From Candidatus Nomurabacteria bacterium (GTDB lineage Bacteria; Patescibacteriota; Minisyncoccia; Phycocordibacterales; SBAW01): a stretch of DNA of 40,767 bases. The notes below the pieces were generated by a model. It did not search any database. It worked only from the letters and a program-made list of their open reading frames with translations, and had not been told where the DNA came from. The position numbers and the translations under genes are program-made. The stretch is from assembly GCA_943349945.1 (NCBI GenBank), contig CALQZS010000002.1:179750-220516 (forward strand), in the 5' to 3' direction. Of the stretch, positions 1 through 40,767 are shown piece after piece; position 1 is the first letter of the stretch, and every line of letters begins with the position of its first letter.

Positions 1-1
1 G

Positions 2-61
2 GTAAAATTAGTTGCTACCGATTTGGCAGCGAGGACGGTGGATTTTGAATTAGTGAGGTAG
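2..61 (+). CDS. 3' end of a truncated CDS, possibly the C-terminal S1 domain of RNase R (ends VKLVATDLAARTVDFELVR*)
   Basis: Open frame from the window edge to TAG at 59-61. The peptide resembles the 'V..VDL..RKIDFELV' end of RNase R S1 domains. Only 19 residues are visible. Confidence 0.4.
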   Translation, partial: VKLVATDLAARTVDFELVR

Positions 62-334
62 TCAGCTCAGCTCCAGCAACTCAGGTAGCTGAGAGGGGTC
101 GGATGGAAACTTGACCCCATTGGGAATAACCACAACCGAGCGAAGACCTTCAAGAAAGTCACTCGATGTGGGCGCCCGCCATGGCACATCCGGCATGGCA
201 TTGTCACGACGATACGCGACACCAAAGCAGCGACCTTCTGCTGTGGTTACCACGCCGTATCGGACACGATACGGCCCGACCTGAACTTCCTGACTGAGGA
301 TAGACTCAATAGACCTGCTTTCCGGCATAGTCAC
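62..334 (-). CDS. hypothetical protein (about 88-90 aa)
   Basis: ORF with SD-like AGGGGG upstream of ATG at 328 and a plausible promoter (TTGCTA-17-TTATAT on the minus strand) upstream. Confidence 0.55.
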   Translation of the reverse strand: MTMPESRSIESILSQEVQVGPYRVRYGVVTTAEGRCFGVAYRRDNAMPDVPWRAPTSSDFLEGLRSVVVIPNGVKFPSDPSQLPELLELS

Positions 335-412
335 CCCCTACACATGTACACTTCCGCCCGATGCGGAATTCTTTTTATATAACTCCACAATAGACTATTT
401 AGCAACCGCGGT

Positions 413-442
413 AAAAAACAACCCGCACACAAGGTGCGGGTT
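413..442 (-). terminator. intrinsic terminator for the 453-1022 gene
   Basis: AACCCGCAC-acaag-GTGCGGGTT hairpin. On the minus strand it is followed by GTTTTTT. Confidence 0.75.
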
Positions 443-452
443 TGGGGCAGAG

Positions 453-1022
453 TCAGGTTTGTTCAGGTTGATCGCCAGCAGACTCACCATGAGACTGTTC
501 GGCATCGCTACTGGTAACGTGTGCCGACAGCGTACCCGACAGGTGCCGGTCGATGAGTGTCAAGCTGAAGCAGACGCCAATGCCGATGCCGACGATGAGC
601 TGGACCACCACCGTATTCCAGACGCCTTGTCCGGACACGATGCCAGTGGACAAAAGCAGCCAGTAGACGAGGCCGAAGATGCACATCGGCACCAGTGCCC
701 GCCAAATACGGCCGCCCAGCGCTTGCTTGGATTTGCGGAGGATGTACCCCCACGTTGCCAAGAACAACAGAAGCGTCGCCAGATAGAACAGCAGGAGCAT
801 CGGCAGCGATTGGTCATCCCCAGGCCCGGGAATGATGCCGGCATCCCACTGGTAGAGCGCCCAGCCCACCCAGCTGTATCCGCTGGAGTTGTAGGTCAGA
901 AAGACCAGTAGAGTGATGGGGAGGATTCGGGCGCATACAATACGCCCGAACCAGAACCCTGAAAACAGTCCGGTGCGCGTACGGAGCACGGGCGCCGGGG
1001 CCAAAGGAGTTGCTGCTACCAA
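453..1022 (-). CDS. multi-pass membrane protein, hypothetical
   Basis: 189-aa ORF with about 4 hydrophobic segments, TTG start preceded by GGGGAG, and upstream TTGACA-17-TAATAG. Confidence 0.65.
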   Translation of the reverse strand: MVAATPLAPAPVLRTRTGLFSGFWFGRIVCARILPITLLVFLTYNSSGYSWVGWALYQWDAGIIPGPGDDQSLPMLLLFYLATLLLFLATWGYILRKSKQALGGRIWRALVPMCIFGLVYWLLLSTGIVSGQGVWNTVVVQLIVGIGIGVCFSLTLIDRHLSGTLSAHVTSSDAEQSHGESAGDQPEQT

Positions 1023-1120
1023 GGGATCTCTCCCCTTTCTTTTGAATTAAGTCGAAGACCGACCACCACAACTATTACATCACATCTATTTTTTTGTCAA
1101 TACAACGCATATATAAAAAA

Positions 1121-1146
1121 TACCGCGCAAGCAAACTTGCGCGGTA
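1121..1146 (-). terminator. intrinsic terminator for the 1195-2148 gene
   Basis: TACCGCGCAAG-CAAA-CTTGCGCGGTA hairpin. On the minus strand it is followed by TTTTTTAT. Confidence 0.8.
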
Positions 1147-1194
1147 GAGTGGTCGAACGAAAGTGCTTTGTCGACGATTCGGCTTAGCGCCGGA

Positions 1195-2148
1195 TCACAT
1201 ATCCTTGGTCCACGTCGCCAAGGTGTCAGCCAAGGTGCCCTTCCAGACCATCGCTTGCTTCCAGTAGCGAGCGAAGGAGCCTTCGGGCGGGACGAAGTCG
1301 GAGGCCGGATAGCTTTTGATCTTGGCGAGTTGCGTATTGGTGTTCGACGCTGACGCAACCAGCAAGATCGGGGTGCAGGCGCCGGAAAGCAGCTCCTTCT
1401 CGCCCACGTTCTGGTTGCCACACGGCACGAAGGCTGGGCCGACCCCGGGGATCTGCACGTTGAGCATCGCCGGCGTGCGTACCGGGATGATCCGCAGACC
1501 GTTGGTTTTGATGAACTTGAAGCGGTCGTTTTCCGGATTGGCGGCCTGCACCATCAGGACGACTTGTGCTTGCTGGTCGACGAGCATCTGAAGCGCGGCG
1601 TCCATGCTGTCGGCGGAGGTCAAGTAGTTGACGTTCTTCGCGGCGGCCAGACGAGGCTCAATCTTCTGGAGCTGCTCGAACGTCCTGCCGGGACCAGATG
1701 CGCGACTCGCGTTCACGAACTTGGCATGTTCGGCGTTGTTGAGCACACCACCCCAGGTTCCCCGGACCCGGTCGTACACGGCCTGGGTCACCACGACGAA
1801 GATGAACTCGTTGCCGATGCCCTCGGCGCGAAGGATCTGGAACTTGTCCTTGTACTTCTCTTCACCGGTCAGCATGCCGTAGACATTGCCTTGTGCGAGC
1901 ATGAAGCTGCCTGGATGCGCCAGGACGTAGTCCATGTTCGCCGGCGTCCCAGCCGACGTTGCAATGGGCACATCGGCCCATGCTTTTGCAAGCGCAGCCT
2001 GGGCCGGCGGGCCGTAGTATTTGAAGTAGTCACCGGCTTTTCCGCCGGTCATCAGACAGTCGCCCGTGCACTCCTGCGCCGAGACAGGGCTCGTCGCAAG
2101 AGCGAGGAGCATGGCCACAGTGGCCAAAAAGCTGAGTCGCATCTTCAT
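1195..2148 (-). CDS. secreted periplasmic binding-like protein, TAXI/TRAP solute-receptor-like
   Basis: 317 aa with signal peptide (MKMRLSFLATVAMLLALATSPVSAQ). 'TGGKAGDYFKYYGPPAQAAL...PIATSAGTPANMDYVLAHPGSFMLAQGNV' resembles the TAXI-family N-terminus. SD AGGAAA. Confidence 0.6.
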   Translation of the reverse strand: MKMRLSFLATVAMLLALATSPVSAQECTGDCLMTGGKAGDYFKYYGPPAQAALAKAWADVPIATSAGTPANMDYVLAHPGSFMLAQGNVYGMLTGEEKYKDKFQILRAEGIGNEFIFVVVTQAVYDRVRGTWGGVLNNAEHAKFVNASRASGPGRTFEQLQKIEPRLAAAKNVNYLTSADSMDAALQMLVDQQAQVVLMVQAANPENDRFKFIKTNGLRIIPVRTPAMLNVQIPGVGPAFVPCGNQNVGEKELLSGACTPILLVASASNTNTQLAKIKSYPASDFVPPEGSFARYWKQAMVWKGTLADTLATWTKDM

Positions 2149-2279
2149 CGTTTTTCATTTCCTGTGTTTGTGGCTTCGGATACATCCGAAGGGACAGGTC
2201 ATCAGACCTCCGATTTAAGGCTCGTGCAAAACCCTAAACAGGAGGTCCGATGTTTTTTGTATGAAAGAACAGCAACGCT

Positions 2280-2315
2280 AAATTAGCACGCATACTAAAT
2301 ACTGTCAATTTGACA
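2280..2315 (-). promoter_or_regulatory. sigma70-like promoter for the 1195-2148 gene
   Basis: Minus strand: TTGACA (2308-2303), 17-bp spacer, TAATTT (2285-2280). Confidence 0.65.
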
Positions 2316-2339
2316 TATATAGTTTATACAGTACTGTAT
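2310..2339 (+). promoter_or_regulatory. sigma70-like promoter overlapping a 14-bp palindrome (ATACAGTACTGTAT, 2326-2339)
   Basis: TTGACA (2310-2315), 16-bp spacer, TACTGT (2332-2337). The perfect palindrome covers the -10. Confidence 0.55.
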
Positions 2340-2371
2340 CACCGGAAAGATCAACAAAAAAACGGTGACAC

Positions 2372-3301
2372 ATGCCACTCCATCTAGAACCGCTCCCAGC
2401 ACAGAGCTCTGGAGCCGAAGGGCTGAGGCAACTCGTTGCAGCATCCCAAGCGTGGCGGCCGGTGCTGTGGTTTTTGCACCCAAACCACATACTATATTTG
2501 GCATACGCGAAGCATGTGCTCAGTGACAAGCATCGAGCAGGCTTAGTGCCAGATTCTGACGCAACAATGGCAGTTGAATATTTTGACGCCATTGCCAAGA
2601 TGGGATGGTCGCCACTATCTCCGGAAGGGATTTACCTTGCGACAGTGCACGCAAAACTAGCCTCGCTCGTAGGCGACATCCGCCGGCGTAAAGACGAACA
2701 CATTGAAGGGCGACACAAGGCTCAAAAAGATTTTGAGCATACGGAGCACATACAGCACCAAGCAGCGCTCCGTACACAGCCTATCAAAGTGCTGGTCAAA
2801 ACAGGGCGAGCAGCACTTGCACCTATCGCTATGGCACTGCTTGGTGTTGTGGTGGCACAAGGGGCACAACCCTTCGTGCCCGAAAAGGTAGCCGCGAGCA
2901 CTAATGAATTAGTTATCACTCTCACCTTGAGTGTGCTGATGGTGCTATTCTTCAACCTTGCCTCATACTTTTGGGCAAAAACTCGAGAGGAACGGCACCG
3001 CCGAATCCTCCACGAAAAGCAGTCAGCAGTCAAAGAGCGATACAATAGGGCACGCAGGTTGATTAACGATGTCAACTGGAGGCCATTAGTAGCCGCGTAT
3101 GAAGAGTACACTAGCATCCCCTACACTGACCCGATGTATTATCGGCCTACCTTCGATAACGACTTGACTGAAGGGTTTGCTGAGGCAGAGCGCACCCGCG
3201 AACATCAAACAGCCTTTGCTATTTTTGTTCTGCGACTACTAATTAAAACGTGTGCGCGCTGTCTACCAAAAAGACGCCGCACAAAATCCTCAGCAGCGTA
3301 G
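2372..3301 (+). CDS. hypothetical membrane protein
   Basis: 309-aa ORF with about two TM segments around residues 150-205, GGTGA SD, and its own promoter and terminator. Confidence 0.65.
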   Translation: MPLHLEPLPAQSSGAEGLRQLVAASQAWRPVLWFLHPNHILYLAYAKHVLSDKHRAGLVPDSDATMAVEYFDAIAKMGWSPLSPEGIYLATVHAKLASLVGDIRRRKDEHIEGRHKAQKDFEHTEHIQHQAALRTQPIKVLVKTGRAALAPIAMALLGVVVAQGAQPFVPEKVAASTNELVITLTLSVLMVLFFNLASYFWAKTREERHRRILHEKQSAVKERYNRARRLINDVNWRPLVAAYEEYTSIPYTDPMYYRPTFDNDLTEGFAEAERTREHQTAFAIFVLRLLIKTCARCLPKRRRTKSSAA

Positions 3302-3313
3302 ACGTTTATAACC

Positions 3314-3348
3314 ACTCCGCCCAATCAACAAGGCGGAGTTTTTTATTT
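3314..3348 (+). terminator. intrinsic terminator
   Basis: ACTCCGCC-loop-GGCGGAGT followed by TTTTTATTT. Confidence 0.8.
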
Positions 3349-5598
3349 AGCAACCGCTACCGCTTCTTCAAACTTAACCGAGAGGAGTTTCGAAACTCCA
3401 TCAGAGCCCATAGTGATGCCGTAGAGTATTCCTGCGCGAGACATAGTTTCGCGGTTGTGCGTGATTAAAATAAGCTGCGAGCGGCTCGCCAAGCTCGAGA
3501 TCATATCGCCATAGCGGCGCGAGTTTGCCTCGTCGAGCGCTGCATCGGTTTCGTCCAATATCAAAAACGGTGGTGGGTTAACCTGCGACATAGCGAAAAT
3601 AAGCGCAATCGAAGTAAGTGCACGCTCACCCCCCGAGAGCATGTGTAGGCCTTTGATGCGTTTGTGTGGCAGAGAAATTGCTATCTCTATACCCTCCTCT
3701 GTACGCTCTGTTTGTTCGCTCGCAACCTCGGGAGCTTCTGCATCATCATCTTCATCCAACACGCGAGCCACAGGCCGCACCTCTTTAACCACTGCGAGCT
3801 CTGCTGTGCCGCCCCCAAACATCAACTTAAAGAACGCATCAAATTGGGTATTTATTTTCTCGATACCGTCGGTAAAGCGCACCTCAAGTGTCTCGGTTAG
3901 TTCGTCAATTAACTGGTGGAGCGACGCGGCAGATGCCTCCAAATCCTCGAGCTCTCGCCTCAAAAACTGATCGCGCTCAACTGTTTCTTGATGCTCACGC
4001 AAGACTTCCGCCGCATTGCCAGCACCAATTTCTTCGAGCTTTATCTTCATCCGCTCCACCTTGCGGCGACGGTCTTCTTGCATGGCACGCGGCTCGTCCA
4101 CCACGTCCGCGTCCGATACCGGCTCACCTTGGGCGTTTTTGAGCTCTACGTCTTCGTATGCAAGCGCTGCCCTACCAAGCAAGGCACCTGCCTCGGCCAA
4201 CTCTGCCCGAAATTGCTCGTGCTCGCGGGCAAGCGTGTCTGTTGCTGCCTGCAATGCCGCGAGTGTCGTCTGAAGCTCGCTCCGGCGAGCCATCGCCGCA
4301 AAGAGCTCGCGTTCGCCTTCTCGATTTGCGTCTTTTTCGTTTTCTATCTTTTTACGCAACGCCTGGGTAGCCGCGGTAATACGTGTCTCTTCCTGACTCA
4401 AATTTGCCAGCTCGCCTTCGAGCCCCTGCTTTTTTGCCTGCAACTCTTCTGGAGAATGCGCCGCCTGTGCAGTCGCCTGCACCAGTTGGCCAAAAAAATC
4501 TTTTACTGCCACCACAAGCGTGGTCAGTTTTTCTTTTACCTGCGAGCCTTCAAGCGCAAGCGCCTCCTCTAGCCCCTGCTCGATAGTTTGTGCAAAGGTG
4601 CGCACTTGCTCGGTGGGCACCGAGCTTCGGGTCACCACCGTGATGCGTTCGTGCGCCAACAACTCGCCCTCTATGCGACCCAAGTCGCGGACAATACTGT
4701 CGCGCCGCGACGCCACCGCCCTTACCTCGGCTTCCAGTGCGACCAGCTCATTTGTGCCTGCATCATCTTTCTTTTGACTCAGCTCTTGGCGCAAATGAGC
4801 AATCCTCTGTGTCAGTGCATCATGCTCTTTTTTAGGGGTGGCGAGGTCTTCGCCCACCAAGCCTTCTTGTACCCGCAAGTACACGCTTTCGCGTTTTAAA
4901 TATTCCAAATATTTTTCGGCCAAGTCGTCGCGCAGCTTTTGCGATTCTTCTATTTTTTTGACCTGCCCGCTTAAAAAACGCAGGTGCGGAGCCAGCTCGC
5001 GACGCAGCGCCTCTACCTCGCGCATGTTTTCGGCAGTTTTTTGCAGCTTGCGTTTTGCCTCAACTTTTTTATACAAAAAAGCGGTGAGCCCTAGCCCGTC
5101 CTCTATCATCTCGCGGCGCTCGCGCGCACTGGACGAGAGCACGCGGTCTGCCTCGCCCTGGGAGATTATATGGTGCCCAGAAGCACCAATATTTGCCTGA
5201 GCCAACAGTTCGGCAATATCGCGCAAGCGCACGGTACTGCCGTTAAGTAGGTACTCGTTGCTACCGTCGCGGTTGACCACGCGCTCTATCGCCACTTCAT
5301 CAAAGTCCACTGCAAGCGCTCGTCGTCCGCCAACTGGCGGATTATCGAACACCAACTTGACCGATGCGCGGCCGGCGCGCGGTACTGCGGCCGAGCCATT
5401 CCAGATCATGTCTTCGCCGCGCCGGCCGCGCATCGACTTCATCGACTGCTCACCCAACACAAAGCGAAACGACTCGGCAATATTACTTTTACCCGAGCCG
5501 TTGGGACCCACAATAGACGTAACCGCCGAGGCAAATTCCAATTGAGTCTTTTTTGCAAAAGATTTAAATCCTGAGAGCTCTATCGACTTCAAGCGCAT
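3343..5598 (-). CDS. smc: short chromosome segregation SMC protein
   Basis: Walker A GPNGSGKSN, ABC signature LSGGERALTSIAL, Walker B FLILDETDAALDEANSRRY, coiled coil between. 751 aa. Confidence 0.9.
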   Translation of the reverse strand: MRLKSIELSGFKSFAKKTQLEFASAVTSIVGPNGSGKSNIAESFRFVLGEQSMKSMRGRRGEDMIWNGSAAVPRAGRASVKLVFDNPPVGGRRALAVDFDEVAIERVVNRDGSNEYLLNGSTVRLRDIAELLAQANIGASGHHIISQGEADRVLSSSARERREMIEDGLGLTAFLYKKVEAKRKLQKTAENMREVEALRRELAPHLRFLSGQVKKIEESQKLRDDLAEKYLEYLKRESVYLRVQEGLVGEDLATPKKEHDALTQRIAHLRQELSQKKDDAGTNELVALEAEVRAVASRRDSIVRDLGRIEGELLAHERITVVTRSSVPTEQVRTFAQTIEQGLEEALALEGSQVKEKLTTLVVAVKDFFGQLVQATAQAAHSPEELQAKKQGLEGELANLSQEETRITAATQALRKKIENEKDANREGERELFAAMARRSELQTTLAALQAATDTLAREHEQFRAELAEAGALLGRAALAYEDVELKNAQGEPVSDADVVDEPRAMQEDRRRKVERMKIKLEEIGAGNAAEVLREHQETVERDQFLRRELEDLEASAASLHQLIDELTETLEVRFTDGIEKINTQFDAFFKLMFGGGTAELAVVKEVRPVARVLDEDDDAEAPEVASEQTERTEEGIEIAISLPHKRIKGLHMLSGGERALTSIALIFAMSQVNPPPFLILDETDAALDEANSRRYGDMISSLASRSQLILITHNRETMSRAGILYGITMGSDGVSKLLSVKFEEAVAVAK

Positions 5599-5607
5599 GA
5601 ACCTAGT

Positions 5608-6300
5608 TTACCACCCCCGAGCCTCTAGTGCTGCGCGTGCTGCGGTTTGTTCGGCCTCTTGCTTGGACTTGCCCTCGCCTTGCGCCAAGAGTGCGTCTTT
5701 GGCATACACACCCACCGTAAAGTGCTTGTCGTGGTCGGGGCCGGTCTCTTTAAGCACCGTGTAGTGCGGAGTCGAACCTTCGGCTTCTTGCACCTTTTCT
5801 TGCAAGGTTGATTTAGGATCTTGCCACAAGCGCTTTTTAACTATCTCGTCGATTTTAGGGAAAAGATGCGCTTCAATAAACGTCCGCGATGCTTCGTAGC
5901 CTTGGTCGAGGTATATCGCCCCAATAAGCGCCTCGAATGCATTTGCCAAGAGCATCTGCCGTGCACGACCATTGTCTTTTGCCTCGCCACGACTCAATAG
6001 CAAGTAGTCGTTCATCCCCAGAGCTGATGCAACTTCGGAAAGCGTCACCGCATTCACCAGCGACGCACGAAAGGCGGTCAAATCGCCCTCGGGCTTGTCG
6101 GGATATTTTTCGTACAAAAAGTGGGTGGATACCAACTCGAGCACCGCATCACCCAAAAACTCAAGACGCTCGTTGTGCCCACCAACCTCGCCCCGGTGTT
6201 CGTTTAGGTATGAGCGGTGCGTAAACGCCTGACGCAACAAGGCAGCATCAACAAACGAGACTCCTATCTCTTTTTCAAATGTCTGGATATCTTTTGGCAT
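5608..6300 (-). CDS. rnc: ribonuclease III
   Basis: HNERLEFLGDAVLELV signature and C-terminal dsRBD (GEGKSKQEAEQTAARAALE). Confidence 0.95.
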   Translation of the reverse strand: MPKDIQTFEKEIGVSFVDAALLRQAFTHRSYLNEHRGEVGGHNERLEFLGDAVLELVSTHFLYEKYPDKPEGDLTAFRASLVNAVTLSEVASALGMNDYLLLSRGEAKDNGRARQMLLANAFEALIGAIYLDQGYEASRTFIEAHLFPKIDEIVKKRLWQDPKSTLQEKVQEAEGSTPHYTVLKETGPDHDKHFTVGVYAKDALLAQGEGKSKQEAEQTAARAALEARGW

Positions 6301-6303
6301 ACG

Positions 6304-7236
6304 TTATCGTTTGCTACTGCTAGTGTGTACTTTTGTAGCGGTTAATTTTTGAATCGCTTTAGTAATGATGGGGAGCATGTCTTCATAAAAATTGAGTTCG
6401 AGCACGTCGGCCAAACGGAACCACTGCGCGTCATCAAGCCCGCCTTTTTGCTCGAGCGTGATTTCTGTAAAGGGCGTTTCTGCAAGAAAGTACGTTACGT
6501 GTTTGCGTTTTTTACCCAAAGCAGGGTCGCTTGCAACATACTCGTTTTCTCCAATATTTTCAACTAGCGTAACATCCAGCCCCAACTCTTCTTTAAGGCC
6601 ACGCACTGTCCCCTGCTCTACCGTCTCGCTTGCAGTTTCGGGAGCGTCGCCTATTTTGCCCTTAGACAGGGTCCAGTGGCCAAAAATATCGTGCACGAGG
6701 GCCAAGTAGATGTCGCCTTGATGCTTGGCAAAAACCACCGCCCCGCCCAAATGCTGTACGGGCAGCTGCTCATAGGGAACGTCTTTCTTTTTCTTAGAGA
6801 TTTCGTCCTTACCTGGCTCGCCCAGCTCTTTGTACACAGCACCAAGGACGCCGTTTACAAACCGGCCGGAGTTTTCGCCACCAAAGCTTTTTGCCAACTC
6901 TATCGCCTCGTTTATGGCAACCTTGGCAGGCACTTTTTCTCTATCAGCAAACAACAGCTCATAGAGTCCAAGACGCAGGACGTTGCGGTCGATAAGGGCG
7001 ATGCGGTCGAGCGGCCACTCAGGTGCCGCTTTTTCTATAATCAAATCCAAATCCAACCGACGCTCTACCACACCCCGCACCAATTCCGCCATAAACGGCA
7101 AATCCCCAGCAGATGGGGCAAATTCTTGTGCGTTGCGCTCGAGCAGCGCTTCAGTATCAACATTGGCGTAATTACGAAAATCCCACTCGAAGAGAGTTTG
7201 GAGTACCACCGATCTAGAGAGGTGTCGATTCGCCAT
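6304..7236 (-). CDS. nusB: NusB antitermination factor fused to a C-terminal NUDIX-like domain
   Basis: N-terminal about 145 aa NusB ('AINEAIELAKSFGGENSGRFVNGVLGAVYKEL'). C-terminal about 165 aa NUDIX-like ('HLGGAVVFAK..HWTLSKGKIGDAPETASETVEQGTVRGLKEELGLDV'). Confidence 0.88.
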   Translation of the reverse strand: MANRHLSRSVVLQTLFEWDFRNYANVDTEALLERNAQEFAPSAGDLPFMAELVRGVVERRLDLDLIIEKAAPEWPLDRIALIDRNVLRLGLYELLFADREKVPAKVAINEAIELAKSFGGENSGRFVNGVLGAVYKELGEPGKDEISKKKKDVPYEQLPVQHLGGAVVFAKHQGDIYLALVHDIFGHWTLSKGKIGDAPETASETVEQGTVRGLKEELGLDVTLVENIGENEYVASDPALGKKRKHVTYFLAETPFTEITLEQKGGLDDAQWFRLADVLELNFYEDMLPIITKAIQKLTATKVHTSSSKR

Positions 7237-7298
7237 ATTGTAAAAAAACTTCTATTTTGTGACCCTACCTACAGAACGCAAACAAAGAAACCGTTTAA

Positions 7299-7538
7299 CT
7301 ATTTTTGAACTGCTTCTTTCTGTGCCTTCTCGTTCTTAACCTTTTTCGCTGCTTTTGCCTGTGCTTTAGCAGCAACGTCTACAATCACGCGTCCACGGTA
7401 GCGACCGCAGGCTGGGCAGGCGCGGTGTGACACACGCACGGCACCACACTCGCACTTTGCGAGCGTTTGGGCCTTTAGGGCATGGTGCGAACGGCGGTTA
7501 GCCGTGTGCGCCCTTGTGTGTCTCATGCGGACTACCAT
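7299..7538 (-). CDS. rpmF: 50S ribosomal protein bL32
   Basis: RHTRAHTANRRSHHAL and a Zn-ribbon-like CxCG..CxxC. Confidence 0.92.
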   Translation of the reverse strand: MVVRMRHTRAHTANRRSHHALKAQTLAKCECGAVRVSHRACPACGRYRGRVIVDVAAKAQAKAAKKVKNEKAQKEAVQK

Positions 7539-7576
7539 ACTGGGGACTATACCAATATATACAAAAAAAGTAAATA

Positions 7577-7600
7577 CGGCCTGTGTATTACCACAGGCCG
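7577..7600 (-). terminator. intrinsic terminator for the 7623-7859 ORF
   Basis: CGGCCTGTG-loop-CACAGGCCG. On the minus strand a TATTTACTTTTTTT tract follows. Confidence 0.65.
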
Positions 7601-7622
7601 CTGGCTCAAAGCCATCACATTA

Positions 7623-7859
7623 TCATGCACCCTTAGAACGAGGCATATGCGAAATACAACCACCCTGCGCCCCCGGCACAAACCACCTGCATAGCGAAAA
7701 CGGCGACTCCGTTACCGCAAACATATTGAGGGGCGTCTGATGCTGACACCCATCACAGAGCACTTCCGTTGCACTGGGAGCAGCGTTCTTCAGTAACGTA
7801 CGTATTAGCGTTTCCATATCCCCTTGCGAGGGTGGAACATCCATAGAAATTTCCGTCAA
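7623..7859 (-). CDS. small hypothetical protein
   Basis: 78-aa ORF, TTG start with GGAGGT SD, own terminator. Confidence 0.5.
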   Translation of the reverse strand: MTEISMDVPPSQGDMETLIRTLLKNAAPSATEVLCDGCQHQTPLNMFAVTESPFSLCRWFVPGAQGGCISHMPRSKGA

Positions 7860-7942
7860 CGCAACCTCCGTGGTTTTTTGTATGCCAAAAAAACTTCGAG
7901 CAGCACCGCATTAAAGATGGCACTTCTCCGCACAACAATATA

Positions 7943-8530
7943 TCACAAAAATGTCTTTCTGTGTAGAGCACAGTGCCCCTGTCGTGACAAGGCCGCGTAG
8001 TGCGCTTTCGTGCCATACCCTTTGTGCACCTCGAACCCATAGCGTGGGAACTTTTTTGCCAGCCGCACCATATGCCGGTCGCGTATCACCTTGGCGGCAA
8101 TAGAGGCGAGCGAGATTATAGGCTCCGTCGCATCGCCTCGTATGATGGTTTTTTGCCTATACTCCTTTGGAGCCTTAAGTGAGCCGTCGAGCAGCACCCG
8201 CACATCTACAACACACACCTTTTGTGCACCAACCTTCGCAAGATGCTCGAGGCCGCGGGCAACCGCTTGGGAAATTGCCTTTGCGATGCCTACGTTGTCT
8301 ATATGGGCCGCACTTTTAAACTGGACAGTGTAGGAAACTTCTCCCCTTTTTGCTGCGGCCTCGAGTAGCGCGAATAAGGCTTCGCGTTTTTTTGGGGAGA
8401 GTTTTTTGGAGTCTGCAACACCCGGGAACCTTTTTTTAATATTGTAGCCTTGGGGCACAGCTACCACACCCACCGCCACAGGCCCCGCCAAGGGCCCTCG
8501 ACCAGCCTCGTCTATACCCACGCGCATCAT
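7943..8530 (-). CDS. rnhB: ribonuclease HII
   Basis: MRVGIDEAGRGPLAGPVAVG...SIAAKVIRDRHM. Start reassigned from 8806 to ATG 8530/8527 by family homology and a TATGCT-N6-ATG promoter. Confidence 0.93.
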   Translation of the reverse strand: MMRVGIDEAGRGPLAGPVAVGVVAVPQGYNIKKRFPGVADSKKLSPKKREALFALLEAAAKRGEVSYTVQFKSAAHIDNVGIAKAISQAVARGLEHLAKVGAQKVCVVDVRVLLDGSLKAPKEYRQKTIIRGDATEPIISLASIAAKVIRDRHMVRLAKKFPRYGFEVHKGYGTKAHYAALSRQGHCALHRKTFL

Positions 8531-8544
8531 CGCCCAAGCATAAC

Positions 8545-8575
8545 AAAAAAAACGAGACAGCCTTGAGGCTGCCTC
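8545..8575 (-). terminator. intrinsic terminator for the 8584-8940 gene
   Basis: GAGaCAGCCT-tg-AGGCTGcCTC. On the minus strand it is followed by GTTTTTTTT. Confidence 0.8.
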
Positions 8576-8583
8576 GAGATGCC

Positions 8584-8940
8584 CTAGTGGGCAGTGGCAC
8601 CGAGCTTGTACCCTTCGCGCCGCACCAACACCACGGATGCTTCCCTGGGAATGAATGGATCTGCAGCGCATATTTTGTTGCGCAACCGAAAGACCAGGCA
8701 ACATGCCGCCACAGGAGCCGCACCCGGCTCGCAGCAATGTGCTGCAATGTCCTCCCTTGTGCGCACCATGTCTGGCTCCTCCAGAAACAGATCCAGGAGG
8801 GCACACTCTGTCTGGGTCAGGCGGACTCTCTTTTTATCGGACTTGTCCGGTCTACTAGAGACGAGAGTCATGGCGATCATGTCGTACATCACGCCCGGAA
8901 ATAGCTCCGAGGCCCGTGCATCACTTGTACGTGCGTCCAT
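8584..8940 (-). CDS. stand-alone OmpR/PhoB-type winged-helix DNA-binding protein
   Basis: 'RVRLTQTECALLDLFLEEPDMVRTREDIAAHC...LVFRLRNKI...VVLVRREGYKL' matches the Trans_reg_C layout. No receiver domain. GGAGGG SD. Confidence 0.6.
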   Translation of the reverse strand: MDARTSDARASELFPGVMYDMIAMTLVSSRPDKSDKKRVRLTQTECALLDLFLEEPDMVRTREDIAAHCCEPGAAPVAACCLVFRLRNKICAADPFIPREASVVLVRREGYKLGATAH

Positions 8941-9019
8941 TTGAGAGAACCCTCCCTTGTTGCTCCTGTCGCGAGAATATCACAGGCGGCCCACGCGTGC
9001 CAGCACGCACACCAAGTTG

Positions 9020-9031
9020 TATACTGGCTAT
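9020..9031 (+). promoter_or_regulatory. -10 element of a predicted leaderless dnaE promoter
   Basis: TATACT-GGCTAT-ATG; the predicted +1 is the A of the ATG at 9032. Confidence 0.6.
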
Positions 9032-12000
9032 ATGTCTGCCCCCTTTACCCATCTGCATGTACACTCTCATTACTCCCTTTTGCAAGCACTCCCCAAGCTG
9101 CCCGACCTGGTTGCCGCTGCCAAGGCACAAGGTTCTGAGGCACTAGCGCTGACAGATTTGGGTAACCTGTACGGCGCAATAGAATTTTATCAAGAGTGCA
9201 AAAAAGCTGGCATGAAGCCCATCTTGGGCGTCGATATGGCGCTCGCTGCCCCAGAAGACGCGTCGCAGCAGTCGGGCGGGCGCTTGGTCTTGTTGGCAGA
9301 AACACAGGCAGGATACCAAAACCTACTGAAGCTTATAACCGCTGCCAACCTTGCCGAGCACGAGGGAGAGGCCAAAGCTACGCGCGAGATGCTCGAGCAG
9401 CACAAGGACGGCGTCATTGCGCTGGTGCCAAAGCAATACAAAGAACAACTGGCAAAATATAAAAACATCTTTGGCGATGATCATTTTTATACCGACATGC
9501 CGATGCAAGAAGCCTACTACCTGGAACCTGGCGACCGCCGCGCCTGGGAGACCTTGCGCGCCATTGGCAACCACGGACCATCCGACACCGCACTAGAAGA
9601 AGACGAGGAGTTGCACCTGCACGCCGTCGCACACATGAGAGAGTTGTATAGCGAAGAGGCGCTCACCAAAACAAACAACATTGCGGAGCGTTGCAATGTA
9701 GAGCTGGTGTTGGGTAAGTTTATCTTCCCCGAATTTCCACTCCCGAAAGACAAGAGCGCCGACGACGTGTTGCGCGACTTGTGTTTTGCAGGTTTGAAAG
9801 TTCGCGGGCTCGAAAACAGCCCCGCGGCAATAGAGCGTCTTGAGTATGAGCTCGGCATAATTAAATTTAAAGGTTACGCGGCTTACTTTTTGGTGGTGGA
9901 GGACTTGATACGGTTTGCCAGCGAAAACGGCATCTACACAAACATCCGCGGCTCGGTTGCGGGATCCATGACCACGTATGTGTTGCAGATTACAAAAATC
10001 GACCCGTTGGAATATAAAATTCCTTTTGAAAGATTCTTGAACCCTGAGCGCCCAAGTGCCCCCGACATCGACATGGACTTTGCCGACGACAGGCGCGACG
10101 AGGTTATAGACTATGCACGCCGCAAGTACGGCGCCGCCCACGTGGCGCAGATAGGCACCTTTGGCACCATGCTTGCCCGCGGCGTGGTGCGCGATGTTGC
10201 CCGCGCGCTTGGCTACCCCTACGGCCTGGGCGACCACATTGCCAAAGAAATCCCCTTCGGCAGCCAAGGCTTCCCCATGACGCTCGACCGCGCACTGACA
10301 GAAAATCCCGAGCTGGCCAAACTCTACAAAGCCGAAGCGGATGTGCGCAACATCATAGACCTCGGTAAAAAAATAGAAGGCTGTGTACGCCACGTAGGCG
10401 TGCACGCAGCCGGCGTGGTTATTGCCCCCAAACCACTGGTGGAGTATGCGCCGCTACAACTCGACCCAAAGGGCGGCAAAATTATCACCCAGTACGACAT
10501 GTACTCGGTGGGAGAAGACGGTGTAGGACTGACCAAGTTTGACTTCCTTGGTATCCGCAACCTGACCATTTTGGCCAGCGCAGTGTCCTTGGTAAACAAA
10601 CTCCGCGGCACTTCGCTCGACATCGAAGCGATTCCTTTGGATGACCCAAAAACATTTGAGATGCTTACACGCGGCGACACCGAGGCGACCTTCCAGCTAA
10701 ACGGTGCGGGGATGACGCGATTTCTTAAAGAACTAAAACCAACGTCGATACACGACATCAACGCCATGGTTGCGCTGTACCGCCCGGGCCCGATGCAATT
10801 TATCCCAAACTATATCGAGCGCAAACACAACCCGGCGCTCATCTCGTACCTCGACCCTGCGATGGAGCCTATACTCAAACAGACGCACGGCATTTTGGTG
10901 TACCAAGACGACCTCTTGATAATGGCGCACGAACTGGCCGGCTATAGCTGGGGCGAAGTCGACAAGTTTCGTAAAGCGGTGGGTAAAAAAATCCCCGAAG
11001 AGATGGCTAAACAAAAAGAGCACTTTATCGAAGGCTGTGTCGAACACTCCAAATGGCCGCGCGCCAAAGCAGAGCGTGTGTGGGCATGGATAGAACCCTT
11101 TGCGGCGTACGGATTTAACAAAGCGCACTCGGCAAGCTATGGCCGCGTTGCCTACCAAACTGCGTACATGAAGGCCAACTTCCCCGTCGAGTACATGACC
11201 GCCGTGTTGACCGCTGAGTCGGGAGACGTCGACACCATCTCTATTATGGTTGCCGAATGTAAGCGCCTTGGCATCCCTGTGCTGCCGCCCGACATCAACG
11301 AAAGTATGGGCGACTTTACCGTAGTGGGCGATGCCATACGCTTTGGCTTGCATTCGATAAAAAACTTTGGCTCGGGTGTAGGAGACTCGATAATTGCCGA
11401 GCGCAAAGCACAAGGAGCCTTTACCTCACTGTCCGACTTTTTGCGGCGCGTAACCGACCAAAACCTAAACAAAAAAGGCCTCGAGTCGCTTATTAAGTGC
11501 GGCGCGTTGGATAGCTTTGGCGAGCGCGGACACATGTTCCACAACATCGAACTTCTGTTGCAGTATCATCGCGACGCAGGACAAGACACATCCCAAGACT
11601 CGCTCTTTGCCGCGCTGGGAGGAGCCGTAGAGGAAGTACGCATGCAGCCCGCACCGGAAGCCCCTATGCAAGAGAAGCTCGCCTGGGAAAAGGAGTTGTT
11701 GGGACTGTACGTCTCGGGGCACCCGCTTGACCAATTTAGAGAAAAGCTTGCCACCCGCACTATGACCATAGAGCAGATGAAGCAGCGCTTGATGCCCGGG
11801 CAAACTCTGGTGGCTGCCGGCATGGTCGAAAACGTGCGTGTGATATTGACCCGTGGCGGCGACCAGATGGCGTTTATCAAATTGGCAGATTTTGACGGCT
11901 CCATCGAGGCAGTGGTATTTCCTAAAAACTACGCCGAGCATAAAGACATCATCCGTGCCGAAACCTGCATCGCTCTTAAAGGCAAACTCTCGAACCGAAA

Positions 12001-12043
12001 CGGCGAGTTGTCGGTGATTGCCGACGCCGTCAAAGCGTTGTAA
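9032..12043 (+). CDS. dnaE: DNA polymerase III subunit alpha
   Basis: N-terminal PHP-like HLHVHSHYSLL, polymerase motifs APDIDMDFADDRRDEVIDY and YGFNKAHSASYGRVAYQTAYMKANFPVEYM. Start trimmed from 8957. Confidence 0.95.
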   Translation: MSAPFTHLHVHSHYSLLQALPKLPDLVAAAKAQGSEALALTDLGNLYGAIEFYQECKKAGMKPILGVDMALAAPEDASQQSGGRLVLLAETQAGYQNLLKLITAANLAEHEGEAKATREMLEQHKDGVIALVPKQYKEQLAKYKNIFGDDHFYTDMPMQEAYYLEPGDRRAWETLRAIGNHGPSDTALEEDEELHLHAVAHMRELYSEEALTKTNNIAERCNVELVLGKFIFPEFPLPKDKSADDVLRDLCFAGLKVRGLENSPAAIERLEYELGIIKFKGYAAYFLVVEDLIRFASENGIYTNIRGSVAGSMTTYVLQITKIDPLEYKIPFERFLNPERPSAPDIDMDFADDRRDEVIDYARRKYGAAHVAQIGTFGTMLARGVVRDVARALGYPYGLGDHIAKEIPFGSQGFPMTLDRALTENPELAKLYKAEADVRNIIDLGKKIEGCVRHVGVHAAGVVIAPKPLVEYAPLQLDPKGGKIITQYDMYSVGEDGVGLTKFDFLGIRNLTILASAVSLVNKLRGTSLDIEAIPLDDPKTFEMLTRGDTEATFQLNGAGMTRFLKELKPTSIHDINAMVALYRPGPMQFIPNYIERKHNPALISYLDPAMEPILKQTHGILVYQDDLLIMAHELAGYSWGEVDKFRKAVGKKIPEEMAKQKEHFIEGCVEHSKWPRAKAERVWAWIEPFAAYGFNKAHSASYGRVAYQTAYMKANFPVEYMTAVLTAESGDVDTISIMVAECKRLGIPVLPPDINESMGDFTVVGDAIRFGLHSIKNFGSGVGDSIIAERKAQGAFTSLSDFLRRVTDQNLNKKGLESLIKCGALDSFGERGHMFHNIELLLQYHRDAGQDTSQDSLFAALGGAVEEVRMQPAPEAPMQEKLAWEKELLGLYVSGHPLDQFREKLATRTMTIEQMKQRLMPGQTLVAAGMVENVRVILTRGGDQMAFIKLADFDGSIEAVVFPKNYAEHKDIIRAETCIALKGKLSNRNGELSVIADAVKAL

Positions 12044-12055
12044 TCTCTATCTTAT

Positions 12056-13264
12056 ATGGAAGACAGAGATCATCGCAAAATTGGACAAGAATTAGATTTA
12101 TTTACTTTCTCCGACCTGGTGGGCCCTGGGTTACCTTTGTGGACCCCAAAAGGTACCGTACTTCGCCAAGAGCTCGACAAATTTGTGTGGGATCTGCGTT
12201 CCAAACATGGCTACGAACGAGTGACCATACCGCACATTACAAAAAAAGACTTGTATCAAATATCAGGACACTGGGATAAATTTTCTGACGAGCTTTTTCG
12301 TATCACCTCCCGCGAAGGAAAGGAGTATGCACTAAAGCCGATGAATTGTCCGCACCACACACAGCTGTTTAATCGACATCCTCACTCCTACAGGCAAATG
12401 CCACAGCGATACGCAGAAACTACCATGGTGTACCGAGACGAGCAGTCAGGAGAGCTTGGTGGACTCACCCGCGTACTCTCCATCACACAAGACGACAGTC
12501 ACGTCTTTTGCCGCACCAGCCAAATCAAAGAAGAGTTCCTAAAGATATGGGACATAGTCGACAGCTTCTATCAACAATTTGGATTTACTCTCCGTGTACG
12601 ACTTTCTTTCCGTGACCCTAACGAACCACAAAAATATCTTGGCACAAAAGAAATCTGGGACGCTGCAGAAAATGCAATGCGCGAAATAGCAACCGAGCGC
12701 GGCGCCAACTACTTTGAAGGCCCCGGCGAAGCCGCCCTGTACGGACCAAAGCTCGACTTTATGGCAGCAAACGCGGCCGGCCGTGAGTGGCAAGTCGCCA
12801 CTATCCAACTCGACATGAACTTGCCAGAGCGTTTTGATTTAACGTGTGTAAACGAAGAAGGTGAAAAAGAGCGCATTGTGATGATTCATAGCGCCATCAC
12901 GGGGTCACTGGAGCGTGCCGCCGCAGTACTTATCGAACACTATGCCGGAGCCTTTCCTACTTGGCTGTCCCCTGTGCAGGCAAAGGTTATCCCAATCGCC
13001 GACGCGCACCACGAGGCGGCATCTGCAGCGCTGCAAGCACTCAAAGACGCTGGCATCCGTGCCGAGATAGATTTGTCGAGCGAGACTTTGGGCAAGAAAA
13101 TCCGCGAAGCAAAGACACACAAAGTCCCCTATTTGTTGATCATTGGCGACCAAGAGGTGGCCGACCACACCGCAACGCTCGAGGGTCGCGAGGGCAAAAT
13201 TGGTGCACTCTCGGTAGCAGACATTGTCGAGAAGCTCTCCACCGAAATCAAAAACCGATCCTAA
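12056..13264 (+). CDS. thrS: threonyl-tRNA synthetase lacking the N-terminal TGS and editing domains
   Basis: DHRKIGQELDLFTF...GPGLPLWTPKG, MNCPHHTQLF, TRVLSITQDDSHVF, plus C-terminal anticodon-binding domain. 402 aa. Confidence 0.93.
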   Translation: MEDRDHRKIGQELDLFTFSDLVGPGLPLWTPKGTVLRQELDKFVWDLRSKHGYERVTIPHITKKDLYQISGHWDKFSDELFRITSREGKEYALKPMNCPHHTQLFNRHPHSYRQMPQRYAETTMVYRDEQSGELGGLTRVLSITQDDSHVFCRTSQIKEEFLKIWDIVDSFYQQFGFTLRVRLSFRDPNEPQKYLGTKEIWDAAENAMREIATERGANYFEGPGEAALYGPKLDFMAANAAGREWQVATIQLDMNLPERFDLTCVNEEGEKERIVMIHSAITGSLERAAAVLIEHYAGAFPTWLSPVQAKVIPIADAHHEAASAALQALKDAGIRAEIDLSSETLGKKIREAKTHKVPYLLIIGDQEVADHTATLEGREGKIGALSVADIVEKLSTEIKNRS

Positions 13265-13293
13265 ACTAACGCAGTCAGACTACGTTAGTTTAG
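13261..13293. repeat. dispersed palindromic repeat, copy 1 (33 bp, one arm mismatch)
   Basis: CTAAACTAACGCAGTC-A-GACTACGTTAGTTTAG; overlaps the thrS stop codon. Confidence 0.85.
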
Positions 13294-13301
13294 CCACACA
13301 C

Positions 13302-13333
13302 AAAAAAAGACGGACACCATGTCCGTCTTTTTT
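13302..13333. terminator. bidirectional intrinsic terminator between convergent genes
   Basis: AAAAAAAGACGGAC-accat-GTCCGTCTTTTTT. Confidence 0.9.
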
Positions 13334-13353
13334 GTGCCACCTATGCGGCGATA

Positions 13354-15165
13354 TTATTTGTCAGAGAGTTTGAGTTGCTGCGCTATAAAGTCGTCTACAG
13401 TGTCGGTGCGATACGCGTGCGTATGCGCCTCGCCGTGAGATACTGTGTCGTGCGCTAATGGCTCGACATGTGTTTGTTTAGAGTTCCCAAACAAACGGCG
13501 TACCAATGTGTTTTGTACACGCTTGACGATTATCAAGTACGCTGCAAGCAAGCCCCAAAGAATAAGGAAGCTCCAGTACAAGACGGTGCCGTATGGTCCA
13601 AGCTCCAAACCAGTGTATGGCACTGCAGAGAGCGACACATAAGGAGAAGCTGGCGCAACGTAGTTTTGTACCGTTACGTATGCCGAGCAGGTTGCCTCGC
13701 GGCCGTTGTGGTCGACAAAGCGTCCTGTGTACACGCCCGAGCGAGTTGGGATGGTGCGCATAGAGCCGTAGGCTGCTACACGACCCACACCTTCTATCCA
13801 GCCAGACGATGCAGCATTACTTGACCAAGAAAGTGTTACTTCCTGCCCATATGCAACAGTGTTTGGAGATACTGTTATCGTACAATCTGCGCGGTAATTA
13901 TTTCGGTCGTTGTAGACTGTGCGCGTACGGTCTCGGTAGATAACCTGCGTCTGCGGAGCAGGGTTGTTGATGGTAATAACGTTGTTGTTTGTATTTGTAT
14001 TGGTGTTCGTGTTTGTGTTGGTATTCGTATTCGTGTTTGTATTTGGGTTTGGATTATTTGGTGCAGGAGGTGTACATACACCGTCACCTGCGCGCACGAA
14101 GCGGTACTGTATTGGGTTGGTGTTTGTAGTCTTCTCCCACCACTGCCAAGTATTACCGTTTGGATCGTTGGCACCAGTACAATACGGTGTCCAGTTTGGT
14201 TGTACTGTAGGTACACATGCGTCGGTGTTTACATAGTGCTCTTTGTTTTGGAGCGTTGACCATGTGCCATTATTACCTGCAACACCAAAGATGTAGCCGC
14301 CTGCTGCCAAACTAAGCGTCACGCTACCTGAAGTGTTTGAGGTAGGAGAAATAAGGTTTTGCCCACCGCCGTATTGGCCCCCTGCCGCTTGTGCGACAGA
14401 AAGTTTTGCATTAGCAGTATTCCACGAAACGGTTACATAGCGTTTTGCAACACCCGGGACACACGCACCATTTTGTGCAGATATAGTACCCGACATTTGT
14501 GCTGGGATAACCGGAGGAGTACAGGTGCCGTCGCCCATACGGACAAAGCGGTACTGTATTGGGCTGGTGTTTGTGGTCTTCTCCCACCACTGCCAAGTCT
14601 TGCCGTTAGGGTCGTTTGCACCGGTGCAGTAGGTTGTCCAGTTTGGCTGTACAACTACCGGAGGAGTACAGGTGCCGTCGCCCATGCGGATAAAGCGGTA
14701 CTGTATTGGGCTAGTGTTTGTAGTCTTCTCCCACCACTGCCAAGTCTTGCCGTTAGGATCGTTCGCACCAGTACAGTATGGGGTCCAGTTTAGCTGTACT
14801 ACTGGAGCTGGAGCGTAGGCCACAGAAGAGCCGTCATCAAAACTGCCGAAGTCACTTGCAGGAGAGTCGGTAGAGGTACTGCCACCGCAGTCGCCACAAC
14901 CACCGCCGTCGGCAGAGCCGCCGCCGTTGCCGTCGCTAGAGCCGCCATTGTCGCCACCAGCATCAGAGCCGTCGCCACTGGCACCGTCACTACCGTCTCC
15001 GCCGCTGCCGTCTTCTGCATATGCGTACGTAGCAAACAAAGAAGCATGGGTACCTTGTTCTGCACGAGTTACTGCGTTAAACGCAATAGCCACAAGCAGC
15101 ACAATGCCCCACAAAATAGCTGTGTTTATGGTAATTTTCGTAAGCGAAAGTGATGTCATTTTCAT
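13354..15165 (-). CDS. repeat-containing secreted/surface protein with C-terminal TM anchor module
   Basis: Signal/TM N-terminus; G/S/D-rich segment; three ~48-aa repeats (NWTPYCTGANDPNGKTWQWWEKTTNTSPIQYRFxRMGDGTCTPP); (NT)n linker; Ig-like CTITVSPNTVAYGQEVTLSWSS; C-term VPYTGLELGPYGTVLYW...VKRV. Start 15165 inferred from TTGACA-18-TATTAT-N6-ATG. Confidence 0.8.
   Translation of the reverse strand: MKMTSLSLTKITINTAILWGIVLLVAIAFNAVTRAEQGTHASLFATYAYAEDGSGGDGSDGASGDGSDAGGDNGGSSDGNGGGSADGGGCGDCGGSTSTDSPASDFGSFDDGSSVAYAPAPVVQLNWTPYCTGANDPNGKTWQWWEKTTNTSPIQYRFIRMGDGTCTPPVVVQPNWTTYCTGANDPNGKTWQWWEKTTNTSPIQYRFVRMGDGTCTPPVIPAQMSGTISAQNGACVPGVAKRYVTVSWNTANAKLSVAQAAGGQYGGGQNLISPTSNTSGSVTLSLAAGGYIFGVAGNNGTWSTLQNKEHYVNTDACVPTVQPNWTPYCTGANDPNGNTWQWWEKTTNTNPIQYRFVRAGDGVCTPPAPNNPNPNTNTNTNTNTNTNTNTNTNNNVITINNPAPQTQVIYRDRTRTVYNDRNNYRADCTITVSPNTVAYGQEVTLSWSSNAASSGWIEGVGRVAAYGSMRTIPTRSGVYTGRFVDHNGREATCSAYVTVQNYVAPASPYVSLSAVPYTGLELGPYGTVLYWSFLILWGLLAAYLIIVKRVQNTLVRRLFGNSKQTHVEPLAHDTVSHGEAHTHAYRTDTVDDFIAQQLKLSDK
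14510..14800 (-). repeat. tandem coding repeats, period 147 bp (a third, more diverged copy at about 14063-14206)
   Basis: 'accggaggagtacaggtgccgtcgcccat...' recurs at 14510 and 14657 with few differences. Confidence 0.85.
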
Positions 15166-15302
15166 ACCTTTATAATATAACATTTATAATATTCCTGTCA
15201 AGAGACCTCGGTGGCCTCTTTTGAAAAGTCGATTACTCTCTATCGGCTCTTTAAAAGAGGTCGGAGAGGGCAACTAAGGTTGCCCAACTCCTACCCTGCT
15301 GT

Positions 15303-15785
15303 CTACGAAATGTACTTCTTCGCGTACGTGGCGCAGTCGCTATCGCAGTCCTGCGGGTTCGGCACGCATATGCCGTTCCGCACGACTACAAGGGCAATGT
15401 TGCCACAGACGTCCGGGACGAGTACATAGTACTCGACCCCGTTTAACTCCGTCCGGCACGACCACGCACCTGTTGGGTGTTTGGTTGTACCAGGCCAATC
15501 CCCCACCCGCACGTTCGGAATGAGCCGGTCTCTGCCCGACATCATCCCCGTGAGCTGCAGACCGGGCACCAACATGGTGCGCGTGCAGCCATTGTAAGTC
15601 TGCAGCATACCCAGCAGCCGCTCCAGTACTTCCTGGGGCAACATGTCCGCCATCAGGTCGAGGGCGAATGCTGCCGTACCAGTGTACGGTGCGACGTTTG
15701 GCTTGTTCCAGAGGACCTCAGCGCGAGCTCCAAAGGAAGCAAGTAGGCAGGTCAGGACCACAAGGGTCCCGCGGATGTACTTCAT
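15303..15785 (-). CDS. secreted Cys-containing hypothetical protein
   Basis: Signal peptide MKYIRGTLVVLTCLLASFGARA; SD AAGGAAGGGGGG; ATGA overlap with the upstream gene. Confidence 0.6.
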   Translation of the reverse strand: MKYIRGTLVVLTCLLASFGARAEVLWNKPNVAPYTGTAAFALDLMADMLPQEVLERLLGMLQTYNGCTRTMLVPGLQLTGMMSGRDRLIPNVRVGDWPGTTKHPTGAWSCRTELNGVEYYVLVPDVCGNIALVVVRNGICVPNPQDCDSDCATYAKKYIS

Positions 15786-16441
15786 GACGACCCCCCTTCC
15801 TTGGGGACCACGAGGAAGAAAAGCACCCCGTTTGTCCCTTGGTTGACGATTTGCTGGATGCGGCCAGGCAGGCCACACACAGTATCCTTGCGTCCAGCGA
15901 ATGACCCTTGGGTCAACGCCGGAAGGTGTAGAGGTTGTGGCAGACCCTTAACTCGCAGACACACAGACTGTTTGACCAGCAGGTGTGTCGGCACGTTGAG
16001 CCTTGCCCAGTGGGGTACCTTTGCGTACACCCAGCCGGGATAGTCTTCTGACTTCACCACCGGCGTTCTTGCCCGGCAGCGCGCCTTGGAGTCTGTCCAG
16101 GGCAACTCCTTTGGGAGACCGACGTCGCTGTGGAAGTACCACAATACGAAGCCTGGCCCATGGTAGGAGTTGACCGTACCTTGGTCGACGCCGCGCAAAA
16201 GCGCGTCGCCATACTGACCCGGGAGCGGCCCGTATTGCTGCATTGCAGCAAGCACAGACAAGTCGTCGTAGACCACCGGTGAGCGCAAAAACGTGAGCGC
16301 TCCGCCGGAGTCCTTGGCGGCCATGAGGCCGCCACCTTCCCAGCTACACCGTACTTGCGGGTAGACTGATTCGTCTGCTTGCGCGCAGGCTCCTTGGCTT
16401 ATGACCAAGAGAGCCAGCATAAGCGCCAGTAGTGTGCGCAT
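15782..16441 (-). CDS. secreted hypothetical protein
   Basis: Signal peptide MRTLLALMLALLVISQGACA; SD AAGGAG; promoter TTGACT-18-TATAAT upstream. Confidence 0.65.
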   Translation of the reverse strand: MRTLLALMLALLVISQGACAQADESVYPQVRCSWEGGGLMAAKDSGGALTFLRSPVVYDDLSVLAAMQQYGPLPGQYGDALLRGVDQGTVNSYHGPGFVLWYFHSDVGLPKELPWTDSKARCRARTPVVKSEDYPGWVYAKVPHWARLNVPTHLLVKQSVCLRVKGLPQPLHLPALTQGSFAGRKDTVCGLPGRIQQIVNQGTNGVLFFLVVPKEGGSS

Positions 16442-16515
16442 AGTTGCTCCTTGCCGCCTACGCGGACTGTTTCTGGTGGGTTTTGAGTCCTGTGTAACGA
16501 ACTCTGTCTGAATTA

Positions 16516-16545
16516 ATTATACCAAACTTTTGTATGTTTAGTCAA
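16516..16545 (-). promoter_or_regulatory. sigma70-like promoter for the 16441-15303 gene pair
   Basis: Minus strand TTGACT (16545-16540), 18-bp spacer, TATAAT (16521-16516). Confidence 0.7.
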
Positions 16546-16598
16546 GAGCGACAACTTGACAAAAACGTGTTATTAAAATAGGCGTTTTTGGACCTGTT

Positions 16599-16892
16599 TT
16601 ATACGCGGCGCAGTATTTGCGCCATCAAAAACTCGTCTGTATCCCCTGCTACCGTTTTTTGAGGCAACTCCACTTTTGTAGGTACCGCCGCAGCCTGCGC
16701 CGCCTTGGATGCGGCAATAGCGCTGCGTGCTGTGCCTCCAAACAACGCACTCCCCAGCAACGAAAGCGTTTTTGCATGCACACGTTTGACCGCCACCAAG
16801 TACGCTACCGTTAAAGACAGCATCACCAAGCTCGCCCAGTAAAAAACTGTTGCGTAGAGCCCTAAAGCCAAACCTGTGTGTAGTGGTTCCAT
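16599..16892 (-). CDS. small membrane protein sharing the C-terminal module of the 13354-15165 surface protein
   Basis: EPLHTGLALGLYATVFYWASLVMLSLTVAYLVAVKRV...GDTDEFLMAQ aligns with the surface protein C-terminus. Confidence 0.7.
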   Translation of the reverse strand: MEPLHTGLALGLYATVFYWASLVMLSLTVAYLVAVKRVHAKTLSLLGSALFGGTARSAIAASKAAQAAAVPTKVELPQKTVAGDTDEFLMAQILRRV

Positions 16893-16908
16893 GGTATTTT
16901 GGTATCGA

Positions 16909-17526
16909 TTATTCGACCAATGTTGCGGTCACAACAAAGCGTTTTGTCTTGGTGGCAAACGAGTTGTTGCAGGTCACCAAAGTAAGGTGTTTACCGTTTT
17001 GCTGCAGCTCGATATGGTCTTCTGTGGCATCAGCCACGCGCACGCCCGTAACCGCATAGCGGTACTCTACCTCGCCCGAGTAGACGCTGATTATCTCGCC
17101 TGGCTGCAGGTTTTGTATGTTATTAAATGTTTTGTAGGCCAAGTTGCGCACCACTGGCAATGAACTAGAGTGGCCAAACAATAGCACCGTACCTTCTACC
17201 CCAAGCAACGCAGAGGTTGGGTAGCGTACCGCACCGGCAAGCAACTCTTGGTCGAGTACCGCAATGTCGGTGGAGTCTGGGTTTGCAATAGTCGCATCCA
17301 CCCCCACACTTAGAGCAACGATGCGGGTCGGCGCCATAGGGCGCACAGGTGCAGCTTCTACCACTGGTGCGGAAGCTGGTACAGGAGTTTTGGAAATAGG
17401 CTCAGGCAGCGCATCTGCCCATGCCAAAAACCCAACCATCAGCAAAAAGAAACCGATAAATACAGCCGCAAATGCGCCTTGGTTGTCTGCTATTTCTCCT
17501 ATAATGCCGCGAGGGTGTGTAGTCAT
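16909..17526 (-). CDS. sortase family transpeptidase
   Basis: N-terminal TM. 'GTVLLFGHSS' catalytic His, 'HLTLVTCNN' catalytic Cys, 'KTKRFVVTA' Arg. Confidence 0.88.
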   Translation of the reverse strand: MTTHPRGIIGEIADNQGAFAAVFIGFFLLMVGFLAWADALPEPISKTPVPASAPVVEAAPVRPMAPTRIVALSVGVDATIANPDSTDIAVLDQELLAGAVRYPTSALLGVEGTVLLFGHSSSLPVVRNLAYKTFNNIQNLQPGEIISVYSGEVEYRYAVTGVRVADATEDHIELQQNGKHLTLVTCNNSFATKTKRFVVTATLVE

Positions 17527-17643
17527 AATTTTTTCTTCAAAATCGAGCGTTTTAGGTACTCTTTAATGTTACACTAAATCTGTACAAAAGTCAAGTATTG
17601 TTGCTTGACAAGGCATGTTCGATGACGTACGCTTGAGCCACTT

Positions 17644-18360
17644 ATGAGCTCCGGACACACAGACGAACACGCACCCGAATCAACCCTTAAAGGCCTTATT
17701 TTGCGCGGCATAGCGGTTATCGCCCTGGTGGCAGTACTGCTGCTTGGCGCTTGGGGCATTATACAAATCGCCTTTTACTTGCCCGGGTTTATCACCAACT
17801 TACTCAGCGGCCGCAACCCCGCAGCAGTAGTAGAAGCGCCGCCCGCTACCCCATCGTCTCCAGCAGCTCCGGCACCCACCCCAACACCACAACCTTCGCC
17901 CACACCCGCGCCAGCACTTAAACCTGCTACCACCTACGTACCTGCAGCCCGCACCAGCAACCTCTACGGCTCACCCGACTTGGCCGTCTCCGTACTTTCG
18001 ACACAGCTCATCGGTAGCCGCTACAGCGTGCAGTTTGTCGTCTCCAACGTGGGCACCAACAGCCTCTCTGCCGGATGGGTGCTTTTTGCCGAACTCCCTT
18101 TGTATCCCGCATATACGCACACCTCGCCACCGCAGCAAAAAATGTATCCCGGCGACAAAATCATCTACACCCTGGTGTTTGATGCACAAAACTATGGGTA
18201 CGGTGCACCTAGCTACCAACCATGTACTACCTACCCATACTGCAACACCTCCCCATATCCGCAGTATCCTCAATACAACCGCACCGTCCGCATAGTGGTC
18301 GACCAATACGGCCAAGCTGACACAAACAAAGCAAACAACACTGCCACAGCGCAGATCTAG
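17644..18360 (+). CDS. membrane-anchored protein with Pro-rich stalk and CARDB-like domain
   Basis: TM near N-terminus, PATPSSPAAPAPTPTPQPSPTPAPA linker, 'DLAVSVLS..YSVQFVVSNVGTNS...PGDKIIYTLVF...VRIVVDQYGQADTNKANNTATAQI'. Confidence 0.7.
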   Translation: MSSGHTDEHAPESTLKGLILRGIAVIALVAVLLLGAWGIIQIAFYLPGFITNLLSGRNPAAVVEAPPATPSSPAAPAPTPTPQPSPTPAPALKPATTYVPAARTSNLYGSPDLAVSVLSTQLIGSRYSVQFVVSNVGTNSLSAGWVLFAELPLYPAYTHTSPPQQKMYPGDKIIYTLVFDAQNYGYGAPSYQPCTTYPYCNTSPYPQYPQYNRTVRIVVDQYGQADTNKANNTATAQI

Positions 18361-18382
18361 GCGAGGAGGTGAGAGAAGTGGG

Positions 18383-20461
18383 TTAGATGTCCAAGTTGGC
18401 GAGTTTAGCGTTGGACTGGATGAACGACTTACGAGACGAGACGTCTTCGCCCATCAAAATATCAAATACGCGGTCAGCATCTATAGCGTCCTCGATACGC
18501 ACCTGCTTGAGCACGCGGCGCTCGGGGTTCATGGTAGTTTCCCACAGCTCCTCTGGGTTCATTTCTCCCAAACCTTTGTAGCGCTGGATAGACACCTTGT
18601 TGGCGTTTTTAGCTTTTTGTACCACCTCTTCTTCTGGAGATTCTTCACCCTCGGCAGCCTCTGCCTCGTCCAAAGTTTCGGTCGCCTCTTCTACTTCGTC
18701 GTTGCCGATGAATTTATTTTTTTCTTCATCAGAGTACACATACACAACCTCCTTCCCTCTTTTTATTTTATATAGCGGCGGCTGGGCGATGTAGACAAAC
18801 CCACCTTCTACTACTGGGCGGAAGTGACGGAAAAAGAGCGTCAACAACAGCGTGCGGATGTGCGCACCGTCCACGTCGGCGTCGGTTGCGATAATTATTT
18901 TGTGATAGCGCAGTTTAGAAAGATCGAACACGTCACCAATAGCGGTGCCGAGCGCCAAAATAAGGTGCTTGATTTCTTGGCTCGCCAACATCTTGTCCAA
19001 GCGCGCACGCTCGACGTTCAAAATTTTACCGCGCAGTGGCAGTATGGCTTGTGTGCGGCGGTCACGACCCTGTTTGGCCGAGCCACCCGCCGAGTCTCCC
19101 TCTACAATAAATACTTCAGACTCACTTGCCTCTTTGCTTTGACAGTCAGAGAGTTTGCCCGGCAGACCAAAGCCTTCGAGAGCGCCTTTGCGGAGCACCG
19201 AGTCTTTAGCGGCTTTTGCAGCCTTGCGTGCTTTAAGCGCCAATATGGACTTGGACACTATTGCCCGCGCGTCGTCAGGGTTTTCTTCTAAAAATTCGTT
19301 AAACGCGTCGGCAAAGACGTTTTCTACCGCACCGCGCGCCTCGACACTGCCCAACTTACCTTTTGTCTGACCTTCGAACTGAATCTCACGGAGCTTGACC
19401 GACACAACGGCGGTCAAACCTTCGAGCACGTCTTCGCCGGTTAGGTTTTCTTCGCTTTCTTTAAGCGTGCCGCTCTTGCGGCCGTAGGCATTAAGCGTGC
19501 GGGTTAGTGCGGTGCGAAAGCCGGTGATGTGCGTACCTGCCTCGGCGTTGTAAATGTTGTTTGCAAAGGGGAAGATGCGCGAAGAGATATCGTCGACATA
19601 TTGGAGCGCAATTTCTACCGCAACACTCTGTTCTTCTTTGCCGCCCTGGGGAATGTATTCCTTTTCAATATAGAAAATATTTTTGTGTATCGGTTTTTGT
19701 GGACGATTGTAAAACGAGACCAACGAACGCAAGCCCCCTTCGAAGTAAAAGGTTTGCGACGGACAGTCGACAAACAGGTCGCGGATGAACAGCCCCTCGC
19801 TTGGAAGTTTGGCAGTACTTTTGCGCGCGTCGATAATGGTGATGCGCAGCCCCTTTACCAAATACGCCTGCTCGCGGAGGTGCGAGACTATTCTGTCAAA
19901 GTCGTACTCTATGCCCGCAGTAAAGATCTCTGCATCTGCCGCAAAAGAAGTAGCGGTACCGTGCAACTTGGACGAGCCTATTTTTTTGACCGCAGCCTTT
20001 TTCTTGCCTTTAGCATACTCTTGGAAATATGCGCCACCCTCGCGGTGCACCTCGGCACGCAGGTAGGTAGAGAGTGCGTTTACAACAGACGCACCCACAC
20101 CGTGCAGACCGCCCGAGACTTTGTACCCTTCGCCGCCAAATTTACCGCCGGCGTGCAGCGTGGTCATGATGGTCTCCAAGGCAGACACTTTGGTTTGTTT
20201 GTGGAGATCTACCGGAATACCGCGGCCGTTGTCGGCCACACGGATGATGCCGCCGGGCAGCAGAATAACCTCGATGTCGTCGGCAAAGCCGCCCATGGCC
20301 TCGTCGCGTGAGTTGTCGAAAATCTCCCACACCAAGTGGTGCAAGCCGTCAGGGCCGGTGGTGCCTATGTACATGCCGGGGCGGCGGCGCACAGCCTCGA
20401 GACCCTCCAAAACGGTAATGTCTTGGGCGCTATAGGATGGTTTTTTTTCTTTATCTGCCAT
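18383..20461 (-). CDS. gyrB: DNA gyrase subunit B
   Basis: YIGTTGPDGLHHLVWEIFDNSRDEA, VEGDSAGGSAKQGRDRRTQAILPLRGKILNVE, YKGLGEMN. Confidence 0.95.
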   Translation of the reverse strand: MADKEKKPSYSAQDITVLEGLEAVRRRPGMYIGTTGPDGLHHLVWEIFDNSRDEAMGGFADDIEVILLPGGIIRVADNGRGIPVDLHKQTKVSALETIMTTLHAGGKFGGEGYKVSGGLHGVGASVVNALSTYLRAEVHREGGAYFQEYAKGKKKAAVKKIGSSKLHGTATSFAADAEIFTAGIEYDFDRIVSHLREQAYLVKGLRITIIDARKSTAKLPSEGLFIRDLFVDCPSQTFYFEGGLRSLVSFYNRPQKPIHKNIFYIEKEYIPQGGKEEQSVAVEIALQYVDDISSRIFPFANNIYNAEAGTHITGFRTALTRTLNAYGRKSGTLKESEENLTGEDVLEGLTAVVSVKLREIQFEGQTKGKLGSVEARGAVENVFADAFNEFLEENPDDARAIVSKSILALKARKAAKAAKDSVLRKGALEGFGLPGKLSDCQSKEASESEVFIVEGDSAGGSAKQGRDRRTQAILPLRGKILNVERARLDKMLASQEIKHLILALGTAIGDVFDLSKLRYHKIIIATDADVDGAHIRTLLLTLFFRHFRPVVEGGFVYIAQPPLYKIKRGKEVVYVYSDEEKNKFIGNDEVEEATETLDEAEAAEGEESPEEEVVQKAKNANKVSIQRYKGLGEMNPEELWETTMNPERRVLKQVRIEDAIDADRVFDILMGEDVSSRKSFIQSNAKLANLDI

Positions 20462-20548
20462 TATGTATACAAAGATTGCCCCTTGGGCTGTGCCTATATT
20501 CTACCAAAGTATTGCCCTGCGCGAAAGGTATTTTTGCGCATAAAGTAC

Positions 20549-20576
20549 TTGCAAGATGCAAAATTTATGTTACAAT
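20549..20576 (+). promoter_or_regulatory. sigma70-like promoter
   Basis: TTGCAA-16-TACAAT upstream of the 20609 ORF. Confidence 0.55.
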
Positions 20577-20608
20577 ACAAGTGTTCATCATCGAAAGGAA
20601 GTTCTTTA

Positions 20609-20830
20609 ATGGCCACCTCGCCTCGCCTCGAAGACACGGGCATCACCAAAATGGAGCGCGCCACAAATCGCGCTGCCAACACCGCCGCAAACGCACTGCG
20701 GCAGGCGCTGAAGAATCAAGCGCCCAGCGATCTCGCAGTGGCTCATCTCGCAGCGGCAATCATTCGCGCCGTATACGGTGACGAAGATCCTGCCATCCGG
20801 GCAGACTTCGAGGCGCCCGACCGGAGGTAA
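20609..20830 (+). CDS. small hypothetical protein (73 aa)
   Basis: ATG with GAAAGGAAG SD, promoter upstream, terminator downstream. Listed ORF start 20336 trimmed. Confidence 0.65.
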   Translation: MATSPRLEDTGITKMERATNRAANTAANALRQALKNQAPSDLAVAHLAAAIIRAVYGDEDPAIRADFEAPDRR

Positions 20831-20846
20831 ACCTCCACACCATCTC

Positions 20847-20880
20847 ACCGCGACTTCCAAAAGAAGTCGCGGTATTTTTT
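20847..20880 (+). terminator. intrinsic terminator
   Basis: ACCGCGACTTC-caaaa-GAAGTCGCGGT followed by ATTTTTTT. Confidence 0.9.
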
Positions 20881-22676
20881 TATCTAATTTCGAACCCTTT
20901 TGCAGCAAGAGCTGCATACACCTTTTCCATCACGCCACTTACCTCTTCGTCGGTGAGCGTTTTTTCGAACGACTGAAAGATAAGACGGAACGCGTAGGAA
21001 ACTTTGTCTGCTTTCGCGAACGTATCAAATAAAGAGATCTTTACACACAAGTCCCCTGCCTCGTTTTTGATAAGCCCAGAAACTTCCTGCTCGCTGGCGC
21101 CGGAAGTCCAGAACGCCACATCCCGCACTATGTAGGGAAATTTGGAGAATGATTTGTATTGCTGGGTTTGTGAGAGAGGTAGTGGCGCCTCTGGCATAAC
21201 ATCCAACACAAGGGGTTTTTCTGTTGCTGGCCCCTTTTCTGTTACCGTACCAAGCAGCACCACCTCTTCTCCACCCTTCCATACCGCGCCAATTTCAAAT
21301 AGCTTTACTTCTTTAAGTCCGAGCAAGTCTTTGTTGGGGATATTTTTCTTGAGCGCCTCCTGCAGCCCCGGCACAAGCGAACTGCGCAAATAGGGCTTGA
21401 CCCCATCTACTTTGTTAAGCACCACTCGCTCGCCCTGGTCGGCAAAAACAGAGGTAAAAACTTCTGAATATCCCTCTGCCACCAGCGCTTCGCGCGCTGC
21501 CTCGGCTGCAGCAAAGTTTTTGTTTATTTCTACTTCTTTAGAAAATGGGGGTAACTCAAGCGGTGGTACACGATCGTATCCTTGAATACGCCCAACCTCT
21601 TCTATTAAATCTTCGGCAATCTGCAAATCTAGACGCTCAAAGGGCGGCGTAACTATCCATTCCCCAGTAGACGCACCCCCTGGATACGAAAATCCAAGTC
21701 TATTAAACGAGTCTGCAATTTCTCCCTCGCCAAAGGTATCGCCCAAGACTTGGACCACTTGTGCAGTAGTAACGCGCACCTGCCACGGCTGCTGCTTTTC
21801 TGGATACTCGTCGACAAAGCCCACAACCTCGCCACCGGCGATTTGTTGGATAAGCTCCACCACCGCCTGCATACCATAGCCCGCTAACTCGGGCGAGAGC
21901 ACCTGTTCAAAACGTGCACTCGCGTCGGTGCGAAGTTTGAGCGCTTGTGCTGTTTTGCGCACCGACACACCGTCGAAGTTTGCGGACTCCAAAATTATGT
22001 CCTTTGTGTCGCTTGTTATACCCGCAGGCATACCACCCTTTACCCCGGCCACACCTATGGGCGCACCACTGTGCGCATCAGCAATAACCAACATAGAGTC
22101 CGTCAGTGCGTACTCTTTTTCGTCGAGCGCCATAAGTTTTTCTCCCGCTTGTGCAGCACGAACGGAAATAGTGTACGTGCCGTTCTTTTGCTCAAGCTTG
22201 GCCGCATCAAATGCGTGCAGCGGCTGGCCCAAGTTAAACATCACATAGTTGGTCGCATCCACCACGTTGTTTATAGAGCGCTGGCCAATTGCCTCGAGAG
22301 CCATTTTTAGCCACTCTGGCGACTCTTTTACTTCGACGCCTTGTATATACCCCGCAACATAACGCTTACACAAATTTGTGTTTTGTATAGAAACCGAGAT
22401 AGCTTTAGTGATTGGCTCAAGTACTAACGTTTTGCTAAGTGGATCATTTTTGAGTGGGAGTTTGAGAATTGCAGACAACTCTTTTGCGATGCCGCGATGC
22501 GACAGAGCGTCGTGGCCACGGTTGGGAGTAACCTTAACATCAAGCACATCATCATCGCCCACTTTTTCTACTCCATCTATCTCAAACGCATGGAAGGTAA
22601 GCGCGTCGGAAAGCACCACCGCATCCGGTAGTGGTTGGTCAAAAAATGTCTGGAGCCAGCGGCGTGAAATATGCAT
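20880..22676 (-). CDS. pheT: phenylalanyl-tRNA synthetase beta subunit, short form
   Basis: B3/B4 and B5 regions, C-terminal FDX-ACB (SKFPYIVRDVAFW...). No N-terminal tRNA_bind OB domain visible. 598 aa. Confidence 0.93.
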   Translation of the reverse strand: MHISRRWLQTFFDQPLPDAVVLSDALTFHAFEIDGVEKVGDDDVLDVKVTPNRGHDALSHRGIAKELSAILKLPLKNDPLSKTLVLEPITKAISVSIQNTNLCKRYVAGYIQGVEVKESPEWLKMALEAIGQRSINNVVDATNYVMFNLGQPLHAFDAAKLEQKNGTYTISVRAAQAGEKLMALDEKEYALTDSMLVIADAHSGAPIGVAGVKGGMPAGITSDTKDIILESANFDGVSVRKTAQALKLRTDASARFEQVLSPELAGYGMQAVVELIQQIAGGEVVGFVDEYPEKQQPWQVRVTTAQVVQVLGDTFGEGEIADSFNRLGFSYPGGASTGEWIVTPPFERLDLQIAEDLIEEVGRIQGYDRVPPLELPPFSKEVEINKNFAAAEAAREALVAEGYSEVFTSVFADQGERVVLNKVDGVKPYLRSSLVPGLQEALKKNIPNKDLLGLKEVKLFEIGAVWKGGEEVVLLGTVTEKGPATEKPLVLDVMPEAPLPLSQTQQYKSFSKFPYIVRDVAFWTSGASEQEVSGLIKNEAGDLCVKISLFDTFAKADKVSYAFRLIFQSFEKTLTDEEVSGVMEKVYAALAAKGFEIR

Positions 22677-22677
22677 A

Positions 22678-23415
22678 TTAAAATTGATTTATGAAGCGCA
22701 GGTCCGCCGAGTGCATAAGCCGCACGTCGTCTATCGCCCAGCGAAGCATAGCCAAGCGGTCGAGCCCCATACCAAAGGCAAACCCGCGATATTTGTTTGG
22801 GTCAACACCCGCATTTTTCAAAACATTTGGGTGCACCATCCCCGCCCCCATCATCTCTATCCAACGGCCTTTCAGTTTTTCAGGCACACTTGCGCCCACT
22901 AGTCGCATATCCACTTCGACCGAAGGTTCAGTAAAAGGAAAGAAACTGGGACGAAAACGTATTTCTACTTCAGCACCTTTGAATAGCTCTGCAAAAAATC
23001 GCTCGAGCGTACCCTTGAGGTGCGCAAGTGTTACATCCTCTCCAACAGCAAGTCCTTCAATTTGAAAAAACTCAGCTTCATGGGTCATGTCGGTCGCTTC
23101 GTTACGAAACACCTTACCTGGAACAATCGCACGATATGGAGGCTGTATGTTTTTCTGGAGCTGATTTTGTATATAGTGAATTTGGACTGGAGAAGTGTGT
23201 GTACGCAGCACATTCCCCGGCTCGTCTTTGATGAAGAATGTGTCTTGCATGTCGCGCGCCGGATGGTCGTGAGGCACATTAAGTGCGTCGAAGTTGTACC
23301 ACTCTGACTCCAACAGCGGACCATCGGCCAATGCAAAGCCCATGTTTGAAAATATTTGGTTCGCCTCGCGCATAAGCGAAGAGATGGGGTGCAGGTGCCC
23401 GCGCGGATTATCCAT
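22678..23415 (-). CDS. pheS: phenylalanyl-tRNA synthetase alpha subunit, short form
   Basis: HPISSLMREANQIFSNMGF...HDHPARDMQDTFF...GMGLDRLAMLRWAIDDVR. Lacks the usual N-terminal coiled coil. Confidence 0.95.
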   Translation of the reverse strand: MDNPRGHLHPISSLMREANQIFSNMGFALADGPLLESEWYNFDALNVPHDHPARDMQDTFFIKDEPGNVLRTHTSPVQIHYIQNQLQKNIQPPYRAIVPGKVFRNEATDMTHEAEFFQIEGLAVGEDVTLAHLKGTLERFFAELFKGAEVEIRFRPSFFPFTEPSVEVDMRLVGASVPEKLKGRWIEMMGAGMVHPNVLKNAGVDPNKYRGFAFGMGLDRLAMLRWAIDDVRLMHSADLRFINQF

Positions 23416-23461
23416 ACGCTCTACTATAGCCGTTTTTGGGCCAAAATGGTATAGTTGGCAA

Positions 23462-24712
23462 ATGGATTTGGGACTCTATGGCATATACCTATGCCTCTTT
23501 TTAGGCCTTTATTTTGAGGTTTTTTTGTTTATTTCTTTTTTTGAAAAAGTGCCCGAAAAGAAGACTGTGCGGCACCCAAAACGCTATCCAAGCGTGTCGA
23601 TGATCGTACCCTGCTTTAACGAAGAAAAAACACTGGCAGGCACCGTTGAGTCGCTACTTGCGATGAACTACCCAAAAGATAAGCTCGAAGTGCTTATAGT
23701 GGACGACGGGTCAACCGACAATACACGCAACATCGGCGAAGCGTTGGCAAAAAAACACCCGCACATACAGTTTTTTAGTAAAGAAAACGGTGGCAAGTGG
23801 ACAGCGCTTAACTTTGGTATCCCGCACTCAAAAGGTGAACTTATTGGCTGCTTGGATGCAGACTCTTTTGTAGCAAAAGACGCACTGCTTGAAGTAGTAA
23901 AGAAATTTGAAGACAGCCCCAAGGCTGATGCCATGGTCCCAGTGATGAAAGTGCTTGCCCCAAAAAACTTACTCGAGTTGATGCAATCTGCCGAGTACAC
24001 TTTTGGTATTTTTGTTAAAAAAACATTCGACAATTTGGCAGCCATTTCGGTCTTGCCTGGACCGTTTTCTATCTATCGCAAAGAAGTGTTTAGTAAAATT
24101 GGGTTGTTTAAGCATGCACACAATACCGAAGACATGGAGATGGCTTTTCGCATGCATGCAAACCACCTGCATATAGAAAACGCACACACCGCAGTGGTGT
24201 ACACCAAAGTGCCCGATACGCTGCGCAAACTGCTTAAACAACGCACACGGTGGTCGCAAGGGTTTTTGCAAAACTCGGGTGATTATTCCCACCTATACTT
24301 CAATCCAAAGTTTGGAGACTTTGGGGTGTTGGTGCTCCCTTTTGGTTTGGCTCTATTTTTAGGCGCACTCTACTCCAGTGGGTACCTGCTGTACCAGATA
24401 CTCTCTACACTCGTAACAAAAAGCTATAACATTTGGACAAGCGGCGTCGTTGTGTGGCCGACCTTTAGCATTGAACACTTGTCATGGTTTTACCTCAACA
24501 CCAGCATGCTTACTTTTTTGATTATATGCGTGGCCAGTATGACACTAGCGGCTATTTTGATAGGCCGTCGTGTTGCAGGGGCAGACTTTGGTATTGCCAC
24601 ACTCCTTTCTTACTTTATGCTCTACGGCTTTATAGCACCGCTATGGCTTGCACGCGCCGCGTGGGGCACATTGTGGTCTAGAGAGACCGTGTGGGACAGT
24701 TCGCATAAATAA
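23462..24712 (+). CDS. membrane glycosyltransferase family 2
   Basis: SMIVPCFNEEKTLAGTVESLL, VDDGSTDNT, CLDADS, QRTRWSQGF, multiple TM. Start 23462 from TATAGT-N6-ATG. Confidence 0.88.
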   Translation: MDLGLYGIYLCLFLGLYFEVFLFISFFEKVPEKKTVRHPKRYPSVSMIVPCFNEEKTLAGTVESLLAMNYPKDKLEVLIVDDGSTDNTRNIGEALAKKHPHIQFFSKENGGKWTALNFGIPHSKGELIGCLDADSFVAKDALLEVVKKFEDSPKADAMVPVMKVLAPKNLLELMQSAEYTFGIFVKKTFDNLAAISVLPGPFSIYRKEVFSKIGLFKHAHNTEDMEMAFRMHANHLHIENAHTAVVYTKVPDTLRKLLKQRTRWSQGFLQNSGDYSHLYFNPKFGDFGVLVLPFGLALFLGALYSSGYLLYQILSTLVTKSYNIWTSGVVVWPTFSIEHLSWFYLNTSMLTFLIICVASMTLAAILIGRRVAGADFGIATLLSYFMLYGFIAPLWLARAAWGTLWSRETVWDSSHK

Positions 24713-24740
24713 GCATTAATGTAATTCAACAACATACACT

Positions 24741-25421
24741 ATGGCGCTTCAAAAATATATTATTGTCTTTATCATCACAGTAGCGATATTTGCCACCGCC
24801 TTTTACCTGGCCACCCGCCTGGACGCACGCAGGCTTGCAGACATACGCGCCACACAAGAGAGCGTCTCTATAGACATTCTCTCCTCAGAAACACAGTTTG
24901 CCCTACTCGGGAACATGGACTGCCAAACCATCTCAGAAAACCCGATACTCTCGACCGAGCTTAACTCGCTCGCGGGCCGCCTCTCGGTTGCAGAAGAAAA
25001 CCTAGGCACCACCAACCCCGAAGTAATCCGGCTTAAAAAGCAGTACTCCTTGTTGCAGATTAAAGACTACATTTTGATGCAGCAAGTCTCACAGAAGTGT
25101 AACCTCAAGCCAGTATTCGTGCTCTACTTCTACTCCAACGAGGGCAACTGTAGCGAGTGTGGCCGCGCGGGAGATGTGCTTACTTACCTGCGCACCCAGT
25201 ACCCAGGACTCCGCGTATATTCGTTTGACTACAACTTAGACCTCTCGGCCTTGCGTACGCTTATATCGCTCAGAGGCCTCAACGGCCAACTTCCCGCTTT
25301 GGTTATAAACAACCGCCCGCCGGTGTATGGATTTAAAACATTCGAAGAAATCCAGACGCTTATACCCGAACTTAAAACCCTAAGCACCACAAGTGCTGCA
25401 ACCTCCTCACGACAACGTTAA
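24741..25421 (+). CDS. membrane-anchored thioredoxin-like protein
   Basis: N-terminal TM. 'PVFVLYFYSNEGNCSECGRAGDVLTYLR' CxxC motif. Confidence 0.55.
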   Translation: MALQKYIIVFIITVAIFATAFYLATRLDARRLADIRATQESVSIDILSSETQFALLGNMDCQTISENPILSTELNSLAGRLSVAEENLGTTNPEVIRLKKQYSLLQIKDYILMQQVSQKCNLKPVFVLYFYSNEGNCSECGRAGDVLTYLRTQYPGLRVYSFDYNLDLSALRTLISLRGLNGQLPALVINNRPPVYGFKTFEEIQTLIPELKTLSTTSAATSSRQR

Positions 25422-25439
25422 CTCGCACAGACTTTCTAT

Positions 25440-25515
25440 TGGAGCCGCCTCCCAGATTTGAACTGGGGACCTTCTCTTTACAAAAGAGTTGCTCTACCAA
25501 CTGAGCTAAGGCGGC
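25440..25515 (-). tRNA. trnT: tRNA-Thr (anticodon UGU), CCA encoded
   Basis: GCCGCCT-TA-GCTC..GAGC-A-ACTCT-TTTGTAA-AGAGA-AGGTC-CCCAG-TTCAAAT-CTGGG-AGGCGGC-T-CCA on the minus strand. Confidence 0.93.
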
Positions 25516-25575
25516 ACAGAGAACTAACCTACTATACCCGGGTTGGGCAGTTTTTCAACCACACAGCAAACTATA

Positions 25576-26007
25576 CTAGTCTACCGTAACCTTGGCGCTT
25601 ACCGCGCGGCTTTTGAGGAGCTTGCGCTTATGTTCGGCAACCTCGCGCAAAAAGGCAGAAGCCTCGCCCATGCCTTTGCGCGACGAGGTCGTTTTGCGCA
25701 AAAGATCCAACACATGCTCTAGCGCATATTCCGCCCAGAGCACTCCCAAAGCAGCTGCCCTGTGCACAAACATGCTTGTAGCGCGCATAAGACGACGGAA
25801 GAACACGCGCGTAAGCGTGGGGAGGATACGCTCTACCCACACCAGCGCTGCGTGGAAAAAGCTCCCCACAGGCGCACGCGCCTTGCCGCCCACTACCCCA
25901 CCCGTGTGCAACTCCCATTGCTTAAGCGACAAAAGCAGCACAATACCCATAATCGAAGTTAGTAGAGTTGTTATGAAGAAAGGGACCATATACAAGTTAA
26001 GTATCAC
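25576..26007 (-). CDS. hypothetical single-TM protein
   Basis: 143-aa ORF; FFITTLLTSIMGIVLLLSL TM then a basic helical region. Start may be ATG at 25989. Confidence 0.55.
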   Translation of the reverse strand: MILNLYMVPFFITTLLTSIMGIVLLLSLKQWELHTGGVVGGKARAPVGSFFHAALVWVERILPTLTRVFFRRLMRATSMFVHRAAALGVLWAEYALEHVLDLLRKTTSSRKGMGEASAFLREVAEHKRKLLKSRAVSAKVTVD

Positions 26008-26044
26008 GCATCAGCCCGCCTATGACAAGCGGGCGTGAGGTGTA

Positions 26045-26629
26045 TTATTTGACTGAAAAACAGCTGAGTTTGCTTACCTCGATGCGCTCGCCAAACTTTT
26101 GCGTTGCCGCAGAAAGCAAGTCGTTGATTGTTTTACTGTCGTCTTTAATGTAGGACTGCTCCAAAAGTACAATTTCTTTGAGTCGCGCTTGCACTTTGCC
26201 GCCGAGTATCTGCTCTTGCAAGTTCTCTGGCTTGCCCACCACTTCTGGAGCAAACATCTCGCGAAGTCCGGCAAGCTCTGCCTCACCCAAGTCCTCTTTG
26301 CGCGTATATTGTGGGCGAGTTGCCGCCGCGTGCATCGCAATGTCATAGGCCAACTGCTTAAACTCTTCGTGCTTGGATACAAAGTCGGTCTCGCAAGCCA
26401 AGAGCACCATGGCGCCCACCTGGCCTGTCGTGTGCACGTAGGCACCAACCACGCCCGCACCAAGAGAACGGTCGCCTTTTTTCTGTGCTATTTCGGCGCT
26501 TCGGCGAGACAAAACAACCAAGGCTTTGTCCATGTCGCCACCCGCTTCTTCGAGTGCTTTTTTGCACTCCATAACAGAGACTCCTGTACGGTCACGAAGT
26601 TGTTTTACTGCATCTGCGCCTATTGCCAT
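26045..26629 (-). CDS. tsf: elongation factor Ts
   Basis: VKQLRDRTGVSVMECKKALEEAGGDMDKA; ETDFVSKHEEF. Confidence 0.95.
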   Translation of the reverse strand: MAIGADAVKQLRDRTGVSVMECKKALEEAGGDMDKALVVLSRRSAEIAQKKGDRSLGAGVVGAYVHTTGQVGAMVLLACETDFVSKHEEFKQLAYDIAMHAAATRPQYTRKEDLGEAELAGLREMFAPEVVGKPENLQEQILGGKVQARLKEIVLLEQSYIKDDSKTINDLLSAATQKFGERIEVSKLSCFSVK

Positions 26630-26684
26630 ACGTGTATGATACGTGAACGAATAAAAATATAGTATACCTCAAAGAGACAGGACT

Positions 26685-27410
26685 TTACGCTGCGGGAACT
26701 GCTGTTGGCGCTGGCTCTGGTGCCGCACCTACATTACTTTCGTATGTTTTTGCAACCTCACCCAAAATGTAGGCGATGCTTTGCAGCGACGCGTCGTTTG
26801 CAGGAATGGGGTAGGTAACCAGTGTTTTGTTGCAGTCAGAGTTAAGCAACGCCACCACAGGGATGTTCAGCTGCCGCGCCTCTTCTACTGCGCCGTGCTC
26901 GAGCTTTGGGTCCACCACAAACAATGCGTCTGGGAGTTTTTGCATACCGCGCAAACCGCCAAACATGTGGTCAAGGTCGACTATCTCGCGGTCGATAAGC
27001 AAACGCTCGCGCTTGGTAAACTTTGCTAACTCGCCCTTTTCGCGCAAGTCAGAAAGCTCGGTCAAACGGTTTACGCGTTTTTTGATTTCAGAAAAGTTAG
27101 TCAGCGTGCCCCCTATCCAACGGGATGCAACGTAGGGCTGGTTTAGACGCTCGGCTGCGCGAGTAAGTGCTTCGCGCGCCTCGGCCTTGCCGCCTACAAA
27201 GAGGATTGTTTTGCGCGCCTGCGCAAGCGACTGTACAAAAGCAAGCGCCTGCTCGATGCATGCAGCAGTGCGCTCTAGGTCAAACAATTCGGTGCCTCCC
27301 TTGGCGCCAAAAATATAAGGCGCAACAGAAGGGTGCCGACGCGAAGGCGCGTAGGCAAAATGTGCTCCAACGGAGAAAAGTTTATCAATTAGTGTCTCGT
27401 TTTCTTGCAT
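26685..27410 (-). CDS. rpsB: 30S ribosomal protein uS2
   Basis: LFSVGAHFAYAPSRRHPSVAPYIFG...RWIGGTLTNFSEIKKRV...DALFVVDP. Confidence 0.95.
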   Translation of the reverse strand: MQENETLIDKLFSVGAHFAYAPSRRHPSVAPYIFGAKGGTELFDLERTAACIEQALAFVQSLAQARKTILFVGGKAEAREALTRAAERLNQPYVASRWIGGTLTNFSEIKKRVNRLTELSDLREKGELAKFTKRERLLIDREIVDLDHMFGGLRGMQKLPDALFVVDPKLEHGAVEEARQLNIPVVALLNSDCNKTLVTYPIPANDASLQSIAYILGEVAKTYESNVGAAPEPAPTAVPAA

Positions 27411-27484
27411 AGACAGACCAGGAGAGAGTACCATAGCGCGCCTTGGGATGCAACTCTTGGCCTAAGGGTGCCAAAGAGGCGGAA

Positions 27485-28465
27485 TTACTCTGACTCCCCC
27501 TCACCCTCCACGCCCGCCTGGGCAGCGCCAAGAGCGTCCAGAAGCGGGTTAATGCTGCCGGCAAAAATCGCCGGTAAGTTGTGCCAGCTTTCTTTAATAC
27601 GATGGTCAGTTACCCGGTCTTGGAGCACGTTGTAGGTGCGGATTTTCTCGGACCTATCCCCTGTGCCAATTTGCTCTTTACGGTCGTGTGATAGTTTTGC
27701 GCGTGCTTTTTCCTCTTCGTACGCCTCAAGTTTTGCAAGCAGCACGGCCAGAGCTTTTTCGCGGTTACCCAGCTGGTTGCGCTCGGACTGTGAGCGCGCT
27801 TCGAGCCCTGTTGGCTTGTGTACCAAGCGCACCGCAGTTTCGACCTTGTTGACGTTTTGGCCGCCGGCCCCACCCGAGCGAGAAAACTCCATCTCCACAT
27901 CGGCCATATTTATCTCAATTTTGTGTTTTTTGCGTATAGGCAAAATAGCCACCGACGCGGTCGAAGTGTGCACCCGTCCAGACTTCTCTGTTGCGGGTAT
28001 ACGCTGTATGCGGTGCACCCCTGTCTCAAAGCGCAGGCGCTCATATACGCCCAAACCCCGCATCTCCAGCAACACTTCCTTGTAGCCACCTAGGTCTGTT
28101 TTAGACTCCGACAATACCCGCACTTGCCAGCCCTGCTGGGCTGCATAGGCACGGTACATCTGCGACAATTCCTCGGCAAACAACGCCGCCTCTTGCCCAC
28201 CCACGCCCGCGCGCACCTCGAGCACTATCTCGTTGGGGAATTCTTCTTCTACCTTTTCTCTTTCGAGTATCTTTTCTATCTCGACAAGCAGCGCGGTTTT
28301 TTGCTCCTGTATACGCGCCAAATCCTCTTGTACCAAGTCGCCTAAATCGCCCGCAGACAGCTCGCGAACCTCTTGCTCTTCTGCAAGTAGCCGCTCAAGC
28401 TCCGCCGCAAAATATGCGGTCTTTGGATTTTCTTTATAGCGGGAGAGATCCGCTGCTTCGTTCAT
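27485..28465 (-). CDS. prfA: peptide chain release factor 1
   Basis: GGQ motif [24 protein letters not shown] motif in [18 protein letters not shown] is RF1-type. Confidence 0.93.
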
Positions 28466-28678
28466 TTACTTTTTACCAGCTGCAGCCCGACGTGCTTTAA
28501 ACTTCTCTACGCGACCAGCGGCATCAAGCATCTTCTCGTTCCCGGTGTAAAACGGATGGCAGTCACTGCAGATTTCGACCGCAAGCGCCTCTTTAGTAGA
28601 ACCAACAGTAAAGACCCTGCCGCATACGCAGGTTACCTTTGCCTCTGGAAAATACGTTGGGTGCGTATCAGCTTTCAT
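28466..28678 (-). CDS. rpmE: 50S ribosomal protein bL31
   Basis: [24 protein letters not shown]...[10 protein letters not shown]. Confidence 0.95.
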
Positions 28679-28720
28679 GCCAGCACTATACCACTGCTGG
28701 CACTGTGATGCAAACTACCC

Positions 28721-30094
28721 CTAAATATCCTTCAAAAAGTCGATATCCTGCTGGAATTTGTTTGCTTTGGCCACCACCGAGTCGCCATACGAGCCAATGG
28801 TGCTATTTGACGCACTACACGGACTACCCGAGAAGTACCGACACGCCGCGTTGCGCTCGGCAGTATACGTTTGGGCACCCGCGCCCAGGTCAGAAACATA
28901 AATTGCATTCGCCATCACGGCGTCACGCGCGATCCAAGGGTTTGCCTGGGGCACACCAAGTGAGGCTGCGATGCGCGGTGCAAACATTTGCCACGTCGAG
29001 GGGATAAACTGCGCCGGCCCCATCGCACCACCATACCCAAACGACTGCGGGCACGACACCGGAGTCGTCGACCAGTCCAGCCCCAGCGCTTTGGTGATAG
29101 TCTCAAACGGGACGGTGTCACGTGGAGACTTCATCACACCGGTAAACGGCGTACCCGTGTTTTTGCCTTTACCGTTGCCGGTTGTAAGGTCTGTCACCAA
29201 GCAGTTACCGACGTTTTTACCCAAGTCAGACTCCTGCGACAAAAACGCCAAAATGAGCGCTGCCCGGACACCGGTTTTGGCGGCTGCCTGCTGTGCATAC
29301 GAGACCGCATCGCCGAATTGAATCCCCGCCGCATCGCGCAAAGGGAAAAGTCGCGCCCGTATAGCGGCCGCTTTTGCCTGCCTGTCGGCAAGCACCTGGC
29401 TGTAGGTTTTTTCTTGGTCCACCGTAACAGCTAGCAGCTCTTTCTTTTGTGTCTGACTGATCGCTATGGTGTTTTTCTTTACCTCTACGTCCTTTTTGAC
29501 GTCCAGCTCTTGGTCTTTTTTTGCAGCCAAGGCGTCGCGCTCTTTCTGGGTTAACGCACGGGTAGATTTAATTTCTGCAAACTGTGCCTGGAGACTACGG
29601 TCTATGGCATCTATGGCAATAAGGTTAGAGAAAAACTCCGACAACGTTTCTGCAGAAAGCGCCAAAAACATCAACGAGCGCGTTTCGGTTTCGTTTTTTT
29701 CTCGCAAGAGTTTGGCGAGCGACTCGTGGCCGCGCACCAGACTGTTTTCGAGCGTGGAAATATGCGCTGTTTTTTGTTGTATCTCGTTAGAGATGGTATT
29801 GATGGTAACGTTGCGTTGTTTTATTTCTGTTTCTGCTTTTTTTATTTGTGCGTTAAGCAACGTCACATCCCCTTGCAAGGTGCCCTTTTTTGCCCGCGTT
29901 TCGTTAAGCACGCCTTGCCACTGGTCTATTTCTTGCTGAAGCCGATCTAACTCGGCCTGTAGCTTGGTTTTTTCTTCTTCGCTCAACACTTGCGCCTCTG
30001 CTACAGGCACCGGTACTGACCCCGTATACCAAAAAACCCCTATATATATAAGGGCAAATACGCCAACACCAAGTAGTTTTCCAGCCCGAGCCAT
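28721..30094 (-). CDS. coiled-coil protein with C-terminal lytic transglycosylase-like domain
   Basis: EnvC-like coiled coil, then ALILAFLSQESDLGKNVGNCLV..SFGYGGAMGPAQFIPSTWQMFAPRIAA. Confidence 0.85.
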   Translation of the reverse strand: MARAGKLLGVGVFALIYIGVFWYTGSVPVPVAEAQVLSEEEKTKLQAELDRLQQEIDQWQGVLNETRAKKGTLQGDVTLLNAQIKKAETEIKQRNVTINTISNEIQQKTAHISTLENSLVRGHESLAKLLREKNETETRSLMFLALSAETLSEFFSNLIAIDAIDRSLQAQFAEIKSTRALTQKERDALAAKKDQELDVKKDVEVKKNTIAISQTQKKELLAVTVDQEKTYSQVLADRQAKAAAIRARLFPLRDAAGIQFGDAVSYAQQAAAKTGVRAALILAFLSQESDLGKNVGNCLVTDLTTGNGKGKNTGTPFTGVMKSPRDTVPFETITKALGLDWSTTPVSCPQSFGYGGAMGPAQFIPSTWQMFAPRIAASLGVPQANPWIARDAVMANAIYVSDLGAGAQTYTAERNAACRYFSGSPCSASNSTIGSYGDSVVAKANKFQQDIDFLKDI

Positions 30095-30152
30095 ACCAGT
30101 AGTATAGCAAAAAAATATCGCAGAGGCCCGAGGTTTTTAGATAAAAAGTGAG

Positions 30153-30791
30153 CTACTCAGCTGCAGCGTCCTCTGCAGGCTCCTCTTTTTTGCCACGCTC
30201 AACTGAAGTCTCTATTTGTGAGATATCCACAGGCGCGTCTTCTGTCTCTTCTTTTGCCTCAGATACCATGGCCACTACTTCTTCCGCATCGAGAGATATT
30301 TTTGCGGAGGCAGGGAGCTTAAGATCGCCCACAGTGATCTTGTCGTCGAGGTTCTTGAGCACCGACACGTCGATTACGATACTTTGTGGCAAGTCTTTTG
30401 GTTCGCACTCAATTTCCAACTCGTGCATCACCTTAACCAAGATGCCGCCGTAGTCTTTGACTGCAGGAGACACACCTTCAAATTCAAAAGGAACCGAGAC
30501 GGTAACGGTCTGGCCTTTTTGGATAACATAAAAATCGGCATGGAGCGTCGCCCCAGACACGGGGTGCGTCACCACTTCGCTTACAAGCGCGTCTTTTGGA
30601 GTATCGAGCCCTACCAGGGTAATCACCGTAGACTCACCTGCCTCGCGGAATACTTTTTCAAAATTTTTGCGGTCCAAAGCAATAGAAACAGGCTCTTGTG
30701 CACGGCCATATATAACCGCTGGCAAGACCCCTTTGCGACGGAGTACCGCCGCTTTTACCTTTGTGTCGCGCTTTTCTACCGTCAATTCCAT
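30153..30791 (-). CDS. rplY: 50S ribosomal protein bL25 (CTC form)
   Basis: LRRKGVLPAVIYGRAQEPVSIALD...HPVSGATLHADFYVI; acidic C-terminal tail. Confidence 0.9.
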   Translation of the reverse strand: MELTVEKRDTKVKAAVLRRKGVLPAVIYGRAQEPVSIALDRKNFEKVFREAGESTVITLVGLDTPKDALVSEVVTHPVSGATLHADFYVIQKGQTVTVSVPFEFEGVSPAVKDYGGILVKVMHELEIECEPKDLPQSIVIDVSVLKNLDDKITVGDLKLPASAKISLDAEEVVAMVSEAKEETEDAPVDISQIETSVERGKKEEPAEDAAAE

Positions 30792-30815
30792 AGCCCTCGA
30801 AATATACAGTAACTA

Positions 30816-31670
30816 CTACCGATTTGCAAATAGGGTCATTTTTTGGGCGACATAGGCCTGCATAGCCTCGACAGCAGGGGTCAGGAACTTGTAGGGGGTG
30901 GTTTCGCCACCAGAGAGAGCTTTTTGGAGCGAGTCGCGGTACAGTACGCGCAAATCGGTGTTTATGTGTATGAGCGTAATCCCCGCTTGTACCGCAGCCT
31001 TAAACTCCTCGTCCGCAGAACCCGAACCTCCGTGCAACACCAGCGGTACCGAGACAGCCTCTTTGAGAAGCGCGATGCGCTCGATGGACAACTTGGGCTG
31101 ACCGGAGGTCACTATACCGTGTATGTTGCCCACAGCTGGAGCTACCAAGTCTATTCCTGTTTGGTCTACCAATGCACGCAGCTCTTCTGGTTTGGTCATC
31201 ATAGCTTCTGTTATGGCCGCCCCCTCGGGCAAGGTATCCATGACCTTGGAAGACGTACCTATGTAGCCAAGCTCGCCTTCCACTAGAACGTCGCGGCCGC
31301 TTGCGCGAGCGTATTTTACAGAGGTGGTAAGTAGGTGCACATTTTCTTCGAAAGAAAGCTTGGCTCCGTCGACAACCACCGAGTCAACTCCATCTACTAT
31401 TGCATGCTGCACCTTTTCGACACCGTAGGTGTGGTCGGCGTTTAAATACAAAGCTATGCCCTGTGCACGGTACGCGTCTATAAGCGCCCGCGCGTGCGTT
31501 ATAGGAAAAAACTCACGTTCCCCCTCCGACAAACCCACACAAACCGGCAGGCCCGTGGCTTTGGAAGCCGCCGCGACCGCCTGCAGTTGGTTTGAATCAG
31601 AAATATTAAAGTGTCCTAGACCTTGTCCTGCTTTTTGATACGTAGCGAGTACTTCGCGCAATGTTGGCAT
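30816..31670 (-). CDS. fba: class II fructose-bisphosphate aldolase
   Basis: GLGHFNISDSNQLQAVAAAS, LNADHTYG, VVDGAKLSFEEN, VEGELGYIG, VLHGGSGS. Confidence 0.93.
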   Translation of the reverse strand: MPTLREVLATYQKAGQGLGHFNISDSNQLQAVAAASKATGLPVCVGLSEGEREFFPITHARALIDAYRAQGIALYLNADHTYGVEKVQHAIVDGVDSVVVDGAKLSFEENVHLLTTSVKYARASGRDVLVEGELGYIGTSSKVMDTLPEGAAITEAMMTKPEELRALVDQTGIDLVAPAVGNIHGIVTSGQPKLSIERIALLKEAVSVPLVLHGGSGSADEEFKAAVQAGITLIHINTDLRVLYRDSLQKALSGGETTPYKFLTPAVEAMQAYVAQKMTLFANR

Positions 31671-31675
31671 ACTTT

Positions 31676-31687
31676 TAGTATATACTA
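31676..31687. promoter_or_regulatory. symmetric bidirectional promoter core (TAGTATATACTA)
   Basis: Perfect 12-bp palindrome in the 23-bp intergenic region. TATACT on each strand lies 6-7 nt from each ATG. Confidence 0.65.
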
Positions 31688-31693
31688 TATCCC

Positions 31694-32716
31694 ATGCAAA
31701 CAGACTTTCTCGCCATAGGCGACATTGTGACCGAACCTTTTATACGCCTCAAGGATGCCCGTGTGCACTGCAATATAAACGACGAGAGCTGCGAGATTTG
31801 CATGCGCTGGGGCGACAAAATCCCCTACGACTATGATGTCCCCATGTATGCAGTAGGCAACGCATCAAACGCAGCCGTTGCTGCCGCACGACTGGGGCTC
31901 GGCGCCGCACTGCGCGCCTACATAGGCGACGACCTGCCGGGGAAGATGTGCCTCGATAAATTGACGGAAGAAAAGGTGGACACGTCTTTTATGGTGACTG
32001 AGGCCGGCAAACAAACAAACCACCACTATGTGCTGTGGTACGAAGCAGAGCGGACTATTTTGGTCAAACACGAGGCATTTACCTACACCGTGCCAGAAAG
32101 CGCCCCACCTGCGTGGGTGTATCTTTCGTCTTTGGCAGACAACTCGCTTCCCTACCATGTCGCTCTTGCGGCATGGCTCAAAGAACACCCAGACACCAAA
32201 CTTGCCTTCCAACCAGGGACATTCCAGATGAAGTTGGGCAAAGATGCACTCAAAGACATCTATGCACACACCGAAGTATTTGTGTGCAACAAAGCAGAAG
32301 CCGAGCGTATTTTAGAAGTCGAACCTACCCTCGGCCATAGCTCGGCTACGGGCGAGGCAGACGATAAAAAGAAATTGCTCACCAGCCTACAAGCATTAGG
32401 TCCAAAAATAGTAGTCATAACCGACGACCGTAAAGGTGCGTATGCAGCAGACACAGCAGGACATTTTTACTATATCCCTATGTATCCCGACGTACGCGAG
32501 CCAAAAGAGCGCACAGGCGCAGGCGACGCCTTTGCGTCCACGGTCGTGGCCGCACTCGCACTTGGCAAACCACTTGAAGAAGCCCTACTTTGGGGTCCGA
32601 TAAACTCTATGTCTGTGGTGCAGGAAGTCGGCGCACAACAAGGCCTACTTACGCGCGCACAGCTCGAACAGTATCTCACAGACGCTCCAGCAAACTACAA
32701 ACTCGAGTCGCTATAA
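31694..32716 (+). CDS. PfkB-family carbohydrate/nucleoside kinase
   Basis: GNASNAAVAAARLGLGAALRAYIGDDLPG and ERTGAGDAFASTVVAALALG signatures. Confidence 0.88.
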   Translation: MQTDFLAIGDIVTEPFIRLKDARVHCNINDESCEICMRWGDKIPYDYDVPMYAVGNASNAAVAAARLGLGAALRAYIGDDLPGKMCLDKLTEEKVDTSFMVTEAGKQTNHHYVLWYEAERTILVKHEAFTYTVPESAPPAWVYLSSLADNSLPYHVALAAWLKEHPDTKLAFQPGTFQMKLGKDALKDIYAHTEVFVCNKAEAERILEVEPTLGHSSATGEADDKKKLLTSLQALGPKIVVITDDRKGAYAADTAGHFYYIPMYPDVREPKERTGAGDAFASTVVAALALGKPLEEALLWGPINSMSVVQEVGAQQGLLTRAQLEQYLTDAPANYKLESL

Positions 32717-32723
32717 AAACAAA

Positions 32724-32894
32724 CTACTGGTACTGTGTCATCGCGGTTAAAAACACTCCCGCAAGTGGATTTTGGTGCATGGCAGTCTGCCACATAATAA
32801 GTGCGGCTCCTAAACCGACAGAAAATAGCAGCGCGGTGCCCACAAAAAAATTAATATCTGACAGCAAGACTTCTTTAAAGAAAGGGTTACGCAT
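32724..32894 (-). CDS. small membrane protein (56 aa), absent from the supplied ORF track
   Basis: MRNPFFKEVLLSDINFFVGTALLFSVGLGAALIMWQTAMHQNPLAGVFLTAMTQYQ*, 8 nt downstream of tktC. Confidence 0.6.
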   Translation of the reverse strand: MRNPFFKEVLLSDINFFVGTALLFSVGLGAALIMWQTAMHQNPLAGVFLTAMTQYQ

Positions 32895-32902
32895 ATGCTT
32901 TA

Positions 32903-33886
32903 TTATTTACGCCCATGTACTTTGCGTATCGCATCCGCAATGTCGGCCGGGCCCATTTTGTAATGTAAAACAAGTTCGGACATTTCTCCCGACTGGCCAA
33001 ATTGGTCGTGCACACCCACAAATTCCATAGGCACGGGGAACTCTGCGGCCAAGACTTCTGCCACCGCACCACCCAACCCTCCTGCAACTTGATGCTCCTC
33101 TACAGTAACAGCAGCTCCTGCGTTTTTTGCTGCAGCCACAACAGCCTGCGTATCGAGCGGCTTAATGGTGTGTATATTGGTCACCGACACTGCTATTTCA
33201 TGTTCCAACTGTTTTGCCGCAAGTAATGCATTGTGGAGCAAAGGCCCCGTCGCAAACACCGCCACCTGTGGATTCTCTCCGAGCCAAAGCAAGTTAGCCT
33301 TACCCCACGAAAAAGGCGACTCTGTAGTGGTCATGGTTGGAGTCTTCTCACGGCCAAAACGCATGTACACCGGCCCTTCATACTTTGCTGCTGCAAGTGT
33401 TGCTTTGTACGCTTCTTCTGCATCGCATGGGGATATAACTACCATGTTTGGCTGCACACGCATGAGTGCAATATCCTCGAGCGCTTGGTGCGTCGCGCCG
33501 TCTGGGCCCACAGAGATACCCGCGTGCATGCCCATAATTTTGACCGGCACATTGTTGAGCGAAATAGTAGTGCGAATTTGTTCGTTGTTGCGCCCCGGAG
33601 AAAAAGCGGCATAGGATGCGATAAAAGGTATCTTACCGTAGTTAGCCATGCCGGATGCCACGGCAGCTAAGTTTTGCTCTGCAACTCCAATCTCAATGTA
33701 GCGGTCCGGAAACTTTTCCTTAAATGCGAGCACACGGGTCGACTCTGCCAAGTCGGCGCACAACACCACTACGTTTTTGTTTTTCTCTCCCAATTCCAAC
33801 AACGCGCGACCAAACCCGTCGCGTGTGGCCATACGCTCGCCGGCGGCAAATATATCATCGCGAATATGTGCGTGTGTAGTAAGCAT
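32903..33886 (-). CDS. transketolase, C-terminal subunit
   Basis: FPDRYIEIGVAEQNLAAVASGMANYGKIPFIASYAAF...MHAGISVGPDGATHQALEDIALMR. Confidence 0.93.
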   Translation of the reverse strand: MLTTHAHIRDDIFAAGERMATRDGFGRALLELGEKNKNVVVLCADLAESTRVLAFKEKFPDRYIEIGVAEQNLAAVASGMANYGKIPFIASYAAFSPGRNNEQIRTTISLNNVPVKIMGMHAGISVGPDGATHQALEDIALMRVQPNMVVISPCDAEEAYKATLAAAKYEGPVYMRFGREKTPTMTTTESPFSWGKANLLWLGENPQVAVFATGPLLHNALLAAKQLEHEIAVSVTNIHTIKPLDTQAVVAAAKNAGAAVTVEEHQVAGGLGGAVAEVLAAEFPVPMEFVGVHDQFGQSGEMSELVLHYKMGPADIADAIRKVHGRK

Positions 33887-33889
33887 GGG

Positions 33890-34405
33890 TTAACTTTGTA
33901 TCCAGTATAAATTAGGACCTCCTGTTGCGCAGTTGGGTGGCGGGCCAAAAGCCTTCGCTGGCGCATTTTCTAAATTTACCCCAAGCGTAAAGTTCTGTCC
34001 GGCCTGCAACCAACAGTAGTGGTACGTGTGGCATACGCCCGAGGTATCTGCACTGCAGTCGACCCCGCCCGTGGTGTTGAGCGGATCGAGCGGCACCGTC
34101 GACAAAAACGGGGTCGAAAGTGTCTTCCAACAACTGTGCGTGGGTGGGTTCCAGTCACTCCATATCTCTGGCGCAGTCGAGCCACAGTAGGTCGAGCCCG
34201 GTTGCGGATATCTACCCACTTCATCGAAGTAGAGCGCGAACGATTGTCGCAAACTACTAAAGTCGGACACGCGTTCTGCATCGCGTGCCTTAGAGCGAGC
34301 TTTCTGTAGAGAAACAAGCACAATGGCCGCCAAGAGCGCCACAATAGCAATAACCACCAACAACTCTATCAACGTAAAGCCTTTTTTAATATTATTCATG
34401 TTCAC
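33890..34405 (-). CDS. type IV pilin-like protein (pilin 5)
   Basis: KKGFTLIELLVVIAIVALLAAIVLVSLQKARSKARDAERV. Confidence 0.9.
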   Translation of the reverse strand: MNMNNIKKGFTLIELLVVIAIVALLAAIVLVSLQKARSKARDAERVSDFSSLRQSFALYFDEVGRYPQPGSTYCGSTAPEIWSDWNPPTHSCWKTLSTPFLSTVPLDPLNTTGGVDCSADTSGVCHTYHYCWLQAGQNFTLGVNLENAPAKAFGPPPNCATGGPNLYWIQS

Positions 34406-35276
34406 TCACAATAGTGCCCTTTAGTGTACGGAGCTCTTGTAAAAAAACAGCGGCCTGTTTGTCGGCAGGCACTTTATCCGTCGGCCCTTTGCCTGGTGGG
34501 CTACCGTGCCAACGATAGTCGAACTCTATCTCCTTAATACCCTTACCCGGTATGGTGTGCGCGATAATAAGCGTCGGCTTTTCGACAATAGCCTTTGCCT
34601 CTTCGACTGCATCGACGACTGCGCGGATGTTGTGTCCATCCACTTCGAGCACGTGCCAATTAAACGCCTCGTATTTTGCACGCAGATTCTCCAAAGGCAT
34701 AATATCCTCGGTCATTCCGTTTATTTGGATATTGTTGCGGTCAATCAACGCAGTCATGTTGGCAAGTTTGTTGTTGCCTGCAAACATCGCAGCCTCCCAC
34801 ACATTACCCGCGTCTTGCTCGCCGTCTGACATAAGGCAGTAGGTGCGGAAGGTTTTGCCGTCCATGCGCGCAGCGTATGCATACCCCGCTGCTTGGCTTA
34901 AGCCCGAACCAAGCGGACCCGACGTTGTCTCCATACCAAGCAGGCGCAGACGCTCGGGGTGTCCTTGTAAGCGGCTGCCAAACTTGCGCAGCGTCAGACA
35001 TTCTTCAACCGGGAAGTACCCCGCGTGCGCCATTGCTGCATAGCGCACCGGCACAATGTGGCCGTTGGATAAAAACAAACGGTCGCGCTCTGCCCACACA
35101 GGGTTGTGCGGGTCGTGATGCAAAATATGAAAATAGAACGTGGCAAAAATATCGGCCATACCCAGCGGGCCCGCAGTGTGCCCACTACCAGCCGCAGTGA
35201 GCATCTCTATAATTGTTTCGCGAATTTTATTCGCAACGAGCGCTATCTCTTTTTCTTTTTGTTCAGAGAGCATCAC
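34392..35276 (-). CDS. transketolase, N-terminal subunit
   Basis: AAGSGHTAGPLGMADIFATFYFHIL...LSNGH...GPLGSGLSQAAGYA...SDGEQDAGNVWEAAMFAGNNKLANMTALIDRN. Confidence 0.95.
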   Translation of the reverse strand: MMLSEQKEKEIALVANKIRETIIEMLTAAGSGHTAGPLGMADIFATFYFHILHHDPHNPVWAERDRLFLSNGHIVPVRYAAMAHAGYFPVEECLTLRKFGSRLQGHPERLRLLGMETTSGPLGSGLSQAAGYAYAARMDGKTFRTYCLMSDGEQDAGNVWEAAMFAGNNKLANMTALIDRNNIQINGMTEDIMPLENLRAKYEAFNWHVLEVDGHNIRAVVDAVEEAKAIVEKPTLIIAHTIPGKGIKEIEFDYRWHGSPPGKGPTDKVPADKQAAVFLQELRTLKGTIVSEHE

Positions 35277-35289
35277 CTTTAGTATACCC

Positions 35290-35832
35290 CTAACATCCAG
35301 CCGCCCAAGTACCTATGCCGTAATACACTGAGTTTGTAGCGCCCGCTGGGGCTGTACACTTACCAGCACTATCGGCAGCAGTACAGCGACTAGGCGGCCA
35401 TTGAGTTGTTGGGAAGTTGTGCATATTCTCCACGGTGTTATATACCAAAATGCAATAACTGTTATTGTCCCCTCTGTACAAATATCCTGTGTTTGTGTCG
35501 GGGGATTTAGGATCTTGAGGAGGACCACTGCGGAAATAAGGCTGCAGTGCGGCGGCTAAGTTTGCAGCATTTGGATTTACTATTGGGTTAAGACCCCAGC
35601 TTGTCGAGATAAATCCTGTCCATGTGTTATTACTGTGCGGATAATGACCAACATCACTTGCATACAGCTCCAACGCAGTACGTATCTGCACTATAGCTTG
35701 AGCACGAGCAGCATCTCTGCTTTTTACCCTCGCACTTGTTAAAGACACCAACACAATACTGGCCAAAATACCAATAATAGCTATAACAACCAACAGCTCT
35801 ATAAGGGTGAAACCTCGTGTGTATTTATGCAT
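35290..35832 (-). CDS. type IV pilin-like protein (pilin 4)
   Basis: TRGFTLIELLVVIAIIGILASIVLVSLTSARVKSRDAARA. Confidence 0.9.
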   Translation of the reverse strand: MHKYTRGFTLIELLVVIAIIGILASIVLVSLTSARVKSRDAARAQAIVQIRTALELYASDVGHYPHSNNTWTGFISTSWGLNPIVNPNAANLAAALQPYFRSGPPQDPKSPDTNTGYLYRGDNNSYCILVYNTVENMHNFPTTQWPPSRCTAADSAGKCTAPAGATNSVYYGIGTWAAGC

Positions 35833-36511
35833 TTGTCTTAGAGTTTAATTCTAAATAAGCAGCTGCTGGGTCGTCTGTATTAAAAATCGCCGAGCCCACC
35901 ACCAACCTGTTCGCCCCTGCTTGCGCAAGCGCCTGTGCGTTGGACAGCGAAACACCGCCATCTACTTGAATAAGCAATTCTGGATATTGCGCACGCAACG
36001 CTGCCACCAAAGCGAGTGCACGTTCATCAAACGGATGTCCTTGCGCACCCACCTCTGCAATGCCCATCACTTGTACAAAGTCATACAACCCTGCAAACGC
36101 TTCTATATCTCCCGGAGTGGCTGTGGGCAAAAGAGCCAAGCCCACCGACACCCCACCTCTGTATTCTTGCAGTGCCTGCAATGCGTCCGCTGCATGTGGA
36201 GACACTGCGTGCACCACCATACTCGCCGCACCCGCCTGCACAAAACGCGACGCCTCTATGTGAGGTTGCGCAACCATGAGGTCAAACTGGAAGTCGAAGT
36301 CCTCCCAAAACGGCAGCCCCTCATCTTGGGCAACCATTTTCTCAAACTCATCCCCGCCTACATACGGCCACGTTTTTGTTGGCGCAAACACACCGTCTAC
36401 TACGTCTATTTGCACCACAGGTGCAATACTCTGCATTTGTGCTAAAGCTTGATGCAAATCTTCCAAGTTTTTTGGCAAAATTGCCGGAATAATTGTAGCG
36501 GCATTATTCAT
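35825..36511 (-). CDS. rpe: ribulose-phosphate 3-epimerase-like TIM barrel
   Basis: IIPAILPKN...VQIDVVDGVFAP...MVVHAVSP...VQVMGIAEVGAQGHPF...LIQVDGGVSLSNA. Confidence 0.8.
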   Translation of the reverse strand: MNNAATIIPAILPKNLEDLHQALAQMQSIAPVVQIDVVDGVFAPTKTWPYVGGDEFEKMVAQDEGLPFWEDFDFQFDLMVAQPHIEASRFVQAGAASMVVHAVSPHAADALQALQEYRGGVSVGLALLPTATPGDIEAFAGLYDFVQVMGIAEVGAQGHPFDERALALVAALRAQYPELLIQVDGGVSLSNAQALAQAGANRLVVGSAIFNTDDPAAAYLELNSKTNA

Positions 36512-36535
36512 TGTGTGTACCCTTTGCCCCAGGAA

Positions 36536-37054
36536 TTAGTAGGCACAACCTGCAACCACTCCACCGCCCGTTTTGTCGCTTACGCTCACCAAGCCACCGC
36601 CAGCAGTACCAGACAGCGGCCCATAGTTTGTCTCAAGCCGCGCACACACCATGTAGCGCTGCGTAGTGACGTTCCCTGTGCTACCTAACACCCCAGCTGT
36701 TGCCATTGCATAGTCGCAATTTGTGGTAAAAGTTGGCGTACAAGCAGTAGTAATGCCGGAAATATCTTTAAATGCCGCGAAACTCACAGGGGCAGTAAGT
36801 AGACTCAGCCGCACAAACCCCGGGGTTAAACTTTGAATGCCCGAATACCCTATATTCACCGCAGGATCAGCATTGAGTGCGATTAATTTTGAAATTTCTT
36901 TAAGGTCCGAAACACGACGCGCATCACGCCCTTTGGCCCGTGCACTGGTTAAAGACACCAACACAATGGACGCCAAAATACCGATAATAGCGATAACAAC
37001 AAGTAGCTCAATAAGGGTAAAACCTTTTGGGCTGCGAACACGGGATATAAGCAT
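36536..37054 (-). CDS. type IV pilin-like protein (pilin 3)
   Basis: MLISRVRSPKGFTLIELLVVIAIIGILASIVLVSLTSARAKGRDARRV. Confidence 0.9.
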   Translation of the reverse strand: MLISRVRSPKGFTLIELLVVIAIIGILASIVLVSLTSARAKGRDARRVSDLKEISKLIALNADPAVNIGYSGIQSLTPGFVRLSLLTAPVSFAAFKDISGITTACTPTFTTNCDYAMATAGVLGSTGNVTTQRYMVCARLETNYGPLSGTAGGGLVSVSDKTGGGVVAGCAY

Positions 37055-37102
37055 ATAGATACACCGTAGCTAAATTACTGAAGTGTCGCTACCTAAGTTA
37101 TG
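36953..37102 (-). repeat. direct repeat, copy B (pilin leader and 5' coding)
   Basis: 125/126 identical to 37551-37676 across 36953-37078, then decaying identity to about 37102. Confidence 0.92.
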
Positions 37103-37115
37103 CACAGGGTAACCA

Positions 37116-37652
37116 CTACCAGCAAGCCGAGGTGTTGGTCACATATACAGCCGCTGTTTTAAGAGAGTTAGCGTCTGTACAGTATGCAGGCGTACAACCA
37201 GCACCACAACGCGACAAGGGGGCACCTTGTGGATACGTTGTTTGTTCCATTTTTATGTATGACATGAATTTATAATCTTGTTTGGAAGTTGCAACCCTGT
37301 AAATGTATCCTTGGGTACTGTCACCAGAAGGATCTATAGGGAGCACGGCCATGTACGGGGTAAGTCCTTCAATGTAGTCAGTATTACAATCACTAAAGTT
37401 GCTACCGTGTCCTTTCCAGGCATTCGTGGTGCCACCACACGACGTTGGGTATGTATCGTTTGAAGCATAGTACAGCTCTAGCGCCTTTTCCACAGACCGA
37501 AGATCAGACAGACGTCGAGCGTCGCGCGCTTTGGCACGAGCGCCATTGAGAGACACCAACACAATGGACGCCAAAATACCGATAATAGCGATAACAACAA
37601 GTAGCTCAATAAGGGTAAAACCTTTTGGGCTGCGAACACGGGATATGAGCAT
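37116..37652 (-). CDS. type IV pilin-like protein (pilin 2)
   Basis: MLISRVRSPKGFTLIELLVVIAIIGILASIVLVSLNGARAKARDARRLSDLRSVEKALELYY. Confidence 0.92.
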   Translation of the reverse strand: MLISRVRSPKGFTLIELLVVIAIIGILASIVLVSLNGARAKARDARRLSDLRSVEKALELYYASNDTYPTSCGGTTNAWKGHGSNFSDCNTDYIEGLTPYMAVLPIDPSGDSTQGYIYRVATSKQDYKFMSYIKMEQTTYPQGAPLSRCGAGCTPAYCTDANSLKTAAVYVTNTSACW

Positions 37653-37700
37653 ATAGATACACCGTAGCTAAATTACCAAAGTATCGCTACCCTAGTTATG
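37551..37700 (-). repeat. direct repeat, copy A (pilin leader and 5' coding, reaching the rpiB stop)
   Basis: See copy B; offset exactly 598 bp. Confidence 0.92.
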
Positions 37701-38147
37701 AACATGTGCGTCGAGCTTGGCCGCTCGGCGCACATGGCGCTCGTCGCCAGCAAAGGGTGTGGCGAGCCACAGCTGCACAGCCTCTTGTGCTGCCTGTGGC
37801 GTTACAAACTTTGCACCAAGCGAAAGCATGTTTGCGTTGTTGTGCTGGCGCGACAAAGTAAGCACCTCTTCCGCAAAACCATAATAGACTGCCGCACGCA
37901 CACCAACTACACGGTTTGCAGCAATAGCCTCGCCCTGGCCTGAGAGCCCCATAACAACACCAAAACTGCCGTTTGTTTGAGCCACTTTTTGTGCACAGGG
38001 CAAAACATAGTCAGGATAATCATCCTCTGGGTCGAGCGTGGTTGGACCACAGTCCTCTACCGTGTGCCCTTGCGCAGTCAAAAAATCTTTAAGTGTATTT
38101 TTTAACTCAAGCCCAGCATGGTCGGACGCAATGAATATATGATGCAT
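37692..38147 (-). CDS. rpiB: ribose-5-phosphate isomerase B
   Basis: IFIASDHAGLELKN...GLSGQGEAIAANRVVGVRAAVYYG...HNNANMLSLGAKF. Start trimmed from 38210. Confidence 0.92.
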   Translation of the reverse strand: MHHIFIASDHAGLELKNTLKDFLTAQGHTVEDCGPTTLDPEDDYPDYVLPCAQKVAQTNGSFGVVMGLSGQGEAIAANRVVGVRAAVYYGFAEEVLTLSRQHNNANMLSLGAKFVTPQAAQEAVQLWLATPFAGDERHVRRAAKLDAHVHN

Positions 38148-38155
38148 AATGTTTT

Positions 38156-38695
38156 TTAAAATGGACACTCCGGCAGCGGCGCTGGCGGGTTGGTGGCACC
38201 GTTCCACCAATTTGTATTACGATTGACTCCAGTGACGCACCACCCGTTTGGACCGACTGCAATGTTGTCGTTTGGGTTTTCGAGCGACACTCGGATGCCG
38301 TATGTCATTTTGGTGCTACCGCGCACATACTGATAGTCCTGTCCCGTGCCTTTGTGTTTTGGATCCTGCGGAATCTCCACTAGGTAGTTGTTATTGTTGT
38401 AGGTAATGAGCGACTCGGCGAGCGTAGTTATAGAGGTGCCCGTATCGTCATTGGTAGACGCGGCAGGATACTCGCCATACGTTTGTTGATACACCTCGAG
38501 CGCTGCTTTGAGCGTCTTCACATCCTCTGCACGCCGGGCGTCGCGCGCCTTAGCACGCGCACTCGTGAGCGATACAAAAATAATGCTCGACAGCACACCT
38601 ATAATGGCGACAACGGTCAAAAGCTCTATCAGGGTAAATCCCCTACCCGGAGTACGCAGAGCGCGCCCAAAAAATTTTATATTATGCAGCGACAT
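38156..38695 (-). CDS. type IV pilin-like protein (pilin 1)
   Basis: GRGFTLIELLTVVAIIGVLSSIIFVSLTSARAKARDARRAEDVKTLKAALEVY. ATG at 38695 overlaps the gapA 3' end. Confidence 0.9.
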   Translation of the reverse strand: MSLHNIKFFGRALRTPGRGFTLIELLTVVAIIGVLSSIIFVSLTSARAKARDARRAEDVKTLKAALEVYQQTYGEYPAASTNDDTGTSITTLAESLITYNNNNYLVEIPQDPKHKGTGQDYQYVRGSTKMTYGIRVSLENPNDNIAVGPNGWCVTGVNRNTNWWNGATNPPAPLPECPF

Positions 38696-39701
38696 TTTTT
38701 CCACTTGCTTGTACATGGCGCACCAGTGTGTGTGCGTAGCCCATCTCGTTATCATACCAAGCCAACACCTTTACCAAGTTGCCGCCGGTTACGCGGGTCA
38801 TAGCAAGGTCTGCAATAGAGGCATACACACTGCCCACAATATCACTCGACACCAACTCTTCTTCTGTAGCGTCGAATATCCCCTGCCACCGTGGACTTTT
38901 TGCAGCCGCACGCAGCAACTCATTCACCTCCTCTGCAGTGGTGTCTCGTTTTGCAACAAAGGTTATATCCACCAACGAACCAGATATAGTGGGTACCCGT
39001 ATGGCTATACCATCAAACTTGCCGTCCAGGTTTGTATACGCCTTGGTCACCGCAACGGCCGCACCTGTTGAGGACGGCGTGATGTTTTGTGCTGCAGCAC
39101 GGCCACGACGCATGTCGCCCTTGGCCGGCGAGTCTACCAACGACTGAGTTGCCGTGTAGGAATGCACGGTGTTGAGCAGCGCTTTTTCTATACCCAACCC
39201 CTCGTCCAAAATAGCAATGAGTGGGCTTGCGGAGTTTGTGGTGCAGGAAGCATTAGAGCTTATGGTGCAGGTTTGGAGCTTGTCTTCGTTTAGACCCACA
39301 AGCACTGTTGCGCCGTTCACAGCCGCATCTTTGACTGGCGCGGTAATAACCACCCGCTTTGCACCTGCGGTTATGTGGGCTTGTGATTTTTCGTAACTAT
39401 CAAAAACACCCGTAGACTCGACCACTACGTCTACCTGCATCGCCCCCCATGGCAGCCCCGTTGGCTCGCGCTCACTCAAAAATGCGACTTCTCGTCCGTC
39501 GAGCAGCAACTTACCGTCCTTTGCCGCCACTGTAAAAGGTGCTTGGCGGTATACGCTGTCGTATTTCAACAAATATACTAAGTTATCCAAACTCCCCAGG
39601 TCGTTTACCGCAACAATTTCAATATCTGGATTATTATATGCAGCCCGCACAAATGCCCGCCCAATACGCCCCAGCCCGTTTATCGCTACGCGTGTCTTCA
39701 T
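38682..39701 (-). CDS. gapA: glyceraldehyde-3-phosphate dehydrogenase
   Basis: VAINGLGRIGRAFVRAAY, SSNASCTTNSASP, WYDNEMGYAHTLVRHV. Confidence 0.97.
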   Translation of the reverse strand: MKTRVAINGLGRIGRAFVRAAYNNPDIEIVAVNDLGSLDNLVYLLKYDSVYRQAPFTVAAKDGKLLLDGREVAFLSEREPTGLPWGAMQVDVVVESTGVFDSYEKSQAHITAGAKRVVITAPVKDAAVNGATVLVGLNEDKLQTCTISSNASCTTNSASPLIAILDEGLGIEKALLNTVHSYTATQSLVDSPAKGDMRRGRAAAQNITPSSTGAAVAVTKAYTNLDGKFDGIAIRVPTISGSLVDITFVAKRDTTAEEVNELLRAAAKSPRWQGIFDATEEELVSSDIVGSVYASIADLAMTRVTGGNLVKVLAWYDNEMGYAHTLVRHVQASGKNVAA

Positions 39702-39752
39702 ATGCTTTTTATATTACCACCATTTTACCCACACCCTCTATCCCCCTCCCCA

Positions 39753-39791
39753 AACCAAAACTAACGCAGTCAGACTGCGTTAGTTTTGGTT
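39753..39791. repeat. dispersed palindromic repeat, copy 2 (39 bp, perfect 19-bp arms around a central A)
   Basis: AACCAAAACTAACGCAGTC-A-GACTGCGTTAGTTTTGGTT; overlaps the transposase stop codon. Confidence 0.92.
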
Positions 39792-40470
39792 ACTCAAATT
39801 CAGCGCGTAACCAAGTGCCACCCAAAAGAACGTCTCGAGAGAAGTCTTTAAATTGTAAGGGATTTTTATATATCTCTCCCAGTAAATCTTTATCAACCAC
39901 AGGAAACGACCGCACTTTGGCATACTCACCCAAGCTAGAGAATGGGTATTCTGCGGCCCATTGCCACGCCTTATCAAAATCCTTCATGGCTGTTCTCAAA
40001 CCTCCTGGATAGAGTTCTAGTGTGTTTTTTACCATTATATACACTGCCGCATATCGCAAATATTCGTCTCCGGTAATAGTACGACTCCTGTACGCACCTT
40101 GGAACAAACTCCCTCTTTGTTTGTGTTTTTCATTATAATGATTGGTCATACTCTGACCTATTCTGCGCATAAACAAAGACACACCGCCTGTGCGTATTTC
40201 TTGCAACAACAAGTGCATATGATTTGACATAAGTGTATATCCCACCACACGCACTATTGGCACACGATCGGGCCACCAATCTGGACGATGAAACAAATTT
40301 TCCTGTCTGGTAAGTTGGTCCCAGTTTTCATCAAGGTATTCGTCGTTCATATAAAAAAGGAGTCTTAGAAATCGCCAATGTTCCGCAGCATCATTTACTA
40401 TTGGCAACCCGCGCGCGCCGCGTTTGACTACATGAACATACGAGTCGAGTGTGAATGGTTGCACCCTCAT
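39790..40470 (-). mobile_element. Y1/REP-associated tyrosine transposase (RAYT)-like CDS
   Basis: HUH motif in VVGYTLMSNHMHLLLQE. RIGQSMTNHYNEKHKQRGSLFQGAYRSRTI supplies the candidate catalytic Tyr. Confidence 0.88.
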
Positions 40471-40495
40471 GCCATTAGCCTATCACCCTCTACAC

Positions 40496-40524
40496 AAACT
40501 AACGTAGTCTGACTGCGTTAGTTT
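40496..40524. repeat. dispersed palindromic repeat, copy 3 (14-bp arms, one mismatch)
   Basis: AAACTAACGTAGTC-T-GACTGCGTTAGTTT; the core is the exact reverse complement of copy 1. Confidence 0.88.
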
Positions 40525-40527
40525 TGG

Positions 40528-40767
40528 CTATTCTGAAGCTGGGGCTGAGCTTGTGGAGGAATCGGAGCTAGAGCCAGATGAGTCTCCTGAGCCTGAGGAA
40601 GAATCAGAAGATGAGCTGGTCGAAGAGTCCGAGCTATTTGATGAGTCAGCAGAGCTGCTTGAGTCTGAAGCACTTGCAGAAGAGTCCGCGCTCGAAGTAT
40701 CGGATGTGCTGCCGGTGTCTGCAGTACTTGCTGTGGTCGAAGAGTCGGTTGAGGCGCTCGAGCTTGA
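40528..40767 (-). CDS. 3' end of a Ser/Asp-rich low-complexity protein running off the window
   Basis: Open frame from the edge to TAG at 40528-40530: SSSSASTDSSTTASTADTGSTSDTSSADSSASASDSSSSADSSNSSDSS...SSAPASE*. Confidence 0.7.
   Translation of the reverse strand, partial: SSSSASTDSSTTASTADTGSTSDTSSADSSASASDSSSSADSSNSSDSSTSSSSDSSSGSGDSSGSSSDSSTSSAPASE

Follow-up and report, generated by a model that had tools for sequence, protein, structure and literature searches.

The locus described here raises the question of whether a RAYT-like transposase gene and the palindromes on either side of it belong together, as was proposed in an initial annotation that took the hairpins to be the REPs of this RAYT. 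The window, by which we mean the whole stretch of 40,767 nucleotides that was analysed (G000:C2:179750-220516), comes from a host genome, G000, of 664 kb and 98% completeness. The family comparison covers 41 genomes including G000, with 69 RAYT-like genes in total, and a named-locus set comprises 80 loci, mostly from Paceibacteria (Adler-, Kaiser-, Taylor-, Nomura-, Yanofsky-, Zambryski-, and Wolfebacteria, and others). These bacteria have genomes of 0.5-1.3 Mb with up to nine RAYTs per genome; the compared genomes are metagenome assemblies, and the window RAYT is close to a contig end. We favor, with a probability of about 0.82, a reading in which the locus is a REPtron or TIRtron, composed of a single-copy, domesticated-type Y1 HUH transposase of the RAYT/TnpAREP superfamily, nearest to subclass 2.1 (TIRYT), and its own cognate palindrome.

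The transposase and its palindromes

The RAYT-like gene (39790..40470, minus strand) is intact and encodes a protein of 226 residues with the Y1 HUH motif SNHMHLLL recognized in the initial annotation (H84 and H86), a candidate catalytic tyrosine (Y144), an FQ motif, and a YPFSS tail; H84, H86, and Y144 are invariant in an alignment of 50 relatives. The protein scores 27.2 bits against the Pfam Y1_Tnp profile, above the cut-off of 23, and fails the NCBIfam profile REP_Tyr_transpos (NF047646) with 28.6 bits against a cut-off of 80. Because a sequence search of the PDB gave ISDra2 alone, at an E-value of about 0.05, we used fold comparison, and the AlphaFold2 model (mean pLDDT 94.8) has as its top PDB match the E. 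coli RAYT with its REP hairpin (4er8; E 5.8e-6, TM 0.62 by target, with only 12% identity in the structural alignment), followed by the IS608 and ISDra2 transposases. The tyrosine region reads Y144-IMV-K148-N149, and K148 and N149 are kept in at least 90% of the 50 relatives. The metal-ligand position at Tyr+4 is N or Q in the described classes (PMC6006769), and since K148 is almost invariant there in this subgroup, catalysis cannot be assumed for the window RAYT. The gene is single-copy, the other three RAYT-like genes of G000 being 52%, 28%, and 30% identical to it. On one side lies gap (GAPDH; 38682..39701, minus strand), whose 5' side is a recurrent place of RAYT insertion in the family, and the far-side boundary is the 3' end of a gene for a Ser-rich surface-type protein (40528..40767, minus strand, cut by the contig end), a counterpart of which likely adjoins gap in the genome G033.

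The palindrome that had been noted at each end of the RAYT is present exactly, as CTAACGYAGTCWGACTRCGTTAG, at 39761-39783 and 40499-40521. The complete inverted repeats that bracket the gene are 29-39 bp long: the gap-side palindrome (39753..39791) has 19-bp arms around one base and overlaps the RAYT stop codon by two bases, and the distal palindrome (40496..40524) has 14-bp arms with one T.G wobble and sits just 5' of the RAYT start and just beyond the stop of the Ser-rich gene. A third exact copy follows the thrS stop codon (13266..13288), and none is expected in 100 shuffles against the three in the window. Pattern searches that allow mismatches, with patterns derived from G000, are the source of all palindrome copy numbers given here, and for the window palindrome they find six copies in G000, one of which has a single mismatch; reversed-pattern controls and lone exact half-sites were both absent from this genome. 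As single-stranded DNA the palindrome has a predicted folding energy of -7.8 to -13.9 kcal/mol (z -6.4 to -9.3), with the inner 31 nt of the gap-side copy the most stable at -13.9 kcal/mol (z -9.3). DNA-uptake-type half sites were considered and ruled out, since the arms are found only as full palindromes. A plasmid or viral origin was likewise rejected, with no match among plasmids and no copy of the palindrome in the viral contigs searched. We also note a mosaic-like site elsewhere in G000 (L006, about 1477-1523; G000:C2:146185-146231), at which the palindromes of two different RAYTs are 3 bp apart, adjoin a good promoter match, and have divergent genes on either side.

Pairing of RAYTs with private palindromes

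The four RAYT-like genes of G000 are bracketed by four different palindromes, present in 6, 6, 2, and 17 copies. In addition to that of the window these are CCCACAAGTCWGACTTGTGGG, with six copies of which one has two mismatches; CACCYGCGGGTTWAACCNGCRGGTG, whose two copies are only those flanking its RAYT; and CGAAGGACTGACCTTCGTAARGC, with 17 copies. This private pairing extends through the family, in which matching repeats lie at the two ends of 55 of the 69 RAYT-like genes, whereas the upstream side of one gene matches the downstream side of another in 10 of 828 combinations (1.2%), several of these representing close kin or shared gap sequence. Matched end repeats are likewise seen at 73 of the 80 named loci against 12 of 800 mismatched pairs, although in a few of the 80 the best-scoring end match is something other than the palindrome itself, and kinship among the genomes inflates the apparent number of independent RAYT/palindrome cases.

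The palindromes differ in their stems and tend to share a center. A GTCNGAC center is present in both palindromes of 43 of the 83 genes in the close subgroup, compared with a background of 15 in 4683 odd palindromes elsewhere in the same loci. The outer-stem positions 6-12 carry 0.06-0.43 bits, as calculated only from loci selected for a GTCNGAC core at both ends, and similarity of the outer stems follows RAYT similarity weakly, if beyond chance (Mantel r 0.19, with 1 of 2000 permutations as high). Stem turnover is possible between RAYTs with 78% protein identity. One RAYT lineage has the same neighbor genes in ten genomes (L024, L031, L040, L045, L048, L050, L052, L053, L059, and L061), and because its palindromes differ while the neighbors are constant, it reflects vertical inheritance with repeat turnover. 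The 3' end of ung offers a separate observation, in that the genome G002 has there its own L043-type palindrome GTAAGCAAGGCGAGACCTTGCTAC (L177) and ung of G000 carries its own unrelated palindrome.

Distribution, empty sites, and alternative explanations

The window palindrome occurs in four of the 41 genomes, namely G000 (six copies), G027 (nine), G033 (two), and G028 (one, with two mismatches), and in none of the other 37. It co-occurs with its RAYT in G027, where a 61%-identical RAYT is bracketed by the same palindrome as in the window. G033, the closest relative as judged by gap (84%), is without the window RAYT, yet has two copies of the palindrome, as would fit a loss of the RAYT. The initial annotation had proposed counting the palindrome genome-wide and in genomes with and without this RAYT, and the outcome is divided: most copies are where the RAYT is present (6 and 9), but the total in G000 is low, at six. 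Abundance in relatives lacking the RAYT, which had been named as an observation that would count against the pairing if equal, is instead two copies in G033, one weak copy in G028, and zero in 37 genomes.

Comparison of G000 with G033 reveals three informative sites. After thrS, G000 reads TAAA[CTAACGCAGTCAGACTACGTTAGT]TTAGCC where G033 has TAAATTAAGCC, an empty site; at ung the palindrome is present in G000 and missing from G033; and at the locus between gap and the Ser-rich gene G033 has one palindrome and no RAYT, where G000 has the RAYT between two palindromes. These empty sites, together with the RAYT-less gap locus, identify the palindrome and the RAYT cassette as presence/absence units. 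The state of the gap locus in G033 may reflect loss of a RAYT between two palindromes or entry of a RAYT beside a resident palindrome, both of which fit the sequences. Sites of solo palindromes also differ among G000, G027, and G033, and we infer that these are insertion polymorphisms, probably mobilized by the window RAYT. A window-type palindrome with two mismatches is also read in frame within trmD of G027 (L153, about 1501-1523) and G028 (L091, about 1501-1523), where it encodes KRSQTAL and KRSQTTL respectively; the G028 copy precedes a second palindrome, which matches that of G028's own RAYT (L055).

Of the rival explanations, the one that fares best, improbable as we consider it, sees in the palindromes nothing more than bidirectional intrinsic terminators of the ordinary kind, which flank an incidental RAYT by chance. 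The copies do lie mostly at gene 3' ends (infB/rbfA, ung, and thrS), the stem being preceded by A-runs and followed by T-runs, but one copy is between divergent genes and has no T-run, and at thrS a separate intrinsic-terminator-like hairpin (13302..13333), distinct from the palindrome, follows in G000 and is conserved in G033, so that the palindrome is not the sole terminator there. Moreover, the sequence is restricted to genomes that carry the cognate RAYT or close kin of it, each RAYT of the family is surrounded by a different palindrome, and a terminator scan calls none of the palindromes, although its loop rule may exclude such hairpins.

We regard it as very unlikely that this is a classical insertion sequence of the IS200/IS605 type, bearing subterminal hairpins and leaving ends behind as MITE-like solo copies. 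The Y1 HUH core and hairpin ends are indeed those of IS608 and ISDra2, the fold resembles their TnpA, and the cassette is present or absent at gap. However, each genome has a single copy, the other Y1 genes of G000 are at most 52% identical to that of the window, and all four have different ends, so near-identical copies as in an active insertion sequence are missing; no tnpB was seen beside the window RAYT, and the protein has a class 2-like architecture with the FQ motif and SS tail rather than the short IS200 form. Double-stranded operators of a dimeric regulator, perhaps serving RAYT autoregulation without any mobility, would suit the near-perfect dyad symmetry about a single base and the copy about 40 bp 5' of the RAYT start, but are hardly credible given the equal copies 3' of the RAYT gene and at the 3' ends of unrelated genes, the empty sites in G033, and the similar in-frame palindrome in trmD of two genomes, a poor position for an operator.

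Relation to known systems and to the gap locus

The link between this RAYT and its palindrome thus holds, because the pairing is private, the distribution follows the cognate RAYT, and the solo copies behave as insertion polymorphisms; it is the identification of the hairpins as canonical REPs that has to be given up. Few copies genome-wide had been named in advance as an outcome that would speak against it, and there are six rather than hundreds; neither GTAG nor GTGG (the GT[AG]G foot at the 5' side of a REP) is found directly at the hairpin foot in any of the six G000 copies. The REPtrons of E. coli, Pseudomonas, and Stenotrophomonas (Nunvar et al. 2010, PMC2817692; NAR 2021, PMC8266576) are similar in having a RAYT between its own palindromes, a palindrome family for each RAYT, dispersed intergenic copies, and a fold that the window model is predicted to share (the RAYT-REP complex 4er8), but they differ in having tens to hundreds of copies (usually >100 for REPs) and in the center of the palindrome, which here is a single base.

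The nearer relatives are the TIRtrons and their TIRYT proteins (Di Nocera et al. 2013, PMC3733652), which correspond to TnpAY1 subclass 2.1 (Quentin et al. 2018, PMC6006769). The 226-residue length is close to the subclass median of 238, and the protein has LFQG for the FQ motif, NHMH for NHxH, and the YPFSS tail, all judged by description against Table 1 of PMC6006769. The terminal inverted repeats, some of which are self-complementary in TIRtrons, and the presence of related families of moderate copy number in the rest of the genome are further likenesses. Unlike TIRYTs, nearly every gene here is paired with a repeat of its own that is palindromic throughout and contains the recurrent GTCWGAC core, and no REP-like sequences were found for subclass 2.1 by Quentin et al. 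(PMC6006769). The TIRYT sequence GGGGWSAS is absent from CTAACGYAGTCWGACTRCGTTAG, and a GGGGTCAGACCCC palindrome flanks a distant family member (L086). The window RAYT also departs from the class 2 signature Y---NP (YxxxNP) with YxMVKN; its siblings L023 and L024 carry YVLLNP and YVHLNP. Because the GTAG foot and copy number of REPs are lacking and the features of subclass 2.1/TIRYT mostly fit, we file the system near TIRYT and outside the canonical REP families, as a new variant that works like a RAYT/REP pair.

By analogy with the homologous TnpAREP proteins (PMC8266576, PMC2817692), which is our basis for hairpin binding, cleavage, and the strand and direction of movement, a plausible course of events can be proposed. 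The palindrome, whether at the locus or as a solo copy, would fold to a hairpin once its DNA becomes single-stranded, as at a replication fork or in a transcription bubble, and the RAYT would read it through the GTCWGAC apex and the private outer stem. Y144 would then cut the DNA next to the hairpin and the RAYT would join the hairpin elsewhere, which would leave single palindromes in intergenic spaces and allow the RAYT cassette to come and go between a pair of them. At their sites, the hairpins may also act as bidirectional terminators of transcription.

In at least seven genomes, RAYT-like genes directly adjoin the 5' side of gap, with a further RAYT hit there in G038, and these loci (L021, L032, L035, L043, L054, L064, L083, and L139) have different palindromes. 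The tree requires this trait to have changed at least four times and so rules out that the RAYTs beside gap share one origin; several lineages, at least four of which are represented at this insertion hotspot, thus arrived there independently. A rough binomial estimate for 7 of 69 genes lying beside one given gene of about 700 is 1.4e-9, a figure that ignores shared ancestry and the post hoc choice of gap.

The sibling RAYT L024 (G000:C3:11166-11948) has a REPIN-like family, in which the 17-copy repeat forms inverted dimers of about 70-75 bp with the layout TTATCC[AC]CA...CTTACGAAGGTCAGTCCTTCG-N-CGAAGGACTGACCTTCGTAAG...TG[GT]GGATAA, the ends of which match the DnaA box. There are about 12 dispersed copies (e.g. 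L154:1490-1562, L158, L159, L268, L275, L281, L284, L286, and L291), and no copies of the core were found at up to two mismatches in the 40 relatives. Of the 43 TTATCC[AC]CA 9-mers in G000, 24 belong to L024 repeats, and a reversed-pattern control gives 8; across the loci their density is 0.40 per kb beside RAYT genes versus 0.041 elsewhere, with no enrichment of scrambled controls. The 9-mer is also seen near palindromes of other lineages (L023, L048, L050, L056, L061, L067, L213, L223, L230, L231, L247, and L261). A tentative and rather doubtful extension is that Paceibacteria have a fast-diversifying address system in which single-copy RAYTs would read a shared GTCWGAC apex and a private stem, with the spot at gap reoccupied by different lineages, and in which the REPIN of one lineage, with its DnaA-box ends, could have a tie to replication initiation (e.g. 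by DnaA titration) in a minimal-genome host.

A large survey associated non-IS Y1 genes with large genomes (PMC6006769), and in the open-licence PMC literature we found no report coupling RAYTs or REPs with CPR/Patescibacteria. The system described here places a known enzyme-plus-repeat partnership in this branch of bacteria. With more than 100 natural enzyme/hairpin pairs that combine one recurrent apex with variable stems, the choice of a REP by its RAYT becomes directly testable, and the genomes compared display palindromes inserted at clean sites and, between palindromes, a RAYT that was gained or lost.
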